From contig CANLVO010000001.1 of NCBI GenBank assembly GCA_947494645.1, positions 806,001 through 870,000 of the forward strand: DNA of 64,000 nt. Reading direction: 5' to 3'. Source of the DNA: an uncultured Litoreibacter sp. Lineage in GTDB: Bacteria; Pseudomonadota; Alphaproteobacteria; Rhodobacterales; Rhodobacteraceae. The position numbers and the translations under genes are program-made. Shown here in pieces: positions 1-64,000 of this stretch. The notes beneath the pieces are model-generated. The model was not told the DNA's origin. It made no database searches and was given only the letters and a program-made list of their open reading frames with translations. Position 1 is the first letter of the stretch; each line of letters begins with the position of its first letter.

Positions 1-915
1 CTCAATGATTTAGGGATCAAGACGAAACACCCGATTGTGGTGACAAACTTCACCAACGAGGAAGGCACGCGCTACGCGCCCGCCATGCTGTCTTCTGGTG
101 TATTTGCAGGTATCCACACCCAAGACTGGGCCTATGAGCGTGAAGACGCGGACGGCAAAAAATTTGGCGACGAATTGAAGCGCATCGGCTGGCGCGGCGA
201 GGAGGAGGTCGGCACCCGCAAGATGCACGCCTTCTTTGAGCTGCACATTGAGCAGGGCCCGATCCTTGAGGCCGAAGGCAAGGATATCGGCGTCGTCACT
301 CACGGCCAAGGACTCAGCTGGGTGCAATTCACCATTACTGGTAAGGACAGCCACACCGGCTCCACCCCGATGCCGATGCGCAAGAATGCAGGCCTCGGCA
401 TGGCCCACATCCTTCAAAAAGTGGACGAGATCGCGCTCAGCCATGCGCCCCATGCGGTCGGCGCGGCGGGCCATATCGACGTCTATCCGAACTCCCGCAA
501 TGTGATCCCCGGCAAGGTGGTCTTCACCGTCGATTTCCGCTCGCCGGATTTCGACGTGATCAAAGACATGGAGGACCGCCTCGCCGCCGCCGCCAAAGAG
601 ATTTGCGACGACTTGGGTCTCGGCCTCGAAATGGAAAAAGTCGGCGGCTTCGACCCCGTCACATTTGACGAGGGCTGCGTCACCGCCGTACGCAATGCGG
701 CGGAGCGGCTGGGCTACAGCCACATGAACCTGATCTCCGGCGCGGGGCACGATGCCTGCTGGATAAACCGGGTTGCGCCAACGGCGATGGTTATGTGCCC
801 CTGTGTGGACGGCCTCAGCCATAACGAGGCCGAAGAGATCAGCCCAGACTGGGCGGCGGCGGGCACCAATGTGCTGTTCCATGCCGTCGTAGAAACAGCG
901 GAGATAGTCGGTTGA
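1..915 (+). CDS. Zn-dependent M20-family amidohydrolase (beta-ureidopropionase / N-carbamoyl amino acid hydrolase type), 5' truncated
   Basis: The reading frame is open from the first base, so the N-terminal part with the first metal ligands lies outside the window. Visible C-terminal hallmarks of the AtzC/allantoate amidohydrolase/beta-ureidopropionase group are HIEQGPILE, the dimerisation-domain stretch GKDSHTGSTPMP, and GAGHDAC followed by VDGLSHNEAE. These enzymes hydrolyse N-carbamoyl groups to ammonia, CO2 and an amino acid. The stop codon overlaps the TTG start of a lipoprotein gene, and dihydropyrimidinase follows, so hydrolysis of N-carbamoyl-beta-alanine (last step of reductive pyrimidine breakdown) is the likeliest role. 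Allantoate or hydantoin-derived substrates cannot be excluded from sequence alone. The family is certain; the substrate is inferred from neighbours. Confidence 0.9.
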   Translation, partial: LNDLGIKTKHPIVVTNFTNEEGTRYAPAMLSSGVFAGIHTQDWAYEREDADGKKFGDELKRIGWRGEEEVGTRKMHAFFELHIEQGPILEAEGKDIGVVTHGQGLSWVQFTITGKDSHTGSTPMPMRKNAGLGMAHILQKVDEIALSHAPHAVGAAGHIDVYPNSRNVIPGKVVFTVDFRSPDFDVIKDMEDRLAAAAKEICDDLGLGLEMEKVGGFDPVTFDEGCVTAVRNAAERLGYSHMNLISGAGHDACWINRVAPTAMVMCPCVDGLSHNEAEEISPDWAAAGTNVLFHAVVETAEIVG

Positions 916-1628
916 CCAAACTGTCACGCCCCTTGCGCAGCTCGGTTTTGGCCCTTCTCGGGGCGACGCTTTTGGCCGCCTGTGCGCCGCCGCCGGCGCA
1001 AGTGTCGATCAGGCCGGGCATCGGGCAGGACGTGGACCTAGACACGCTGCGCCCCCCTTCCGGCGTCACCTACCGCTACATGGTCGAGATCGAGCAACTG
1101 CCCCTTCCGGTCGAGCTGGTGCTGACCTCCCGGCGGCGGGGCAATGGTCAATATGACTATGTCGGCAACTACATCTACACCTTGCCCAGCGGCGAAGGTC
1201 TTGAAGACGTCACCCGGGTGTTCCGGGAGGCACTTGAGGTGGATGACCTTCAGGTCACGGTGCGCGGCAATCAACTGCTGGTCCCCTACCGCCATACCTC
1301 GGACAACCGGTTCCGCATTGCGGTCTCCACCTATCAGGCACAAAGCCGCCGCACGGTGCCTCATGACTGTTTTGCTACGCTCGGCAGCTGCCAGTTCACG
1401 TCCACGATCAGCGGCGATCCGTTGCAGGTCAAATTTCTCGCCGAGACGTCAGAGGCGGGCGGCGTCTGGACCTCCCGGCTGCGCGCTGATCCAAGCCAGC
1501 GCGTCGCCCGGCAGCTGGCCCGCCAAACTTTGACCTATTCCCTCGACAAAAACGCGGTGCCAATTGATCTGGTGGTGCAGTCCAGCTTGGCGGGCATGCG
1601 CGAAACCACCGTCTTCCGCCGTCAATAG
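912..1628 (+). CDS. Predicted lipoprotein embedded in the pyrimidine operon
   Basis: The 238-residue product begins at a TTG overlapping the previous stop (TTGA). It has a short basic N-terminus, a hydrophobic stretch and a lipobox LLAAC with Cys at about residue 24, so it should be exported and lipidated. The mature part has no motif I recognise. It has two cysteines near residues 155-162 (HDCFATLGSCQF) that could form a disulfide, and a predicted mixed alpha/beta character. It lies between the amidohydrolase and dihydropyrimidinase, 25 bp before the latter. Its place in the operon suggests co-expression with pyrimidine degradation, but no function can be assigned. A start further inside would lose the signal, so the TTG start is preferred. 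Confidence 0.75.
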   Translation: MTKLSRPLRSSVLALLGATLLAACAPPPAQVSIRPGIGQDVDLDTLRPPSGVTYRYMVEIEQLPLPVELVLTSRRRGNGQYDYVGNYIYTLPSGEGLEDVTRVFREALEVDDLQVTVRGNQLLVPYRHTSDNRFRIAVSTYQAQSRRTVPHDCFATLGSCQFTSTISGDPLQVKFLAETSEAGGVWTSRLRADPSQRVARQLARQTLTYSLDKNAVPIDLVVQSSLAGMRETTVFRRQ

Positions 1629-1653
1629 ACCCAAGCCCGAAAAGGAGACCTCG

Positions 1654-3117
1654 ATGAGCAAAGTGATCAAAGGCGGCACAATCGTCACCGCTGACCGCCA
1701 ATGGAAAGCGGATGTGCTGGTTGAGGGCGAGAAAATCACGGCCATAGGTGAAAACCTAAAAGGCGACGAGGTGATCGATGCGGATGGCGCCTATGTCATC
1801 CCCGGCGGTATTGACCCGCACACCCATCTCGAAATGCCCTTCATGGGCACCACAGCCGCTGAAACCTTCGAATCTGGTACCTTCGCAGCAGCCGCAGGCG
1901 GCACCACGATGCTGGTTGATTTCTGCCTGCCGGGCGAGGACGGCTCGCTCTTGAACGCCATCGACGAATGGGATCGCAAATCCAAGGACCAGATCTGCTG
2001 CGACATCTCCTACCACATGGCCATTACCGGCTGGAACGAGAATGTTTTCAACGAGATGCAGGACGTTGTTGAGAAACGCGGCATCAACACGTTCAAGCAT
2101 TTCATGGCCTATAAAGGCGCGCTGATGGTCGAGGACGATGAGATGTACGCCTCCTTCAAACGCTGCGCGGAGCTGGGCGCGCTGCCGCTGGTCCATGCCG
2201 AGAATGGCGACATCGTTCAGGAGCTGCAGCAAAAATACATGGCCGCCGGGGTCACTGGCCCTGAGGGCCATGCCTATTCCCGCCCACCAGAGGTTGAAGG
2301 CGAGGCCGCGAACCGGGCCATCATGATTGCAGATGCCGCAGGCACCCCGCTCTACATTGTGCATGTGTCCTGCGAGCAGGCGCATGAGGCCATCCGCCGC
2401 GCCCGCCAGAAAGGCATGCGCGTCTACGGCGAGCCGCTCATTCAACATCTGACGCTCGATGAGAGCGAGTATTTCAACAAGGACTGGCAATACGCCGCCC
2501 GCCGGGTCATGAGCCCGCCTTTCCGCTCCAAGGACCATCAGGCCTCCCTCTGGGCCGGGCTGGCCTCTGGCAGCCTGCAGGTGGTGGCTACGGATCACGC
2601 GGCCTTTGACGATAGCCAGAAACGCATGGGCGTGGATGATTTCACCCGAATTCCCAACGGCACGGGCGGTCTGGAAGAACGCATGGCCATGCTCTGGACC
2701 GAAGGGGTCGAAACGGGCCGCCTGACGCCCGAAGAGTTCGTTGCAGCGACCTCAACCAATATTGCGAAAATCCTCAACATCTACCCGCTCAAGGGCGGCA
2801 TTGCGGTGGGCGGCGACGCAGATATTGTTGTCTGGGACCCCAAGATATCGAAGGAAGTCGCGGTCTCCACGCAGAAATCCATCATTGATTACAACGTGTT
2901 CGAGGGCAGAACCGTGACGGCCCAGCCGCGCTACACCATGTCGCGCGGCGACGTGATCTGGGCTTACGGGCAAAACTCTCAACCCCAGCCGGGCCGTGGC
3001 AAGTTCATTTCACGCCCGGCCTTCGCCTCGGCGTCACAGGCGCTGAGCAAATGGAAGGCTCTGAACACCCCTCGCAAAATCGAGCGTGACCCGATGAACA
3101 TTCCCGCTGGTGTCTGA
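1654..3117 (+). CDS. hydA: Dihydropyrimidinase (D-hydantoinase)
   Basis: The start is the ATG preceded by AAAGGAGA, giving 487 residues, the usual family length. Amidohydrolase-superfamily landmarks are in order: the metal-binding GGIDPHTHLEMPF (about 56-68), the lysine in KHFMAYKG expected to be carboxylated, HAENGD, HVSCEQAHEA, and the late metal-ligand region ATDHAAF. The enzyme opens the ring of 5,6-dihydrouracil, dihydrothymine or hydantoins to N-carbamoyl products. Those are substrates for the amidohydrolase encoded just upstream. Dihydropyrimidine dehydrogenase (preTA), needed for the first step, is not in the window and would be expected upstream. It is cytoplasmic and part of the operon starting before base 1. 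Confidence 0.93.
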   Translation: MSKVIKGGTIVTADRQWKADVLVEGEKITAIGENLKGDEVIDADGAYVIPGGIDPHTHLEMPFMGTTAAETFESGTFAAAAGGTTMLVDFCLPGEDGSLLNAIDEWDRKSKDQICCDISYHMAITGWNENVFNEMQDVVEKRGINTFKHFMAYKGALMVEDDEMYASFKRCAELGALPLVHAENGDIVQELQQKYMAAGVTGPEGHAYSRPPEVEGEAANRAIMIADAAGTPLYIVHVSCEQAHEAIRRARQKGMRVYGEPLIQHLTLDESEYFNKDWQYAARRVMSPPFRSKDHQASLWAGLASGSLQVVATDHAAFDDSQKRMGVDDFTRIPNGTGGLEERMAMLWTEGVETGRLTPEEFVAATSTNIAKILNIYPLKGGIAVGGDADIVVWDPKISKEVAVSTQKSIIDYNVFEGRTVTAQPRYTMSRGDVIWAYGQNSQPQPGRGKFISRPAFASASQALSKWKALNTPRKIERDPMNIPAGV

Positions 3118-3232
3118 CCCAACATGTTAAGAATTGATGAATACGCGGGAAATGACCCAACAAGGTCACAGAATTGCCCGATTACCTTGGGAACACTTCG
3201 GCCCAAAGTTGTTTTTGGCGAGGGACTTTCTA

Positions 3233-3400
3233 ATGGGTACGACGATAATCCGCATCATGTTGGTGGTGGCGCTTGGGCTTCTGGCCTTTGCCACTTGGGC
3301 AAACGACGTGGCCGCGGCCGACGCGATGTTCATCTTTGCAGCCTTCTCGATCGGTGGCGTCTGGGCAAAATACAGCAGCGCAGCGCTGCCTGCCGCCTAA
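3233..3400 (+). CDS. Small two-helix membrane protein
   Basis: A 55-residue ORF starts MGTTIIRIML after a purine-rich GAGGGA about ten bases upstream. Two hydrophobic segments (about 4-20 and 29-45), separated by a short polar loop with NDVAAAD, suggest a hairpin in the inner membrane. In-frame starts further upstream would add a less hydrophobic 33-residue extension, and I judge them less likely. It sits between dihydropyrimidinase and the ABC ATPase on the same strand, so it may be an accessory of the uptake system, but no family is recognised. Small size keeps confidence moderate. Confidence 0.5.
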   Translation: MGTTIIRIMLVVALGLLAFATWANDVAAADAMFIFAAFSIGGVWAKYSSAALPAA

Positions 3401-3433
3401 ACGACCAGTCACTATTCAAGGCGGCCTGCTAGC

Positions 3434-4225
3434 ATGGCCGCGCCTGATCTTCCCGTCATCTCTGCCTCTGCGCTTGATCTGACCTTTCAGACAGGCGACG
3501 GCCCGGTCCATGCGCTCAAAGATGTGGCGCTAGACATTCACAAGGGCGACTTCGTGTCGTTCATCGGACCGTCCGGCTGCGGCAAGACGACTTTCCTGCG
3601 TTGCATTGCCGGACTTGAGCAACCCACTGGGGGCACGCTGTCCGTCAATAACATGACCCCTGACGAGGCCCGCCGCGCTAGGGCCTATGGCTATGTCTTT
3701 CAGGCAGCCGGGCTTTACCCTTGGCGCACGATTGCCAGGAATATCTCGCTGCCGCTGGAAATCATGGGATACGCGAAATCTGATCAGGCGGCGCGCGTGG
3801 AACGAGTGCTCGAACTGGTCGAACTGACGGGCTTTGGCGGAAAATACCCCTGGCAGCTCTCCGGCGGCATGCAGCAACGGGCCTCTATCGCCCGTGCACT
3901 GGCTTTTGACGCAGACATCTTGCTGATGGACGAGCCCTTCGGGGCGCTCGATGAAATCGTCCGCGACCACCTCAACGAGCAGTTGCTGGCGCTCTGGGCC
4001 CGGACGCAGAAAACCATCTGCTTTGTCACGCATTCCATTCCAGAGGCGGTTTATTTGTCGACCAAGATCGTCGTGATGAGCCCACGCCCGGGCCGCATAT
4101 CGGACGTCATCGAAAGCACATTGCCCAAAGAACGGCCGCTTGATATCCGCGACAGCCCCGAATTCATAGAGATCGCGCACCGCGTGCGTGATGGCCTCAG
4201 AGCGGGGCATGCTGATGACGCATAA
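3434..4225 (+). CDS. ABC transporter ATP-binding protein, NitT/TauT type (pyrimidine-related uptake)
   Basis: The 263-residue ATPase has Walker A GPSGCGKT (about 45-52), Q-loop YVFQAAGLYPW, signature LSGGMQQRASIARAL, Walker B ILLMDEPFGALD and switch His in VTHSIPEA. The closing VVMSPRPGRI is typical of the SsuB/TauB/ThiZ group. It energises uptake with the two permeases at 4492 and 5400 and the NMT1/THI5-like binding protein at 6266. Linkage to dihydropyrimidinase and ureidopropionase makes a pyrimidine base, its reduced form or a ureido compound the probable substrate, which is an inference from context. A 266-bp gap with an inverted repeat separates it from the first permease. Confidence 0.92.
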   Translation: MAAPDLPVISASALDLTFQTGDGPVHALKDVALDIHKGDFVSFIGPSGCGKTTFLRCIAGLEQPTGGTLSVNNMTPDEARRARAYGYVFQAAGLYPWRTIARNISLPLEIMGYAKSDQAARVERVLELVELTGFGGKYPWQLSGGMQQRASIARALAFDADILLMDEPFGALDEIVRDHLNEQLLALWARTQKTICFVTHSIPEAVYLSTKIVVMSPRPGRISDVIESTLPKERPLDIRDSPEFIEIAHRVRDGLRAGHADDA

Positions 4226-4380
4226 AGCCCGCATTAAGGTTAACGCGCCTTGCCCGGGAGCCCGGACAAGGCACTTGCAATGTGGAGCCCAGGCCCCCCA
4301 TCACCGCTTACGGCCATCGGCTCTCCAGCCTGTACCGCTCGGAGACGCTACACCCGCAATGGTGAACGAACCCTTACCAT

Positions 4381-4472
4381 CACTGCTTCAAAAATACTCA
4401 AACACCTCCATGTCAAACCGCGCACGGCTTGTGATCGGAGGAGCCTCCGGCGGGAGTATTTTTGAAGCAATG
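4381..4472. repeat. REP-like inverted repeat flanking 54 bp
   Basis: The left arm is CACTGCTTCAAAAATACTC (4381-4399) and the right arm is GAGTATTTTTGAAGCAATG (4454-4472). They are reverse complements except for one base. A near-identical single copy lies at 57382 and a shorter one at 38903. The arms could form a long hairpin in the gap between the ABC ATPase and the first permease genes. The rest of the 4226-4491 gap shows no credible gene. This resembles a dispersed extragenic palindromic element rather than an insertion sequence, because no transposase or target duplication is visible. Confidence 0.6.
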
Positions 4473-4491
4473 ATAGGGTCAGGGGCGGCGC

Positions 4492-5403
4492 ATGCGTAGC
4501 CTTGGTCCGATCCTCATGGTTATCGCGGCACTGATCGCCCTTTGGTATGCGGCCGTGCCGATCATGAACATCAAGGAAACCGTCACCCAGTTGGAGCGCG
4601 GTGGCGCGCAAGTGGTCCCGGCCTCTGCCCAAGAACGCCGCGACGCGGGCCATGTCGGCCTTGTTGCCCAGAACAGCTTTGCAATCCCAGCAACATTCGC
4701 CCAAGAGCGCCCCCGCCTGCCGGCCCCCCATCAGGTGGGCGCCGAGCTGTGGGACGGAGTCGTGGGCAAGAAAATCACTTCGAAACGCAGTCTGGTGTAT
4801 CACGGCTGGATCACGCTATCGGCGACTTTGCTGGGCTTTGCCATCGGCGCGGGTCTGGGCATTCTGCTGGCCATCGGCATTGTGCACAGCCGGGTGATGG
4901 ACAAATCCGTCATGCCCTGGGCCATTGTAAGCCAAACCATCCCCATCATCGCGCTGGCCCCGATGATCGTTGTTGTGCTTTATTCCGCAGGCCTCCAAGG
5001 GCTGTTTCCAAAGGCGGTGATCTCCGCCTATCTCAGCTTCTTTCCCGTGGTCGTCGGCATGGTCAAGGGCCTGCGCAGCCCGGATGCGGCCCAGCTTGAT
5101 CTGCTGAAGACCTATAATGCCAGCACGTCGCAAGGCTTCTGGAAGCTGCGGCTGCCCGCCTCCATGCCCTATCTGTTTGCCTCGCTCAAAATCGCCATCG
5201 CGGCGGCCATGGTCGGCGCCATCGTGGGTGAGCTGCCCGTCCAAGGCGGCGGCCTTGGCAACCGGATGCTGACGGGCAGCTATTACGGGCAAACCATCCA
5301 GATCTGGTCCGCGCTTTTTGCGGCTGCCATTCTCGCGGCCTCGCTCGTAGCGCTGATCTCGCTCATCCAACGGGGCACGCTAAGACGGATGGGGCTGGTA
5401 TGA
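4492..5403 (+). CDS. ABC transporter permease (first), NitT/TauT type
   Basis: The 303-residue inner-membrane protein has an N-terminal hydrophobic anchor, an unusually long periplasmic stretch of about 80 residues, then about five membrane segments. The EAA-loop region (LLKTYNASTSQGFWKLRLPASMPYLFASLKIA) matches the BPD_transp_1 family that contacts the ATPase. The start ATG lies right after the REP-like element. Its stop overlaps the next permease start by four bases (ATGA), implying translational coupling and a heterodimeric channel. The extra N-terminal segment and periplasmic loop are characteristic of one of the two permeases in this transporter type. Confidence 0.9.
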   Translation: MRSLGPILMVIAALIALWYAAVPIMNIKETVTQLERGGAQVVPASAQERRDAGHVGLVAQNSFAIPATFAQERPRLPAPHQVGAELWDGVVGKKITSKRSLVYHGWITLSATLLGFAIGAGLGILLAIGIVHSRVMDKSVMPWAIVSQTIPIIALAPMIVVVLYSAGLQGLFPKAVISAYLSFFPVVVGMVKGLRSPDAAQLDLLKTYNASTSQGFWKLRLPASMPYLFASLKIAIAAAMVGAIVGELPVQGGGLGNRMLTGSYYGQTIQIWSALFAAAILAASLVALISLIQRGTLRRMGLV

Positions 5404-6245
5404 TCTACCTCGTCGTAGCCCTCGCCATCTGGCTCGCGCTCTGGGCGCTGAACACCCGGCTCGCCAACGGACCCAGCGCCGACACCCGCGTCGTCAGCCT
5501 CGCCATCCCGTTGATTTTCGGGGCCACGCTTCTGATCATCTGGGAGCTAGTCGTACGCGGGCTGAACGTCCCGCTGGTGATCCTGCCGCCCCCCAGCTTG
5601 ATCGCGCAGACCTTTGCCAGCCAAACGGCGATCCTCTGGGCCGACTTTGTGCAGACCTTCATCAAGGGCGCGCTTACAGGGTATGTCATCGGCTGCGCGG
5701 CGGCCTTTCTGACGGCGATCCTCGTTGACCGCTACGCGCTGCTCAAAGCCGGGCTTTTGCCTGTCGGGAACTTCATGGCGGCGTTGCCCATTGTCGGCAC
5801 GGCCCCCATTCTGGTGATGTGGTTCGGGTTCGACTGGCACTCCAAGGCCGCTGTGGTGGTAGTGATGGTGTTCTTCCCGATGCTCATCAACACGGTCGCC
5901 GGGCTGGCCGAGACCACCGCCATGCAGCGCGACCTGATGCGCACCTACGGGGCCAGCTACACCCAGACCCTCGCGAAGCTGCGCTTGCCCGTGGCCATGC
6001 CGTTCATCTTCAACGGGCTTAAAATCTCAACAACCCTCGCGCTGGTCGGCGCAATCGTGGCCGAATTCTTCGGCTCGCCCACTTTGGGCATGGGGTTCCG
6101 CATTTCCACCTCGGTCGGCCAGCTGGCCCTTGATATGGTCTGGGCCGAGATCGTCGTGGCCGCCCTTGCAGGCTCCGCATTTTACGGCATCATTGCCGCA
6201 ATAGAGAGAGGGGTGACCTTCTGGCACCCCTCACAACGAACCTAA
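5400..6245 (+). CDS. ABC transporter permease (second), NitT/TauT type
   Basis: The 281-residue protein has six predicted membrane segments and an EAA-like loop, MRTYGASYTQTLAKLRLPVAMPFIFNGLKIS (key residues Y, G, A and LRLP). The same spacing appears in the partner permease encoded immediately before it. It begins inside the preceding stop (ATGA). The pair presumably forms the channel for the ATPase at 3434 and the binding protein at 6266. It is an ordinary family member with nothing missing. Confidence 0.92.
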   Translation: MIYLVVALAIWLALWALNTRLANGPSADTRVVSLAIPLIFGATLLIIWELVVRGLNVPLVILPPPSLIAQTFASQTAILWADFVQTFIKGALTGYVIGCAAAFLTAILVDRYALLKAGLLPVGNFMAALPIVGTAPILVMWFGFDWHSKAAVVVVMVFFPMLINTVAGLAETTAMQRDLMRTYGASYTQTLAKLRLPVAMPFIFNGLKISTTLALVGAIVAEFFGSPTLGMGFRISTSVGQLALDMVWAEIVVAALAGSAFYGIIAAIERGVTFWHPSQRT

Positions 6246-6265
6246 ACCAACTGGGGAGATACCAC

Positions 6266-7267
6266 ATGAAAAAGCTACTCACATCGGCAGCCATCGCGCT
6301 GGCCCTCGCGGCAACACCGCAAATGGCGGCCGCAGACGGCCATGCCAACTCGGTCAAGCTGCAGCTGCAATGGGTCACGCAGGCGCAATTCGCGGGCTAT
6401 TACGTGGCGCTGGACAAGGGCTTCTACGAAGAAGAGGGCCTTGAGGTCGAAATCCTGCCGGGCGGGCCGGATATTGCGCCGCCTCAGGTCCTTGCCGGTG
6501 GCGGCGCGGACGTCATGCTGAACTGGATGCCGTCCGCCTTGGCCGCGCGCGAAAAGGGCCTGCCGGTCGTCAACATTGCGCAGCCGTTCAAAACCTCCGG
6601 TCTCATGCTGACCTGCTGGAAAGACACAGGCATCACCGGCCCGCAGGACTTTAAGGGTAAGACCATTGGCGTCTGGTTCTTCGGCAATGAATACCCGTTC
6701 CTCAGCTGGATGTCTCAGGAAGGCATCTCCACGGATGGCGGCGATGACGGCGTCACGGTGTTGAAGCAAGGCTTCAACGTTGACCCGCTTCTGCAGCGTC
6801 AGGCTGACTGCATCTCCACCATGACCTATAACGAATACGGTCAGGTGCTGGACGCAGGTGTCTCTGAGGACGAGCTCGTCACCTTCAAATATGAGGAACA
6901 GGGCGTCGCCACTTTGGAAGACGGCATTTACGCGCTGGAAGAAAACCTCGAAGATCCGGTCTTCAAGGACAAGATGGTCCGCTTCGTGCGCGCCTCCATG
7001 AAGGGTTGGAAATATGCCGAGGCCAACCCCGATGAGTCCGCAGGCATTGTCTTGGACAATGATGAGACCGGCGCGCAATCCGAGGCGCATCAGGTCCGTA
7101 TGATGGGCGAGATTGCCAAGCTGACCGCAGGCTCGAATGGCGCACTGGACGAAGCCGATTTCCAGCGCACAGTTGATACGCTGTTGGCAGGTGGCTCCGA
7201 CCCGGTGATCTCCAAGCAACCTGAGGGCGCTTGGACCTCTGACATCACCGATGCCGCGCTGAACTAA
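6266..7267 (+). CDS. Periplasmic substrate-binding protein, NMT1/THI5-like
   Basis: The 333-residue protein has a Sec signal peptide (MKKLLTSAAIALALAATPQMAAA, cleavage about residue 23). The mature start VKLQLQWVTQAQFAGYYVALDKGFYEEEGL is the classic NMT1/THI5-like solute-binding opening. It is followed by the PQVLAGGGADVM and GKTIGVWFFGNEYPF regions of the two-lobe fold. It delivers substrate to the permeases upstream and lies 20 bp after the second one. Relatives bind pyrimidine precursors, nitrate, sulfonates or riboflavin. The adjoining dihydropyrimidinase and ureidopropionase favour a pyrimidine-type ligand here. It is the last gene of the operon, followed by a strong terminator. Confidence 0.92.
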   Translation: MKKLLTSAAIALALAATPQMAAADGHANSVKLQLQWVTQAQFAGYYVALDKGFYEEEGLEVEILPGGPDIAPPQVLAGGGADVMLNWMPSALAAREKGLPVVNIAQPFKTSGLMLTCWKDTGITGPQDFKGKTIGVWFFGNEYPFLSWMSQEGISTDGGDDGVTVLKQGFNVDPLLQRQADCISTMTYNEYGQVLDAGVSEDELVTFKYEEQGVATLEDGIYALEENLEDPVFKDKMVRFVRASMKGWKYAEANPDESAGIVLDNDETGAQSEAHQVRMMGEIAKLTAGSNGALDEADFQRTVDTLLAGGSDPVISKQPEGAWTSDITDAALN

Positions 7268-7310
7268 ATCAGCCGGGCGCGCCGCGCTCGCTGACATGTC
7301 GCACAAATAG

Positions 7311-7339
7311 ACGCGCCTCTGTCGGGAGGCGCGTTTTTT
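7311..7339 (+). terminator. Rho-independent terminator of the pyrimidine/ABC operon
   Basis: A perfect 9-bp stem ACGCGCCTC / GAGGCGCGT with a 6-base loop is followed by a run of six T. It starts 44 bases after the stop of the binding-protein gene and ends the long plus-strand operon. Confidence 0.9.
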
Positions 7340-7411
7340 CGTGCTGCAATCCAGTCAAATTTTTGCCCACAACAGGTTTGATACAGGACCGCAATCAAAT
7401 GGAGGGCGTCC

Positions 7412-7735
7412 ATGCGCTGGTTTTTGAAACGTCTCTACCGCGACCGCAGACGCTTGGTTGTGGTCTTGTGTCTTACATTTCTCGGCGGGGTGATTGCCTT
7501 CCCGACGACGCAGGCACATATGTTTGGCTTGCCGTTTTTTCTGGTCGCTGGACTGGCGTTCATGTTTGGTCTGACGGCCTTTCTGGCACTGCTTGCGATC
7601 CTCTTCCCGACCATCCGCTACAGCGCGGAGATTGCGGCGATGCAAATCCCGTTTCTCGCGACGATTGGCGCTTTCGGGATGCAGCGAGGCGCTATGACGG
7701 TATCCCAACCTGGGCAATCATCACGGGTTTGGTGA
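7412..7735 (+). CDS. Membrane protein, N-terminal part of a probably frameshifted gene
   Basis: The start ATG follows GGAGGG by five bases. The 107-residue product has a basic N-terminus and two strong hydrophobic segments (about 15-31 and 37-64), then LFPTIRYSAEIAAMQIPFLATIGAFG. After roughly residue 90 the frame gives a short unconvincing tail (QRGAMTVSQPGQSSRVW) and stops. In the +1-related frame the DNA continues with a third membrane segment and a soluble domain (see 7732-8241). One ancestral gene broken near 7680-7695 explains this best. Two separate overlapping genes (GTGA junction) is the alternative. Confidence 0.55.
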   Translation: MRWFLKRLYRDRRRLVVVLCLTFLGGVIAFPTTQAHMFGLPFFLVAGLAFMFGLTAFLALLAILFPTIRYSAEIAAMQIPFLATIGAFGMQRGAMTVSQPGQSSRVW

Positions 7736-8241
7736 TCTGTATGGTAGCCGCGTCGCTTTATACCGGGCCTCTTCTCGACCGCTTCCTTCCGCTGAGAAAA
7801 CATAGCTTTACCAGCTACACATTCAGCACGCTTGCCCCGGATCAGCTTTGGCCCTTTTTCTCGCAGACGCCAGACACAGATACCGCGTTTTGGGACGAGG
7901 ACACGCTGTCCATGGACTGGATCGAGAAGGGCAAAACCTTCATCGTTACAGCGCGGATGAACGATGTCGGCAAGATCGAGGAACATCACAGGCTCGAAAG
8001 CATGTTGCCCGGTGACCATTTTAAGTTCGATTTCGCCGTACCTGACGCCAAGCCAAAGACCTGTGGGGCGCGCGGGAAGGTCGAGCTATGGGTCGAGCCC
8101 CACGGCACAGGAAGCCGGGTCAAGCAGGTTCGGACCTATGACTGCTCGACATGGCGGATGATGATATATTCATGGGTCGATGATCATTTCGGCAGAGTTG
8201 ATGATGACACCGTCCGTCGGGCCGAAACCGCAACCAGCTAA
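7732..8241 (+). CDS. SRPBCC/polyketide-cyclase-like domain protein, C-terminal part of a probably frameshifted gene
   Basis: The convincing coding sequence in this frame begins before any start codon: RRYDGIPTWAIITGLVICMV, from about 7687, contains a membrane helix. The listed start is the GTG overlapping the previous stop; ATG 7741 is an alternative. The soluble part (LAPDQLWPFFSQTPD near the start, and KVELWVEPHGTGSRVKQVR) resembles START/SRPBCC fold proteins that bind hydrophobic ligands, with a membrane anchor. The fold call is tentative. A terminator follows 34 bases after the stop. If the upstream half is joined by a one-base correction, a protein of about 276 residues with three membrane helices results. 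Confidence 0.5.
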   Translation: MICMVAASLYTGPLLDRFLPLRKHSFTSYTFSTLAPDQLWPFFSQTPDTDTAFWDEDTLSMDWIEKGKTFIVTARMNDVGKIEEHHRLESMLPGDHFKFDFAVPDAKPKTCGARGKVELWVEPHGTGSRVKQVRTYDCSTWRMMIYSWVDDHFGRVDDDTVRRAETATS

Positions 8242-8274
8242 CGCCGTGCCTCCAGAAAGCCTCGGATCCAAATC

Positions 8275-8310
8275 AAACGCCCCCACCCGGAAGATTGGCG
8301 GGGGCGTTTT
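8275..8310 (+). terminator. Rho-independent terminator
   Basis: A perfect 10-bp stem AAACGCCCCC / GGGGGCGTTT with a 15-base loop ends in a short T run. It lies 34 bases after the stop at 8241 and before the convergent gene ending at 8369. T-richness is on the plus strand, so it serves mainly the plus-strand gene. Confidence 0.8.
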
Positions 8311-8368
8311 CTGATGCGCCATTCAGGGGAGGGGCAGGCGCATCGGTGGTAGACGTTAGTCAGGCATG

Positions 8369-8953
8369 TCAAATGGCAGGTCCGCGGCAGCGATCTTGGG
8401 CGACGTTGTTGCGCTCATTGCTCTCGGTCATGTTTTGCAGCGGGTCTGCCGTCACGGTGAAATTCACGATCGGATGGTTGGGCTGGCGCCATGCATCCGG
8501 CGGGATCACCTGAGTGACCGTGCGCTGACCACCCGGCGGCAAAGCGGCGATGTTTTGTACGAAGCTCGCGTTCTGAAAGGAGATCTGCACCAGCGTGCCG
8601 GGCACCGTCATGCTGCCTTGATTGCGGATGTAGAACACCATCGTGTGGTTCTGGCCATTCTGCCAAAAGCCGCAGAACCCGGTGCCCGGCATGCCAGTGC
8701 TGCCGCCAAACCGGGGGACGATCACAAGATCAGGCCGCCCCGCGCCGCTAAGGCCACCGACGGTCAATCCGCCAATGGACACGCCGCCTGAAGGCGCACG
8801 GCCATCCAGCGGTAAGACAAGGGAAAAGCCGGAAGAGGTGCGAGGTGCGGCACCGGCCCGCTCATTTGATTGCGCTTGCGCCAGCCCAGCCGCAGATGCG
8901 GCAAGGGCGAAGCCGAGAACGAAGAGGAGGTAGGTCTTTAAGGCGAAGGTCAT
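8369..8953 (-). CDS. Secreted protein with CARDB-like domain
   Basis: The start chosen is the ATG preceded by AGGAGA with good spacing, giving 194 residues. An ATG 18 bases upstream lacks a ribosome site. A signal peptide (MTFALKTYLLFVLGFALAASAAGLAQAQ) precedes a low-complexity linker. A domain from about residue 75 follows (RPDLVIVPRFGG, VFYIRNQGSMTVPGTLVQISFQ, ADPLQNMTESNERNN). The pattern, with a final N-E-x-N-N motif, is typical of CARDB/NEW-type beta-sandwich adhesion domains found in bacterial surface proteins. Two or three cysteines could form a disulfide. It is a monocistronic exported protein of unknown partner. Confidence 0.7.
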   Translation of the reverse strand: MTFALKTYLLFVLGFALAASAAGLAQAQSNERAGAAPRTSSGFSLVLPLDGRAPSGGVSIGGLTVGGLSGAGRPDLVIVPRFGGSTGMPGTGFCGFWQNGQNHTMVFYIRNQGSMTVPGTLVQISFQNASFVQNIAALPPGGQRTVTQVIPPDAWRQPNHPIVNFTVTADPLQNMTESNERNNVAQDRCRGPAI

Positions 8954-9054
8954 TGGGCTGTCTCCTGACATATGCTGTTATGTCAGTAAGTCGTGGCCCC
9001 TCTGGATACGGTTCAAATTTAATTCGCCACGGCGAGCCTGGGCGTTTCAGCCCC

Positions 9055-10023
9055 TTAGCCCTGATGCATCATGATCTGCTTCCAGATCGACACTTCGTCA
9101 AACAAGGTAAACTCGTTTCGCAGCCCCCAAGGGCCGAACTCCGCATGCGTGATCCCCATCACATGCACCTCGGCGCCGGTTGGAGCACCGAACAGCCCGT
9201 AGCCGTCATGCTTGCCGGTCAAGGACCAGCGGATCGCGGCACGCGGGCTCATCATCGGGTCTTCGCGGCCAATCTGGTGGTGTATTTCAAACTTTGCCGA
9301 CGGGAAGGACGAACGCAGCGGTAGCCACGCACGGTCCGCCCCTGAATGAGAGATCGTATCCCGCGCACCCGGATGGTGGATATGGCAGGCCCGGTCATAC
9401 TCGGCCGGGATCACGGCGAAATCCTTGTCCATGATGCGGGTCAGAATATCGGCCAGCCGCTGTCCCCACTCGTTGTCATTGCCCCGCGCAGTGTAGGGGC
9501 CTTGCACGTCCTGATCGGGCGTAAACGGCCGCGTGGCGTTCTCCACCCCGCCTTCACGGTCGATCATCTTGCGCGTGAATTTCTTCACGTCCTTGCCCAG
9601 TTGCAGCACTATGCCGGAGACGTCACGGATCAGCCACTCGTCATTGATTGCGTTGTCTTTGGCCGCGCAATCGGCCAGCGCGCGGATCACAAAGCGTTTC
9701 CCGGTTGGTTTACCAAACGCGCCATGGCCCAGATGAGTGCCCGTCGTCAAAATACGGTGCGAAGACAGAAAGCCTGCATCCTCATCGCCCGACCAGATCA
9801 CGTCTTCGCCCAACAATTCGCGATCCGGGAACTCGGCAATTGTCGCCATTGTCCCGTTGATCACTGCCTCGTTGCCGGTCACCAGCCCTGACGGGAACCG
9901 CATCGGCAGCTCCTTGGCGTAATACTCGTGCAAGGTCGCCAGACCCCGGTCCTCCCAGATCTCGCGGGTGATCTTGATGATGTAGTCCGGTAGGTCCTCG
10001 AATTGGTTAGAAAAGCCTCTCAT
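9055..10023 (-). CDS. SnoaL-like / NTF2-family protein in a LacI-HisD-like cluster
   Basis: The 322-residue soluble protein appears to contain two related NTF2/SnoaL-type cone domains. The first (about 10-150) has IWEDRGLATLHEYYAKELPMRFPSG, and the second begins near LADILTRIMDKDFAVIPAEYDRACHIHHPGA. Such folds often act as isomerases, hydratases or small-molecule binders, but the catalytic identity is not evident. The ATG at 10023 overlaps the LacI stop (ATGA) and has CAGGGA eight bases upstream, so it is preferred over ATG 10032. It is the last gene of a minus-strand operon with the regulator and the HisD paralogue, which suggests action on the same unknown catabolic substrate. Confidence 0.7.
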   Translation of the reverse strand: MRGFSNQFEDLPDYIIKITREIWEDRGLATLHEYYAKELPMRFPSGLVTGNEAVINGTMATIAEFPDRELLGEDVIWSGDEDAGFLSSHRILTTGTHLGHGAFGKPTGKRFVIRALADCAAKDNAINDEWLIRDVSGIVLQLGKDVKKFTRKMIDREGGVENATRPFTPDQDVQGPYTARGNDNEWGQRLADILTRIMDKDFAVIPAEYDRACHIHHPGARDTISHSGADRAWLPLRSSFPSAKFEIHHQIGREDPMMSPRAAIRWSLTGKHDGYGLFGAPTGAEVHVMGITHAEFGPWGLRNEFTLFDEVSIWKQIMMHQG

Positions 10024-11042
10024 GTGGTCCATCCCTGCGGTATTCTCGCCGACCCTCTGACAATCAGAGGACCCTCAATTTCAATATGTCTCGCATCAGG
10101 CGCATTGCCCTCGATCTGGCTCAACAGTTGGCTGACAACGGCCTGCACCATCCGATTTGCTGGTTGGCGTACGGTAGTCAAATCAAAGCTGGCCCAACTT
10201 GCCATCGCCACGTCGTCATAGCCCACAATCGAGACGTCTTGGCCGGGCAGCAGTCCCAGCTCGGAACGCAGCACTTCAATCACGGCAAAAGCCATGTGGT
10301 CATTGCCTACAAAAATGGCATCTGGTGTCACAGCACCAGAAAACAGCGCGCGCGTGGCTGCTGCTGCTGCCTCGCGCGAGTAGAGCGCGTCGGTCACAGA
10401 CAATGCTTCTGCGCCATTTGCCTCCAGCCCCGCGAGGAAACCCGCGCAGCGGTCCGCCCCAGTAGAGGCCCCTTGCCAGCCTGAAATATGCGCAATGCGC
10501 TGATGTCCGCCTGACACCAGAAACTCTGCCACCTTCTGACCGCCAGAGTAATTGGCCGAGGTCACCGCGCTGATCGAGCGGTCGCTATGGCCTCGGTTGA
10601 ACAGGATCAGCGGCACACCCTCTTCGCGAAGCCGGTCGGTCAGCGCGGAAGAGGCCGAGACAGAGGCGAGGATGATCCCGTCCACCTGATGATCCAGCAA
10701 GTCATCAACCACCTGATCGACGTCGCTGGCATGGTTGGCCGCCATGAAGATCATGATGTTGTAACCCCGCTCGCGCAGGGTGTGGCTAAGCTTTTCCAGC
10801 GCCTCAGTGTAGAACGGGTTGTCCAGATAGGCGACGATCAACCCGATGGTCATCGACTGCCCGGTGATCAACGACCGGGCCAGCGCGTTGGGGCGGTATC
10901 CAAGCGTCTTGGCCGCCTCGCGGACCTTCTTCTCCAATGCGGCGGACACGGTCACCCCCGGTGTGAACACCCGGCTGACCGTCGGCTGCGACACGCCTGC
11001 GGCCTCAGCGACGTCCTGCGCGGTGACCTTACCGGATGCCAT
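10020..11042 (-). CDS. LacI-family transcriptional regulator
   Basis: The 340-residue protein has an N-terminal helix-turn-helix (VTAQDVAEAAGVSQPTVSRVF, about 6-26) and the hinge region RPNALARSL, followed by a periplasmic-binding-protein-like effector domain (IGLIVAYLDNPFYTEALEKL to VRGSARIP). DNA-binding residues of the recognition helix are intact. It lies 66 bp after the HisD-like gene and overlaps the SnoaL-like gene. It probably represses its own operon by binding the palindrome at 12489-12502 and is released by a pathway metabolite. The effector is not deducible. Confidence 0.93.
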   Translation of the reverse strand: MASGKVTAQDVAEAAGVSQPTVSRVFTPGVTVSAALEKKVREAAKTLGYRPNALARSLITGQSMTIGLIVAYLDNPFYTEALEKLSHTLRERGYNIMIFMAANHASDVDQVVDDLLDHQVDGIILASVSASSALTDRLREEGVPLILFNRGHSDRSISAVTSANYSGGQKVAEFLVSGGHQRIAHISGWQGASTGADRCAGFLAGLEANGAEALSVTDALYSREAAAAATRALFSGAVTPDAIFVGNDHMAFAVIEVLRSELGLLPGQDVSIVGYDDVAMASWASFDLTTVRQPANRMVQAVVSQLLSQIEGNAPDARHIEIEGPLIVRGSARIPQGWTT

Positions 11043-11108
11043 GGCGGCACTCCCCTCTCAGAAGAGAAGCCTGTCCCTGCACATTTCGGAGGCCAGCAAA
11101 ACGACGCA

Positions 11109-12437
11109 CTATTCCGCAGCGTCCTTGTAAGGCGCGGGCCCACCATAGGGCACGTTCAGCCCTCCGTAGCGGCGCACGCGAAGGTTGCACTGTTCGGCAT
11201 GGCCCACAAAGCCTTCCAGCAAGCAAAGCCGCGAGCCGTAAGCCCCGATATCCGCGGCGGCCTCGTCGGTGGTGATCTTCTGGTAGCTATGGGTTTTGAG
11301 GTACTTGCCCACCCACAGCCCGCCCGTGTAGCGCCCGGCCTTTTTGGTTGGCAGCGTGTGGTTGGTGCCGATCACCTTGTCGCCATTGGCCACATTGGTG
11401 CGGGGCCCCAGAAACAGCGCTCCATAGCAGGTCATGTTCTCAAGGAACCAATCGTCACGATCCGTCATCACTTGCACATGCTCCGACGCGATGTCGTCGG
11501 CCACCTCCAGCATCTCGTCATAGGTGTCGCACAGGATCACCTCGCCGTAATCCTCCCAGCTTTTCGATGCGGTGTCGGCGGTCGGGATGATTTTCAGGAT
11601 GCGGTCAATTTCCGCCATCGTGTCATCTGCCAGCTTGCGCGAATTCGTCAGCAGCACGGCAGGGGAGTTATACCCATGCTCTGCCTGACCCAGCAGGTCG
11701 GTGGCGCACATTTCGCCATCCACGGTGTCATCGGCAATGACCATGGTCTCCGTTGGACCGGCGAACAGATCAATCCCCACGCGACCGAAAAGCTGCCGTT
11801 TGGCCTCCGCCACGAAGGCATTGCCGGGGCCGACCAGCATGTGTACGGGGTCGATTGTTTCCGTCCCAATGGCCATGGCGCCGATCCCCTGAATGCCGCC
11901 GAGGACGTAAATCTCATGCGCGCCACCCAGATGCATCGCGGCAATCACGGCCGGATTGGGCTCGCCCTTAAAGGGCGGAGTGCAGGCAATGATACGCGGC
12001 ACACCCGCGACAGAGGCGGTGGCCACAGACATATGCGCGCTTGCGACCATCGGAAACTTGCCGCCCGGGACGTAACAGCCCACCGATTGCACCGGGATAT
12101 TCTTGTGCCCAAGGATCACGCCGGGCATCGGCTCCACCTCGATATCCAGCATCGAGTCGCGCTGGGCCTGCGCAAATTTGCGCACTTGCTCTTGGGCAAA
12201 CTTCAGATCCGCCATGTCGCGGTCTGAGACCTTGGACATCAGCGCTTCAATGTCGGATTGTGACAGTTTGAACGCCTCTGGGCTGTATCCGTCGAATTTT
12301 TCGGACAGCTCGCGCACGGCCGCGTCGCCGCGGGCCTCGATGTCTTTCAGCGTCTCCTCAACCACGTGGCGCACCTGAGCGTCGTCCTCTTGGCGGTCGG
12401 CCTCCGACTTGCCGCGTTTGAGATAGGTGATGGTCAT
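11109..12437 (-). CDS. Histidinol-dehydrogenase-family NAD-dependent dehydrogenase (HpsN-like paralogue)
   Basis: The 442-residue protein starts at an ATG with AGGGGCG upstream. Family motifs are [60 protein letters not shown] and GTNHTLPT, so the metal-binding and catalytic Glu/His positions of HisD appear retained. No other his genes are nearby. It sits with a LacI regulator and a SnoaL-like protein, so it is more likely a catabolic paralogue than biosynthetic HisD. Catabolic members include HpsN, which oxidises 2,3-dihydroxypropane-1-sulfonate to sulfolactate. That substrate is possible here but unproven, because hpsO/hpsP and a sulfonate lyase are absent from the window. Confidence 0.85.
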
Positions 12438-12488
12438 GGCGTCGCCCCTGCGCTGTCTGCATTCATTCCGCGTCAGTCTTACCAATCA

Positions 12489-12502
12489 TGAATACGTATT
12501 CA
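12489..12502. promoter_or_regulatory. Candidate LacI-family operator
   Basis: TGAATACGTATTCA is a perfect 14-bp palindrome with the central CG typical of LacI-family operators. It lies 52 bases upstream of the HisD-like gene start on the minus strand and 137 bases before ccmF on the plus strand. The operon it precedes encodes a LacI regulator, so autoregulation of that operon is the natural reading. It could overlap the minus-strand promoter. Confidence 0.65.
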
Positions 12503-12638
12503 AGCCTATTCACGTTTGTGCCTGAGACCTGGCACTGACCAAAACGTGAGGTTTTGGGACACCCTGTCGCGGCCCGTCACCTTGACCCCGACCTCTGTAT
12601 CAGAACATATCAAACCGTATGAACCAAAGGCGTTGGCC

Positions 12639-14618
12639 ATGATCCCCGAACTCGGACAATTCGCGATTGCTTTGGCGCTTATTGCGGCCTGTGTGCAGTC
12701 GGTACTGCCCATCGTCGGCGCGGCCCGACGCAACGCGCTTTGGATGGCCAGCGCACAGGCCACCGCCGTCATTCAGGCGGGGCTGCTGATCTTCGCCTTC
12801 GGGGCCTTGATGCATGCATTCGTGGTCAGCGACTTCACTGTGCGCAACGTGGTGGAGAACTCACATTCCCTGAAACCCATGCTCTACAAGGTCGCAGGCA
12901 CGTGGGGCAGCCACGAGGGCTCGTTGCTCTTATGGGTGCTCATCCTCGCGCTGTTCGGCGCGGCCGTCGCGGTGATGGCCACAAATATCCCGCTGGCCCT
13001 GAAAGCGCGGACGCTCTCGGTGCAGGCCTGGATATCGGTGGGTTTTCTCAGCTTCATGATCCTGACCTCGAACCCGTTCGACCGGGTGTTCCCGCCGCCG
13101 CTGGACGGGCAAGACCTCAACCCGCTCTTGCAGGATTTCGGTTTGGCGATCCATCCGCCGCTCCTCTATATCGGTTATGTCGGCTTCTCGATTGTCTTCT
13201 CGTTTGCCGTAGCTGCCCTGATTGAGGGCCGCGTTGACCCCGCTTGGGCACGCTGGGTGCGCCCGTGGACCTTGGCGGCTTGGATGGCGCTGACAGGGGG
13301 CATCGCGCTTGGCTCATGGTGGGCGTATTACGAGCTGGGCTGGGGCGGCTGGTGGTTCTGGGATCCCGTCGAAAACGTCTCCTTCATGCCGTGGCTGGCG
13401 GGCACAGCGCTGCTGCATTCGGCCATCGTCACTGAGAAACGCGACACGTTCAAAGCCTGGACGATCCTTCTGGCAATTCTGACCTTCTCGCTGTCGCTTC
13501 TTGGGACCTTCATTGTCCGCTCAGGCCTGCTGACATCTGTTCATGCGTTCGCCGTTGATCCTGAGCGTGGCGTCTACATCCTCGCGCTTCTGGCGGTGTC
13601 CATCATCGGTTCACTGGCGCTTTTTGCGTGGCGCGCGCCAGCAATGGAGGGCGGCGGGCTTTTTGCGCCGATCTCCCGCGAGGCAGGTTTGTTGATCAAC
13701 AACCTGCTCATCGCCACAGCCTGCGCCACGGTGCTGTTCGGCACGCTCTACCCGCTCTTTCTGGAGGCCATCACGGGGGAGAAAATCTCCGTCGGGCCGC
13801 CATTCTTCAACGCCTCCTTCATTCCGATTACCCTGCCGTTGATCATCGTCATGGGGCTGGGCCCGCATCTCAGCTGGAAACGCGCCGATCTGCCGGGTGT
13901 TTTGGCACGGCTGAAATGGGTTGGCATCACCGTGCTGGTAGGCACGCTGGTTGTGGCATGGATTGCCGAAGGTGGCCCGCTTCTGGCGGTCATCTCCATG
14001 GGCATCGCGCTTTGGCTTATCGGCGCCACGATACAAGATTGGGCCCGCCGGGTGAAGCTGACCCAAAGCGGCGCTTGGGCGCGGATCAAGCGCCAGCCTC
14101 GCGCAGCCCATGGCATGAGCATGGCGCATCTGGGTCTCGCCGTGCTGATGGTCGGAGCGATTGGCGCAAGCGCGTGGAAAACCGACACGGTCAGTTTTGC
14201 AGAGCCCGGAACAACCGTGCCCATTGCCGGTTTCAAGGTGACCTTTGAGGGCGTCGAGCAGGTGCAGGGTCCCAATTACATCGCACAGGTGGCCACGCTC
14301 AACGTGACCCGTGACGGCGCTTTCGTGACCCAGCTGTTTCCAGAACGCCGTGTATATCCGGTGGCTCAAGCCACCACGACGGAAAGTGACATTCGCCAGA
14401 CGTTGGCGGGCGATCTCTACGTCTCCATCGCGGAACCTGCGGCGGAAAATACGGAAGGCCTCTGGACCTTGCGTTTGATCCACGAGCCGCTGGTCAACTT
14501 CCTCTGGCTTGGTTCTGTCATGCTGGTGCTGGGTGGCGCGCTGTCGCTGTCGGATCGCCGCCTGCGCGTCGGTGCGCCGCGCCGCGCGGCACCTATCAAT
14601 GCCACCCCTGCGGAGTAG
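12639..14618 (+). CDS. ccmF: Haem lyase CcmF, cytochrome c maturation
   Basis: The chosen ATG gives 659 residues, normal for CcmF; longer in-frame starts would add a polar tail in front of the first helix. The product is a large polytopic inner-membrane protein with the WWD signature (GWGGWWFWDPVENVSFMPWL, about residues 231-250), preceded by GTWGSHEGSLLLWV and FGLAIHPPLLYIGYVG, which carry conserved haem-ligand histidines. CcmF ligates haem to the CxxCH motif of apocytochromes in the periplasm together with CcmH and CcmI. The neighbouring ccmG, ccmH and ccmI follow within a few bases. ccmABCDE are not in this window. Confidence 0.95.
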   Translation: MIPELGQFAIALALIAACVQSVLPIVGAARRNALWMASAQATAVIQAGLLIFAFGALMHAFVVSDFTVRNVVENSHSLKPMLYKVAGTWGSHEGSLLLWVLILALFGAAVAVMATNIPLALKARTLSVQAWISVGFLSFMILTSNPFDRVFPPPLDGQDLNPLLQDFGLAIHPPLLYIGYVGFSIVFSFAVAALIEGRVDPAWARWVRPWTLAAWMALTGGIALGSWWAYYELGWGGWWFWDPVENVSFMPWLAGTALLHSAIVTEKRDTFKAWTILLAILTFSLSLLGTFIVRSGLLTSVHAFAVDPERGVYILALLAVSIIGSLALFAWRAPAMEGGGLFAPISREAGLLINNLLIATACATVLFGTLYPLFLEAITGEKISVGPPFFNASFIPITLPLIIVMGLGPHLSWKRADLPGVLARLKWVGITVLVGTLVVAWIAEGGPLLAVISMGIALWLIGATIQDWARRVKLTQSGAWARIKRQPRAAHGMSMAHLGLAVLMVGAIGASAWKTDTVSFAEPGTTVPIAGFKVTFEGVEQVQGPNYIAQVATLNVTRDGAFVTQLFPERRVYPVAQATTTESDIRQTLAGDLYVSIAEPAAENTEGLWTLRLIHEPLVNFLWLGSVMLVLGGALSLSDRRLRVGAPRRAAPINATPAE

Positions 14619-14624
14619 GTCGAA

Positions 14625-15173
14625 ATGAACCGCATTTTTCCGCTCACCCTGCTGGGCCTCGTCGTCATTTTCGTGGCTGTGGCCGGCTACTTTCTGACAA
14701 AGCCCGACTTCAACCCATCCTCCATCCCGTCGGCACTGGTCTCGCAACCCGTGCCGGAGTTCGCGCTTGAGCCAATCGACGGGGTCGACACGCCGGGTCT
14801 GACCACTGCCGATCTGAAAGGGCAGGGGCTGACCCTCGTGAATGTCTTCGCCAGCTGGTGTGGACCGTGCAGGGCCGAACATCCAATCCTGACCCGGATG
14901 GGACAGGACCAAGACCTGCGTATCGTGGCGATCAACTACAAAGACCAGCCCGCCGCCGCTGCCGATTGGCTGGAAGAGCTTGGCAATCCCTATGAGCTGA
15001 TCGGCTCCGACTTTTCCGGTCGCGCTGGGATCGAATGGGGTGTCACGGGCGTGCCCGAGACCTTTATCGTGAGCAATGACGGCATCGTGCTGCACCGCTT
15101 TCCCGGCCCCGTGGTCGGTGACGGCCAGCGCCGCTTCCAAGAGGCGCTCGACGCCGCGAAAGCCTCGCAATGA
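14625..15173 (+). CDS. ccmG: Thiol:disulfide interchange protein CcmG/DsbE
   Basis: The 182-residue membrane-anchored thioredoxin-like protein has an N-terminal helix (FPLTLLGLVVIFVAVAGYFL) followed by a periplasmic domain. Its active site is SWCGPCRAEHP (about residues 80-90), and the cis-proline region is GVTGVPETFIV. It keeps the haem-binding cysteines of apocytochrome c reduced. The reductant probably comes from a CcdA/DsbD-type transmembrane carrier, possibly the protein encoded at 16764. It begins six bases after ccmF, and its stop overlaps the ccmH start (ATGA). Confidence 0.95.
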   Translation: MNRIFPLTLLGLVVIFVAVAGYFLTKPDFNPSSIPSALVSQPVPEFALEPIDGVDTPGLTTADLKGQGLTLVNVFASWCGPCRAEHPILTRMGQDQDLRIVAINYKDQPAAAADWLEELGNPYELIGSDFSGRAGIEWGVTGVPETFIVSNDGIVLHRFPGPVVGDGQRRFQEALDAAKASQ

Positions 15174-15622
15174 AACGTCTCGCCCTGATCCTCTGCCTGC
15201 TGGCCGCACCGCTTTTTGCGGTGGAACCTGACGAGGTGCTGGACGACCCTGTCCTTGAAGAACGCGCCCGCGAAATCAGCGCCGAAGTGCGCTGCGTTGT
15301 CTGCCAGAACGAGCCGATTGACAGCTCGAACGCGGGCGTCGCCCGCGACCTACGCCTGATCATCCGGGAACGGCTCGTGGCCGGGGACACCAATGACGAG
15401 GTGTTCGAATATCTTGTTGCCCGCTACGGCGATTTTGTCCTGTTCAACCCGCCTTGGCGGCCTTCCACCTACGCGCTCTGGCTCGGGCCTTTCGTCATTC
15501 TGGCCCTTGGCTTTCTCGCCGTTTTCATGGCGCTGCGCAGCAAGCGGGGCCAGATGACCCCATCGCTGACACCAGAAGAACAAGCCCGTCTTGACGCGCT
15601 GCGCAAAAAGGATATCCCGTGA
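15170..15622 (+). CDS. ccmH: Cytochrome c maturation protein CcmH (CcmL type)
   Basis: The 150-residue protein has a signal-anchor, the conserved periplasmic motif VRCVVCQNEPIDSSNA (the LRCxxC-type site, residues about 41-47), a three-helix domain, and a C-terminal membrane helix (YALWLGPFVILALGFLAVFMAL). It reduces or presents apocytochrome c for haem attachment with CcmF and CcmI. The short form, with the TPR part encoded separately as ccmI, is typical of alphaproteobacteria. It overlaps ccmG and ccmI at each end. Confidence 0.95.
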   Translation: MKRLALILCLLAAPLFAVEPDEVLDDPVLEERAREISAEVRCVVCQNEPIDSSNAGVARDLRLIIRERLVAGDTNDEVFEYLVARYGDFVLFNPPWRPSTYALWLGPFVILALGFLAVFMALRSKRGQMTPSLTPEEQARLDALRKKDIP

Positions 15623-16767
15623 TGCTTTGGGTTCTTTTCGCCCTGATGGCCGCCTGCGTTATCATTGGAACCTTGTGGCCGCTTGGCAAAGAAAGCACAG
15701 CGCAGTCAGGCCGCAGCAGCAAGGCCATGGCGATCTACGAAGACCAGCTTGCCGAGGTGGAACGCGACACGGAACGCGGTCTGATCACCGCAGAGGAAGG
15801 CCGCGCCGCCCAGGTCGAGATCAAGCGCCGCATGCTTGCCACGACGGAACGCCCGGAGGTGAAGCACAGCGCTTCTGGCCGCGCGGCTGTTCTGATTGCC
15901 GCGTTGATCGTCCCGCTTGCAGGCTTTGCGCTCTACTGGCAGGTCGGCGCGCCGCAGATACCCTCTGTGCCGTTTGCGGAGCGCGGGCAGGAGCAGGACG
16001 ATGCCCGCCAATTGCAAGCCCTCGTGACTGAGCTGCGCAGCCGTTTGGAAGAAGACCCCAAGGGCGGGGAAACCCGTGGATGGGAGCTTTTGGCCACCAC
16101 CTATATGAACATGGGCCGCCCGAGTCTGGCGGCAGACGCCTTCGCCCAGATCGTGGAACGTCCGGACGCGACATCGGCCACATGGTCGCAATATGCCGAG
16201 GCGCTGATCTCCGCTGAAAGCGGCGCAGTCACGCCACTGGCCCGGCGCGCCATCGACCGGGCGTCCGAGCTTGATCCAACCAACCCGGCCGCAACGTTCT
16301 ATAGCGCCATAGCCATGGAGCAGGAGGGCAATACCGCCGACGCCCGCGCCATGCTGCTTGAGCGTATCGCGCAAGAGGGCCAGCCCGCGCCGTGGATGCC
16401 GACCTTCCTTACGACCGCAAACCAGATGGGCGAACGTCTTGGGCTGGAGCCTGTAGGCCTGCCAGACATCCCTGAGCGCCGTGGCCCGTCACAAGAAGAT
16501 ATCGAGGCGGCAGAAGGGCTGTCAGTCGAGGAACGCGCGGCGTTTATTCAATCAATGGTCGACGGGCTCGAAGCGCGACTGCAAGACGAGCCGGATGATC
16601 TTGACGGCTGGTTGCAATTGACCCGAGCGCTAATGGTGCTGGGTCAGGAAGATCGGGCCTTGGCGGCGCTTCGCGGGGCGGAGCCTTTGGTAGCTGATCT
16701 GCCCGCAGATGACCCGCGTCGCACGATGGTAGAGAACGGCCTCGCGCAGCTTAGCGGCAGCAACTAG
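15622..16767 (+). CDS. ccmI: Cytochrome c maturation protein CcmI (TPR apocytochrome chaperone)
   Basis: The start is the ATG in a TGATG overlap with ccmH; the GTG three bases earlier is equally placed. The roughly 381-residue product has a membrane helix at the very N-terminus and a second near residue 90 (AAVLIAALIVPLAGFALYWQVG), which enclose a cytoplasmic coiled-coil-like loop. A periplasmic TPR domain follows (GWELLATTYMNMGRPSLAADAF and GWLQLTRALMVLGQEDRALAAL). It holds the C-terminus of apocytochromes for CcmH/CcmF. It ends the ccm operon and overlaps the convergent gene tail at a CTAG. Confidence 0.92.
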   Translation: MLWVLFALMAACVIIGTLWPLGKESTAQSGRSSKAMAIYEDQLAEVERDTERGLITAEEGRAAQVEIKRRMLATTERPEVKHSASGRAAVLIAALIVPLAGFALYWQVGAPQIPSVPFAERGQEQDDARQLQALVTELRSRLEEDPKGGETRGWELLATTYMNMGRPSLAADAFAQIVERPDATSATWSQYAEALISAESGAVTPLARRAIDRASELDPTNPAATFYSAIAMEQEGNTADARAMLLERIAQEGQPAPWMPTFLTTANQMGERLGLEPVGLPDIPERRGPSQEDIEAAEGLSVEERAAFIQSMVDGLEARLQDEPDDLDGWLQLTRALMVLGQEDRALAALRGAEPLVADLPADDPRRTMVENGLAQLSGSN

Positions 16768-18818
16768 CCCCGCGCTTTGGCCAAGGCGTCAAGCACGCTT
16801 TCCTTGCTCAACAGCTCAGGCAAGGCGATGCCGTCAGGGGCGCCCGGACCGTAGACGATGTTGAACGGAATGCCGTAGCGCCCATGCTTCTTGAGATAGC
16901 TCAGGATGGTCTCATCAGGCCGGGTCCAGTCGCCGATCATCGGCGTGACATCGTCGGCCCCAAGCGCCTCCACGATGGCGTCGCGGTCTAGCACAAGTGA
17001 TTTGTTGGCCTTGCACGTGAGGCACCAATCAGCGGTGATATCGACAAAGACAATTTGACCTGAATTCACTTCCGCCGCGATCTGCTCTGGCGCGAATGTC
17101 ACCCAATCAGAGCTGCCCGCCATCGCAGTTGGTGCGGGGGCTGTGGTCACCATCGGGACAATCAACGCCGCTGCTGCCAGACCCGCGATTGCAAGCGGGC
17201 GGGCTTTTGACCAGAAGGCCAACACAGCAAGCATGCCCAGCAGGAAAAGGGCGATCAGCGCTGTCGCCGTGCCGCCGGTCACACCCAGGATGACGCTCAA
17301 CAGCCAGACTGCGGTGCCCAGCAGCAAAAGCCCCATGATGAAGCGGACCTTGTTCATCCAAGCGCCCGGTTTGGGCAGGGCCCGCACCGCCTGCGGCCAA
17401 AGGGCCACCAGCAGATAGGGCAGCGCGAGCCCGAGCCCGAGCGCCGTGAAGATCACCAGCACCTGCATGGCAGAGCCCGCCAGTGCAAAGGTGATCGAGG
17501 TGCCAAGAAAGGGTGCCGAACAGGGCGTCGCCAAAACGGCAGCCAGCGCCCCCGTCCAGAAATCGCCGCCCAGCCCTTTGGAAGCGCCATTGCCAGCCAT
17601 CTTGGTGTTCCAGCTTTGTGGCAGATTGATTTCGAACAGGCCAAAGAGATTGGCGGCAAACAACGTCACGATGGTGACCATCACCGTCAGGAAATACGGG
17701 TTCTGGAACTGGATGCCCCAGCCGATTGAGCCGCCACCCGCGCGGATTGCCAGCAGCACCAAGGCCAGCGCCCACATGAATGACAAGACCCCAAGGGCGG
17801 ACATCAGGAAGCCTGCCCGCACCCGGCCCGGGCTCTGGTCGCGAGCCTTCAGCGCAGAGGCAAATTTGATCGTAAGGACCGGCAAGACGCAGGGCATCAC
17901 ATTGAGGATCACCCCGCCGATAAACGCCAAGAGGAAAAACCACGCCAGTCCGCTGCCCGCCGACGGCGCACTGATCCGGTCACCCAGCTCAGGTGCAAAG
18001 CTCGCGGCGCGGGCGCCATCTGTCACGACCAGTTGCAAGGGCGGCATAGTTTCAGGCGTGGCCAGAACGTCAAAGCGCACATGCGCGGTCTTTCCGCCGT
18101 TTGATAGAGCAATATCCGGTGGCCCAAAGCTCGCATCGAGCCCCATATCGGGGATCACCGACAGGTCGCGGAACGGCGTGTCACTCTCCACGACAACCTC
18201 AAGCATGCTCCGTTCGCTTTGCAACGCCGCGCTTGTAACCGCGATATCGCTCAGGTCAGACGCTACAGGCACCTTGGCAGCAGCCTCTGCAATCAACGCC
18301 CCTGCGTCGCGGTCGATCTGGATGCCTTTGGGCAGTACCATCGACAAGGTGAACAGCTCCGGCACGCAGATTTCTGCGCAGACCAGCATGTTGATGTCTG
18401 TCTTCAAGATCAGGTCGTCGCCGGGAGTGTCCAGCGCAAGGCGCAACGGAAAGGTAACGGCGCTTTCATAGCCGTAATTCTCGATCTCGAATGCCGAGAA
18501 ACGTTTGGGCGCGGGCCATAGCAGCTCGTGGTCGGACAGGTTGACGGAGCCGGACCAGTCCAGCTCCATCGGGTAGCCGACAGCGCCCGGCGCGCGCCAA
18601 TAGGTTTTCCAACCCTCGGCCAGCGTCACTTCAATTGCTGCAGAAATGCTTTTGGCTTCCGGGGCCACGCCGTTTTCTGCCGTGATCAGGCGCGCGGTGA
18701 TACGGTCGCTCACGTATGCAGGCGAGCTGCCAGCATGTGCCGTCACAGCTGTCACCAAGAGGCACAGCATCAAGCAAAGACGCGCGAACAGGTGGCTGAG
18801 GCGGGGCAGGTGCATCAT
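16764..18818 (-). CDS. DsbD/ScsB-family thiol:disulfide interchange reductase
   Basis: The product is about 684 residues from the ATG at 18818 (MMHLPRLS..., followed by a good signal sequence). ATG 18851 and longer starts are possible. Domains in order: signal peptide, a periplasmic beta domain with the Cys pair VCAEICVPE, an eight-helix transmembrane domain with cysteines in NVMPCVLPVLTIK and ATPCSAPFLG, and a C-terminal thioredoxin domain with ADWCLTCKANK. Electrons pass from cytoplasmic thioredoxin to periplasmic acceptors. The long N-terminal domain resembles ScsB more than classical DsbD. It converges with ccmI and diverges from the DsbA-like gene, so CcmG and the DsbA-like protein are likely partners. 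Confidence 0.9.
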   Translation of the reverse strand: MMHLPRLSHLFARLCLMLCLLVTAVTAHAGSSPAYVSDRITARLITAENGVAPEAKSISAAIEVTLAEGWKTYWRAPGAVGYPMELDWSGSVNLSDHELLWPAPKRFSAFEIENYGYESAVTFPLRLALDTPGDDLILKTDINMLVCAEICVPELFTLSMVLPKGIQIDRDAGALIAEAAAKVPVASDLSDIAVTSAALQSERSMLEVVVESDTPFRDLSVIPDMGLDASFGPPDIALSNGGKTAHVRFDVLATPETMPPLQLVVTDGARAASFAPELGDRISAPSAGSGLAWFFLLAFIGGVILNVMPCVLPVLTIKFASALKARDQSPGRVRAGFLMSALGVLSFMWALALVLLAIRAGGGSIGWGIQFQNPYFLTVMVTIVTLFAANLFGLFEINLPQSWNTKMAGNGASKGLGGDFWTGALAAVLATPCSAPFLGTSITFALAGSAMQVLVIFTALGLGLALPYLLVALWPQAVRALPKPGAWMNKVRFIMGLLLLGTAVWLLSVILGVTGGTATALIALFLLGMLAVLAFWSKARPLAIAGLAAAALIVPMVTTAPAPTAMAGSSDWVTFAPEQIAAEVNSGQIVFVDITADWCLTCKANKSLVLDRDAIVEALGADDVTPMIGDWTRPDETILSYLKKHGRYGIPFNIVYGPGAPDGIALPELLSKESVLDALAKARG

Positions 18819-19031
18819 GCGAGGTCTCGACGGTCTCGTTGCAATGCGCATCAGATGCGCGGGGAGGGCTGTCTTGCGACAGGGTAGGTGGACCGTCAAT
18901 CAACATAGGCGTGAAGGCAAGAAATATAGGGGTATTTCACCGTCCTGTGATCACGTCTCGGTTTGACAATCGCGGGGCTAACCCGCAGGGTCGGCGCAAC
19001 TCAAATTCACGCCAACTCTGATAGGTTGCTC

Positions 19032-19754
19032 ATGTTCAAATTCGCCCTTTCTGCCGCAACCGCTTTGGCGTTGTGTTTGCCTGCATCTCTTCAGGCGCAA
19101 GAGCTGGACGAGGCTGCCGTGCGCGCCTTGGTGTTGGATACGATCCGCGAAAATCCCGAGATTATCCGCGAAGCCATCGAGCTGCTGCGCGAGCAGGAAG
19201 TGGCCGCGCAGGAAGCGGCCACCGCCGAAGCGCTGCAACGCCAGATCGGGGCGCTGCACAATGACCCAAACGCCGAAGTGCTGGGCAACCCGGATGGCGA
19301 CATCACCGTCGTGGAGTTCTTTGACTACAATTGCAGCTACTGCCGTCGGGTCTATCCGTCGGTCAAGGAACTGATTGAAGGCGATGACAACATCCGCGTC
19401 GTCATGCGCGAATGGCCGATCCTTGGCGAAGAAAGCGAATTTGCCGCCCGTGCCTCGCTCGCTGCACGCAACCAAGGCAAGTACGAAGAATTTCACAACG
19501 CAATGATGGCCAACCCGGGCCGTGCCTCGCAGGCCACTGTGCTCAGCGTGGCAGATGATCTGGGAATGGATGTCGAGGTACTGATGGCCGATATGCAAAG
19601 CGCCATCATCGACGCACATTTTGAGACCAGTCGGCAATTGGCGCAAGAGTTGGGCGTCAACGGCACCCCTGCATTCGTGTTCGAGGATCAACTGATCCCC
19701 GGCGCAATTGAACTGGACCAGATGCGCGATCTCGTGGCCGAGCTGCGCGGCTAA
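19032..19754 (+). CDS. DsbA/Com1-family periplasmic thiol oxidoreductase
   Basis: The ATG at 19032 gives 240 residues with a clean signal peptide (MFKFALSAATALALCLPASLQAQ). An N-terminal helical region rich in Glu/Ala (about 24-75) precedes the thioredoxin fold with active site FDYNCSYCRRVYP and cis-proline loop VNGTPAFV. The architecture matches the DsbA-family group (ScsC/Com1/BdbD-like) whose N-terminal extension mediates oligomerisation in some members. It sits divergent from the DsbD/ScsB-like reductase. A ScsB-ScsC-type isomerase pair is therefore plausible, although simple oxidase function is also possible. Confidence 0.9.
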   Translation: MFKFALSAATALALCLPASLQAQELDEAAVRALVLDTIRENPEIIREAIELLREQEVAAQEAATAEALQRQIGALHNDPNAEVLGNPDGDITVVEFFDYNCSYCRRVYPSVKELIEGDDNIRVVMREWPILGEESEFAARASLAARNQGKYEEFHNAMMANPGRASQATVLSVADDLGMDVEVLMADMQSAIIDAHFETSRQLAQELGVNGTPAFVFEDQLIPGAIELDQMRDLVAELRG

Positions 19755-19850
19755 GACGCGGTCATCGTTAACCTTTTAATCTAAGCCATCGCGGTCGCAA
19801 TGCCGCTTCTTGGCGGCAGGATCAGGGTGCATTCAGCCACTTAGCCAAGA

Positions 19851-19870
19851 AGGTTTCGTATGCGAAACCT
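19851..19870. terminator. Short hairpin between convergent genes
   Basis: AGGTTTCG-TATG-CGAAACCT forms a perfect 8-bp stem with a 4-base loop between the DsbA-like gene and the convergent phosphomutase gene. The following bases are CTTTAAAA on the plus strand, with no long T run. Terminator function is possible but not assured. Confidence 0.4.
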
Positions 19871-19909
19871 CTTTAAAACATAGGCAATAGGGCGATTTCT
19901 TAAGATTTG

Positions 19910-21271
19910 TCAGGCGCTGGTGATCAAGGCGCTGATCTCCTCGACCTTTGCCTTCAACAGGTTGCGGTCGCCCTTGGTCTCTACGTTCAGGCGCAGCACC
20001 GGTTCAGTGTTGGACTGACGCAGGTTCACCCGCCAGTCGCCCATATCAAGCGACACGCCGTCCAGCCGGTCGACGTCCTTGGCTTGCGCAGTATAAGCCG
20101 CCTCAAACGCGTCGATGGCAGGCTGTTTGTCGGCCAGTTTGAAATTGATCTCTCCCGAGGACGGGAAGCGCGCCTGCATGTCGGCCACCAGATCAGACAG
20201 GGTCCGACCGGTGCGGCACATGTGTTCGGCCACCAAAAGCCACGGGATCATGCCGCTGTCGCAATACATGAAGTCGCGGAAATAGTGATGCGCCGACATC
20301 TCGCCGCCATAGACCGCGTCCACTTCGCGCATTTTCGCTTTGATATGAGAATGCCCGGACTGAGAGACCACAGCCTCCCCGTCGCCGCTCGCCACAAGGT
20401 CCAGTAGCGCCCAGATCACACGCGGGTCGTGGATGATCTTGGCACCGGGGTATTTTGGCAAGAAGGCGGAGGCCAGAAGCCCAACAACATACTCGCCATC
20501 CACAAAGGCGCCGGTTTCGTCAAAGAAGAAGCAGCGGTCAAAGTCGCCGTCCCACGCCACACCCATTGCAGCGCCTTCCGCAATCACGCGCTCAGCGGTT
20601 TGCGAGCGGTTTTCAGGCAATAGCGGGTTGGGGATGCCGTTTGGAAAGCCTCCATCGGGCGCGTGGTTGTGCCGGATGAACTCAAACGGTGCGCCTGCCT
20701 TGGCCAGCTTGTCCGCGATCACATCAAAGGACGGCCCGGCCACCCCATTGCCGGCATTGACGACGATCTTCATCGGTTTCAGCGCATCCATGTCGACAAA
20801 GGAAACAACACGCTCCGCATAGGCGTCGCGCGGGTCCTGCTTGGTGTAGCTGCCCTGTTCTTTGATGTCGCCAAAGGCGTCATGCTCACACAGAATAGAG
20901 ATATCGCCCAAACCATCTGCAGCTGAAATAGGGCGGGAGCCCTCCCGCACCATTTTGATGCCGTTATAGTCAATCGGGTTGTGGGACGCAGTCACCATCA
21001 ACCCGCCGCCGGCATTTAGATGCGTGGTCGCGAAATAGACCTCTTCCGTGCCGCAAAGACCAATGTCGATCACGTCAACACCTTCGTCCCGCAGACCTCT
21101 GGACAGGGCCTCAGCCAATTCAGGCGATGTGGGGCGCACGTCATAACCAATCACGACGGTCCCAGGCGTCATGGCGATCGCAAAGCCGCGTCCGATCTTG
21201 TAGGCGATATCGGTGTTGAGCTCTTCACCCAGTTTGCCGCGTACGTCGTAGCTTTTGAAACAGCTTAGCAT
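19910..21271 (-). CDS. manB: Phosphomannomutase/phosphoglucomutase
   Basis: The start is ATG 21271 with AAGGAA about ten bases upstream, giving 453 residues; a TTG nine bases earlier is not favoured. Alpha-D-phosphohexomutase motifs are SYDVRGKLG at the N-terminus, the phosphoserine loop MVTASHNPIDYNGIK (about 96-110), the metal-binding loop WDGDFDRCFF (about 240), the sugar-binding GGEMSAHHYFRD, and the phosphate-binding RQSNTEPVLRLNVE. It interconverts 6-phospho and 1-phospho mannose or glucose for GDP-mannose or polysaccharide synthesis. It is monocistronic or loosely follows puuE, 132 bp away on the same strand. Confidence 0.93.
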   Translation of the reverse strand: MLSCFKSYDVRGKLGEELNTDIAYKIGRGFAIAMTPGTVVIGYDVRPTSPELAEALSRGLRDEGVDVIDIGLCGTEEVYFATTHLNAGGGLMVTASHNPIDYNGIKMVREGSRPISAADGLGDISILCEHDAFGDIKEQGSYTKQDPRDAYAERVVSFVDMDALKPMKIVVNAGNGVAGPSFDVIADKLAKAGAPFEFIRHNHAPDGGFPNGIPNPLLPENRSQTAERVIAEGAAMGVAWDGDFDRCFFFDETGAFVDGEYVVGLLASAFLPKYPGAKIIHDPRVIWALLDLVASGDGEAVVSQSGHSHIKAKMREVDAVYGGEMSAHHYFRDFMYCDSGMIPWLLVAEHMCRTGRTLSDLVADMQARFPSSGEINFKLADKQPAIDAFEAAYTAQAKDVDRLDGVSLDMGDWRVNLRQSNTEPVLRLNVETKGDRNLLKAKVEEISALITSA

Positions 21272-21403
21272 GTCACACAATTCCTTGTTATCTGGCCCGC
21301 GTCATTCGACGTCTGCCTAACCGTGATTCTGGACAAAACCAAGGCGCTGAGACACGAAAAACTCCCCGCGTTTCGTAGCTGCTATAATCCGACGTCCTTA
21401 TGG

Positions 21404-22819
21404 CTAAGCGTCCGGGAGCATGTCGGTGAGGCGGTGAAAGGCGATACGTTCCACCTGCGTGCAGGCCTCTTGGAACTCATCCTCGCTGGTGTTGTTGATA
21501 CGCCGCAGAAAGGCTTTCATGATCGAGGCCTTGGTGTTGTCACGCACAGCAATGATGAACGGAAAGCCATGCTTGGTGATGTAATCCTCGTTCATCTGGG
21601 TGAACGTGGCCCGTTCCGCATCTGTCAGCGCGTCCAGCCCGGCGGAGGCCTGCTCTGATGCGCTTTCCTTGGTCAGGCGTTTGGCCGCCGCCAACTTGCC
21701 TGCGAGGTCCGGGTGGGCATCCAGAACTTCAAGTCGGTCCGCAGACGGGGCTGCGCGAAACACGCGGACCATTGCCGCATGAAGCCCGGCGGCACTGTCG
21801 TGAGCGGGGCCTAACTCGAGATCCCAGGCACGTTCTGCGACCCATGGGGAGTGCTCGAAGACGCCGCCGTAAGTCTCTGTGAAAGTTTGCTTTTCCATCA
21901 GTGAAGGTCGCGTTCGTGGGGCAGGGGGATGGGTCTTGCGCCAATGATCTGCGATCTCTTCGCGGGTGGCGAACCACACGCCCTCGTGGCCGCGCACATA
22001 ATCGAGAAACCGCCGCAAGGCTTGAACGCGTCCGGGGCGGCCCACAAGGCGGCAATGCAGCCCGACGGACATCATCTTGGGCGCACCGTCCACGCCCTCC
22101 GCATAAAGCGCATCAAAGCTGTCGCGCAGATAGGTTTCGAACTGATCGCCCGAATTGAATCCTTGCGGGGTGGCAAAGCGCATGTCGTTGCAATCGAGCG
22201 TATAGGGCACCACCAGCTGATCATGCCTGCCGATCCGCTCATAGTACGGCAGGTCGTCGGCGTAGCTGTCGGCGCAATAGGCAAAGCCGCCTTCTTCTGC
22301 CACCAGCTTCAACGTGTGGTCGGAGCACCGGCCCGTATACCAGCCGCGTGGCCGCTCGCCTGTCACCTCGCGGTGCAGGGCGATGGCCTGTTGCAGGTGG
22401 TCGCGTTCCTCGTCTTCTGTGAAGTCCTTGTACTCAATCCATTTCAGCCCGTGGCTGGCAATCTCCCACTGCGCCTCCTGCATGGCAGCGACCTGTTCGG
22501 GCGAGCGGGCCAAGGCGGTGGCGACACCGTAAACGGTAATGGGGAGGTCCTTGAGCAAACGATGCAAACGCCAGAACCCGGCGCGGGCACCGTATTCATA
22601 GATCGATTCCATGTTCCAATGCCGCTGCGCATCCCAAGCACTCGCCCCTACGATCTCTGACAAGAACGCCTCGGAAGCTTTGTCGCCATGCAGGATGTTG
22701 TTCTCGCCACCTTCTTCGTAGTTCATCACGATCTGGACGGCGATTTTCGCGCCATTGGGCCAGCTGGGATCAGGCGGGGTCGGGCCGTAGCCGCGCATAT
22801 CACGGGGGTATCTGTTCAT
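21404..22819 (-). CDS. puuE: Fused allantoinase PuuE / OHCU decarboxylase UraD
   Basis: The 471-residue fusion starts at MNRYPRDMRGYG. The N-terminal part (about 1-300) is a cofactor-independent allantoinase of the polysaccharide-deacetylase fold: NYEEGGENN, REYGAR-like YEYGARAGFWR, ASHGLKWIEY, TGRCSDHTLKL. The C-terminal part (about 310-471) is OHCU decarboxylase: FTETYGGVFEHSPWVAERAW, LDAHPDLAGKLA and ITKHGFPFIIAVRDNTKASI with the catalytic His region. Together they convert OHCU to allantoin and allantoin to allantoate in uric acid breakdown. The fusion of consecutive steps is known in alphaproteobacteria. Other purine-degradation genes are not in view on this side. Confidence 0.93.
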   Translation of the reverse strand: MNRYPRDMRGYGPTPPDPSWPNGAKIAVQIVMNYEEGGENNILHGDKASEAFLSEIVGASAWDAQRHWNMESIYEYGARAGFWRLHRLLKDLPITVYGVATALARSPEQVAAMQEAQWEIASHGLKWIEYKDFTEDEERDHLQQAIALHREVTGERPRGWYTGRCSDHTLKLVAEEGGFAYCADSYADDLPYYERIGRHDQLVVPYTLDCNDMRFATPQGFNSGDQFETYLRDSFDALYAEGVDGAPKMMSVGLHCRLVGRPGRVQALRRFLDYVRGHEGVWFATREEIADHWRKTHPPAPRTRPSLMEKQTFTETYGGVFEHSPWVAERAWDLELGPAHDSAAGLHAAMVRVFRAAPSADRLEVLDAHPDLAGKLAAAKRLTKESASEQASAGLDALTDAERATFTQMNEDYITKHGFPFIIAVRDNTKASIMKAFLRRINNTSEDEFQEACTQVERIAFHRLTDMLPDA

Positions 22820-22858
22820 GGGCGTAGCTTTAGGCAAAACCGACAGTCTGGCAAAGCC

Positions 22859-23677
22859 CTAAGCTGTGCGCGCCGCCCACGACACCTTCAAAAATGTCAG
22901 AACAAACAGCGCGGACAGGATCAAAACAATCGTTGGCGCAGGGGCGCTGTCTATGAAGAAGCTCAGATAGATGCCTGAAAAGCTTGAAAAAACGGCTACG
23001 CTAACTGCAGCAAAGAGCATCTGACCGAAGCGCCGGGTGATCAGGAAAGCCACAGCGCCGGGGCCGACAAGGAAAGCAATTGCCAGGATGATGCCAACCG
23101 CTTTCAATGCGGCCACCACGGTCAGGGAAATGATCGCCAAGAGGCCGAAATGCAGCCAGCGGACATTGAGGCCCAAGGCGCGGGCTTGCTGCTCATCAAA
23201 GGCATGCAGCAACAAATCGCGCCAGAACACGAGCAGCAGAATGGTAACGCCCACCGCAATCACGCCGGTGAGCCAAAGATCCGTAGGCCCCACGCCCAGC
23301 ATGTTGCCAAAGAGGATATGATCTAGATGCACGTCGCTCTCAACCTTGGTGTAAAGAACGATGCCCAGCCCGAACATTGCAGAGAACACAACGCCCATCA
23401 CCGTGTCGCGTTTCACGCGGGAATTCTCGTCAATCCAGCCGGTTAGCAAGGCACACGCCATGCCCGCCACGAAAGCCCCGATCACCAGAGGGATGCCGAT
23501 CACATAGGCGATGACCACACCCGGCAGCACCGCGTGGCTGATGGCGTCGCCCATTAGGGACCAGCCTTTCAGAACAAGAAAGCAGGACAAAAGCGCTGCA
23601 GGCACGGCCAGCATCATCGTGATGACGAAGGCGTCTCGCATGAAGGGGAATTGGAAGGGCAGAAGCAGGTCTTCCAT
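22859..23677 (-). CDS. sitD: Manganese/zinc ABC transporter permease SitD
   Basis: The 272-residue integral membrane protein of the ABC-3 family has about eight helices and the conserved LMGDAISHAVLPGVVIAYVIGIPLVIGAF segment, a family hallmark. The ATG overlaps the preceding sitC stop (TGATG); a GTG one codon earlier is possible. It forms the channel with SitC, is energised by SitB, and is fed by SitA. It is the last gene of the sitABCD operon. Confidence 0.9.
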   Translation of the reverse strand: MEDLLLPFQFPFMRDAFVITMMLAVPAALLSCFLVLKGWSLMGDAISHAVLPGVVIAYVIGIPLVIGAFVAGMACALLTGWIDENSRVKRDTVMGVVFSAMFGLGIVLYTKVESDVHLDHILFGNMLGVGPTDLWLTGVIAVGVTILLLVFWRDLLLHAFDEQQARALGLNVRWLHFGLLAIISLTVVAALKAVGIILAIAFLVGPGAVAFLITRRFGQMLFAAVSVAVFSSFSGIYLSFFIDSAPAPTIVLILSALFVLTFLKVSWAARTA

Positions 23678-24522
23678 CACGCGGCCTCCCCCGCGCGTTT
23701 GCGGGAGGCGAGCATGCCGTGTTTTGGCGCGAACAGGAAGGCCAGCCCGAAGACCACGGCCTGCAGGCAGACGATGACGCCGCCCGTGGCCCCGTCAAGA
23801 AAATAGCTGATATAGGCGCCAAAGAACGAGGTCAGGGCGCCAATGGCCACGGATACCATCAGCAGGCGCGGGAAGCGGTCTGTCAGCAGATATGCGGTGG
23901 CACCGGGGGTGACCACCATAGCGATCACCAGAAACGCGCCGACGGTCTGCAGGGCGGCCACGGTGCAGGCGCTGAGCAGGGTGAAGAACAGCAGCTTTAG
24001 CCGGTCCGGGTTCAAGCCAATGGACCGAGCGTGGCTTTCGTCGAAGAAGGTGACCATCAGGTCTTTCCACTTGACCAGCAGGATGCCCAGCGACACGAAC
24101 CCGATCAGCGCCAGCTGGATGATGTCTGATGGGGAGATCGCAAGGATGTTGCCAAGGATAATGGTCTGAATGTTGATCGAGCTAGGCGACAGCGACACCA
24201 TGAATAGGCCCAGCCCAAAAAACGAGGTGAAGATCAGGCCTATTATGGCGTCTTCCTTTAGCCCCGTGCGCTGGTTCAGAAACAGCATCGCGGCCCCAGC
24301 CAAACCGCCCGCGAAGAACGCACCCAAGGCAAAGGGCAGCCCCAGCATATAGGCCCCGGCGACACCCGGAACGATGGAGTGAGACAGCGCGTCGCCGATT
24401 AAAGACCAGCCCTTAAGCATCAGATATGCCGACAAAAAAGCGCAAACGGCCCCGACCAAAGCAGAGACCCACATCGCGTTGAGCATGTAGCTATAGGCGA
24501 AGGGCTCAAGAAGCGTCTGCAT
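23677..24522 (-). CDS. sitC: Manganese/zinc ABC transporter permease SitC
   Basis: The 281-residue ABC-3 family permease is recognised by [34 protein letters not shown] and a Q/E-rich helix pattern. The start at 24522 has AAGAGG nine bases upstream and overlaps the sitB end by 17 bases; ATG 24540 is an alternative. It pairs with SitD, with which it shares the GD-A-SH motif. Its role is inner-membrane translocation of Mn(II), possibly also Zn or Fe. Confidence 0.9.
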
Positions 24523-25378
24523 CGCTCTTTTCCTCTTCATCCTCGTCGTGATGATCGTAAATCACGAAAGGCCGCTCGTCGTCGGAGATGACAGTCAGAC
24601 GGCGCTTATCCTCGTCATCATCATGCAGATCGGCACCTTGCATCACGAAGTGCCGCAGCACGCCGCCAAAGGCGCGTTCGAGGTTTTTGGAGGTGAAGAT
24701 CTCCTCCGTCGGGCCATGGGCCAGCACGGTGCCCTTGATCAAAATGGTGCGATCGCAAAACTCGGGGACGGAGCCAAGGTTATGGGTCGAGACCAGCATC
24801 ACCCGCCCTTCGTCACGCATGGCGCGCAACAGGTCGATGATCTCGTCCTCGGTCTGCACGTCAACGCCGGTAAAGGGCTCATCAAGCAAGATCACCCGGC
24901 TGTCTTGCGCCAAGGCGCGTGCCAGAAAGACGCGTTTTTTCTGTCCACCGGACAATTCGCCAATTTGGCGTTTGCGAAATTCGGACATGCCGACGCGGTC
25001 CAGTGCTTCTTCGACTGCGCGGTGGTCGGCAGGCTTCGCGATGCGCAAAAAGCCCATATGGCCGTAGCGGCCCATCATCACCACGTCTTCGACCAGTACC
25101 GGGAAGGACCAATCAACCTCCTCCGCTTGAGGAACGTAGGCTACCACATTGCTTTTCAACGCATCTTTGACGCTGCCGCCCAGCACGCTGATCTCGCCGG
25201 AGGCTGTCGGCACAAAACCCATGATCGCCTTGAAGAGCGTCGATTTACCCGAGCCGTTCACGCCCACGAGGGCCGCAATCGTACCGGTGGGCAGCTCAAA
25301 TGAGGCGTCGCGCAGCGCAGTGTGACCGTTGCGGTAGGTGACGGTGATGTCGCGCGCGATCAGGCCAGGTTGGCTCAC
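24506..25378 (-). CDS. sitB: Manganese/zinc ABC transporter ATP-binding protein SitB
   Basis: The 290-residue ATPase begins at a GTG overlapping the sitA stop (GTGA). It has Walker [10 protein letters not shown] (about 38-46), Q-loop [10 protein letters not shown], signature [16 protein letters not shown], Walker [13 protein letters not shown] and switch His STHNLG. Unusually, the last 45 residues are an acidic, His-containing tail ([27 protein letters not shown]) that could bind metal in the cytoplasm. The gene order sitABCD matches alphaproteobacterial manganese importers. Confidence 0.92.
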
Positions 25379-26250
25379 TTGGTCAACCCTTCAGCGATGA
25401 TGCTGACGGTTTCACGCAGCAAGTCGAGATAGGTGGGGACCGGGCCGTCTTCAGCGCTGAGACTGTCGACATAAAGCGCGCCGCCATAGCGCGCACCAGT
25501 TTCTCGTGCGACCTGTTCAGCCGGATCAGAAGAGACGGTCGATTCCGAGAAAACCACCTTGATATTGTTGGCCCGTACCGTGTCGATGACGTTGCGAACC
25601 TGGCTGGGCGTGCCTTGCTGATCGGCGTTGATTGGCCAGAGATACAGCTCTTTCAGCCTCAAATCCCGTGCGAGGTAGGAAAACGCGCCCTCTGAGGTGA
25701 CCAGCCAGCGTTCTTCCTCCGGCACCGCGGCGAGCGCTTCTTTCAAGGGGCCAAGCTCCGCAAGAATACGGGCCTTATAGGCCTCGCCATTGGCGCGGTA
25801 GGTGTCACCATTCTCTGGGTCATGCTCGGCAAAAGCGGCAACGATGTTATCGACATAGATTTGCGCCGCATCGACCGACATCCAGGCATGTGGGTTGGGC
25901 TTGCCGTTATAGGGGCCTTGGGTGATGCCCATCGGCTCCACCCCTTCGGAGACGACGGCAGAGGGCACATCGCGCAGATTGCGGAAAAACTGCTCGAACC
26001 ACAGCTCAAGGTTCAGCCCGTTCCACAGGATGAGGTCAGCATCCTGCGCCTTGACGATATCGCGCGGGGTGGGGGCGTAGTTGTGAATTTCAGCGCCGGG
26101 CTTTGTGATGCTTTCGACCACCGCAACGTCACCGGCCACGTTGCGGGCCATGTCGGCAATCACGGTGAAGGTGGTAACGGCCTTGAATTTGTCCTCCGCA
26201 AGGGCGGGTGACCCAAAGGCCATAAGGGCGCATAGCATCAGATAACGCAT
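25375..26250 (-). CDS. sitA: Manganese/zinc ABC transporter substrate-binding protein SitA
   Basis: The 291-residue cluster A-I solute-binding protein has a short signal peptide ([18 protein letters not shown]). Expected metal ligands are the His of [13 protein letters not shown] (about 57), the His of NPHAWMS (about 123), a Glu in the FSEST region (about 235) and an Asp near VDSLS. The His/His/Glu/Asp set is typical of Mn/Fe binders, with no His-rich loop as in ZnuA. The protein delivers metal to SitCD. A Fur-type palindrome 38 bases upstream of the start supports metal-responsive control. Confidence 0.93.
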
Positions 26251-26287
26251 GAAAAGACCTCAGATTGCGGGTTGTCTCCACACAATA

Positions 26288-26302
26288 TGAGAACGATTCT
26301 CA
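26288..26302. promoter_or_regulatory. Fur/Mur-type metal-regulator box upstream of sitA
   Basis: TGAGAA-CGA-TTCTCA is an exact 6-bp inverted repeat around three bases, the inner core of Fur-family boxes, in an AT-rich setting. It lies 38 bases upstream of sitA. In alphaproteobacteria the Fur homologue often acts as a manganese regulator (Mur) on sitABCD, so manganese repression is the likely mode. Confidence 0.7.
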
Positions 26303-26322
26303 ATAAGTCAATCTAGATGCGA

Positions 26323-26907
26323 TCAATTCTCAGCTAGAGCGCGGGCGCGGAGGTGACGTGGGCCGCCCAAACCTTCACGCTGCGCCATCTGGCGGCGGGT
26401 TAGATGCGTCGGTATCTCCCCGGCCATGCCCTTGTTGAACATCGGATCAGACGGCAGGCAGCCCATGCCGCAGATTTGCTTGGCTGTGCGTGAACGGTGA
26501 TCAATCACCCAAAACCGCCCGCCGGGCGTGGCAACGAAGCCGAACACGCCTTGGTGGTGGTCCATATCCACGTCGTCCGTGGATGGCACTTCGCTATCCG
26601 CATCTGCGTGATAGGACCCATGCGTGTGGTAAGAGGCCACAGGCGTGATCGAGCGATCCGAGAAGCCGCGCTCGTTGCAACCGCTGGTGCGACCGCGTCG
26701 GGCGGGAGAGACAACCAGCTCTCCTGCGGTTGTCTTGCCAATTAGGCCACAATATTCGCGCTGTGACGTAAAGGATTGGTTCTGAATGGAAGCAAGGCTC
26801 TTGCGCGCGATATTGATCAGCTCCTGACTAAGCACTCCATTGCCCGCATGGGCCGCCGGTGCGATAGAAAGTGCCGTCAACAATGCTGTTAGCGTAAGCG
26901 TCTTCAT
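26323..26907 (-). CDS. Secreted DUF4329-type, JAMM-like protein (copy 1)
   Basis: The 194-residue protein has a signal peptide (MKTLTLTALLTALSIAPAAHA). The mature part shows a putative metalloprotease pattern: Glu51 in REYCGLIG, HTH at 94-96, then Ser109 and Asp112 (HxH-x12-SxxD). This resembles the JAB/JAMM motif with a longer spacer. GGRFWVID and CGMGCLPSDP are shared with the neighbouring copy. DUF4329 is my family guess, read from the YHTHG and PSxxD pattern. Target and biological role are unknown. It is the downstream member of a same-strand tandem pair and lies 73 bases upstream of sitA. Confidence 0.7.
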   Translation of the reverse strand: MKTLTLTALLTALSIAPAAHAGNGVLSQELINIARKSLASIQNQSFTSQREYCGLIGKTTAGELVVSPARRGRTSGCNERGFSDRSITPVASYHTHGSYHADADSEVPSTDDVDMDHHQGVFGFVATPGGRFWVIDHRSRTAKQICGMGCLPSDPMFNKGMAGEIPTHLTRRQMAQREGLGGPRHLRARALAEN

Positions 26908-26961
26908 ATTAGCGGTTCTCCCCAGAACTCGTTGGATAATGTGGAGATTGGCAGCATCGCG

Positions 26962-27501
26962 TCAACCCCCGGCCTCCCGTTGTTCAAGCTCCGCGCCAGT
27001 GTACACAGCCTTTAGCTGCTCACTTGACGCGACGTCATAATTTGGGTCGCGCGGCAGGCATCCCATTCCGCACAACATCCTGACCCGATCTTTTTCCGGT
27101 TCAATGATCCAAAACCGCCCGCCCGGTGTGGAGACAAAACCATAAATGCCTTCCTCGGCATCCGCGTCCAGATCATAGGTAGAAGGCACCTCGACCGTCT
27201 CGCCTGGAATATGGGCACCATGGGTGTGGTAGGAGGCCAGCACCTCGATATCGCGGAAAATGAAGAACGACCGGGGGCGGCACCCGTCGGCGCTTCCTTT
27301 GCGGGGCCTTGTGACCACCAGATTGCCTTGAGCGTTGCGACCGATTAGCCCGCAGATCTCCCGGTTTTTACTGAAGGAGTCGTTCTGAATGCCCGCGAGT
27401 GTCACCCGCGCTGCCTCGATCACGTCTTGGTCTTGCGCCGCAGCAGGCGCAGCGATGCCAAGCGCAAGCGCCACAGTAAGAACCGTATTCAGCCTGTACA
27501 T
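26962..27501 (-). CDS. Secreted DUF4329-type, JAMM-like protein (copy 2)
   Basis: The 179-residue paralogue of the following gene has a signal peptide ending around AAPAAAQ. It carries the same constellation: Glu48 in REICGLIG, HTH at 92-94, Ser107 and Asp110 with identical spacing, GGRFWIIE, and CGMGCLPRDP with two cysteines. Sequence identity to copy 1 is moderate, so the duplication is not recent. Both genes are exported and co-directional with a 54-bp gap, so they are probably co-transcribed. The conserved Cys pair near the C-terminus may be a disulfide or a metal site. Confidence 0.7.
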   Translation of the reverse strand: MYRLNTVLTVALALGIAAPAAAQDQDVIEAARVTLAGIQNDSFSKNREICGLIGRNAQGNLVVTRPRKGSADGCRPRSFFIFRDIEVLASYHTHGAHIPGETVEVPSTYDLDADAEEGIYGFVSTPGGRFWIIEPEKDRVRMLCGMGCLPRDPNYDVASSEQLKAVYTGAELEQREAGG

Positions 27502-27615
27502 TCGTTGTCTTCGCTACTCTCTTCCCTTGTTTTCAAGGATAAACAGGCGCGGAATGGCGAGTCAAAACACGTTTTCAGGACGGGCCTAGCCTGTTTTGGG
27601 CCAAACCAGCGGTGT

Positions 27616-28413
27616 TTAAGCGCTGTAAATCACCGGAAACCAATCCTCCCGCAGCCGCGCATCTTGCGCCATGCCGTGTCCGGGGAAGGGGGGCGATGTG
27701 GGGCCGGGGCGTTCCGTATATTGTGCGTCATCGCCAACAAGCCTGAGCGAGAAGGCCCGCCTGCGCGTGTCGGACTGATTGCCACGCGCGCCATGTAAGG
27801 TGTTGAAATGAAACGCCACGGCGTCGCCGGGGTCCATGTCATATTCGCGAATGTCCATGCCTTCCGCATCCGGGTCTGGGACTGGGATGTAATCGTCCTC
27901 ATTGGGATAAAACGCGGTTTGCGCCAACCAACGTGTAGGCAAAACCGGCTTGGCCCACTTATGCGACCCGGCCACGCATCGTAGGGAGGCCGCGCGAACG
28001 GGGTCAACCGGCGCCCAGAACGAGACGTTTTGTCGTCCTGAGACAAAGTAATAGGGCCCGTCCGAGTGCCACGGGGTTGCTTTCGAGGTACCGGGTTCCT
28101 TGACCAGAACGTGGTCGTGAAACAATTGGGCCCTGCGCGACCCCATCAGCTCTGCCGCCACGTGTGCGGCGGGGCTGTCGCGGATCACCTGCTCGAAGGC
28201 GGGGATACGCTGCCAGTTGCAGTAATCGTCAAAAAACCGTCCGGCCTCGGCATCTGTCAAGTTTTCGGCGGCATAGGGACCGGGCTCGGCCATGTTGAGC
28301 TCGATTCCGTCGCGGATGGTCTCGACGTGATCGGCAAAAAGGCCCTTGATCAACACAACTCCGTCGCGCTGATAAGCATCTATATGATCTTGGCTGATGA
28401 GGGGATGCGGCAT
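27616..28413 (-). CDS. Phytanoyl-CoA dioxygenase (PhyH) family oxygenase
   Basis: The 265-residue cytoplasmic protein has the facial triad of Fe(II)/2-oxoglutarate oxygenases: WHSDGP (His116, Asp118) and LHGARGN (His207). An Arg in RRRAFSLR (about 217-224) would bind 2-oxoglutarate. PhyH relatives hydroxylate varied small molecules, so the substrate is open. It is divergent from dusA with about 96 bp between starts, and the gene on the other side of dusA encodes another PhyH-like fold protein. Confidence 0.88.
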   Translation of the reverse strand: MPHPLISQDHIDAYQRDGVVLIKGLFADHVETIRDGIELNMAEPGPYAAENLTDAEAGRFFDDYCNWQRIPAFEQVIRDSPAAHVAAELMGSRRAQLFHDHVLVKEPGTSKATPWHSDGPYYFVSGRQNVSFWAPVDPVRAASLRCVAGSHKWAKPVLPTRWLAQTAFYPNEDDYIPVPDPDAEGMDIREYDMDPGDAVAFHFNTLHGARGNQSDTRRRAFSLRLVGDDAQYTERPGPTSPPFPGHGMAQDARLREDWFPVIYSA

Positions 28414-28509
28414 TGCGGTCTCCGAAGTGGCTCAAGCGGCAAGTTGCACAGCGTCGCCAGTCCCTTCAAGCCCTTTCAAAGAGGGCGCGGCGATGCTACC
28501 TGCAGGCGC

Positions 28510-29514
28510 ATGACCAAGACCCTCGCCACCCAAGCCGCACGGCTTTCTGTTGCGCCGATGATGGATTGGACAGACCGGCATTGCCGGTTCTTTCACCGTC
28601 AACTGTCGCGCCACACACTGCTGTACACCGAGATGGTGACTGCGCCTGCATTGGTGCGTGGCGGTGCCGTGCATTTGCTGGATTACGACGCGGCAGAGCA
28701 CCCGGTGGCCTTGCAACTTGGCGGCTCGGACCCGACAGAGTTGGCAGAGGCTGCCAAAATTGGGGCGGATCGCGGATATGACGAGATCAACCTGAATGTG
28801 GGCTGTCCCTCGGATAGGGTGCAATCGGGTTGCTTTGGCGCAGTTTTGATGGAGCAACCTGCTTTGGTTGCAGAGTGTGTTGCGGCGATGATCGCTGAGC
28901 AACCCGTTGAGGTGACAGTGAAATGTCGCATCGGAGTGGATAACCAAGACCCCTCCATCGTGCTGCCGGATTTCCTGACGCGTATCCGGGATGCAGGCGT
29001 CAGACGCGTGTCCATCCATGCCCGCAAAGCATGGCTGCAGGGCCTGAGCCCGAAGGAAAACAGAGACATTCCACCGCTGGACTATGATCTGGTGCACCGG
29101 ATGAAGGCCGAATTTGGCGATATGCATATCTCGCTGAATGGCGGTTTGGCGACGATCGAGGCGGCGACGGCGCATCTTGACGTCTTGGACGGCGTGATGA
29201 TCGGCCGGGCAGCCTACCATCAGCCATGGGATATTCTGGGGCAGGCGGATAGCATGGTTTTTGCTCAACCTGACCCGTTGAGCAATGCCGCGCAGGCTGC
29301 CCGCGCGATGTTGCCCTATATCGAGGCGCATCTGAGCGCCGGCGGCCGCTTGCATCAGGTGACGCGGCATATGCTGGGGCTGTTTGCCGGACGACCTGGC
29401 GCCCGTGCATGGCGTCGTTGCCTGTCCGACGGGGTTGCTAAGCCGGGCGCAGGGCCAGAATTGGTGGAGCAGGCTATAAGCTTTGTCGACACCTCCGCCT
29501 ATGCCGCGCAATGA
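28510..29514 (+). CDS. dusA: tRNA-dihydrouridine(20/20a) synthase DusA
   Basis: The 334-residue FMN enzyme starts at MTKTLATQAARLSVAPMMDWTDRHCRFFHR, whose APMMDWTDRHCR is a DusA hallmark. Others are the catalytic Cys motif NLNVGCPSDRVQSGCFGA (about 87-104), VTVKCRIGVD, HARKAWLQGLSPKENR and the phosphate-binding LNGGL and GVMIGRAAY. It reduces U20/U20a in the D-loop of tRNA. The stop overlaps the next gene start by four bases (ATGA). An upstream in-frame extension exists but lacks family similarity. Confidence 0.95.
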   Translation: MTKTLATQAARLSVAPMMDWTDRHCRFFHRQLSRHTLLYTEMVTAPALVRGGAVHLLDYDAAEHPVALQLGGSDPTELAEAAKIGADRGYDEINLNVGCPSDRVQSGCFGAVLMEQPALVAECVAAMIAEQPVEVTVKCRIGVDNQDPSIVLPDFLTRIRDAGVRRVSIHARKAWLQGLSPKENRDIPPLDYDLVHRMKAEFGDMHISLNGGLATIEAATAHLDVLDGVMIGRAAYHQPWDILGQADSMVFAQPDPLSNAAQAARAMLPYIEAHLSAGGRLHQVTRHMLGLFAGRPGARAWRRCLSDGVAKPGAGPELVEQAISFVDTSAYAAQ

Positions 29515-30290
29515 ACCCGGACGCAGCGTTTGACCGGCTCGGCTGGTGCCGGTTTCCCTTTGACAGCTCTGTAGCGGGATGGGTCGAGGCGGCCTTGCCA
29601 GAGGCATTGCGCGTAAGCCAGGACCCTGACTGGGTTGCCAACTGGTTGCGTTGTGGCGGAACCTGGTTTGCCGGGGTGAACGCGCTGCCCAATGATGCGC
29701 GTGGTGCGGTGCCCGGTGGGCCGAAGTTCAGCGGCGCGGCAGCGGAGTTTGTCGAAACGCGGTTTGGGTCGCAGCACTGGGACCGCGCACAGATCTCGGT
29801 GATCTATCCCGGCTACCCGCGCGAGATGGCCGGAGAAAGCGTCAGCGCCTTTCGATTTCGACGCGACCGCGATGCAGCCCATGTGGACGGGCTATTGCCG
29901 GAAGGCTCTGAGCGTCGCAGGCATTTGCGCGAAGCGCATGGATTTGTCCTTGGCTTGCCGCTGAATGAGACCTCACCTGAGGCCAGCCCGATGGTCGTTT
30001 GGGAAGGCAGCCATCTTGTGATGCGTGCGGCGTTTGCTGAAGCCCTGAGTGGCGTTGACGCTACAAATTGGGGCGATGTAGATCTTACGGATATCTATCA
30101 GCAGGCACGGCGCACATGTTTTGAAACCTGCCGGCGCGTCACTGTCCACGCGGTGCCGGGCGAGGCCTACTTGATCCATCGTCTGGCACTGCATGGCGTG
30201 GCACCTTGGAGAGGCGGAGCCCCCGATACTGCCCGTATCATCGCCTATTTCCGGCCAGAACTGCGCCATGTGGCCGACTGGCTTGCCTAG
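29511..30290 (+). CDS. Putative 2OG-Fe(II) oxygenase-like protein coupled to dusA
   Basis: The 259-residue protein begins within the dusA stop. No close family comes to mind, but the C-terminal half has a PhyH-like triad: AHVDG (His124, Asp126), SPMVVWEGSHLVM, HRLALHGVAPW (His228) and DTARIIAYFRPE (Arg242). The N-terminal 100 residues are Trp-rich and unassigned. Tight translational coupling to a tRNA-modifying enzyme is unusual for a small-molecule oxygenase. It is equally possible that the overlap is incidental operon packing. Activity depends on the His/Asp/His triad being real, which I infer from spacing only. Confidence 0.65.
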   Translation: MNPDAAFDRLGWCRFPFDSSVAGWVEAALPEALRVSQDPDWVANWLRCGGTWFAGVNALPNDARGAVPGGPKFSGAAAEFVETRFGSQHWDRAQISVIYPGYPREMAGESVSAFRFRRDRDAAHVDGLLPEGSERRRHLREAHGFVLGLPLNETSPEASPMVVWEGSHLVMRAAFAEALSGVDATNWGDVDLTDIYQQARRTCFETCRRVTVHAVPGEAYLIHRLALHGVAPWRGGAPDTARIIAYFRPELRHVADWLA

Positions 30291-30296
30291 CCCGTT

Positions 30297-31409
30297 CTAA
30301 AGCGCATCTGTTTGAAACAGCCAGATTTTCAACCCGCCATGCGGCACGGGGGCGGATTTTGGCTTGAACGGCAGGCCCGTGGATTTGGCAAGCGACGGCT
30401 CTGAGGTGATCACTGCCACGCGCCAGCCGGGAAAATGGCTGCGCAGCGTGTCGCCCAAACTGGCATAGAGGCCATGCAGCATATGTTTGTTTCCGATCCG
30501 CCCCCCATAGGGCGGGTTGGTGATCACAAGACCCGGAGGGCCGTCTGGCGGGCGTGCGTCGGTCAGGCTGTGGTTGTCAAAGGTGCAAACGTTGCTGACA
30601 AAGGCTCGTTCGGCATTCGCCCTGGCCATGCGCACAGCGCCTGGGTCGCGGTCGGAGCCAAAGAAGGTCTTTGGTCCTTTGAGAGGCGTGGCAGGGCGGC
30701 GCATCGCCTCGAAAACAGCCGCGTCAAACCCTGTAAGATTCTCGAAGGCAAATCTGCGGGAGCGGCCGGGTTGCAGGTTATGCGCGATCTCGGCGGCTTC
30801 AATCGGGAACGTGCCAGAGCCGCATAACGGATCGAGGACAGGCTCGGCGCCCGTATACCCCGCCTGCCTGAGAAACAGCGACGCGAGGGTTTCGCGCATT
30901 GGGGCTTTGCCAACAGCTTCTTTATGGCCGCGTTTGTGCAGGCTATCGCCGGATGTGTCCAATGACAGCGTGACGCGGTTGTCGTCGATGCGAGCTTTCA
31001 GGCTGACTTCTGCTTTGGGTGAAATTTCGTAACCGCTGGATATCAAAGCGTTTTCAATGCGTTGCGCAGCGGCCTTGTCATGATAAATCTTAGATCCCGT
31101 GCAGGTCGCCTCGACTTTGACGCTGAGACCTACCGGCAAGTAGTCAGCCCATGGAAACTTGTTGGCCCGCTTGTCGAGCTGGGCCAGATGAAAGGCCATG
31201 AAGCTGCCAATGCGCACCAGAATGCGCGTGGCGCCGCGCAGCTCGAGATTGGCGCGCCAGACCTCCGGCCAACCGCCCTTGAAGCTGATGCCGCCGGGGA
31301 TGGCGGTGACGGATGCAAACTTCAGCTCCCTGATCTCGGTGAGCAGAAAGTGCTCAAGCCCGGGCGGTGCGACGGCGAAATTGTCAAACTGATCTATTGG
31401 GGCGCTCAT
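30297..31409 (-). CDS. Class I SAM-dependent RNA methyltransferase with THUMP domain (RlmL N-terminal type)
   Basis: The start MSAPIDQF has AAGGTCACCT upstream and gives 370 residues. The N-terminal ferredoxin-like/THUMP region (about 1-155) starts FAVAPPGLEHFLLTEI. The methyltransferase domain follows: VLDPLCGSGTFPIEAA (SAM site), FGSDRDPGAVRMARANAE, and the catalytic VITNPPYGGRIG. This matches the UPF0020 family that methylates N2 of guanosine in 23S rRNA (position 2445 for RlmL). No RlmK-like second methyltransferase is fused. The target base is inferred from family. It converges with the oxygenase-like gene with a 6-bp gap. Confidence 0.9.
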   Translation of the reverse strand: MSAPIDQFDNFAVAPPGLEHFLLTEIRELKFASVTAIPGGISFKGGWPEVWRANLELRGATRILVRIGSFMAFHLAQLDKRANKFPWADYLPVGLSVKVEATCTGSKIYHDKAAAQRIENALISSGYEISPKAEVSLKARIDDNRVTLSLDTSGDSLHKRGHKEAVGKAPMRETLASLFLRQAGYTGAEPVLDPLCGSGTFPIEAAEIAHNLQPGRSRRFAFENLTGFDAAVFEAMRRPATPLKGPKTFFGSDRDPGAVRMARANAERAFVSNVCTFDNHSLTDARPPDGPPGLVITNPPYGGRIGNKHMLHGLYASLGDTLRSHFPGWRVAVITSEPSLAKSTGLPFKPKSAPVPHGGLKIWLFQTDAL

Positions 31410-31520
31410 AGGTGACCTTATAGAGCGGCTGCGCCGCGCAGGGTTTATTTTGCTCTTTGAGGGATTATATCCCTCAGCCGCAAGGGCAAACACCCTGAGC
31501 GTGTGGCTGGCAGAAAGCCG

Positions 31521-31748
31521 CTATTTCGGCAGGCGCGCGGCGCGACCGCCCCGACGTTTTGTGAAGCGCTCCGCGCGGGCAGGCAGCTCGGCTTTCAGTG
31601 TGCGACGCTCCTCGTTGGACATGCGCGACCAAGCGGCGATCTCGTCCATGCTGCGCAGACACCCGGTGCAAATCCGCTCCGCCGGATGAACGACGCAGAT
31701 CTTGATGCACGGGCTTTCCACCTCGTCACGCTTCCACAGATCGTCCAT
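31521..31748 (-). CDS. DUF1289-family small cysteine protein
   Basis: The 75-residue cytoplasmic protein has the DUF1289 pattern SPCIKICxxxxxxxxCTGCLRSMDEIAAW: four Cys in the first 35 residues, probably binding zinc or an Fe-S cluster. It is followed by a helical, Arg/Lys-rich tail. It is translationally coupled to ruvX upstream (TGATG overlap). Function is unknown. The basic tail would suit nucleic-acid contact, which is an inference. Confidence 0.88.
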   Translation of the reverse strand: MDDLWKRDEVESPCIKICVVHPAERICTGCLRSMDEIAAWSRMSNEERRTLKAELPARAERFTKRRGGRAARLPK

Positions 31749-32230
31749 CAGCTGCCTCGCCTCAGATGCGCCAGCCGGTCCAGCGCCCCTTGCAGGATAA
31801 ACCCGGCGGCCACGTGGTCAATCACCTGTCCACGACGTTTGCGTGACGTATCCGCCTCCAAGAGCGCGCGTTCGGCGGCCACTGTGGAGAGCCGCTCGTC
31901 CCAAAAGACGATCGGCAGTTCCGTGAGCCGCGACAAGTTGCGGGCGAAGGCCTGCGTGGATTGCACGCGCGGCCCGTCTGATCCATCCATATTCAGAGGC
32001 AGTCCGAGGACCAAGCCGCCGATCTGGCGTTTGGCGCAGATGGCCAGCAGGGCCTCGGCATCCGCGGTGAATTTGGTGCGCCTGATGGTCTCTAAAGGGG
32101 TCGCCACGCTTTGCATCACATCACTGACCGCGACGCCAAGCGTCTTGGTGCCGAGATCCAGCCCGGCCAACGCGGACATGGCGCCGGTGGCTTGCGCGAA
32201 TTGCTCAATACCTTCGTGGATCTCGCCCAT
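31748..32230 (-). CDS. ruvX: Holliday junction resolvase-like protein RuvX/YqgF
   Basis: The 160-residue RNase H-fold protein has acidic motifs GLDLGTKTLGVAVSD (first Asp), GLPLNMDGSDGP, FWDERLSTVAAE (Asp/Glu) and the C-terminal DHVAAGFILQGALD (Asp). All the family catalytic positions are present. YqgF members process the 5' end of pre-16S rRNA in E. coli, and Holliday-junction activity was also proposed. It leads a two-gene unit with the DUF1289 gene and diverges from soxB. Confidence 0.92.
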   Translation of the reverse strand: MGEIHEGIEQFAQATGAMSALAGLDLGTKTLGVAVSDVMQSVATPLETIRRTKFTADAEALLAICAKRQIGGLVLGLPLNMDGSDGPRVQSTQAFARNLSRLTELPIVFWDERLSTVAAERALLEADTSRKRRGQVIDHVAAGFILQGALDRLAHLRRGS

Positions 32231-32421
32231 GGGGGACCTGCTTTCATGAACGGCCAGTTAGCGGTGGTTGTGGACAAGAGTCCATCCGGCCCGAGACGAA
32301 AAATCGCAGGCTGCGACGCTGGTATGTCGCGGGGCTCGCTTATATTGTCGCGCGGGGTCAAACGGCATTCGCGCAGATGGCGCTAAACCCGAACGTGAAC
32401 ACTGTCTTGGGGCCTTTCCGC

Positions 32422-33666
32422 ATGAAACGCTATTCCGCCTTTGCCATCGCGCGTGAAGCCGCTCGCTATCATCAGGGCTGGGAACGGGCGTGGGCGTCGC
32501 CTGAGCCAAAAGCGCACTATGACGCTATTATTGTGGGTGCAGGTGGGCATGGGCTGGCGACGGCCTATTACCTTGGCAAGAATTTCGGGATCACCAATCT
32601 GGCGGTGATAGAGAAAGGCTGGCTCGGCGGCGGCAATACCGGGCGCAACACCACGATCATCAGATCGAACTATCTTCAGGACCCGTCCGCGGCGATCTAC
32701 GAGAAGGCGCGCAGCCTCTACGAGACTATGAGCCAAGACCTCAATTACAACGTGATGTTCAGCCCGCGTGGCGTGTTGATGCTGGCGCAGACCCATCACG
32801 AGGTGCGCGGCTACCAGCGCACAGCCTATGCCAACGCGTTGCAAGGTGTGAAGACCGAGTTCATCGGGCCTGAGAAGGTCAAGGAAATCTGCCCGATCAT
32901 GAATATTGAAGGTCCGCGTTATCCGGTAATGGGCGGGCTGTGGCAATCGCGCGGCGGCACGGCGCGCCATGACGCAGTGGCCTGGGGGTACGCGCGGGCG
33001 TGCTCTGACATGGGCATGGATATTTTGCAGAAGACCGAAGTCACTGGCGTGACCCGCGAGGGTGGCAAAGTCACTGGCGTGGAGACCTCTCGCGGCCATA
33101 TCGGTTGCGACAAGCTTGGCATCGTGGTGGCCGGTCATTCCGGACATGTTGCAGAGATGGCAGGCTTCAGGTTGCCGATTGAGAGCGTCGCGCTGCAGGC
33201 GTTGGTGTCCGAGCCGATCAAGCCTTGCATGGATATCGTGGTGATGGCCAACACCGTGCATGGCTACCTGTCGCAATCCGACAAGGGCGAAATGGTCATA
33301 GGTGGCGGGACAGACAGCTATAACAATTACACGCAGCGCGGCTCCTTCCATCACATCGAGGAAACGGTGCGGGCGCTGATTGAGACCTTCCCTATGATCT
33401 CCCGGCTGAAGATGCTGCGCCAATGGGGGGGGATTGTGGATGTGACGGGCGACCGCTCACCAATCCTGTCAAAAACGCCGTTGGAAAACTGCTTCATCAA
33501 CTGCGGCTGGGGCACGGGCGGTTTCAAAGCCATTCCGGGGTCTGGCTGGGGCTTTGCGGAGCTGATGGCAAAAGGCTATTCGCCTCTGACCGCAGAATTT
33601 GGGCTCGACCGATTCAAAGAGGGCCGCTTCATCGACGAAAGCGTCGCCGCCGGGGTGGCGCACTGA
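32422..33666 (+). CDS. soxB: Sarcosine oxidase subunit beta
   Basis: The start MKRYSAFAIAREA gives 414 residues, the normal length; an ATG 45 bases earlier would add an unrelated tail. The FAD-binding Rossmann motif is DAIIVGAGGHGLATAYYLGK (about 34-53), and SRGGTARHDAVAWGY (His183) corresponds to the His that covalently holds FMN. NCGWGTGGFKAIPGSGW closes the flavin site. The beta subunit oxidises the N-methyl group of sarcosine to glycine and an iminium passed to folate on the alpha subunit. Subunits delta, alpha and gamma follow after a 520-bp interval that contains a small gene. Confidence 0.95.
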   Translation: MKRYSAFAIAREAARYHQGWERAWASPEPKAHYDAIIVGAGGHGLATAYYLGKNFGITNLAVIEKGWLGGGNTGRNTTIIRSNYLQDPSAAIYEKARSLYETMSQDLNYNVMFSPRGVLMLAQTHHEVRGYQRTAYANALQGVKTEFIGPEKVKEICPIMNIEGPRYPVMGGLWQSRGGTARHDAVAWGYARACSDMGMDILQKTEVTGVTREGGKVTGVETSRGHIGCDKLGIVVAGHSGHVAEMAGFRLPIESVALQALVSEPIKPCMDIVVMANTVHGYLSQSDKGEMVIGGGTDSYNNYTQRGSFHHIEETVRALIETFPMISRLKMLRQWGGIVDVTGDRSPILSKTPLENCFINCGWGTGGFKAIPGSGWGFAELMAKGYSPLTAEFGLDRFKEGRFIDESVAAGVAH

Positions 33667-33919
33667 TGACAGGCGGGGCTCAGACGCCTTTGTGGATTGT
33701 TTACGCTGCGAACACGATATTGTCGCGGAAACGGAAACAATGGCAAAGTGCAAGCAGAAAATTGGCAAAATTGTACCGGTTTTGGGAATTGGCAAACTTC
33801 TGCTGCCCGTCTCAGGGCGGTTTGGCGCAAACAGGCCGAATTTCCTCTTATTCAACAGGTGGAATTGATAGAAATGACCTGACAGGCGATGAAGACCTCA
33901 CTCAAACGGAGGAACACTC

Positions 33920-34096
33920 ATGTCTGACTATACAACACACGACGAAGGTCTGGGCGGCAAGGCACTGGTTGTTGCGGCGGCTCTTATTGGGCTGCTTATC
34001 CTCGTTCTCGCGTTTATGGGCGCGAACAGTGCTCCGGAACTCCCGGCAAGCCTTATTGACCAAACAGCCGTTGGCGGCGCAGCCACAACGGACTAA
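33920..34096 (+). CDS. Small single-span membrane protein within the sarcosine oxidase cluster
   Basis: A 58-residue ORF begins MSDYTTHDEGLGGK after CGGAGGA with seven bases of spacing. One strongly hydrophobic helix (ALVVAAALIGLLILVLAFMG, residues about 15-34) is followed by a 24-residue tail (ANSAPELPASLIDQTAVGG...). Codon use is GC-rich at third positions like its neighbours. A terminator at 34138 follows, so it may be transcribed separately from soxDAG. It has no cysteine or charged residue in the helix. Function is unknown. The preceding 253 bp (33667-33919) hold no other gene I can support. Confidence 0.65.
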   Translation: MSDYTTHDEGLGGKALVVAAALIGLLILVLAFMGANSAPELPASLIDQTAVGGAATTD

Positions 34097-34137
34097 CCGC
34101 TCTTTCCGCTCCCCAGCGGGCCCAATTACAATTTCCG

Positions 34138-34168
34138 AAGGCAGTCGCGCATGCGTGGCTGCCTTTTT
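34138..34168 (+). terminator. Rho-independent terminator between small membrane protein and soxD
   Basis: AAGGCAG pairs with CTGCCTT around a GC-rich loop (the inner GCGCATGCG region can also pair), followed by five T. It lies 42 bases after the small membrane protein stop and 22 bases before soxD, so it would insulate or attenuate expression of soxDAG. Confidence 0.65.
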
Positions 34169-34189
34169 GCATGTCCGTGAGGTTTCTTC

Positions 34190-34519
34190 ATGCTGATCCT
34201 GACCTGTCCTTATTGCGGCATCGACGCCGATGAGACGGAACTGGCCGCCGGTGGGCAGGCCCATATCAAACGCGAAACCGTTGGCGCGTCAGATGATGCG
34301 TTCGAAGAATACATGTTCATGCGTGAAAACCCCAAAGGCGTGCATTTCGAGCGCTGGCGGCACGCAAATGGCTGCGGCAAGTGGTTTCACGCGGCCCGCT
34401 GCACGATGACATTGGAAGTGTTTGGCACCTATGAGGCGCAGACCTATGAGCCGCCCGCGGAAATCCGTGCGGCGATTTCGGCCAAACGGCCGGGTTGGAG
34501 CTGGGGGAGTTTCTCATGA
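34190..34519 (+). CDS. soxD: Sarcosine oxidase subunit delta
   Basis: The 109-residue zinc-binding subunit starts MLILTCPYCGIDADETE with the first Cys pair (CPYCG). RWRHANGCGKWFHAARC (about 58-74) supplies the remaining His/Cys ligands. The delta subunit is structural in the heterotetrameric enzyme. Its stop overlaps the soxA start by four bases (ATGA). The terminator just upstream is unusual for this normally continuous operon. Confidence 0.95.
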   Translation: MLILTCPYCGIDADETELAAGGQAHIKRETVGASDDAFEEYMFMRENPKGVHFERWRHANGCGKWFHAARCTMTLEVFGTYEAQTYEPPAEIRAAISAKRPGWSWGSFS

Positions 34520-37500
34520 GCACACGTCTGAGCAGGGGCGGCCGGCTGATCGACCGCAGCAAATCTGTTGGGTTTGATTTCAATGGCCGCAGGTTGAAGG
34601 GCTTTGCGGGCGACACCTTGGCCTCTGCTCTTTTGGGCAATGATCAAATGCTGGTGGGCCGGTCGTTCAAGTATCACCGCCCCCGGGGCATCGTGGCGGC
34701 AGGACCCGAAGAGCCAAACGCCTTGATGAACCTTGGCAAAGACGGGCATTTCGAGCCCAATGCCCGCGCGACTACGACAGAGCTGTTTGACGGGCTGACG
34801 GCAACCTCGCAGAACCATTGGCCTTCGCTGGAGATGGATGTCGGCGTGGTCAACAATTACGCCGCGCGGTTTATGCCTGCGGGGTTCTACTACAAGACAT
34901 TTATTCACCCGCGCGCGGCGTGGAAACACCTGTTCGAGCCCTTCATTCGCAAGGCCGCCGGTCTGGGCAAAGCACCCAAGGGTCGGGACGCGGATACTTA
35001 CGAGCATTTCTACCTGTTTGCTGATCTGCTGATCGTCGGCGGTGGGGTTGCCGGGCTGCAGGCCGCGAAAGCAGCAGGCGAGGCCGGGCTGAGCGTCGTG
35101 CTGCTGGAGCAGAGCGCTCAATGGGGCGGGCGTGCCCCTGTGGACGGCGCTGTGATTGATGGCGCAGATGCGGATGTTTGGATCAAAGACGCCGTGCAAG
35201 CCCTTGAGAATATGAAAAATGTCACCTTGCGTCTGCGATGCATGGGGGCGGGCGTTTATGACCATGGATACGCGTTGGGCTATGAGCGGGTCACCGATCA
35301 TTTGGCCCCATCCACGTTGCCGCGCCATCGGTTGTGGCGGATCAGGGCCAAGCAGATCATCACCGCGACAGGTGCGCTTGAGCGGCCATTGTCTTTTGCA
35401 GGCAACGACATTCCGGGCGTAATGCTTGCGGCCTCGCTGCGTGACTATTTGGTCAATTACGGCGTCTCGGCAGGTGACCGCACCGTTGTAGTGACCAACA
35501 ATGACGACGCTTATCGCACGGCGCTGGCCTTGAAAGAGGCGGGGCTCGAAGTGCCATTGATCCTCGATGCGCGCCCCGCAGGTGGTGGCGCGTTGATGGA
35601 GGCCTGCATCGCGCAAGGTATCCGTGTTGAAACCGGCAAGGGCATCTCGAGCGTGAAGGGCGGCAAGCGCGTGGAAAGCGTCACGATCTGCGCACAGGCA
35701 GGCGAGGGTGCCCCGCTGGAAGAGGTCAAATGCGATGCGGTTGCCATGTCAGGCGGTTGGTCGCCGGTGGTGCATCTGTGGTCTCATTGCGGTGGCAAGC
35801 TGATCTGGGACGACGCACAGGCGCATTTCAAGCCGGATCACGCCCGCCCTCCGCTGGGTGCAGATGGCGAAGGGTTTGTAAGTGTCGTTGGCGCGGCCAA
35901 TGGTGAGTTGAGCACCGGTGATTGCCTGAGCGACGCGCATCAGCGGGCGCAAACCGTGATCAAAGCTCTGGGAGCAACCCCCAAACGCAAGGCTGCTGCG
36001 ACCGCTGCCGAAGAGCCGATGGCCCCCATGGCCGCCGTCTGGAAAATGCCGCAAGGCGCGGGCTACAAGCTGCGCTCCAAGACCTGGCTGGACTATCAAA
36101 ACGACGTGAAAGTCTCTGACGTGCAACTCGCCGCGCAGGAAGGCTTTGAAAGCGTCGAGCACACTAAGCGCTACACCACATTGGGCATGGCGACCGATCA
36201 AGGAAAGTTGAGCAATATAAACGGCTTGGCGATCCTTGCTGACAGCCTGAACGATGAAATTCCGAAGGTGGGAACGACGACGTTCCGGCCTCCGTATCAT
36301 CCCATATCTATGGGTTCGATCGCCGGTGAGGCTTCACGCGAGCTGTTCCAACCCGTCGACAAAACCCCGCTGCATGGCTGGGGGGAAGACAACGGTGCGG
36401 AATGGGAGCCGGTGGGCCATTGGCGTCGCGCCTATTGCTACAAACGCAACGGCGAAAGCACGGAAGAGGCGGTGAACCGAGAGGTCAAAGCAGTGCGCGA
36501 CTCGCTCGGGCTGCTGGACGCCTCGACACTTGGCAAGATCATCGTGAAAGGCCCGGATGCGGGCAAATTCCTCGACATGATGTACACAAACATGATGTCC
36601 AACCTGAAACCGGGCAAATGCCGCTATGGCTTGATGTGCTCGGAAAATGGCTTTCTGTCGGATGACGGTGTCGTGGCGCGGCTGGATGCGGACACGTGGC
36701 TTTGCCACACCACCACCGGGGGGGCGTCTCGCATTCACGCCCATATGGAGGAGTGGCTGCAAACAGAATGGTGGGACTGGAAGGTCTACACCGCCAATGT
36801 CACCGAGCAATATGCTCAGATTGCCGTTGTTGGCCCCAATGCACGGAAAGTGCTGGAAAAACTGGGCGGCATGGATGTCTCTAAGGAAGCGCTGGGCTTT
36901 ATGGAATGGGCCGAGGGGCAGATCGGCGGTTTTGACGCGCGGGTGTTCCGCATCTCTTTCTCCGGTGAATTGAGCTACGAAATTGCGGTGCCTGCAAGCC
37001 AGGGCCGCGCGTTCTGGGACGCGCTGCACACAGCAGGAGAAGAGTTCAACGTCACTGCCTATGGCACTGAGTGTCTTCATATTTTGCGTGCCGAGAAGGG
37101 CTTCATCATGATCGGTGACGAGACAGATGGCACGGTCATCCCACAAGACCTTGGCCTGCATTGGGCGTTATCGAAGAAAAAGGACGACTATCTGGGCAAG
37201 CGCGCCCAGCAGCGCGACCACATGACCGACCCGCGCCGCTGGAAGCTGGTGGGGCTGGAAACGGTCGACGGCTCAGTGATCCCGGATGGGGCCTATGCGG
37301 TGGCAGAGGGCACAAACGAGAACGGCCAGAGGGAGACGCAAGGGCGTGTGACCTCCACCTATTACTCCGCCAATCTGGAGCGTGGCATCGCCATGGGGCT
37401 CGTGCTGAACGGGCCGGACCGGATGGGAGAGGTGATTTCCTTCCCGCTGCTCGATGGCTCGGATGTGAAGGCAAAGATTGTTGATCCGGTTTTCTATGAC

Positions 37501-37527
37501 AAGGACGGGGAGAAGCAAAATGTCTAA
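34516..37527 (+). CDS. soxA: Sarcosine oxidase subunit alpha
   Basis: The 1003-residue protein has domains in order. An N-terminal ferredoxin-like region (about 15-95) starts RLSRGGRLIDRSKSVGF. An FAD/NAD-binding domain has LLIVGGGVAGLQAAKAAGEA (about 174-193) and the second dinucleotide site TVVVTNNDDAYRTA. A C-terminal GcvT-like folate domain begins near residue 600 (WEPVGHWRRAYCYKRNGES to DASTLGKIIVKGPDAGKFLDMMYTN). It binds NAD and passes the methyl-derived C1 unit to tetrahydrofolate as 5,10-methylene-THF. Full length for the family. It overlaps soxG by eight bases. Confidence 0.95.
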   Translation: MSTRLSRGGRLIDRSKSVGFDFNGRRLKGFAGDTLASALLGNDQMLVGRSFKYHRPRGIVAAGPEEPNALMNLGKDGHFEPNARATTTELFDGLTATSQNHWPSLEMDVGVVNNYAARFMPAGFYYKTFIHPRAAWKHLFEPFIRKAAGLGKAPKGRDADTYEHFYLFADLLIVGGGVAGLQAAKAAGEAGLSVVLLEQSAQWGGRAPVDGAVIDGADADVWIKDAVQALENMKNVTLRLRCMGAGVYDHGYALGYERVTDHLAPSTLPRHRLWRIRAKQIITATGALERPLSFAGNDIPGVMLAASLRDYLVNYGVSAGDRTVVVTNNDDAYRTALALKEAGLEVPLILDARPAGGGALMEACIAQGIRVETGKGISSVKGGKRVESVTICAQAGEGAPLEEVKCDAVAMSGGWSPVVHLWSHCGGKLIWDDAQAHFKPDHARPPLGADGEGFVSVVGAANGELSTGDCLSDAHQRAQTVIKALGATPKRKAAATAAEEPMAPMAAVWKMPQGAGYKLRSKTWLDYQNDVKVSDVQLAAQEGFESVEHTKRYTTLGMATDQGKLSNINGLAILADSLNDEIPKVGTTTFRPPYHPISMGSIAGEASRELFQPVDKTPLHGWGEDNGAEWEPVGHWRRAYCYKRNGESTEEAVNREVKAVRDSLGLLDASTLGKIIVKGPDAGKFLDMMYTNMMSNLKPGKCRYGLMCSENGFLSDDGVVARLDADTWLCHTTTGGASRIHAHMEEWLQTEWWDWKVYTANVTEQYAQIAVVGPNARKVLEKLGGMDVSKEALGFMEWAEGQIGGFDARVFRISFSGELSYEIAVPASQGRAFWDALHTAGEEFNVTAYGTECLHILRAEKGFIMIGDETDGTVIPQDLGLHWALSKKKDDYLGKRAQQRDHMTDPRRWKLVGLETVDGSVIPDGAYAVAEGTNENGQRETQGRVTSTYYSANLERGIAMGLVLNGPDRMGEVISFPLLDGSDVKAKIVDPVFYDKDGEKQNV

Positions 37528-38086
37528 TGCGGTCAGCGCACTACAGGGCGTTTCTTACGATGGTTATGTCAAAGTTACCGAGCAAGGCTTGCGCGGCATG
37601 ATCACGCTGCGGGGCGATTTGGCATCGGCGAAATTGAAAACGGCAGTGTCCAAACTGTCAGGCGTCAAAGTGCCTGCCGTAAACGCGTGCGCTTTCAAAG
37701 GTGCCTATGGCGTTGCGTGGATGAGCCCCGATGAGCTGTTGATCCTGTGCCCATATGATGCGGCAGAAGCGGGCGTGGCCCAGCTGTCCAAAGCGCTGAA
37801 GGGGCAACATTTTCTGGCGGCGAATGTGTCCGACGCCCGTGCGGTGTTTCAAATTGAAGGTGCGCAGGTGCGCGAGGTTTTGGCAAAACTCGCGCCGGTT
37901 GATCTGTCTGAAGGCGCATTCCAGCTCGGTCAGCTGCGCCGCACCCGGATCGCGCAGGCTCCAGCGGCGTTTTGGCTGAAAGACGCAGGCACCGCAGAAG
38001 TGATCTGCTTCCGCTCCCAGGCGGATTATGTGTTCGAGCTGTTCAAACGCGCCGCCATGCCGGGGGCTGAGGTTGGGGTCTTTTGA
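37520..38086 (+). CDS. soxG: Sarcosine oxidase subunit gamma
   Basis: The start MSNAVSALQGVSYDG lies in an 8-bp overlap with soxA, giving 188 residues; an earlier in-frame ATG would run deeper into soxA. Family features are GAYGVAWMSPDELLILCPYD and DARAVFQIEGAQVREVLAKLAPVDLS, a GcvT-like fold lacking folate-site residues. It is a structural subunit of the tetramer. No glyA, folD or purU follows it here, although such genes often accompany sox clusters. Confidence 0.92.
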   Translation: MSNAVSALQGVSYDGYVKVTEQGLRGMITLRGDLASAKLKTAVSKLSGVKVPAVNACAFKGAYGVAWMSPDELLILCPYDAAEAGVAQLSKALKGQHFLAANVSDARAVFQIEGAQVREVLAKLAPVDLSEGAFQLGQLRRTRIAQAPAAFWLKDAGTAEVICFRSQADYVFELFKRAAMPGAEVGVF

Positions 38087-38164
38087 CACGACTTGCTTGA
38101 CGCAGCGCGTTCGGGCGCTCAGTTAGAGAGACAGAGAACAACACCCAACTGATGAGGGCTTCCA

Positions 38165-38764
38165 ATGGCTTTTGAACTTCCTGACCTTCCCTACGCCCAT
38201 GACGCGCTGGCCGATAACGGCATGTCGAAAGAGACGCTGGAATATCACCACGACCTGCACCACAACGCCTATGTCACCAACGGCAACAAGGCGATTGAAG
38301 GCACCGAGTGGGAAGGCAAGTCGCTTGAAGAGATCATCAAGGGCACTTATGACGCCTCCGCCGTCGCGCAGTCGGGCATCTTCAACAACATCTCGCAACT
38401 TTGGAACCACAACCAGTTCTGGGAAATGATGGGCCCGGGCAAATCCGCGATGCCGTCTGAGCTGGAAGCGGCGTTGAAAGACAGCTTTGGCTCGGTCGAT
38501 GAGTTTAAGTCGCAGTTTTCTGCAGCGGGCGCCGGACAGTTCGGCTCTGGCTGGTGCTGGCTTGTGAAAAACGCTGACGGCTCGCTTGCAGTCACCAAGA
38601 CTGAGAACGGTGTGAACCCGCTGTGCTTTGGCCAGACCGCTCTGCTGGGTTGCGACGTCTGGGAGCACAGCTATTACATCGATTTCCGCAATGCGCGTCC
38701 CAAGTACTTGACCAACTTCCTGGATAATCTGGTCAACTGGGAAAACGTCGCCTCGCGCATGTGA
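38165..38764 (+). CDS. sodB: Superoxide dismutase, Fe/Mn family
   Basis: The 199-residue cytoplasmic enzyme has metal ligands His28 region (LEYHHDLHHNAYV), His in NISQLWNHNQFWEMM, and the DVWEHSYYIDFRNARPKYL motif (Asp and His). FGSGWCWLV is the family signature, with Trp. Gln in the SAAGAGQFGSGW segment suits an Fe form, but Mn specificity cannot be excluded. It is monocistronic with its own terminator and converts superoxide to peroxide. Confidence 0.95.
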   Translation: MAFELPDLPYAHDALADNGMSKETLEYHHDLHHNAYVTNGNKAIEGTEWEGKSLEEIIKGTYDASAVAQSGIFNNISQLWNHNQFWEMMGPGKSAMPSELEAALKDSFGSVDEFKSQFSAAGAGQFGSGWCWLVKNADGSLAVTKTENGVNPLCFGQTALLGCDVWEHSYYIDFRNARPKYLTNFLDNLVNWENVASRM

Positions 38765-38799
38765 CCCAATTGTGCCGCTGACGCGGCGCATGATTTTTT

Positions 38800-38838
38800 G
38801 CAAAGCCCCGGTGCCTGACGGCGTCCGGGGCTTTGTGC
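38800..38838 (+). terminator. Terminator hairpin after sodB
   Basis: GCAAAGCCCCGG and CCGGGGCTTTG form an 11-bp stem around a 13-base loop, 36 bases after the sodB stop. A T-rich run precedes the stem (GATTTTTTG) rather than following it, so it would also terminate transcription arriving from the opposite strand. Confidence 0.7.
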
Positions 38839-38934
38839 GTCTTGGCTCGCGCTTGCGCAACCGTGATTGGCCTTCGGGCGCGGGCTCTGGCAGAGGTATT
38901 TTGAGTATTTCTGACCAAATGGAGACCCTGAGCG

Positions 38935-39399
38935 ATGCGCGCTGTTTTGATCTTTGTGATGATGAGTTTTGGACTTGCCGCCCAAGCTGAGATGGCCCCG
39001 CGCGATGGCTGGGTGGTCATGGAAAGCGACAAAAGTTTCAAAGTGCTTGTGGATGCGGTCAAGGGGGCTGCGAAAGCCAACAAGATGGGCGTCGTGACCC
39101 AAGCCGGCCCGACAGCGGCCGCAAAATCGCGTGGCATCAACATTCCGGGCAACCGGGTGATCGGGCTGTTCAACAATGTCTACGCTGTGCGCATTCTGGG
39201 ACTGTCGACCGCGGCCATGATTGAAGCCCCGATCCGGGTTTACGTGACAGAAAACGAAGATGAGACCGCGACGTTGTCCTACAAGATGCCGTCTACGGTC
39301 TTTGCGCCATACATGGCGGAAGCGGATGCCGATCTGGGTGTTGCCGCATCTGAGCTGGACGCAATCTTTATGGCCATTGCTGAGGCGGCCGTGCAATAA
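38935..39399 (+). CDS. Periplasmic DUF302-family protein
   Basis: The 154-residue protein has a signal peptide (MRAVLIFVMMSFGLAAQA). It then follows the DUF302 pattern: ESDKSFKVLVDAVKGAAKANKMGVVTQ, and IPGNRVIGLFNNVYAVRIL with a C-terminal IRVYVTEN...VFAPYM. DUF302 domains occur singly in small exported proteins, and some bind or respond to small molecules, but function is unassigned. It lies 36 bp before the ThDP enzyme gene, after a short REP-like sequence at 38903. Confidence 0.85.
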   Translation: MRAVLIFVMMSFGLAAQAEMAPRDGWVVMESDKSFKVLVDAVKGAAKANKMGVVTQAGPTAAAKSRGINIPGNRVIGLFNNVYAVRILGLSTAAMIEAPIRVYVTENEDETATLSYKMPSTVFAPYMAEADADLGVAASELDAIFMAIAEAAVQ

Positions 39400-39435
39400 A
39401 GCGTCTGACACAGACCGCCCCGGGGGAGCTCTTTC

Positions 39436-41046
39436 ATGACACAGCCACAACGCGCCGCTGATCTGGTGGCCCAACGCCTGTATGAGGCGGGGTGCCGCCA
39501 TGCGTTTGGGATGCCGGGCGGTGAGGTTCTGACCATTATCGACGCGCTGGAGCAGGCCGGGATCGAGTTCATCTTGTGCAAACATGAAAACGCGGCAGGT
39601 TTCATGGCGGAAGGCGCTCATCACGTTACTGGCGCGCCGGGCATTCTGGTGGCCACAGTGGGGCCGGGGGCGATGAACGGCGTCAATGTGGTGGCCAACG
39701 CGCATCAGGACCGGGTGCCGATGATTGTGCTCACGGGCTGCGTCGATGCCGATGAGGCGCTGACATATACTCACCAAGTGCTGGATCACCGCGCGGTCTT
39801 CGACGAAATCACCAAGGCCACGTTTACGTTGACGGCGGACGGCGCGGATATCATTGCCGACAAGGCTGTTGGGATCGCCACTGAGGGCCGCGAGGGGCCG
39901 GTTCATATCGATGTTCCGATCTCTGTGGCAGATACGCAGGCATCCCCGAAGCGCCGCCGTCGCGCGGCAGCGGCACCCGTTGTGCCGGCGCAGCGTGATC
40001 TGGCCGAAGCGGTCTCTTGGCTGTCGGAGGCCAAGCGACCTGTGATCATCGCCGGACTGGATGTTTTAAAAGATGGCAGCTCTGACGCTTTGGCTGCCTT
40101 TGCGACCACGCGCGGTATTCCGGTGATCACCACCTACAAGGCCAAAGGAGTTTTGCCGGAAGATCATGAACTCGTTCTTGGGGGCGCCGGCTTGTCGCCT
40201 CTGGCGGACAGGCACCTGCTGCCGTTCGTGAAGTCTGCCGATCTGGTGATCTGCGTGGGATATGACCCGATTGAGATGCGACCCGGATGGCGGGAAGTCT
40301 GGGACCCGGAAGAAACGCGGGTGATCGACATCACCGCCGTGCCCAATGACCACTATATGCATCAGGCCGGGCTGAATTTTGTCGCCCATACCGGCGCGAC
40401 GCTTGAGGCGCTCAGTGTCGCTGAAACGCCAACGCTCTGGCCGGATGGCGAGATCGCGCAGGTCAAAGCGGGTTTGGACGCGGCGTTTCCGCGCGACGAA
40501 GACTGGGGCCCCGGCGCAGTGATTGCACTGTGCAACGAAATCCTGCCCGACGACACCATTGCGACCGTAGACAGCGGGGCGCATCGCATTTTGTTGAGCC
40601 AGATGTGGCGATGCTCTCACCCCAAGGGGTTGGTGCAGTCCACCGCGCTTTGCACGATGGGCTGCGCCGTGCCGCTGGCGATGGGCGCAAAATACGCCGA
40701 CCCGTCGCGCACGGTCGTCAGCTTTTCGGGCGACGCAGGCTTCTTGATGGTGGCAGGTGAGCTGTCAACAGCGGCAGAGCTGGGGCAAAACACCATCTTT
40801 GTGGTCTTCGTCGACGCCAGCCTTGCGCTGATCGAGTTGAAGCAAAGGCAACGGCAGATGGCCAATAGAGGCGTGGATTTCGGGCGTCATGACTTTGCCG
40901 CTATCGGGCAGGCCTTCGGTGGCTTTGGGCATACGGTCACCAACCGCGACGAGCTGCGGGAGGCTCTGCAAGAGGCGCAGGCGGCGAAGACCTTTACGGT
41001 GATTGCCGCTGTCATTGACCGCAACAGCTATGATGGGCGCATCTGA
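39436..41046 (+). CDS. Thiamine-diphosphate-dependent enzyme, acetolactate-synthase-like
   Basis: The 536-residue protein has the three domains of the AHAS/oxalyl-CoA decarboxylase superfamily. The N-terminal PYR domain has FGMPGGEVLTIIDA and the activating Glu in CKHENAAGFMAEG (about 52). A middle Rossmann-like domain covers about 190-320. The C-terminal PP domain has FSGDAGFLMVAGELSTAAE with the GDx metal motif, although the usual final Asn appears replaced in the segment before VDASLALIEL. It is not a normal valine-pathway AHAS because no regulatory subunit or ilvC lies nearby. TGATG coupling to a CoA transferase suggests decarboxylation or lyase action on a 2-oxo or acyl-CoA substrate. 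Confidence 0.88.
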   Translation: MTQPQRAADLVAQRLYEAGCRHAFGMPGGEVLTIIDALEQAGIEFILCKHENAAGFMAEGAHHVTGAPGILVATVGPGAMNGVNVVANAHQDRVPMIVLTGCVDADEALTYTHQVLDHRAVFDEITKATFTLTADGADIIADKAVGIATEGREGPVHIDVPISVADTQASPKRRRRAAAAPVVPAQRDLAEAVSWLSEAKRPVIIAGLDVLKDGSSDALAAFATTRGIPVITTYKAKGVLPEDHELVLGGAGLSPLADRHLLPFVKSADLVICVGYDPIEMRPGWREVWDPEETRVIDITAVPNDHYMHQAGLNFVAHTGATLEALSVAETPTLWPDGEIAQVKAGLDAAFPRDEDWGPGAVIALCNEILPDDTIATVDSGAHRILLSQMWRCSHPKGLVQSTALCTMGCAVPLAMGAKYADPSRTVVSFSGDAGFLMVAGELSTAAELGQNTIFVVFVDASLALIELKQRQRQMANRGVDFGRHDFAAIGQAFGGFGHTVTNRDELREALQEAQAAKTFTVIAAVIDRNSYDGRI

Positions 41047-42239
41047 TGTTTGAAAAAGGTGCTTTGGACGGCCTGCGGGTGCTGGATTTGTCGCGTATAC
41101 TTGCTGGACCCACATGCACCCAACTTTTGGGCGACCTGGGTGCAGAAGTGCTGAAGATCGAGAATCCCAAGTCGCGCGGCGATGACACGCGGGGATGGGG
41201 CCCTCCTTTTGTCAACGGGCCGGATGGCGAGAAAACCGATCTGAGCGCGTATTTCATGTGCGCCAACCGTAACAAGCTGTCAGTCTCGGTTGATATCGCG
41301 AGCGAAGAGGGGCAGGAAACGATCCGGGCGCTGGCGGCCTCCGCAGATATCGTGATTGAGAACTTCAAACCCGGCGGGCTGGTGAAATACGGGTTGGATC
41401 ATGAAAGCCTGCTGAAAGAGCATCCGCATCTGATCTATTGCTCGATCTCGGGATTTGGGCAAACCGGCCCGAACCGCGAAAAGCCGGGCTACGATCTGAT
41501 GGCACAGGGCTTCGGAGGCATCATGTCGCTGACCGGTGAGCCCGAGGGCCAGCCGATGAAAGTGGCGGTGGGCATTGCAGATGTGGTCTGCGGGTTATAC
41601 GCGACCGTGGGCATTCTGGCGGCTCTACGGCACCGGGATCAAACCGGCGAAGGGCAGCATATCGACGTTGCACTTGTCGACACGCAGATCAGCTGGCTGA
41701 TCAATGAGGGCGTAGCGCATCTGACGACCGGCAAGCCGCGGCCACGGCGGGGCAATGAGCACGCAACCATCGTGCCCTACCAGACCTTCAAGACCAATGA
41801 CGGGCATGTGCTCGTTGCGGTCGGCAATGACAGCCAATATGCGCGGTTCTGCGAGTATCTCGGCCGTCCCGATCTGGCTGAGGGCGACAACGCCGTGAAT
41901 GCCAACCGGGTGGTGAACCGTGAATATCTTATCGCTGAATATAAGGCCGAACTGGCCAAGCGCGACATGGCTGACGTGATAGCGGGGCTCGAGGCGCGCA
42001 AAGTGCCGGTGGGACCTGTAAACACGTTGGAACAGGTCTTTGCCACGGATCAGGTGGCGGCACGCGAGATGAAGATTGCGATGCCTCGCGATGACGTGGA
42101 AAACGGGGCGGTGAGTTTAATTGGCAACCCGCTGAAACTGTCGAAAACGCCCGTGACCTACCGACATGCGCCGCCGCGTTTTGGGCAGGACACAGATGAG
42201 GTCTTGGCCAAGCTGAAAGGCAAGCCGACCTCGACATGA
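41046..42239 (+). CDS. CaiB/BaiF family CoA transferase
   Basis: The 397-residue class III CoA transferase begins GLRVLDLSRILAGPTCTQLLGDLGAEVLKIENP, the family opening. The catalytic-Asp region GEGQHIDVALVDTQISWL and SLTGEPEGQPMKV motifs follow. Members move CoA between carboxylic acids without ping-pong intermediates in bulk. It overlaps the ThDP enzyme stop by one base (TGATG). The pairing recalls formyl-CoA transferase with oxalyl-CoA decarboxylase, but the ThDP partner looks more AHAS-like, so the acid is unknown. Confidence 0.9.
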   Translation: MFEKGALDGLRVLDLSRILAGPTCTQLLGDLGAEVLKIENPKSRGDDTRGWGPPFVNGPDGEKTDLSAYFMCANRNKLSVSVDIASEEGQETIRALAASADIVIENFKPGGLVKYGLDHESLLKEHPHLIYCSISGFGQTGPNREKPGYDLMAQGFGGIMSLTGEPEGQPMKVAVGIADVVCGLYATVGILAALRHRDQTGEGQHIDVALVDTQISWLINEGVAHLTTGKPRPRRGNEHATIVPYQTFKTNDGHVLVAVGNDSQYARFCEYLGRPDLAEGDNAVNANRVVNREYLIAEYKAELAKRDMADVIAGLEARKVPVGPVNTLEQVFATDQVAAREMKIAMPRDDVENGAVSLIGNPLKLSKTPVTYRHAPPRFGQDTDEVLAKLKGKPTST

Positions 42240-42346
42240 TTAGTGCGGTCTGCTAGGCGTATCGTGATTTCAGAGTTCTGACACATCTCTCATGACGGCA
42301 TGTCCCGTCGTGCGCCTTTTCTTTTTCCGAACCGAGATCACTCAAC

Positions 42347-42826
42347 ATGACACAACAAGACTTTACCATTCGCAGCGCAGCGGCGAACGATCTGACTGCA
42401 CTAATGGCCGTAGCCCGAGACACTGGGTTGTTCACGCCTGATGAGCTGGATGGCTTTACCCAGATGACAGGGGCGCATTTTGCCGAGCCGGGCATGGATC
42501 ATCACTGGCTCGCGGCGGAGACGACAGAGATCATCGGGGCGGCTTATATCTCCCCCGAAGAGATGGCAGACGGGGTTTGGAACCTGTGGTTCATCGGGGT
42601 TAAATCAGAAGCCAAGGCGAAGGGCGTGGGCTCTGCGCTTCTCGCGGAGGCGGAACGCCGCGCGAGAGCCGCAGGCGCAAGGCTGATATTGATCGAGACT
42701 GCCAGCGGCGATGACTTTCTGGCGACACGCGGGTTCTACAACCAGCGGGGGTACGAGCATGAGGCCACGATACGTGACTATTATGGCGACGGCACGGACA
42801 AGGTCATCTTTCGTCGTGCCCTGTGA
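42347..42826 (+). CDS. GNAT-family N-acetyltransferase
   Basis: The 159-residue protein has the GNAT fold: FTIRSAAANDLTALMAVARDTGLF (strand 1 and helices), VWNLWFIGVKSEAKAKGVGSALLAEAERRAR with the acetyl-CoA loop (R/Q-x-x-G-x-G/A variant KAKGVGSA), LILIETASGDDFLATRGFYNQRGYEHEA and a late strand. It transfers an acetyl group to an unknown amine. It is monocistronic with its own 107-bp upstream region, which contains a GACGG/CCGTC hairpin followed by T-rich sequence that may end the CoA transferase transcript. Confidence 0.85.
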   Translation: MTQQDFTIRSAAANDLTALMAVARDTGLFTPDELDGFTQMTGAHFAEPGMDHHWLAAETTEIIGAAYISPEEMADGVWNLWFIGVKSEAKAKGVGSALLAEAERRARAAGARLILIETASGDDFLATRGFYNQRGYEHEATIRDYYGDGTDKVIFRRAL

Positions 42827-42899
42827 CGCAAGGTCGGCGGGTGACATCTGCTCAGTCACGCCTATCCTAAGGAGTAACGCATAGTCTGAGGTCCTCACC

Positions 42900-43667
42900 A
42901 TGGCCTTTCCCCGCCTGCACGCTCGGGTTCACCCTGAGATTGCCGTTAAGTTTCTGTTCTTCCCCTACCTGGTGGCCCAGGGTGCATGGCTGCGCAAAAC
43001 CGCACTGGTTTTGCCGGAACCTGAGGGCGCGCGGGCGGGTCGCGTGGGCGAAGGACCGCCCCTACGGATGCTTCTGTTGGGGGACAGCTCGGCGGCCGGC
43101 GTCGGCGTCAGTGCGCAATCGGAAGCGCTCAGTGGTCAGCTTTTGGACCGGCTGAGCCCGCATTTCTGCGTGGACTGGGTGCTGGAGGCCAAAACAGGGC
43201 GCACCACGCAGCAAATGTTCAAGCGATTGGTCAGGCTGCCAGCGGCGCAATACGATATCGCGGTGACGGCGCTGGGGGTGAATGACATCACCAAGCGCGC
43301 CTCGCGGGAGAACTGGCTGGAAGACACAGAACTGATGTGGGACCTGCTGCAAAGCAAGTTCGGGGTGCGCCAGATCTATGTCTCGGGCATCCCCAAGATC
43401 GGGCAGTTCCCGCTTTTGCCACCGCTACTGCGCTGGCTTTTGGGCCGTCAGGGCCTGCGTTACGACGAGGGCCTGTCCAGATTGGCGGCAGATCGCTCAG
43501 AGTGTTTTCATATCCCCGCAGACTTGCCGCTGCACGGGCTGATGTCGCAAGACGGCTTTCACCCTGGACCGGTGGTCTACAGCGCCTGGGCGGACCGGTT
43601 GGCGGATCAGATCGTGCCTCATTTCCAAGCAATTTCGGGAGAACAGGCGCAAAACGACCTGCGGTAG
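42900..43667 (+). CDS. SGNH/GDSL-type hydrolase
   Basis: The 255-residue protein carries block I LLLGDSSAAGVGV (nucleophile Ser about 60-62), block III ALGVNDITKR (Gly/Asn) and block V QDGFHPGPVVYSAWAD (Asp-x-x-His). The catalytic set of an SGNH esterase is therefore complete. No strong signal peptide is seen, but the N-terminal 35 residues are amphipathic (FLFFPYLVAQGAWL). It probably deacylates a lipid or ester. It is monocistronic, on the same strand as the GNAT gene 73 bp away. Confidence 0.85.
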   Translation: MAFPRLHARVHPEIAVKFLFFPYLVAQGAWLRKTALVLPEPEGARAGRVGEGPPLRMLLLGDSSAAGVGVSAQSEALSGQLLDRLSPHFCVDWVLEAKTGRTTQQMFKRLVRLPAAQYDIAVTALGVNDITKRASRENWLEDTELMWDLLQSKFGVRQIYVSGIPKIGQFPLLPPLLRWLLGRQGLRYDEGLSRLAADRSECFHIPADLPLHGLMSQDGFHPGPVVYSAWADRLADQIVPHFQAISGEQAQNDLR

Positions 43668-43844
43668 GCCCAGACAGGCAGAAACCTGCGCGTTTTTGCG
43701 ATGTCATGCGCCCGCTGATCACTGTTTTCCCGATTGCCCTCACATGTCCGTTATTGAGCATGCACAAGCGTTTACGGATGAACACATGGCTCGTTATGCA
43801 AGTGAAACGACGCGCTTTCGCGCTGCAGGAGAATCGGATCCGAC

Positions 43845-43937
43845 ATGAACCAAGACGTCATCGACCACGACGCCCGCTCAATCCTCAACCCCTGCGCCCC
43901 GACAGCGGGTTGCGCGTACTGCAGTCGTGCGAAATAA
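43845..43937 (+). CDS. Candidate 30-residue Cys-containing peptide upstream of opgC
   Basis: MNQDVIDHDARSILNPCAPTAGCAYCSRAK is a 30-residue ORF (shown only in part elsewhere by its key residues), with Cys at 17, 23 and 26 including a CxxC. Third codon positions are strongly G/C, as in real genes here. AGGAGA lies upstream with slightly long spacing. It ends 37 bp before opgC. The remainder of the 307-bp gap 43668-43974 shows no other support for genes. It could be a leader peptide or small metal-binding protein; evidence is thin. Confidence 0.35.
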   Translation: MNQDVIDHDARSILNPCAPTAGCAYCSRAK

Positions 43938-43974
43938 GCAGCGCAGCGATGCGGCCCGGTTCGGTTAATCCTGG

Positions 43975-45273
43975 ATGACAATGACCCTCTCAAGAAATGC
44001 AACGACAGCCGCGCCACTGGCGCAGGGCGCCTCCGGCACGTCAGGGGCCACGACGCGCGATCCGCGGCTCGATTTCTATCGCGGCATCGCGATGTTTATC
44101 ATCCTTTTCGCCCATACGCCTGGCAATTTCTTCACCAGCTGGATCCCGGCCCGCTGGGGCTTCTCCGACGCGACGGAGATATTCGTGTTCTGCTCCGGAA
44201 TGGCGTCAGCAATTGCCTTTGGTCGCACATTTGACCGTGCAGGCTGGGCCTTGGGCACCGCGCGCGTCGGATACCGCGTCTGGCAGGTCTATTGGGCCCA
44301 TATCGGCATGTTCTTCTTCATCGCCATGATGTTGGCCTTCTGGGACAGTTTCGGGATTTTTGAGAAGCGCTACATCGGCACGCTCAACCTTGTGCCATTT
44401 TTTGATGGCGTCACCCGAGGCGGCGAGCTGGTTTCTACCACCGCGGATCAGCTGGTGGGACTGTTCACGCTGACCTATGTGCCGAACTATTTCGACATCC
44501 TGCCGATGTACATGGTGATTTTGGTGATGATGCCGGTCGTCATGGCGCTGAGCCGGGTCAATCTCTATCTGATGTTTGCTGCGATTGGTTTGGTCTGGCT
44601 CTTCGCGCAGGAACTGGTGCTGGGCTTTGTTGGCCTTGACCACCTGACCCTGAACTTCCCTGCCGAGCCGTGGTCGGGCCGCCAGTGGTTCTTCAACCCG
44701 TTTGGCTGGCAGCTGGTCTTTTTCACTGGTTTTGCTTTCATGCGCGGATGGATCCCGGCCCCTCCGGTCAAATGGTGGCTGATTGGGCTGGCACTGATCA
44801 TCGTGCTGGCCAACATCCCGCTGTCAAATATCGGCGTGCGCGCGGTCAACCGCGAATGGTTCGGGCTGGTCATGGAGGGCAACCCGGTCGTGGAGTGGCG
44901 CGTGGCCAACAAGGCGTGGATCACCAAATCCGACTTCGGCCTGTTTCGCTACGTTCACTTTCTGTCAGTGGCCTATCTGGCATGGGTCGCGGCGGGCGTT
45001 GGCGGTCACCGGTTGATTGCATCGGGCGCAAACTGGCTGTCCCGCCTCTGGGGCGTCGTCGTCGCGATCATCATGAAGGTCGGACAGCAATCCTTGGCTG
45101 TCTTCGTTTTCTCGATGGTGTTCGCCCGAGTGCTGGGCTTCGCCTATGACCAGATCGAGCGCTCTACGTCCGTCGTCACGACTGGGAACCTGATCGGCTG
45201 TGCGGCGTTGATTGGCGTTGCCTACTTCGTGGGCTATATCAAACGGCAACCTTGGAGGGTGAAACCCACATGA
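43975..45273 (+). CDS. opgC: OpgC protein, succinyl modification of periplasmic glucans
   Basis: The 432-residue polytopic membrane protein has about ten helices, starting RDPRLDFYRGIAMFIILFAHTPGNFF, the OpgC/acyltransferase-3-like opening. Later features are YVPNYFDILPMYMVILVMMPVVMAL and WFFNPFGWQLVFFTGFAFMRGW. OpgC adds succinyl groups to osmoregulated periplasmic glucans. The four-base ATGA overlap with opgG and its position at the head of opgCGH fit this role. ATG 43981 is an alternative start two codons later. Confidence 0.88.
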   Translation: MTMTLSRNATTAAPLAQGASGTSGATTRDPRLDFYRGIAMFIILFAHTPGNFFTSWIPARWGFSDATEIFVFCSGMASAIAFGRTFDRAGWALGTARVGYRVWQVYWAHIGMFFFIAMMLAFWDSFGIFEKRYIGTLNLVPFFDGVTRGGELVSTTADQLVGLFTLTYVPNYFDILPMYMVILVMMPVVMALSRVNLYLMFAAIGLVWLFAQELVLGFVGLDHLTLNFPAEPWSGRQWFFNPFGWQLVFFTGFAFMRGWIPAPPVKWWLIGLALIIVLANIPLSNIGVRAVNREWFGLVMEGNPVVEWRVANKAWITKSDFGLFRYVHFLSVAYLAWVAAGVGGHRLIASGANWLSRLWGVVVAIIMKVGQQSLAVFVFSMVFARVLGFAYDQIERSTSVVTTGNLIGCAALIGVAYFVGYIKRQPWRVKPT

Positions 45274-46799
45274 CGCTGTCGCGCCGTTCATTTCTGGCCA
45301 TGTTGGGGGCTGCCGCTGTAGCGGGCAGGGCGGATGCTTTGCCAATGTTCAAAGGCTCGCCGCAACCCTTCTCTCGTGAGCTGCTGGTAGAGCGCGCGCG
45401 GACAATGGCGACGCAGGATTACGCCCCAATGCCAGAGGTGCCTGCGGGCTGGCGCGACCTGAGCTATGACCAATACCGCGCGATCTGGTTTAACTCGCAA
45501 AAAGCTCTGTGGTCGGACACCAAGCGCCCGTTCCACATGGATTTTTTCCATCCGGGCCTGTACTTTCCGCGTCCTGTCGAGATCAACATTGTGGACGGTG
45601 ATACCGCGCAGACGCTGGCCTTTGACATCTCGCTATTTGATAGAACGGATACCTTCCCTGATCTGCCGGTTGACGACACGATGGGGTATTCCGGCTTCCG
45701 CCTGCGGGCTGAGTTGAAGACGCCGGAAATCTTCGAAGAATTCCTCGTGTTTCAAGGTGCGAGCTACTTCCGTGCCATTGGGACCGGACAGAATTACGGC
45801 CTGTCGGCACGCGGCCTATCGCTGAACACTGGCGACGCGGCGGGGGAGGAGTTCCCCGAATTCACCCATTTCTTCGTCGAGGCACCCGAACCCGGTGCGC
45901 GGATGACACGGGTCCATGCGATCCTCGACAGCCCGTCGGTCACAGGCGCCTATACCTTTGATATCACTCCGGGATTGCCCGCTGAGATGAAGGTGAAGGC
46001 CACCCTGTTTGCACGCAAAGAGCTGGATCATGTGGGCGTCGCACCGCTGACCTCGATGTTTTTGTTCGACGAGACCAATCGGACCCGTTTTGACGATTTC
46101 CGTTCGGCTGTACATGACAGTGAGGGCCTTTTGGTCTGGAACGGAGCCGGGGAGCTGCTGTGGCGGCCGCTGGCGAACCCGAGAGAGCTGGAAATCTCCA
46201 GCTTTGTTGATGACGGTCCGCGCGGATTTGGCCTGATGCAACGCGCCCGCGAGGCCGAGGATTTCGCCGATCTGGAAGCGTTTTACCACAATCGACCCTC
46301 GCTCTGGATCGTGCCGTCAGAGGATTGGGGCAAGGGCTCTGTGACCCTGGTCGAGATCCCGTCCGACAAAGAAATCTACGACAATATCGTGGCCTACTGG
46401 CGCCCGCGCGAACCGCTGCAGCCGGGCCAAGCCTATGATTTCAATTACACAATGGAGTGGGGCGGCGAGCCCGTGCGGCCACGCAATGTGGCCAAGGTGC
46501 TCAATTCGCGGATTGGTAGAGGGTACGACAAGAAGGTCCCGTACCAGATCATCGCGGTCGATTTTGACAACCATCCGGACTTTGGTGGTGATGCTGACCT
46601 CGATCTCATCACGCGGTTCATCTCGAGCAATCGTGGCACCGTGTCGGACGGGGTGTTGCAGCGCAATCCGGGGACGGGTGGGCTGCGGTTGGCGTTTAAG
46701 TTCGACCCGGGCGAGGCCACGGGAGCGGAGCTGCGGGTGCAACTGGTCAAGGACGGCGTGTCGCTGACCGAGGTCTGGCTTTACAGGTGGACGGCATGA
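45270..46799 (+). CDS. opgG: Glucan biosynthesis protein OpgG/OpgD, Tat-exported
   Basis: The 509-residue periplasmic protein has a twin-arginine signal (LSRRSFLAMLGAAAVAGRADA). A Tat signal is seen in OpgD, while E. coli OpgG uses Sec, so either name is defensible. Mature features are SYDQYRAIWFNSQKALWSD, PVEINIVDGDTAQTLAFD, GASYFRAIGTGQNYGLSARGLSLNT and TSMFLFDETNR, typical of the MdoG family. It branches or shapes the beta-glucan backbone made by OpgH. It overlaps both neighbours by four bases (ATGA), so the three proteins are translationally coupled. Confidence 0.92.
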   Translation: MTLSRRSFLAMLGAAAVAGRADALPMFKGSPQPFSRELLVERARTMATQDYAPMPEVPAGWRDLSYDQYRAIWFNSQKALWSDTKRPFHMDFFHPGLYFPRPVEINIVDGDTAQTLAFDISLFDRTDTFPDLPVDDTMGYSGFRLRAELKTPEIFEEFLVFQGASYFRAIGTGQNYGLSARGLSLNTGDAAGEEFPEFTHFFVEAPEPGARMTRVHAILDSPSVTGAYTFDITPGLPAEMKVKATLFARKELDHVGVAPLTSMFLFDETNRTRFDDFRSAVHDSEGLLVWNGAGELLWRPLANPRELEISSFVDDGPRGFGLMQRAREAEDFADLEAFYHNRPSLWIVPSEDWGKGSVTLVEIPSDKEIYDNIVAYWRPREPLQPGQAYDFNYTMEWGGEPVRPRNVAKVLNSRIGRGYDKKVPYQIIAVDFDNHPDFGGDADLDLITRFISSNRGTVSDGVLQRNPGTGGLRLAFKFDPGEATGAELRVQLVKDGVSLTEVWLYRWTA

Positions 46800-48661
46800 C
46801 GCAATTTATGCCGCCAAATCAACCCCTTGCGCATCCAAAGCAGAACCTGCGGCGGGACTATCATGATCAACAGGCGCCGGACTTCAGACCGACGACAGGC
46901 GTGTCGTGGTGGAGGGGGCTTGTCTTCGTTCCGGCCTTCTTGACGACCTTCGGGTTGATCATGGTGTTCACGGATTTCTTCGCCATGGACGGGCTGACCT
47001 GGTTCGAGACGGGCCTTATCACCCTGATAGCATTGACATTTTTCTGGATTTCGCTCTCGGTCTCGACCGTGACTGCGGGTATATTGAACCTGCTCAGACC
47101 AGAACGACCTCGGGCGGCCTTGAACGTAACGCCTTTGAAGACCGCATTGCTTGTCCCGGTCTATAATGAAGACCCGATCGAGGTTTTCGGCAACGCGGCA
47201 GCGATGCTCAATCAGTTGAACAACGCTGCGCATGTGCATGATTTTACGCTGTTTATCCTGTCTGACACACGCGACGATATGATCGCGCTGAAAGAGTGTC
47301 AGGCGTTTGCCGAGCTGCGCAGCCGGATGGACGGACGGATGCAGGTCTATTACCGGCGAAGGGCCGACAATACGGACCGCAAAGTCGGCAATCTGGCCGA
47401 TTGGGTGGAGCATTGGGGCGGCGGCTACGAGGCGATGCTGGTGCTTGATGCAGATAGTCTTATGTCGGCCGAGGCGATCATTGCATTGACTGACGAGATG
47501 TCTGCAGACTCGAGTGCTGGTCTGATCCAGTCAGTGCCGCAACTCTTTGGCGCAGATACATTATTTGGCCGCGTGCAGCAGTTTTCGAATACGGTCTATG
47601 GCGCTGTATTGGCTGAAGGACTGGCAAAATGGGCTGACCGCGAGGGCAACTACTGGGGTCATAACGCGATCATTCGGACGGCGGCGTTTGCGGCTTCGGC
47701 GGGGTTGCCGAAACTGGATACGTTCCGCTCTAAAGGGGCGTTGATCCTGAGCCATGATTTTGTGGAGGCGGGTTTGTTGCGTCGGGCGGGGTGGGCGGTG
47801 CGCTTTTTGCCTCGGGTCAAGGGCAGCTATGAGGAAGTGCCGGGCAATCTGATTGACTATGTCCGGCGTGACCGGCGCTGGTGTCAGGGCAACCTGCAAC
47901 ACCTTAACATATTGGGATCAAAGGGTTTCCATACGGTAACGCGGTTCCATTTGTTCCATGGCGCGATGTCATATCTGCTGTCTCCGGCGTGGTTTATCTT
48001 GCTGGCGGTGTGGGCTGTGATCGGGGTGAGTGCCGAGGAAAACGTCATCACGTATTTCACCGGGGACAACCCTCAGGTGGCTTGGCCGGAAATCGGTCAC
48101 GCGAACAATTTGTTCATTTTATTCTTTATGTACGGGATGTTACTGGCTCCGAAGTTCCTTGGTGCCACTGCGATTGGCCGCACTGGTGTCAGCTTGAGAG
48201 ACCTTGGGGGGCCGGTTCAGTTTGTGTTTAGCTTTGTGACGGAGATCGTTGTCTCCGTCCTGTTTGCGCCGATCCTGATGGTGCAACAAACATTAGCTGT
48301 GGCCCGTACCTATCTGGGATTCAAGGAAAAATGGATACCTCAGTCGCGTCATGGGGCGCGGTATTCGCTTTTGGATCATGTGAAATTCCATGCCGCTGAG
48401 ACCATAATCGGCGCGGCCTTGGTCTTTGGGATGTATGAAGGCATCATCACTTTGTGGCTGTCGCCGATTGCGATCAGCCTGCTTGGGGCGGTGTTTTTCT
48501 CATATATTTCAGGGGTTAAGTTGGATCGCTTTGAATGGACGCGTCGGCAGATGGGCACCGCAGAAGTGTTCAACGCGCCGTCCATCATTCGTGCGGCGAA
48601 GCGGGAAAGGCTGCGGTTGAAGCGGGCGTTGGATGAGGCCGATCACGTCCCGGCGGAGTGA
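46796..48661 (+). CDS. opgH: Glucans biosynthesis glucosyltransferase OpgH
   Basis: The 621-residue GT2 membrane protein starts in the ATGA overlap (MTQFMPPN). After two N-terminal helices a cytoplasmic GT domain carries LLVPVYNEDPIEVFGN, the DxD motif VLDADSLMSAEA (about 215) and the Q/RxxRW motif RRDRRWCQGN (about 360). Several membrane helices follow. It polymerises UDP-glucose into beta-1,2-glucan across the inner membrane. The protein is shorter than E. coli OpgH (847), as usual in alphaproteobacteria. It is the last gene of opgCGH. Confidence 0.93.
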   Translation: MTQFMPPNQPLAHPKQNLRRDYHDQQAPDFRPTTGVSWWRGLVFVPAFLTTFGLIMVFTDFFAMDGLTWFETGLITLIALTFFWISLSVSTVTAGILNLLRPERPRAALNVTPLKTALLVPVYNEDPIEVFGNAAAMLNQLNNAAHVHDFTLFILSDTRDDMIALKECQAFAELRSRMDGRMQVYYRRRADNTDRKVGNLADWVEHWGGGYEAMLVLDADSLMSAEAIIALTDEMSADSSAGLIQSVPQLFGADTLFGRVQQFSNTVYGAVLAEGLAKWADREGNYWGHNAIIRTAAFAASAGLPKLDTFRSKGALILSHDFVEAGLLRRAGWAVRFLPRVKGSYEEVPGNLIDYVRRDRRWCQGNLQHLNILGSKGFHTVTRFHLFHGAMSYLLSPAWFILLAVWAVIGVSAEENVITYFTGDNPQVAWPEIGHANNLFILFFMYGMLLAPKFLGATAIGRTGVSLRDLGGPVQFVFSFVTEIVVSVLFAPILMVQQTLAVARTYLGFKEKWIPQSRHGARYSLLDHVKFHAAETIIGAALVFGMYEGIITLWLSPIAISLLGAVFFSYISGVKLDRFEWTRRQMGTAEVFNAPSIIRAAKRERLRLKRALDEADHVPAE

Positions 48662-48671
48662 CCGAAACTCT

Positions 48672-48726
48672 GTTTTGTACAAAACGGGGTAGGTTTTTAG
48701 ACCCCAAAACCCATTTTGTACAAAAC
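48672..48726. repeat. Pair of exact GTACAAAA palindromes with central hairpin
   Basis: GTTTTGTACAAAAC (48672-48685) is a perfect 14-bp palindrome, and ATTTTGTACAAAAC (48713-48726) shares its 12-bp core TTTTGTACAAAA. Centres are 41 bp apart, close to four helical turns. GGGGT and ACCCC between them can pair. The elements lie between the convergent ends of opgH and the esterase gene, where promoters are not expected. A terminator-like cruciform or a pair of regulator sites are the candidate readings. Confidence 0.55.
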
Positions 48727-48771
48727 TCTGCGCCGGTTTTGGTAAGGCCCTGTTAACCATGCAGCGCATCC

Positions 48772-48790
48772 ATCCACAGGCTGTGGATAA
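48772..48790. promoter_or_regulatory. Inverted pair of DnaA-box-like sequences
   Basis: ATCCACAG-G-CTGTGGAT is a 17-base inverted repeat. The right half extended (CTGTGGATAA) is the complement of the perfect box TTATCCACAG. It sits 82 bases after opgH. A single pair without parAB, rnpA, gidA or hemE nearby is not an origin; it may be chance or a DnaA titration site. Confidence 0.35.
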
Positions 48791-48809
48791 CTTCGACAAT
48801 CAGATCAGA

Positions 48810-49637
48810 TCAGCTTGAGGACAGGTCGAGCCCCTCGAACCAGTCGAGCGCGGAGTTGGACCAGCCTTTCGGAATGCCGTGGGCTCCGGGGTGGAGGATG
48901 AACTCCAACGCGCCGTTTTCGCAGGTGTCCCATTTCCGGATCCAGAACTCTCCGGATGTGTCGAAACTGTCGGCGCGTTTTCCGAGGCAGCGGTTGGTTT
49001 CGCGCCAGACCTGCATTCCGTACCAGACGTCCCCTTGTTCGATATCGGCGACGCTGAGGGGGCGGCCCTCAAGGGGGACGGTCTTGTCTTTCCAGCCGTG
49101 GGTGTGGAGCAGCTTGACCGGACCTTCGCAAGCGTCAATCGCGGGGTGGGGGCGCCAGAAACTGCCCGCAACCGGCGCGTAGGCGGCGGCGAGGTCGGGC
49201 GCGTCACAGGCCATGTAGCTGACCATCGAGCCGCCGATGGAAAAACCCGCGAGCAAGACACGGTTCCGGTCGATGCCGTGGGTTTGTGCGGCGTCGTTGA
49301 GGATTTCGCGCATGAAGGCGATCTCGTCGCGTTGCTGGGGCCGGGCAGGGTGGAAGGACCAGCCGGGGCCAAAGCGTGAATTGGGGCGTTTCAGCCCGTT
49401 GGGACCGATCACGGCATATCCACGGTTGAGCGCGGTGCTCATGCGCATGGCCTGTTTGCCGTTGCCGCCTGCGCCGTGCAGGAACAGCAACACGGGAGGG
49501 GCCTCGACACCTTCGGGGAGCATGATGTGATACTCGCCCAGCGGCGTGGTGCAGGGCACGTCCGTGTCATCTGCGCAGCCCGCTTGCGCCTGACTGGCCA
49601 AAAGCGTTGCGGCGGCCAGAGCGGCGATGCGCATCAT
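48810..49637 (-). CDS. Secreted alpha/beta-hydrolase, PHB depolymerase/feruloyl esterase (LpqC) family
   Basis: The 275-residue protein has a signal peptide (MMRIAALAAATLLASQAQA). The esterase core has LLFLHGAGGNGKQAM (oxyanion region), the nucleophile motif LLAGFSIGGSMVSYMAC (GxSxGG), LLHTHGWKDKTVPLEG (acidic residue region) and a late His in FILHPGAHGIPKGW. It probably hydrolyses an ester in the periplasm. The ATGA overlap with the Tat-rhodanese gene upstream places it last in a five-gene exported module. Two to four cysteines could form disulfides. Confidence 0.85.
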   Translation of the reverse strand: MMRIAALAAATLLASQAQAGCADDTDVPCTTPLGEYHIMLPEGVEAPPVLLFLHGAGGNGKQAMRMSTALNRGYAVIGPNGLKRPNSRFGPGWSFHPARPQQRDEIAFMREILNDAAQTHGIDRNRVLLAGFSIGGSMVSYMACDAPDLAAAYAPVAGSFWRPHPAIDACEGPVKLLHTHGWKDKTVPLEGRPLSVADIEQGDVWYGMQVWRETNRCLGKRADSFDTSGEFWIRKWDTCENGALEFILHPGAHGIPKGWSNSALDWFEGLDLSSS

Positions 49638-50107
49638 GGGTCTTTGTTCAGAGGCAGGTCGCGTTTGATCCAGCCGGGGCCGCGCTTGTTGCCGAGCATG
49701 CCTTCGGGCACGTCGATGACGTTGGTGAAGCCTGCCGCGATCAGCTTGTTGTTCTCGCGTGCAGAGCGGACGCCGCGTGCGCAGATCAGGGCCAGCGGCG
49801 CGGAGCGGTCACCGCCCACAAGCTTGTCGAGCTCTTCGATAAAGTCGTCGCGGCGCAAATCGAGGCGTACGGCATGCTCGCCCGAACCCGTCTTGGCCCA
49901 TTCGTCGGGGCGACGGATATCAACCAGTGTGATTTTACCTTCGCCCGCCAGCCTATGCGCGGTGGGCGGGTCGAGGTTTTCGGCAGCACTGGCCTCGGTG
50001 ATGACCGCATAGAACAGGTTGCGGCCTCCGGCGGCGAAGAACGCGCCAGTGCCCAGGGCTGCGACGCCGCCTGCAAGAAAGGCGCGACGGGTGAGTTTGG
50101 AGGCCAT
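49634..50107 (-). CDS. Tat-exported rhodanese-domain protein
   Basis: The 157-residue protein has a twin-arginine signal (KLTRRAFLAGGVAALGTGAFFAAGG) followed by a rhodanese fold: TLVDIRRPDEWAKTG, VRLDLRRDDF, and the active-site loop LICARGVRSARENN with Cys about residue 116. CxxGxxS-type loops carry a persulfide. IDVPEGMLGNKRGPGWIKRDLPL is a typical C-terminal segment. Tat export indicates that the fold is completed or a cofactor bound before crossing. It overlaps its neighbours on both sides within the SCO1 module, suggesting periplasmic sulfur or metal-thiol chemistry. Confidence 0.88.
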   Translation of the reverse strand: MASKLTRRAFLAGGVAALGTGAFFAAGGRNLFYAVITEASAAENLDPPTAHRLAGEGKITLVDIRRPDEWAKTGSGEHAVRLDLRRDDFIEELDKLVGGDRSAPLALICARGVRSARENNKLIAAGFTNVIDVPEGMLGNKRGPGWIKRDLPLNKDP

Positions 50108-50679
50108 CAGCCCAGCTCCTTGGTGTATTTTGCAACGATACCGGCCGCCTGTTGCGGTGTCACGATGGGCGGCACGAGGGTGAGGAACTTGCCCTGCGCA
50201 TCAAGCAGATAGACGAAGCTGCCATGCGCATAGACGGGCCCGAACTCCGGGTCGACGAAGACCTCTTCTTTCTCGATGGAATAGGCGTCATAGGCCACTT
50301 GCAACTCCGCCTCTGTGCCTGTCAGACCGACAAACTCGGGGTGAAATTCCGCGAGCTTTGGGCCCATCGTCTCGACTGTGTCACGGACCGGGTCGACGGT
50401 GATCATGACGGGGGTGATTTCCATGCCCTGCGCCTCGATCTCGGCGACGACGTCGGCCATCATCGGGAAGACGGCAGAGCAGATTTCCTGACAATTCACA
50501 TAGCCAAAGAACAGCAATTGCGGGCGGCCCTGCGGGTCCACCTGCGTGTAGCTTTCGCCATGCTGGTTGGTCAGCGCATAGTCCCCGCCCAGATCAAAGG
50601 GCAGGGGCGTTTCGGCCAAAGCGGGTGACGCCATGGCCAAGCCGAGCGCTGTGGCGCGGATCATCGAGAGGGCTTTCAT
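50107..50679 (-). CDS. SCO1/SenC-family periplasmic protein
   Basis: The start MKALSMIRATALGLAMASPALA gives 190 residues with a Sec signal; a longer in-frame extension upstream is unrelated in composition. The thioredoxin-like SCO fold has FFGYVNCQEICSAVFPMM (CxxxC copper site, about residues 65-69) and the copper-ligand His in VYAHGSFVYLLD (about 151). SCO proteins insert copper or reduce Cys in cytochrome oxidase CuA. No cox gene is in the window. Its partners here are two Cys-motif exported proteins and a rhodanese, so copper delivery to a different target is possible. Confidence 0.9.
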   Translation of the reverse strand: MKALSMIRATALGLAMASPALAETPLPFDLGGDYALTNQHGESYTQVDPQGRPQLLFFGYVNCQEICSAVFPMMADVVAEIEAQGMEITPVMITVDPVRDTVETMGPKLAEFHPEFVGLTGTEAELQVAYDAYSIEKEEVFVDPEFGPVYAHGSFVYLLDAQGKFLTLVPPIVTPQQAAGIVAKYTKELG

Positions 50680-50686
50680 GGCAGGC

Positions 50687-51256
50687 CTAGCGGGTGATCT
50701 CATAGGCTTCCTCAGCGGAGAGGCCCTGACCCAGATGGCCGGTATCGGCGATGATCGCGTTGACACGCGGATCACGGCGGAACCACGGGCCTTTGCCTTT
50801 GGCCTCGGGATGTTTGGCCGCCCAGACCTTGGTCCATTTATTGGCCTTGGCCCATTCGGCCGCGCCTGCATCCTTGATCTTTTGCACGAGATAGATGTTG
50901 GTGGCGCCGGGGATATCTTCATCCTCGATCAGCAGCCCGTCCACGTCGACCATCTTGCCGCAATAAGGGTGCAGGTCATAGGCCGCGCCGTTGAAGGAGC
51001 TTTGCGAGTTCTTGTTGGGGTAGACCAGCACATTGTCGGCGGAGCGGACGAGACCAAGCTGGCGACCCTCGGCGCATTGGTTGGCGCAATCGCCCGCGAC
51101 GGTGCACAGGATATCTACGACTTCGGCCTCAAAGGTGGCGGGCACTTCGGCGTAGAGGTTCCACGACTTGGCGGTGGAGCCTTCAGAGAAATCCTGCGCG
51201 GCCAGCGGCGTTGCGACCAGTGCCAGAGCGGCGGCGAATGTTTTGAGATGTTTCAT
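50687..51256 (-). CDS. Exported cysteine-motif protein B, unknown function
   Basis: The 189-residue protein has a signal peptide (MKHLKTFAAALALVATPLAAQ). The mature region contains EVVDILCTVAGDCANQCAEG (Cys about 50, 56, 60) and QLGLVRSADNVLVYPN, then LHPYCGKMVDVDGLLIEDED. The order E-(V/I)-(V/I)-D-x-x-C ... C-x-x-x-C-x-x-G ... G-L is also present in the upstream partner (51268). They may therefore be distant paralogues with an OB-like strand arrangement. A basic C-terminal half (WAKANKWTKVWAAKHPEAKGKGPWF) is distinctive. Seven bases separate it from the SCO1 start. Copper, haem or thiol binding is possible but not shown. Confidence 0.7.
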   Translation of the reverse strand: MKHLKTFAAALALVATPLAAQDFSEGSTAKSWNLYAEVPATFEAEVVDILCTVAGDCANQCAEGRQLGLVRSADNVLVYPNKNSQSSFNGAAYDLHPYCGKMVDVDGLLIEDEDIPGATNIYLVQKIKDAGAAEWAKANKWTKVWAAKHPEAKGKGPWFRRDPRVNAIIADTGHLGQGLSAEEAYEITR

Positions 51257-51267
51257 GCTGTTGCCCC

Positions 51268-51723
51268 TTACTTCTTCGGCTTGGGAATGGCGAAACCGGG
51301 CACCACGCCGTAATCTTCATGGTTCAGGTTGGTGATGCCACGATCTTCGACGACCGCCTCGACCACCAGATAGTTCAGCCCGTCGCGCTTGTAGAGCATG
51401 CCGTCGGCCACGATCTCGTGGCTGGCCAGCGTCAGCTGGGTGTCGCCCGATGCCGACTGGTCGTCGCCGTTGATCTTGAGGACCATGTAGACCTCCCCAT
51501 CATCGCCCAGCAGGCCCACGGGGATACCACCGGCAGAGCACCAGAGCGCGCAAGTGTGATGCGCCGAGCCGACCACCGCATCGGGGCCGCCCATGACGCC
51601 GGAGAAGTAGCACCATGTGTCGATGATCTCGCCTGTGATCTGGACGCGTTCGCCCTCTGCCGCGAAGGCCGGGGCTGCAGCAAGGGCCATGGCCGCTGCA
51701 GCGATTGAGGTTTTCAGGGTCAT
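51268..51723 (-). CDS. Exported cysteine-motif protein A, unknown function
   Basis: The 151-residue protein has a signal peptide (MTLKTSIAAAAMALAAAPAFAA). The mature part starts VQITGEIIDTWCYFSGVMGG. It continues with AHHTCALWCSAGGIPVGLLGDDGEVYMVLKIN: two His, two Cys and a Gly-Gly-Ile-Pro turn. The C-terminal third is a beta-rich stretch ending in FAIPKPKK. The H-x-x-C-A-x-x-C pattern suggests metal or haem contact. It heads the five-gene minus-strand operon, preceded by an inverted repeat at 51756-51779. I recognise the motif as recurrent in small exported proteins but cannot name a characterised family. Confidence 0.72.
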   Translation of the reverse strand: MTLKTSIAAAAMALAAAPAFAAEGERVQITGEIIDTWCYFSGVMGGPDAVVGSAHHTCALWCSAGGIPVGLLGDDGEVYMVLKINGDDQSASGDTQLTLASHEIVADGMLYKRDGLNYLVVEAVVEDRGITNLNHEDYGVVPGFAIPKPKK

Positions 51724-51755
51724 GGGGTGCGCTCCGTCTGTTGTGGTGTTTTTGA

Positions 51756-51779
51756 TTCTTGCTCGGAGCGTAGCAAGAA
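51756..51779. promoter_or_regulatory. Inverted repeat upstream of the exported Cys/SCO1 operon
   Basis: TTCTTGCT and AGCAAGAA are exact 8-bp arms around an 8-base spacer (CGGAGCGT), 33 bases upstream of the first gene start (51723). The position suits an operator or a leader hairpin of the operon. On the minus strand a T-poor sequence follows, so it is not an intrinsic terminator. Confidence 0.5.
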
Positions 51780-51861
51780 AACCGGGCCGGACCGCATCAC
51801 TTTCTGGTTAAATTCGTGAGGGTTGGGCGTTGCGGCAAGAAAATCGCGGTGAACTGCGGCT

Positions 51862-52425
51862 TTAGGCCCAGCTGGCGTGCAGCGCGGCCTCCATCTCGGC
51901 GGGGGTGTCGCAGGGGGTGACGAAGGCGAGCATGGAGGCATCCGCAAAGCCCTGCGTGACCACGTGTTGGGCGAGCGCGAGCAGCGGGTCCCAGTAGCCA
52001 TTGGTGTTGAGCAGCAGGATCGGCTTGTCGTGCAGGCCAAGCTGGCGCCATGTGAGCACCTCGAAGAACTCGTCAAGCGAGCCCGCGCCGCCCGGCAGCA
52101 CCACGATGGCGTCGGAGTTCATGTACATGACCTTTTTGCGCTCATGCATGTTCTCGGTGATCACGAATGTGGACAGGTCGCGCTTGCCGACCTCGCGGTC
52201 AAAGAGATGGACCGGGATGACGCCGAACACCTCTGCGCCGTTGCTCTGGGCGGCGTTGGCGACCTCTCCCATTAGGCCCACATCGCCCGCGCCGTAGACC
52301 AGCCGCCAGCCATTCTGCGCGATGCGCGCGCCTGCGTCGCGGGCGGCCTCGGCATAGGCCGGATCGGCCCCCATGCGCGAGCCGCAATAGACGCAGACGG
52401 AACGGGGCATGGGCGTTGCTGGCAT
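51862..52425 (-). CDS. LOG-family protein (TIGR00730), nucleotide 5'-monophosphate phosphoribohydrolase
   Basis: The 187-residue Rossmann-like protein has RSVCVYCGSRMGADPAY, VYGAGDVGLMGEVANAAQSNG and the signature PGGAGSLDEFFEVLTWRQLG (PGGxGTxxE with Ser for Thr). The conserved R/E catalytic residues of LOG enzymes, which release the base from cytokinin- or purine-type ribotides, appear present. The start at 52425 has AGGAC upstream; ATG 52410 is an alternative. It is monocistronic, divergent from the LysM protein gene. Confidence 0.9.
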   Translation of the reverse strand: MPATPMPRSVCVYCGSRMGADPAYAEAARDAGARIAQNGWRLVYGAGDVGLMGEVANAAQSNGAEVFGVIPVHLFDREVGKRDLSTFVITENMHERKKVMYMNSDAIVVLPGGAGSLDEFFEVLTWRQLGLHDKPILLLNTNGYWDPLLALAQHVVTQGFADASMLAFVTPCDTPAEMEAALHASWA

Positions 52426-52632
52426 GGCGGGAGGTCCTGTTTCTTAGGGAGCACATCTCGGGGAGCACAAGGGGATGTGACTTGCTTTGCCATGTGTTAA
52501 AGGGCCTGCTAGGTTCGCACAAGTCCGCAAGGGCGAAGCGGGGCGCAGGCATGCCGCAAGATGTGCCGCGTTGCGGCGGCATGGGCATCGCCCGGTGCCG
52601 CGGGCCGCGATTGGGGGAAAGAGGAACAGGCG

Positions 52633-54180
52633 ATGGCTGGGAAGAAGAGTTTTGAGTTGACCGGGTCCACGGTCATGCTGCTGGCGGGTGCTTTGGCGCT
52701 GGCCGCGGCTTTGTACTGGGTGGTGTTTCTGGGCCGGGGCGCGGAGGCGCCGGTGAGCGAGGCAGAGACGGACACGCCAGCGGCCGTTGCGGCGCAAGAC
52801 GATGCGACACCTGAGGCGACCGAGGAGGTCGTGGTGCAAGACGACGCCGCGCCTGAGGCAGACGCTGTGGTGGAGGCGGAGCCTGCTGCCGACCCAGTCG
52901 TTGAACCGGTGGTTGAGGCGGACGCGGAGCCGGAGGGCGACACGGAAGCCGATGCTGAAACGGAGACGGCGTCTGATACCGGGGCTGAGGGCGATGCGGA
53001 AGCAGGGTCTGAGGAGGCACCTGCTGAAGAGACGGCCAATCAAGAAACGGCCAGTGACGAAACTGGTGAACAAGAGACCGCCACCCAAGACACAGCGCCT
53101 GAGGTTGTTGAAGCCCCCGTTGGGCCGAGCTTTGATGTGGTGCGGATTGACCCTCAGGGGGCGGCGGTGATCGCCGGGACGGCGGCTCCGGGGGCGGAGG
53201 TGATCTTGCGGGCTGACGGTGTTGAAGTTGGCCGCGCCAAGGCAGATTTGACCGGGAATTTTGTGGCGCTGTTTGACATGCCGCCCTCTGATGCCCCGCG
53301 CAGCCTGTCGGCGGAATCGGTTGTGGAGGGGGGCGAGGTTGTGGCCTCTGCCGGGACGGTGCTGATCGCGCCCGTGCGTCCTGCGCCGCCGGTGCAGGTG
53401 GCGGAAGCTGAGCCTGAACCGGCACCTGAGCCGGAAGCTGTGACAGAGCCTGAGGTGGAACCCGAAGTCGTGGCTGATGCGGCTGTCGAAGAGGAGGCCG
53501 CGCCGGTCATCGAAGAGACGACCGAGCTGGCAGACGCCGAGCCGAGCGCGGATGAAGAGACGAACACCAACACGGATGTCGCCGTGGCCGAGGTGGAAGC
53601 CCCGGAAGGAGCAGAGCCAGAAGTTGCGGAGCCTGAGGCCCCAACCATTGTTCTAGCCGATGACAGCGGGATCACCGTTTTGCAGGGTGCGGAGCAGCCT
53701 GCTGTGCCGTCACAAAGCCCGCAGGTCGCGGCCAATCTGGTGATCGACACGATCACCTATGACGACAGCGGCGAGGTGGCGCTGGCCGGGCGCGGGCAGG
53801 GGGCTGGCTTTGCGCGGGTCTACCTTGATGGCCGTCCCGTGCAAACGGTGCAGATTGCCCCGGATGGCACATGGCGCACGCCGCTGCCGGATGTGGATGC
53901 AGGCGTCTACCGGCTGCGCATTGACGAGCTGGACGCCGAAGGCACCGTGACAAGCCGTGTCGAGACGCCGTTCCAGCGCGAAGAGCCGGAGGTGGTCGCG
54001 GAGGCTGCCGGACGGCCCAATGTGGTGACGGTTCAGAAGGGCTTTACCTTGTGGGCGATTGCAGAGGACCGCTTTGGCTCGGGCATCGAGTATGTGCGGG
54101 TCTATGAGGCCAATCGGGACCTGATCCGGGACCCGGACCTGATCTACCCCGGACAGGTCTTTGCGATCCCTGAAGGCTAA
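52633..54180 (+). CDS. Membrane-anchored acidic protein with C-terminal LysM domain
   Basis: The start MAGKKSFELTGS (RBS GAGG) gives 515 residues. One N-terminal helix (VMLLAGALALAAALYWVVFL) is followed by two long Glu/Ala/Pro/Val-rich disordered stretches (about 40-165 and 275-365). Between and after them are two beta-domains with the Ig-like pattern IAGTAAPGAEVILRADG and VALAGRGQGAGFARVYLDG. A C-terminal LysM motif follows (VTVQKGFTLWAIAEDRFGSGIEYVRVYEANRDLI to IYPGQVFAIP). It should tether to peptidoglycan from the inner membrane across a flexible acidic spacer. This architecture is common in Rhodobacteraceae and its role is structural or unknown. Confidence 0.88.
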   Translation: MAGKKSFELTGSTVMLLAGALALAAALYWVVFLGRGAEAPVSEAETDTPAAVAAQDDATPEATEEVVVQDDAAPEADAVVEAEPAADPVVEPVVEADAEPEGDTEADAETETASDTGAEGDAEAGSEEAPAEETANQETASDETGEQETATQDTAPEVVEAPVGPSFDVVRIDPQGAAVIAGTAAPGAEVILRADGVEVGRAKADLTGNFVALFDMPPSDAPRSLSAESVVEGGEVVASAGTVLIAPVRPAPPVQVAEAEPEPAPEPEAVTEPEVEPEVVADAAVEEEAAPVIEETTELADAEPSADEETNTNTDVAVAEVEAPEGAEPEVAEPEAPTIVLADDSGITVLQGAEQPAVPSQSPQVAANLVIDTITYDDSGEVALAGRGQGAGFARVYLDGRPVQTVQIAPDGTWRTPLPDVDAGVYRLRIDELDAEGTVTSRVETPFQREEPEVVAEAAGRPNVVTVQKGFTLWAIAEDRFGSGIEYVRVYEANRDLIRDPDLIYPGQVFAIPEG

Positions 54181-54186
54181 GGCGTC

Positions 54187-55239
54187 CTAGCGGCTGCCAA
54201 GGAGCGGCTTGTCATTCTGGATGTGACGCTCCAGTAGGCGCTTGGTTTGCTTCGCGCGGACAGGCACATGGCGTGCAAGGCTGGGGCTGTGATCCGGGCA
54301 GAGCAGCTCTGGAAAGAGCGCTGTGATTTCTTCAACGGCCGCGTCGCCAAGGCTGGCGAGGGCCTGCGGGCCGGTAAAGAGGCTCTCGGACGGGGCATCC
54401 TCGGCAAAGATGATCTCGTGGGCGTCAAAGAGGACATGCACATATTTGACCTCAGCGGTGGTTTCATCAACAAACACGCCGGGCATCTCGACCAGTTTGA
54501 TGGCGGGAACAAGGATTTCGGATGTGTCGAACATGCGTTTGGCAATCGGCGAGCGGATCAGCATCCGGTGTTGACGTGACACGACAAGATCATGGCGCGG
54601 CAGGCCCAGCCCAAGCGCTCCGGCAGAGATACGGACCGGGCGCAGTTTGGGCGCGGCTTTCAGCGCGTCTGCGTCCAGTGTCCGCTGGCCAACCCAACGC
54701 ACCGGCTGCATCCCGTGATCGGCGGTTTCGACCAGATCGCCGGGGCGCAGGTCCTCGACCAGACAAGAGCCGCTTGGCGTGGCAATGCGCGTGCCTGCCG
54801 CGAAGCAGGGCACCACTGTGTCGACGTCGATTTCGGGGCCATTGTCCTGAACCGGCCCGAACGTCAGCGTTGTATTGAGCGGCGGCACCTGCCCGTCGAC
54901 AAAGCCGATGAAAAACCCGTCTTCTGCATCGGTCCCGACACTGTTGCCGTTGCCGTTAATATCATAGTCGAAGATGCCGATATTGTAGGTGTTGACCCCG
55001 TCATTCACCTGAATCGTGTAGTCCCAATAGATGGCATTCCCCAGATAGGTCTGGGTGGGATCGTTCGGGTTTTCGTTTGCGATGCTGTCGCCTTCGATGA
55101 CCGTGGCATCTGCACCATCTGAGATGGTGATTTGACTATAGGCACTGATCTGGAAGCTGGAGCCAGCCGTCGCGAAACTGGCCATGGCATCTGTCATGGT
55201 CGAGTCGGTTCGAAACGCTCCAAAGATCGTCGTCGGCAT
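54187..55239 (-). CDS. Hint (Hedgehog/intein) domain protein
   Basis: The 350-residue protein has an N-terminal 130-residue extracellular-type domain without a classical signal peptide (DYDINGNGNSVGTDAEDGF, Asp/Gly/Asn-rich, perhaps calcium-binding). A Hint_2 domain follows: VPCFAAGTRIATPSGSCLVEDLRPGDLVET with the nucleophile Cys at the splice-like junction, and LVVSRQHRMLI (the TxxH/HR-type His). Such Roseobacter proteins are thought to be type I secreted, with autocatalytic cleavage. The Cys is within PCFAAGT. It is monocistronic and converges with the LysM gene (6-bp gap). Confidence 0.88.
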   Translation of the reverse strand: MPTTIFGAFRTDSTMTDAMASFATAGSSFQISAYSQITISDGADATVIEGDSIANENPNDPTQTYLGNAIYWDYTIQVNDGVNTYNIGIFDYDINGNGNSVGTDAEDGFFIGFVDGQVPPLNTTLTFGPVQDNGPEIDVDTVVPCFAAGTRIATPSGSCLVEDLRPGDLVETADHGMQPVRWVGQRTLDADALKAAPKLRPVRISAGALGLGLPRHDLVVSRQHRMLIRSPIAKRMFDTSEILVPAIKLVEMPGVFVDETTAEVKYVHVLFDAHEIIFAEDAPSESLFTGPQALASLGDAAVEEITALFPELLCPDHSPSLARHVPVRAKQTKRLLERHIQNDKPLLGSR

Positions 55240-55485
55240 GCCTCTTACCCCAGTGCTGGGTTCCGTCTTTTTTCTTTGTTTACCATGAACCAGCGTTTCA
55301 AGGGAATCCCGGGGAACCGGGATCGACTTGCGTCAGCATAATTGCAACATTGGCAGGTATCCGCTGGCAGGTCTGGAGGAGGGTTTTTGGGGTGTTGCGA
55401 GGCTTTTCTTGGCCCGCCCTCTGGCCCTCGGGGGGATGCGGGACTAGGTTACGGAGCCCAGCCCTCCCGAAAGCCGCAAACACCC

Positions 55486-57315
55486 ATGGTCACCGAAGTT
55501 TCAAACGCCCGCCTGAACCAAGATTTGCGCCGCGATGGCTGGCGCGTGGTCAAGCGCGTGATCCCGTATCTGTGGCCTGATGATCAGCCCTGGGTGAAGC
55601 GCCGCGTGGTGATCGCGCTGGGGTTCTTGCTGCTGTCCAAAGTTGTGGCCGTGCTGGCCGCACCGCTTTTTGGCGCGGCGACGGATGCCTTGGCGGGCGA
55701 AGGCGCGGGCCCGGCCTGGATGCTGGGGGCAGGCGCGATTGGCCTGACGCTGGCCTACGGCGTGGCCCGGCTGATCAATGTGGGGTTCCAGCAGCTGCGC
55801 GACGTGGTGTTTGCGCTGGTCGGGCAACGCGCGCTGCGGATGCTGGCGCTGGAGACCTTTACCCATATTCACCGCCTGTCGATGCGCTACCACATCACCC
55901 GCAAAACCGGCGGGCTGAGCCGCATCATCGAGCGCGGCGTCAAGGGTGTGGAGTTTCTGCTGCGCTTCCTGCTGTTTTCCATCGGACCGCTGATCCTTGA
56001 GCTGCTGATGATCGGCGTCATCTTGGCTTTTGTGTTTGATATCTGGTACTTGGTGGTCGTTCTTATCACGCTGGCGCTTTATACCTGGTTCACCTTTGCG
56101 GTGACCGAATGGCGCGTGAAGATGCGCAAGGAGATGAACGACCAGGATACCGACGCCAATCAGAAGGCGATTGATAGCCTGCTGAATTTCGAGACGGTGA
56201 AGTATTTTGGCGCGGAGGCCCGCGAGGCCGAACGTTATGACAGCGCGATGGAGAAATACGTCGCAGCGGCGTTGAAGACGTCCTACTCGTTGGCGTTTTT
56301 GAACTTCGGGCAATCGCTGCTGATCACCGGCGGGCTTGTGGTCGTGATGGTGATGGCCGCGATGGGCGTGCAGGAGGGCAGCCTGACCGTGGGCGATTTC
56401 GTCATGGTGAACGCCTATATGATCCAGATCGTGACGCCGTTGAACTTTCTGGGCACGGTCTACCGCGAGATACGGCAGGCGCTGGTCGACATGGGCGAGA
56501 TGTTCGATTTGCTGGGCCAACCGGCGGAGGTCAAGGATAAGGAAGGCGCCACAGAGCTGGAAGTCGCGCGCGGCGTGGTGGAGATGCATGACGTCCGCTT
56601 CGGCTATGACGCGGCGCGCCCCATATTGAAGGGCGTGTCGCTGCGGGTAGGCGCAGGGCAGACGGTGGCGATTGTGGGGCCGTCTGGTTCGGGCAAATCG
56701 ACGATCGGGCGGCTGCTGTTTCGGTTTTACGACGTGGGCGCGGGGGCGCTGACGATTGACGGCCAGGACGTGCGCGACGTGACCCAGGACAGCCTGCACG
56801 CCCAGATCGGCGTGGTGCCGCAGGACACGGTGCTGTTCAACGACACGGTTCTTTATAACATTGCCTATGGCCGCCCTGAGGCGTCACGCGCCGAGATCGA
56901 GCAGGCGGCGCGGGATGCCAAGATCCATGAGTTCATCATGTCTTTGCCAGATGGCTATGAAACCACGGTGGGCGAGCGCGGGTTGAAGCTGTCCGGCGGC
57001 GAGAAGCAGCGTGTGGGGATCGCCCGGACGCTGTTGAAAAATCCGCCGATCCTGCTGTTGGATGAGGCGACCTCGGCGCTCGATACCGAGACGGAGGCTG
57101 ACATTCAGGAGGCTTTGCAGGGGCTTGGCGCAGGGCGGACGGTGATCACGATTGCGCATCGGCTGTCGACCATTGCCCATGCCGATGAGATCGTGGTGCT
57201 GGAAGGCGGCGTGATTGTGGAGCGCGGGCCGCATGAGGAGCTTCTGGCGCGTGACGGGCGCTATGCGGCGCTGTGGCACCGGCAGCTGTCAGAAGATGAG
57301 GCCGTGGTCGCTTAG
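55486..57315 (+). CDS. ATM1-type ABC exporter (permease-ATPase fusion)
   Basis: The start MVTEVSNARLNQDL gives 609 residues. A six-helix exporter domain (about 30-330) has HRLSMRYHITRKTGGLSRIIERG and NFETVKYFGAEARE, hallmarks of the ATM1/HMT1 group. The nucleotide-binding domain has IVGPSGSGKSTIGRLLFRFYD, signature LSGGEKQRVGIARTLL, Walker B ILLLDEATSALD and switch His IAHRLSTIAHAD. Relatives export glutathione-persulfide-type compounds or heavy-metal conjugates for cytosolic Fe-S or metal homeostasis. It is a half-transporter acting as a homodimer. The preceding gap 55240-55485 shows no gene. Confidence 0.92.
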   Translation: MVTEVSNARLNQDLRRDGWRVVKRVIPYLWPDDQPWVKRRVVIALGFLLLSKVVAVLAAPLFGAATDALAGEGAGPAWMLGAGAIGLTLAYGVARLINVGFQQLRDVVFALVGQRALRMLALETFTHIHRLSMRYHITRKTGGLSRIIERGVKGVEFLLRFLLFSIGPLILELLMIGVILAFVFDIWYLVVVLITLALYTWFTFAVTEWRVKMRKEMNDQDTDANQKAIDSLLNFETVKYFGAEAREAERYDSAMEKYVAAALKTSYSLAFLNFGQSLLITGGLVVVMVMAAMGVQEGSLTVGDFVMVNAYMIQIVTPLNFLGTVYREIRQALVDMGEMFDLLGQPAEVKDKEGATELEVARGVVEMHDVRFGYDAARPILKGVSLRVGAGQTVAIVGPSGSGKSTIGRLLFRFYDVGAGALTIDGQDVRDVTQDSLHAQIGVVPQDTVLFNDTVLYNIAYGRPEASRAEIEQAARDAKIHEFIMSLPDGYETTVGERGLKLSGGEKQRVGIARTLLKNPPILLLDEATSALDTETEADIQEALQGLGAGRTVITIAHRLSTIAHADEIVVLEGGVIVERGPHEELLARDGRYAALWHRQLSEDEAVVA

Positions 57316-57350
57316 GGTCTGGGTTTGCGCCGACTGCGTCGTCGCGACGC

Positions 57351-57371
57351 CGGGGAGGCGCTGCCTCCCCG
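57351..57371 (+). terminator. Hairpin after the ATM1-type gene, part of a REP-like unit
   Basis: CGGGGAGGC-GCT-GCCTCCCCG is a perfect 9-bp stem with a 3-base loop, 35 bases after the stop. No T run follows; instead the REP-like sequence at 57382 does. Together they form a composite extragenic element. Confidence 0.55.
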
Positions 57372-57381
57372 GACCCCTCCG

Positions 57382-57435
57382 GAGTATTTCTGAAGCAGTG
57401 ATAGGCGAGAGGCTATCGCGGGCAAAGCCTATCAC
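57382..57435. repeat. REP-like element with second inverted repeat
   Basis: GAGTATTTCTGAAGCAGTG (57382-57400) matches the 4454 and 4381 arms with one or two differences. It runs into GTGATAGGC (57398-57406), which pairs exactly with GCCTATCAC (57427-57435). It lies between convergent genes. Confidence 0.6.
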
Positions 57436-57441
57436 GGGGGC

Positions 57442-58566
57442 TTAGGCGTCGTATTGGCGCAGGAAAGCGCTGAGTTTGGGCAGGCCTTCGCGCAGGATGT
57501 GAGGGTGGTTGGCAAAACCTATGCGCGCGTAGCCTTCGAGATCGAAGGCGGAGCCGGGGGTGAGCAGGACGCCGGTTTGATCCAACAGCGCGGTGCACAG
57601 ATCATGGCTGGGGATGTCCATGTCGTATTTCAGCAGACAGATCGTGGCGGCTTGCGGTTTGATGTAGCTGATCCGGGGCTCCGTCGCGACCCATGCATCG
57701 AGTGTTGCGAGATTGGCGCGGGTGATCTGGCGGGAGCGGGCAAGGAGCGCGTCTTTGGCCTCCAGCGCCATGGTGGCGAAATGCTCGTCAAGCTGGCCCA
57801 CGCTGATCGTGTCATAGTCGCGGTGGATCATCACCTGAGCGATGACCTCTTCAGGCGCGGCGATCCAGCCAAGACGCAATCCTGCGAGCGAGAAGGCCTT
57901 GGACATGCCGGCCGTGGAGATGCCGCGGATGTAGAGATCGGCGATGGCGGGGGTCATCTGGTCACCCGTCTGTTCCGTGCCGCGATAGACCTCGTCGGAC
58001 AGGATGTAGGCCCCCGAGGGTGCCACGACGTCGATCAACTGCGTGAGATAAGCCTCATCCATTAAGGCCCCGGTGGGGTTGTTGGGATTGGTCAGGGAGA
58101 CCAGCTTGGTGTTGGGCCTGATCAGCGCCTTCAGCGCGTCGAGATCGGGCAGAAAGCCGTCCTCTTCGCGCAGATGCAGGGCGGAGACCTCAGCGCCCTG
58201 ACTCTCAGGGATCGAGTAGTGCTGCTGGTAGCTGGGTCGGATCGCGAGAACATGATTGCCGGGATGGACCAGCGATTTATAGACCAAGGCGTTGGCCCCG
58301 ATGGTGCCATGGGTGGTGACGATAGTGTCGCGGGTCTGCCCGGTATAGAGCGTGGCGATGGCGTCGCGCAGGCGGGGCGCGCCCTCGATGGCGCCGTAGG
58401 TCATCGGGCGCGACATCAGCTCTGACAGGCTGTCATCATTGCGGCCTGCAAGCTGGGTCAGCTCGGACAGGGTGAGGGAGGCGACGCAGGTCTCCGCAAG
58501 GTTCAGATCGCAATGGGTTTCGGTGGCGTTCATCCACATCTCGACGCCAAACGGGCTGATTTTCAT
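57442..58566 (-). CDS. PLP-dependent aminotransferase, class I/II
   Basis: The 374-residue fold type I enzyme begins MKISPFGVEMWMNATET. Motifs are YGAIEGAPRLRDAIATLY, LTNPNNPTGALMDEAYL (Asn/Pro of the PLP region), SDEVYRGT (Asp) and the Schiff-base lysine TAGMSKAFSLAGLRLGW (about 225), plus a C-terminal Arg in YARIGFANH. The substrate amino acid is not clear. Its short length is near that of small subgroup I members. It diverges in function from the SDR gene, whose end lies 30 bp upstream on the same strand; the two may be co-transcribed. Confidence 0.9.
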   Translation of the reverse strand: MKISPFGVEMWMNATETHCDLNLAETCVASLTLSELTQLAGRNDDSLSELMSRPMTYGAIEGAPRLRDAIATLYTGQTRDTIVTTHGTIGANALVYKSLVHPGNHVLAIRPSYQQHYSIPESQGAEVSALHLREEDGFLPDLDALKALIRPNTKLVSLTNPNNPTGALMDEAYLTQLIDVVAPSGAYILSDEVYRGTEQTGDQMTPAIADLYIRGISTAGMSKAFSLAGLRLGWIAAPEEVIAQVMIHRDYDTISVGQLDEHFATMALEAKDALLARSRQITRANLATLDAWVATEPRISYIKPQAATICLLKYDMDIPSHDLCTALLDQTGVLLTPGSAFDLEGYARIGFANHPHILREGLPKLSAFLRQYDA

Positions 58567-58596
58567 GGTCTATCCTTTCTGTAAAAACGGGCCCTC

Positions 58597-59253
58597 CTAC
58601 AGAAGCGGTGTCAGAAGGCGCGCGGCCTCATCGGCGCAGGGCGTCAGGGCGGCGCGGTCCTCGCCCGGGTAAAACCGCGCACGGGTTGCGGTGGGCATCG
58701 GCGCAGGCTCGAGGATATGGACGGTGATGCCCGAGGCCGTGGCCTCGTCCTGCCAGCTGCGGGCGAGCCGCATCTGCGCGGCTTTGGTCAGCCCGTATGT
58801 GGCGTGGAAGCGCTTGGATTTGACCGGGTCGTTGAAAAATACGGCCTGACCCTTGGCGGCTTTCAGCAGGGGTTCGGTATTGGCAATCAGCCGCGACGTG
58901 GCGCGGATATTGCCCGCGATGGATTTGTCGAGGTCCTTCTCGTCAATATGAGAGGCCGGGCTGAGCGGCGGGGCGTGGATAGCGGCATGGATCAGCAGAT
59001 CCAGCTTGCCCCAGCGCTCAAAGATCGAGCGGCAGATCTGGCGCATTGCATCGTCATTGCCGATATCGACCGGCACCAGCGTTGCCGCACCCCCCTTTGC
59101 CTGAATGCGGTCATCCAGCTCTTCAAGCGCGCCAGTGGTGCGGGCCAGCGCGACGATGTGATAGCCATGTGCGGCCAGATGCTCTGCGCAGGCGGAACCA
59201 AGCCCGCGCGACGCGCCGGTGACCATGGCGATTTTGTCTGTATCTTGTGTCAT
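58597..59253 (-). CDS. Short-chain dehydrogenase/reductase (SDR)
   Basis: The start MTQDTDKIAMVTGASRGLGSA gives 218 residues. The NAD(P) site TGASRGLGSACAEHLAAHGY (about 12-31) and DIGNDDAMRQI are typical. The active-site Tyr-x-x-x-Lys appears as TYGLTKAAQMRLARSW (Tyr/Lys about 150-154). The usual upstream Asn/Ser region reads as VFFNDPVKSKRF, so the catalytic Ser is not obvious, and activity may differ from classical SDRs. The adjacent aminotransferase on the same strand suggests a shared pathway. Substrate unknown. Confidence 0.85.
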   Translation of the reverse strand: MTQDTDKIAMVTGASRGLGSACAEHLAAHGYHIVALARTTGALEELDDRIQAKGGAATLVPVDIGNDDAMRQICRSIFERWGKLDLLIHAAIHAPPLSPASHIDEKDLDKSIAGNIRATSRLIANTEPLLKAAKGQAVFFNDPVKSKRFHATYGLTKAAQMRLARSWQDEATASGITVHILEPAPMPTATRARFYPGEDRAALTPCADEAARLLTPLL

Positions 59254-59371
59254 GAGGCTCGGTGTCCCACCCGTCAGGCTGCAATTCAAGAGGCAAAACG
59301 AGATCGCTCTTGCTTGACTTTACATGCTGCACTGCCGAAAACAGGGCAAAATTTGGAAAGAGGGCCCAACC

Positions 59372-59944
59372 ATGACATTCACCCAAGCCGCCTTTGGCGC
59401 GGACACGCTTCTGAAAAAGACATTGCTGGTGATTGCCGGCACAGTGCTCATCGCGATTGCGGCCAAGGTGCAGGTGCCGTTCTGGCCGGTGCCGGTCACG
59501 CTTCAGACGCTGGCGATCTTGTTTGTGGCGCTTAGCTTCGGCGCACGTCTGGGCGCGGTCACAGTGCTGGCCTATCTGGCGCAGGGCTTTGCGGGCCTTC
59601 CGGTTTTCGCAAGCCTCGTGGGCCCCGCTGCTTTTGTGGGCCCAACCGCAGGCTTCCTCGTGGGCTTCGTGCTGATGGCCTGGGTCGCAGGCCTTGCCGC
59701 GGGCAAGGGCGTTGTGACCATGGCCGGTGCCGCCATTCTGGGGGGCGCGTTGCTGTACATCCCCGGGCTGGCCTGGCCGATGTTTGGCGCCGAGATGCTG
59801 GGCATCGAGGGCAAGTGGGTTGGCTCCAGCTGGGCGTCGATCTGGCAATACTGGCTGTCGCCCTTCATTCTGGCCGACATCACCAAAGCCATCTTGGCCG
59901 CAGCCCTCGTGGCCGGTGGCATGAAGCTCGCACGCAAGAGCTGA
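59372..59944 (+). CDS. bioY: Biotin transporter substrate-specific component BioY
   Basis: The start MTFTQAAFGADTLLKK follows GAAAGAGGG and gives 190 residues. Six helices carry the BioY motifs KVQVPFWPVPVTLQTLAILFVALSFGARLG, FAGLPVFA, and GPTAGFLVGFVLMAW. It captures biotin as the S-component of an ECF-type system. BioM/BioN are not in the window; a solitary BioY can transport alone in some bacteria. A strong terminator follows directly. Confidence 0.93.
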   Translation: MTFTQAAFGADTLLKKTLLVIAGTVLIAIAAKVQVPFWPVPVTLQTLAILFVALSFGARLGAVTVLAYLAQGFAGLPVFASLVGPAAFVGPTAGFLVGFVLMAWVAGLAAGKGVVTMAGAAILGGALLYIPGLAWPMFGAEMLGIEGKWVGSSWASIWQYWLSPFILADITKAILAAALVAGGMKLARKS

Positions 59945-59963
59945 TTGGTCTTTGAGAACGAGA

Positions 59964-59999
59964 AACGCCGCCTCGGGGCTAACCCGGGGCGGCGTTTTC
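59964..59999 (+). terminator. Rho-independent terminator after bioY
   Basis: AACGCCGCC and GGCGGCGTT form a perfect 9-bp stem that can extend with CGGGG/CCCCG inside, followed by TTTTC. It starts 20 bases after the bioY stop. Confidence 0.88.
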
Positions 60000-60032
60000 T
60001 ATTCAGCGTTGGTGTTTGGTCGGCTGTCTGAC

Positions 60033-60116
60033 CTACTGCATGGTTGCAAAGATCATGAGCCCGAAAAACGCCAACTCCATCATCGGCAATCCAAGCCCGA
60101 AAAACCGCATACTCAT
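60033..60116 (-). CDS. Candidate 27-residue hydrophobic small protein
   Basis: The minus-strand ORF MSMRFFGLGLPMMELAFFG... is 27 residues, nearly all hydrophobic, with one Glu, and would form one membrane helix. AGGGGG lies about five bases before the ATG. It sits 103 bp beyond the purF stop on the same strand and converges with bioY. The short length and absence from any family I know keep confidence low, but the ribosome site and clean hydrophobic pattern are better than chance. Confidence 0.35.
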   Translation of the reverse strand: MSMRFFGLGLPMMELAFFGLMIFATMQ

Positions 60117-60219
60117 TTACCCCCTAAACACTGGAGTTAAATGTGGCGGAAGCGGCGGGAGGCCTCAAGGTGTGGGATTGGAAACAATACGTTTCGAAAC
60201 CGGTGGATTTAACGCAAAG

Positions 60220-61713
60220 CTACTCTGCAGCTTTCAGCTCGAACCCTTTGGTGATCTGGTCTGACGGCGCCACCGGATACTCCCCCGAGAAGCAGGCATC
60301 GCAATATTGCGGGCTGTCATTGTCGCGCTTGGCCTGACCCACGGCGCGGTACAGCCCATCAAGCGTGATGAACTTCAGGCTGTTGACGCCGAGGTGATCG
60401 CGCATCTCGTCCTCGGACATGGTGGCGGCCAGAAGCTTTTCGCGCTGCGGCGTGTCGACCCCATAAAAACAAGGCCATGCGGTGGGTGGGCTGGCGATGC
60501 GGAAATGCACTTCGGCCGCGCCTGCATCGAGGATCATCTCCTTGATCTTGCGAGACGTGGTGCCGCGCACGACGCTGTCATCGACCAGGATCACCCGTTT
60601 GCCCTTGATCAGCGCCCGGTTGACGTTGAGCTTGAGGCGCACGCCCATGTTGCGGATCTGCTCCGTGGGCTCAATGAAGGTGCGGCCCATGTATTGGTTT
60701 CGGATGATGCCCATCGCGTAAGGGATGCCCGATTGCAACGCATAGCCGATGGCCGCTGGCGTGCCGCTGTCCGGCACGGGGCAGACCAGATCGGCCTCCA
60801 CCGGGTTCTCCTTGGCCAGCTCGCGGCCGATGTTTTCGCGGGTTTCATAGACCGACCGCCCGCCAAGGATCGAATCCGGGCGGGAGAAATAGACATGCTC
60901 GAAGATGCAAAACCGCGACTTGGCGGGGCGGAAGGGGAAATGGCTCTCCACGCCCTTGGCGGTGATCACCACCATCTCGCCCGGCTCGATTTCGCGGACG
61001 AACTCCGCCCCGATGATATCAAGCGCGCAGGTTTCCGAACTTAGCGCCCAGCCGTCGCCAATGCGGCCCAGCACCAGTGGGCGAACGCCCAGCGGGTCAC
61101 GCACCCCGATGATCTTGGTGCGGGTCATGGCCACGACGGAAAACGCGCCCTCGACCTTGCGCAGCGCCTCTTCCATGCGGTCGGGGATCGACCGGCCCAT
61201 GGAGCGCGCCATCAGGTGGATGATGCATTCGCTGTCGGATGAGCTTTGAAAGATCGAGCCCCGCTCAACCAGTTCTCGGCGCAGCGCGTCGGCATTGGTG
61301 ATATTGCCGTTATGCGCAATCGCCGCCCCGCCCATGGCGAACTCGCCAAAGAAGGGCTGGACGTCGCGAATCGCGGTCTGGCCTTTGGACCCGGCGGTGG
61401 AATAGCGCACATGCCCAATGGCCACGGGGCCGGGCAGAGTTTCCATCACCTTGTGTGAGGTGAAATTGTCGCGCACATAGCCAAAACGGCGGGCGGATTG
61501 AAACCCGGCCTCAGGGTCATGGCTGACGATGCCGCCTGCTTCCTGGCCGCGATGTTGCAGCGCATGCAGGCCAAGGGCCACGAAATTGGCGGCGTCGGCG
61601 ACGCCGACCACGCCGAATATTCCGCATTCTTCCTTGAGCTTGTCGTCATCAAACGGGGTGGCATACCACGTGCCCGTGTCTGCGTCGTCCTGGGGTATTT
61701 CCGCGTCTGGCAT
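60220..61713 (-). CDS. purF: Amidophosphoribosyltransferase PurF
   Basis: The start MPDAEIPQDD has GGAG upstream and gives 497 residues. A short propeptide ends before Cys30 of CGIFGVVG, which becomes the N-terminal nucleophile after processing. The glutaminase domain has RHRGQEAGGI-like ALQHRGQEAGGIVSHD and YSTAGSKG, and the PRPP domain has VILVDDSVVRGTTSRKI. It makes phosphoribosylamine from PRPP and glutamine, the committed step of purine synthesis. It is divergent from the rluE-like gene and precedes cvpA and radA regionally, an arrangement common in proteobacteria. Confidence 0.96.
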   Translation of the reverse strand: MPDAEIPQDDADTGTWYATPFDDDKLKEECGIFGVVGVADAANFVALGLHALQHRGQEAGGIVSHDPEAGFQSARRFGYVRDNFTSHKVMETLPGPVAIGHVRYSTAGSKGQTAIRDVQPFFGEFAMGGAAIAHNGNITNADALRRELVERGSIFQSSSDSECIIHLMARSMGRSIPDRMEEALRKVEGAFSVVAMTRTKIIGVRDPLGVRPLVLGRIGDGWALSSETCALDIIGAEFVREIEPGEMVVITAKGVESHFPFRPAKSRFCIFEHVYFSRPDSILGGRSVYETRENIGRELAKENPVEADLVCPVPDSGTPAAIGYALQSGIPYAMGIIRNQYMGRTFIEPTEQIRNMGVRLKLNVNRALIKGKRVILVDDSVVRGTTSRKIKEMILDAGAAEVHFRIASPPTAWPCFYGVDTPQREKLLAATMSEDEMRDHLGVNSLKFITLDGLYRAVGQAKRDNDSPQYCDACFSGEYPVAPSDQITKGFELKAAE

Positions 61714-61837
61714 GAAGGGGCAGCTCCGAATCCGCGTGACAGCTTTGTGACAAGAAATAGGGGAGCGCGACGGCAAAGTCACCCCACAGTTGGGGGGCAG
61801 ATTGCATCACTGCCCCCAGATGTGGCAGGTCGGGGCC

Positions 61838-62377
61838 ATGGGACGCATAATTCTGTTCAACAAACCGTATGACTGCTTGTCGCAATTCACCGATGAGGGC
61901 ACGAAACGCACCACTTTGGCCGATTTCATTGACGTCAAAGGCGTCTATGCCGCCGGTCGTCTGGACCGCGACAGCGAGGGGCTGATGGTGCTCACCGATG
62001 ATGGCAAGCTGCAGGCGCGGATTGCCCATCCCAAACACAAGCTGCCCAAAACCTATCTGGCGCAGGTCGAAGGCGTGCCGGATGCGGCCGCGTTGAACGC
62101 GCTGCAAACCGGTGTCACCCTGAAAGACGGCCGCACATTGCCCGCCAAGGCCACACTCACCGAGGCCCCCGATTGGCTCTGGCCCCGCACCCCGCCAGTG
62201 CGGTTCAGAAAAACCGTGCCCGACAGCTGGCTAAAACTGACAATCTCAGAGGGTAAAAACCGTCAGGTCCGCCGCATGACTGCCGCCGTGGGCCACCCCA
62301 CCTTACGTCTGATCCGCATCAGCATCGGCGACTGGCATCTGGGCGCGCTCAGCCCCGGCACATGGAAAGACGCCTAG
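61838..62377 (+). CDS. rluE: 23S rRNA pseudouridine synthase, RluE/RsuA type
   Basis: The start [20 protein letters not shown] gives 179 residues, the short RluE-like length without an S4 domain. The catalytic-Asp motif is [22 protein letters not shown] (Asp about 46), with later KTYLAQVEG and [24 protein letters not shown]. RluE converts U2457 of E. coli 23S rRNA to pseudouridine, so the corresponding position is expected. Divergent from purF with a 124-bp shared upstream region. Confidence 0.92.
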
Positions 62378-62383
62378 CAGCTT

Positions 62384-62420
62384 CCCATGTTGAGAAATAT
62401 CCTCAGGGAGTTTGGCCCTG
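62384..62420. repeat. Degenerate REP-like sequence downstream of rluE
   Basis: The complementary strand of 62388-62410 reads CTGAGGATATTTCTCAACAT, a relaxed form of the dispersed GAGTATTT element. CCTCAGGGAGTTTGGCCCTGCGCCTGAGGG can form a GC-rich hairpin. Weak evidence; listed for completeness of the 117-bp gap before cvpA. Confidence 0.3.
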
Positions 62421-62494
62421 CGCCTGAGGGCAGAATGCCCTCAAAGAGCAGAATAAACCTGTCGCGGCGCAGCCGCCCCGTCAGGTCAAACGGA

Positions 62495-63088
62495 TCAACC
62501 GTTATCCGCAGGCGGGGTAGCAGCGTCCGTGGCAGGGGCCTCGATACAATCGGCGATCAAGGTTTCATAGGTTCCCACGATCCAGCCCGGTGCGTCATTT
62601 GGCACAAGGCTGTCAATCGGGCCCGACATCTCGCCCACAACACGGGCGGTGCGGCTGTCATCGATCATCGGAATGGACTGATCTGCGACCACGCGGTCAT
62701 AGATCACGATGGCCACCACAACCAGCAACACGCCGCGTGCAACGCCGAACAAAAAGCCCAGACCTTGATCCAAGCCCCCCAGAACAGAGCGCTGCACAGC
62801 GCCTGAGAAAATCGGCGTAAAGATGGACACCACCACCAGCACCACGGCGAACACCAGCGCAAAAGCGGTGATCGTCGCGGGCTCGCAGCCCTCGATCAGC
62901 GTGTCGATATAGGGGATTTCGCGCGCCAAAGGCACGGCGCGGGGGGCGAACATGAAAGCCACGATACCGGCCACGACCCAGCCTGCGATGGACAGACATT
63001 CGCGAACAAACCCGCGGGAATAGGCGAGGATGGCGGATATGACGATGACAAGCGCTGCCACCCCATCGACAAGTGTGAAACCTTCCAT
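62495..63088 (-). CDS. CvpA-family membrane protein
   Basis: The 197-residue inner-membrane protein has about four helices. It opens FTLVDGVAALVIVISAILAYSRGFVRECLSIAGWVVAGIVAFMFAPRAVPL, the CvpA signature. The C-terminal soluble tail is Ala/Asp-rich. E. coli cvpA is the neighbour of purF and affects colicin V production and envelope traits; the exact role is unclear. It lies between radA and purF on the same strand, fitting the usual radA-cvpA-purF order, interrupted here by the divergent rluE-like gene on the plus strand. Confidence 0.9.
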   Translation of the reverse strand: MEGFTLVDGVAALVIVISAILAYSRGFVRECLSIAGWVVAGIVAFMFAPRAVPLAREIPYIDTLIEGCEPATITAFALVFAVVLVVVSIFTPIFSGAVQRSVLGGLDQGLGFLFGVARGVLLVVVAIVIYDRVVADQSIPMIDDSRTARVVGEMSGPIDSLVPNDAPGWIVGTYETLIADCIEAPATDAATPPADNG

Positions 63089-63123
63089 CTCGCGGCCCTT
63101 TCGTTTCGGCTCTTATGGCGGAG

Positions 63124-64000
63124 CTACTCGGCCCCGAATATCTCATTGACGACAGTGACAAGGTCATCCGTCTGACGCAGGCTCATTCCGTCCACCTTCG
63201 GCAACTTCTTCAGCACCGGGGTGATGGCAGAGGCAAATCCCAGCTTGGACGCCTCTTTCAGCCGGTTTTCGGCCTGCGTAACTGCTCTTAACGCACCTGA
63301 CAGGCTGATTTCACCAAAAACAACCGTATCTGCGGGCAAGGCATGGTCTTCGCGGGCAGAAAGTAGCGCACAAGCAACAGCCAGATCCGCCGCAGGCTCA
63401 TTCACGCGCATGCCGCCCGCGACGTTCAGATACACATCCAGCCCCGCAAACGGGATGCCGCACCGCGCCTCCAGCACGGCCAGAATGGTGGCCAGACGCT
63501 GCCCGTCCAGCCCCACAACGGTGCGCCGGGCCTGTGAATGCGGTGAGGGGGCCACCAGCGCCTGAATTTCGGTCAGCATCGGCCGCGTGCCCTCAATGCC
63601 TGAGAACACCACCGATCCGGGCGCAGGCCGGTCGCGATCCGACAAAAACAGCGCTGAGGGGTTCTTGACCTCGGCCAGCCCGCGGCCCGTCATTTCGAAC
63701 ACACCGATCTCGTCGGCGGGGCCGAAGCGGTTTTTGACGGCTCTGAGGATACGGAACTGATGGCCGCGCTCGCCCTCGAAATAAAGCACCGTGTCGACCA
63801 TATGCTCGACCACGCGTGGCCCCGCGATGGCGCCTTCCTTGGTGACATGGCCCACGATGATCACGGAGGTCCCGCGCTTTTTGGCGAAGGTGACCAGCTC
63901 ATGGCAGGCGGCACGGACTTGGCTCACGGAACCGGGCGCGCTGTCGACGCTATCGGCCCACATGGTTTGGATCGAGTCGATGATCACCAACTCGGGCCGG
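63124..64000 (-). CDS. radA: DNA repair protein RadA, 5' part outside the window
   Basis: The frame is open to the window edge, so the zinc finger and Walker A are missing. Visible parts are the Walker B stretch ELVIIDSIQTMW, VIIVGHVTKEG, the RadA-specific KNRFGPADEIGVFEM motif and a complete Lon-protease-like C-terminal domain (VVGLDGQRLATILAVLEARCGI, DVYLNVAGGMRVNEPAADLAVACALLSA, FGEISLSGALRAVTQAENRL). RadA/Sms is a helicase-type branch-migration factor in recombination. It is followed closely by cvpA. Confidence 0.95.
   Translation of the reverse strand, partial: RPELVIIDSIQTMWADSVDSAPGSVSQVRAACHELVTFAKKRGTSVIIVGHVTKEGAIAGPRVVEHMVDTVLYFEGERGHQFRILRAVKNRFGPADEIGVFEMTGRGLAEVKNPSALFLSDRDRPAPGSVVFSGIEGTRPMLTEIQALVAPSPHSQARRTVVGLDGQRLATILAVLEARCGIPFAGLDVYLNVAGGMRVNEPAADLAVACALLSAREDHALPADTVVFGEISLSGALRAVTQAENRLKEASKLGFASAITPVLKKLPKVDGMSLRQTDDLVTVVNEIFGAE

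Follow-up and report, generated by a model that had tools for sequence, protein, structure and literature searches.

A conserved operon of two exported cysteine-motif proteins and a SCO1/SenC-type protein in Litoreibacter and other Alphaproteobacteria

We analysed a 64,000-nt stretch of DNA (the window; G000:C1:806001-870000) whose closest named relatives, judged by protein A below, are Litoreibacter. Five consecutive genes and an upstream element are the features of interest:

51796-51803, minus strand: AAAGTGAT element, 73-80 nt upstream of A
51268-51723, minus strand: gene A, a secreted 151-aa Cys protein and the first gene of the conserved core, with C38, M44, H55, H56, C58 and C62
50687-51256, minus strand: gene B, a secreted 189-aa Cys protein and distant homologue of A, with C51, C57, C61 and C99
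50107-50679, minus strand: SCO1/SenC-type protein (SCO) with a CQEICS motif and distal His (AHGS), of a divergent clade found in A-B operons of the host family and two further families
49634-50107, minus strand: Tat-type single-domain rhodanese, in a neighbouring module outside the conserved core
48810-49637, minus strand: secreted esterase, nearest to PHA depolymerases, accompanying the rhodanese

The first-pass annotation described five exported genes overlapping or separated by at most 11 bp. All five minus-strand ORFs and their spacings were confirmed (+11, +7, -1 and -4 nt along A, B, SCO, rhodanese and esterase), and export signals were recognised by eye: Sec signals for A, B, SCO and the esterase, and an RR motif for the rhodanese. 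The SCO start that best gives a signal peptide, also by eye, is at 50679; the ORF list starts this frame upstream, at 50922. Pfam assigned the SCO1-SenC (E=3.9e-38), Rhodanese (3e-9) and alpha/beta hydrolase (~1e-9) domains, and the nearest NCBIfam models for the esterase were short-chain PHA depolymerases, below cut-off. The annotation also took the five genes to be one module. This holds in part: A, B and SCO are linked far more often than chance would allow, but linkage of all five is partial, and the row consists of two abutting modules, A-B-SCO and rhodanese-esterase. The operon is real, conserved and uncharacterised, and it is smaller than the five genes first described.

Linkage beyond this genome had been set beforehand as a test, and it was found. 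Exact peptide patterns of A retrieved 216 loci from named genomes, of which the best-scoring 80 were kept; the set therefore represents close relatives selected for a conserved A. Within these best 80 of 216, B directly followed A in 80/80 loci and SCO then followed B in 77/80, with median gaps of 8 nt between A and B and -1 nt between B and SCO. Two of the three exceptions (L102 and L119) stop at a contig edge, and the third, Palleronia rufa (L144), has no recognisable SCO after B. Gene maps outside the window came from our own codon-usage caller; its starts are approximate, and some genes escaped it or were truncated (in L194 both A and B, in L143 B). Genes flanking the trio differ from genus to genus, and no further constant partner was seen in the 80 loci, where only some neighbour clusters were identified.

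Broader samples gave a similar picture. Among 61 relatives, A had matches in 23 genomes, and B matched exactly those 23. Of 295 genomes sampled evenly across the family, 32 matched A, three of them by weak partial matches, leaving 29 counted; in a sample of the phylum A matched 10 of 398, all in the same class and one (G099) solely via a membrane paralogue. A search with B in 385 genomes of the class returned 15, the genome analysed here among them. The trio is present in other alphaproteobacterial families, in varying surroundings. SCO adjoins in 10 of the 13 A-B loci examined outside the host family (in L204 it is split over two frames) and was not seen beside A-B in L202, L203 (1.2 kb to the contig end) or L210; these 13 are the loci retrieved, apart from four further class matches of the B search. 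A set of 62 genomes combined the 29 A-positive members of the even family sample with 33 A-negative ones, hand-picked from listed genomes and not random. SCO adjoins A in 27 of the 29 A-positive genomes, each of which has at least one further SCO elsewhere. Because SCO is missing beside A-B in three of the 13 outside loci and two of the 29 genomes inside the family, the trio is not inseparable.

The rhodanese and esterase behave differently. By BLAST, each was found in 28 of the 80 A-B-SCO loci, both together in 27 and neither in 51, with the pair on the opposite strand in L131. Our gene calls placed all five genes in a row in 22/80 loci. A rhodanese search matched 38 of the 62 genomes (29 A-positive and 33 A-negative) and returned 30 loci. 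Six of the 30 adjoin A-B-SCO, and ten contain rhodanese and esterase with no A-B-SCO in the 1.5-kb flanks. Trio-free pairs occur both in A-positive genomes (L245, L246, L248, L251, L253, L255 and L258), where A is on another contig or at least 45 kb away, and in A-negative genomes (L259, L260 and L262). Since the pair occurs without the trio, we reject the five-gene system as a unit.

The first-pass annotation had placed rhodanese and esterase in the same system as SCO and proposed periplasmic metal-sulfur chemistry for the whole. Adjacency of the exported genes in Litoreibacter and some relatives, with the 22 loci in a row and the 27 holding both genes, is what speaks for a single five-gene metal-sulfur system; the 51 loci with neither gene and the ten pairs standing alone largely refute it, and we regard it as very improbable. 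The rhodanese, on which the metal-sulfur idea rested, falls outside the core, so that idea is left without a foundation. Chemistry of copper or thiols centred on SCO is still plausible.

In the window, opgC-, mdoG- and mdoH-type glucan genes adjoin the rhodanese-esterase pair (44092-49637), and mdoH lies near the pair in several other genera. The mdoH gene is within reach in 7 of the 10 trio-free pair loci, and L249 has a rhodanese with mdoH. These neighbours suggest that the pair is linked to periplasmic glucans.

A and B are families unnamed in the libraries used here (Pfam and NCBIfam). Window A and B gave no Pfam match even at E<=10; among 28 A-type and 23 B-type members the best Pfam E-values were 0.0052 (DUF4431, 3 members) and 0.016. 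In NCBIfam, window B had no match and window A three, far below cut-off, and the best E-value for B-type members was 0.032; for the A-type set this search covered window A and one paralogue only. A few word searches over titles and the starts of abstracts found no paper on A, B or the operon, which is not proof of absence. No relatives of A were found in viral contigs or plasmids, and none of B in viral contigs.

C38, M44, H55 and C58-xxx-C62 are kept in 80/80 family copies of A. The pattern WC-x5-M-..-AH[HF]xCAxWC occurs in 79/80, the 80th having Ser for Ala with the ligands unchanged, and in 11 of the 12 outside loci that were gene-called. The exception is L201 (genome G859, at L201:9441), where the A frame is interrupted just before C38 and B and SCO downstream look intact. 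In B, C51 and C57-xxx-C61 (Cx5CxxxC) are kept in 80/80 family and 12/12 outside copies; 22 of the 23 members aligned also have C99. By profile comparison, A and B are homologues: hhalign with deep profiles gave 95.7% (E 9.8e-9), where an earlier comparison with shallow profiles had given 23% only. A search with the A profile also picks up three B proteins from outside the family (E 2e-4 to 6e-6).

Sequence searches of the PDB with A and B returned nothing significant. AlphaFold models (mean pLDDT 87 for A and 90 for B) had many OB proteins among their top Foldseek matches, including RPA, Lys- and Asp-tRNA synthetases and SSB. The best E-values were 0.34 (A) and 0.071 (B), with none at E<=0.001, so that both proteins look OB-fold-like in the models without a significant fold match. 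The PCuAC chaperone motif given in PMC12617631, H(M)x10Mx21HxM, is absent, as the translations of window A and B contain no HxM. In A of G319 (L078), a His-rich stretch lies after the leader, with 21 His in the 146 residues ahead of the conserved domain; in L197 it is the SCO that is His-rich, with 16 His among its 233 residues. These two cases, each from a single lineage, give a hint, but only a hint, of metal.

By its sequence, the window SCO is a divergent extra copy of a known family. It scores 130.9 bits against PF02630 (cut-off 22.8) and has the copper motif, CQEIC with AHGS. Among family operon copies, CxxxC is present in 76/77 and a simple His pattern in 71/77. According to PMC12617631, Pro follows the second Cys of the SCO motif (CxxxCP). 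The window SCO has Ser at this position, and family operon copies replace the Pro with Ser, Thr, Ala or Asn in all but one of 76 motifs. SCO proteins were present in all 62 genomes, with a median count over all matches of 3 in A-positive and 1 in A-negative genomes. The other SCO of the genome analysed is flanked by RegB and RegA, which score above cut-off for their NCBIfam equivalogs, and is the regB-senC-regA copy.

We placed these proteins in a 64-row tree. The 26 family operon rows (one in three of the family copies, and the window SCO) formed one clade (100/100) with the SCOs of outside loci L193 and L194, apart from 29 ordinary copies, namely the genome's own SenC and 28 copies from the 30 best-scoring loci, L211-L240, of which a motif filter removed two. 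The other seven of nine outside SCOs side with the ordinary ones (six with CPDICP, one with CTETCP), so the specialised SCO is seen only in the host family and two others. Compared with SCO1/SenC chaperones such as the SenC of regB-senC-regA, the window-type SCO thus shares the domain, the CxxxC and the distal His, but belongs to a separate clade and has A and B as operon partners in place of regBA or cox.

The first-pass annotation had noted that no cytochrome oxidase gene is near SCO, and had held that its proposal would fall if the genes always lay beside a cox operon in relatives. We recognised no oxidase gene near SCO and no adjoining cox operon. A scan for three oxidase motifs (Cox1, CcoN and CuA), run without a positive control, found none of them in the six-frame translation of the window or in the ORFs of the 80 loci; 58 of these loci span 20 kb or more. 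These results, together with linkage that extends to other genomes, support an uncharacterised module of exported proteins around SCO, away from oxidase genes. In the window, 16 of 60 gene calls were scanned with Pfam and the rest seen as first residues only; the neighbours so assigned were LOG and the mdoH, mdoG and opgC-type genes that come after the esterase. Among the neighbour clusters of the 80 loci, most of which were not identified, those put through Pfam proved to be an acetyl-CoA synthetase, a solute-binding protein and an FrhB-type protein. Others we take, from their first residues, to be trigger factor, NAD kinase and glyA.

Three secreted CxxxC proteins, one of a copper-chaperone type, are inherited together with no other constant partner seen; SCO serving A and B is therefore the most economical reading. 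We propose, at about even confidence, a self-contained periplasmic operon in which the CxxxC sites of A and B are loaded with copper, or reduced, by a dedicated SCO. SCO, with its thioredoxin-fold-type CxxxC and His site, would be the dedicated maturation factor. Its clients would be A and B, homologous and OB-fold-like, each with CxxxC and further Cys and A also with His and Met. The reaction would be to keep the A/B thiols reduced, to hand copper to A and B, or both, with transfer presumably running from SCO to the pair. A and B may contact each other, and together would form a small copper-thiolate pair, whose final role might be a store, a relay to a further cuproprotein as putative final target, or an electron carrier. 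Copper is the metal we infer from this context; the Cys3-His and Cys4 ligand sets of A and B could bind zinc instead.

The shared CxxxC could also indicate a metal-free thiol-disulfide relay, with SCO as reductase and A and B as redox carriers or thiol-peroxidase-like partners. Loss of the CxxxCP Pro from the host-family SCO fits such a relay, as do a DsbD-type reductase and a ScsC-like DsbA protein about 30 kb away in the window. However, the further Cys, His and Met of operon-borne A are as constant as its CxxxC, which goes beyond the needs of a dithiol, and the His-rich stretches of two members point to metal. We consider such a relay improbable.

Alternatively, A, B and SCO might jointly assemble a cuproenzyme encoded elsewhere, for example methanethiol oxidase (MtoX/SBP56) or a cytochrome oxidase. 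SCO proteins are known to chaperone copper. According to PMC5739008, mtoX clusters carry an SCO of their own. SBP56 is commoner in A-positive than in A-negative genomes (20/29 vs 12/33, Fisher p=0.013, with no correction for kinship or for testing two families). Yet SBP56 is missing from 9 of the 29 A-positive genomes and present in 12 of the 33 A-negative ones, and is thus not required. In the genome analysed, mtoX (G000:C1:2340829) lies about 1.5 Mb from A (857271) and so is not adjacent to it. NosZ had no positive link with A (8/29 A-positive vs 16/33 A-negative, p=0.12), and we rejected it as a target on that ground. The genome already has its regB-senC-regA SCO, and no recognised cuproenzyme gene recurs near the trio among the neighbour clusters identified. 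We judge assembly of such an enzyme to be rather unlikely.

Among the closest known systems, the mtoX-SCO1/senC-mauG cluster (PMC5739008) is alike in having a dedicated SCO within an operon with its proposed copper client; here SCO shares its operon with two small Cys proteins.

CusF is a periplasmic OB-fold copper chaperone that uses His, Met and Trp. A and B are likewise small, exported, OB-fold-like and in a copper context, but they have Cys sets and no significant PDB sequence match. A also has CxxxC, His and Met available, as in the ligand set of the CuA sites of CoxB and NosZ; its model is OB-like, not cupredoxin, it has no Pfam match, and the CuA spacing motif is absent from the window.

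A broader proposal, which we advance tentatively and regard as somewhat doubtful, is that A and B found a new class of paired OB-fold periplasmic copper-thiolate proteins (C58xxxC62/H55/M44/C38 and C57xxxC61/C51/C99) with their own SCO and a membrane branch beside a ferric-reductase-like/Rieske protein. If true, this membrane-bound branch would mean that the fold serves more widely in Alphaproteobacteria, as an electron-transfer or copper module. A bacterium may hold several SCO proteins without a known client, and deletion of both Sco1 and Sco2 in Caulobacter leaves oxidase activity unaffected, according to PMC12617631. Coupling of SCO to two strongly conserved Cys proteins offers a concrete, testable client for such an orphan. 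It also brings forward, from the marine Roseobacter group, two protein families unnamed by the libraries used; interest in the copper and organosulfur chemistry of this group is broad.

A membrane-anchored paralogue of A occurs in the genome analysed at L191:9162-9926 (G000:C1 ~194162-194926; motif GEICDGKC..HKACAALC) and in L205-L209, with no Pfam or NCBIfam match above cut-off. It stands in a row with a ferric-reductase-like/Rieske protein in 6/6 loci (Pfam checked in L191) and beside a thiamine-diphosphate enzyme in 4/6, Rieske-fused in L191.

Upstream of A, the pattern AA-N(1-3)-GTGAT was found in 38/80 loci compared with 24/711 control upstream regions, the sequences being related and not independent. 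A regulon scan with this element written as ACCARNANGTGATSC gave 15 sites in 12 of 21 genomes, and the reversed-pattern control gave 4 sites. Six of the 15 lie just upstream of A; three others, when inspected, were inside coding sequence, and these 9 inspected sites of the 21-genome scan yielded no co-regulated gene. The promoter region of A also contains a perfect inverted repeat, TTCTTGCT-8-AGCAAGAA (window 51756-51779), which is only partly kept in other Litoreibacter and not widely conserved.

Elsewhere in the window, a DsbD-type reductase with a Thioredoxin_7 domain (16767-18818, minus strand) and a DsbA-like protein with a ScsC_N copper-resistance domain (19032-19751, plus strand) are encoded by genes that adjoin ccmF and a redoxin.
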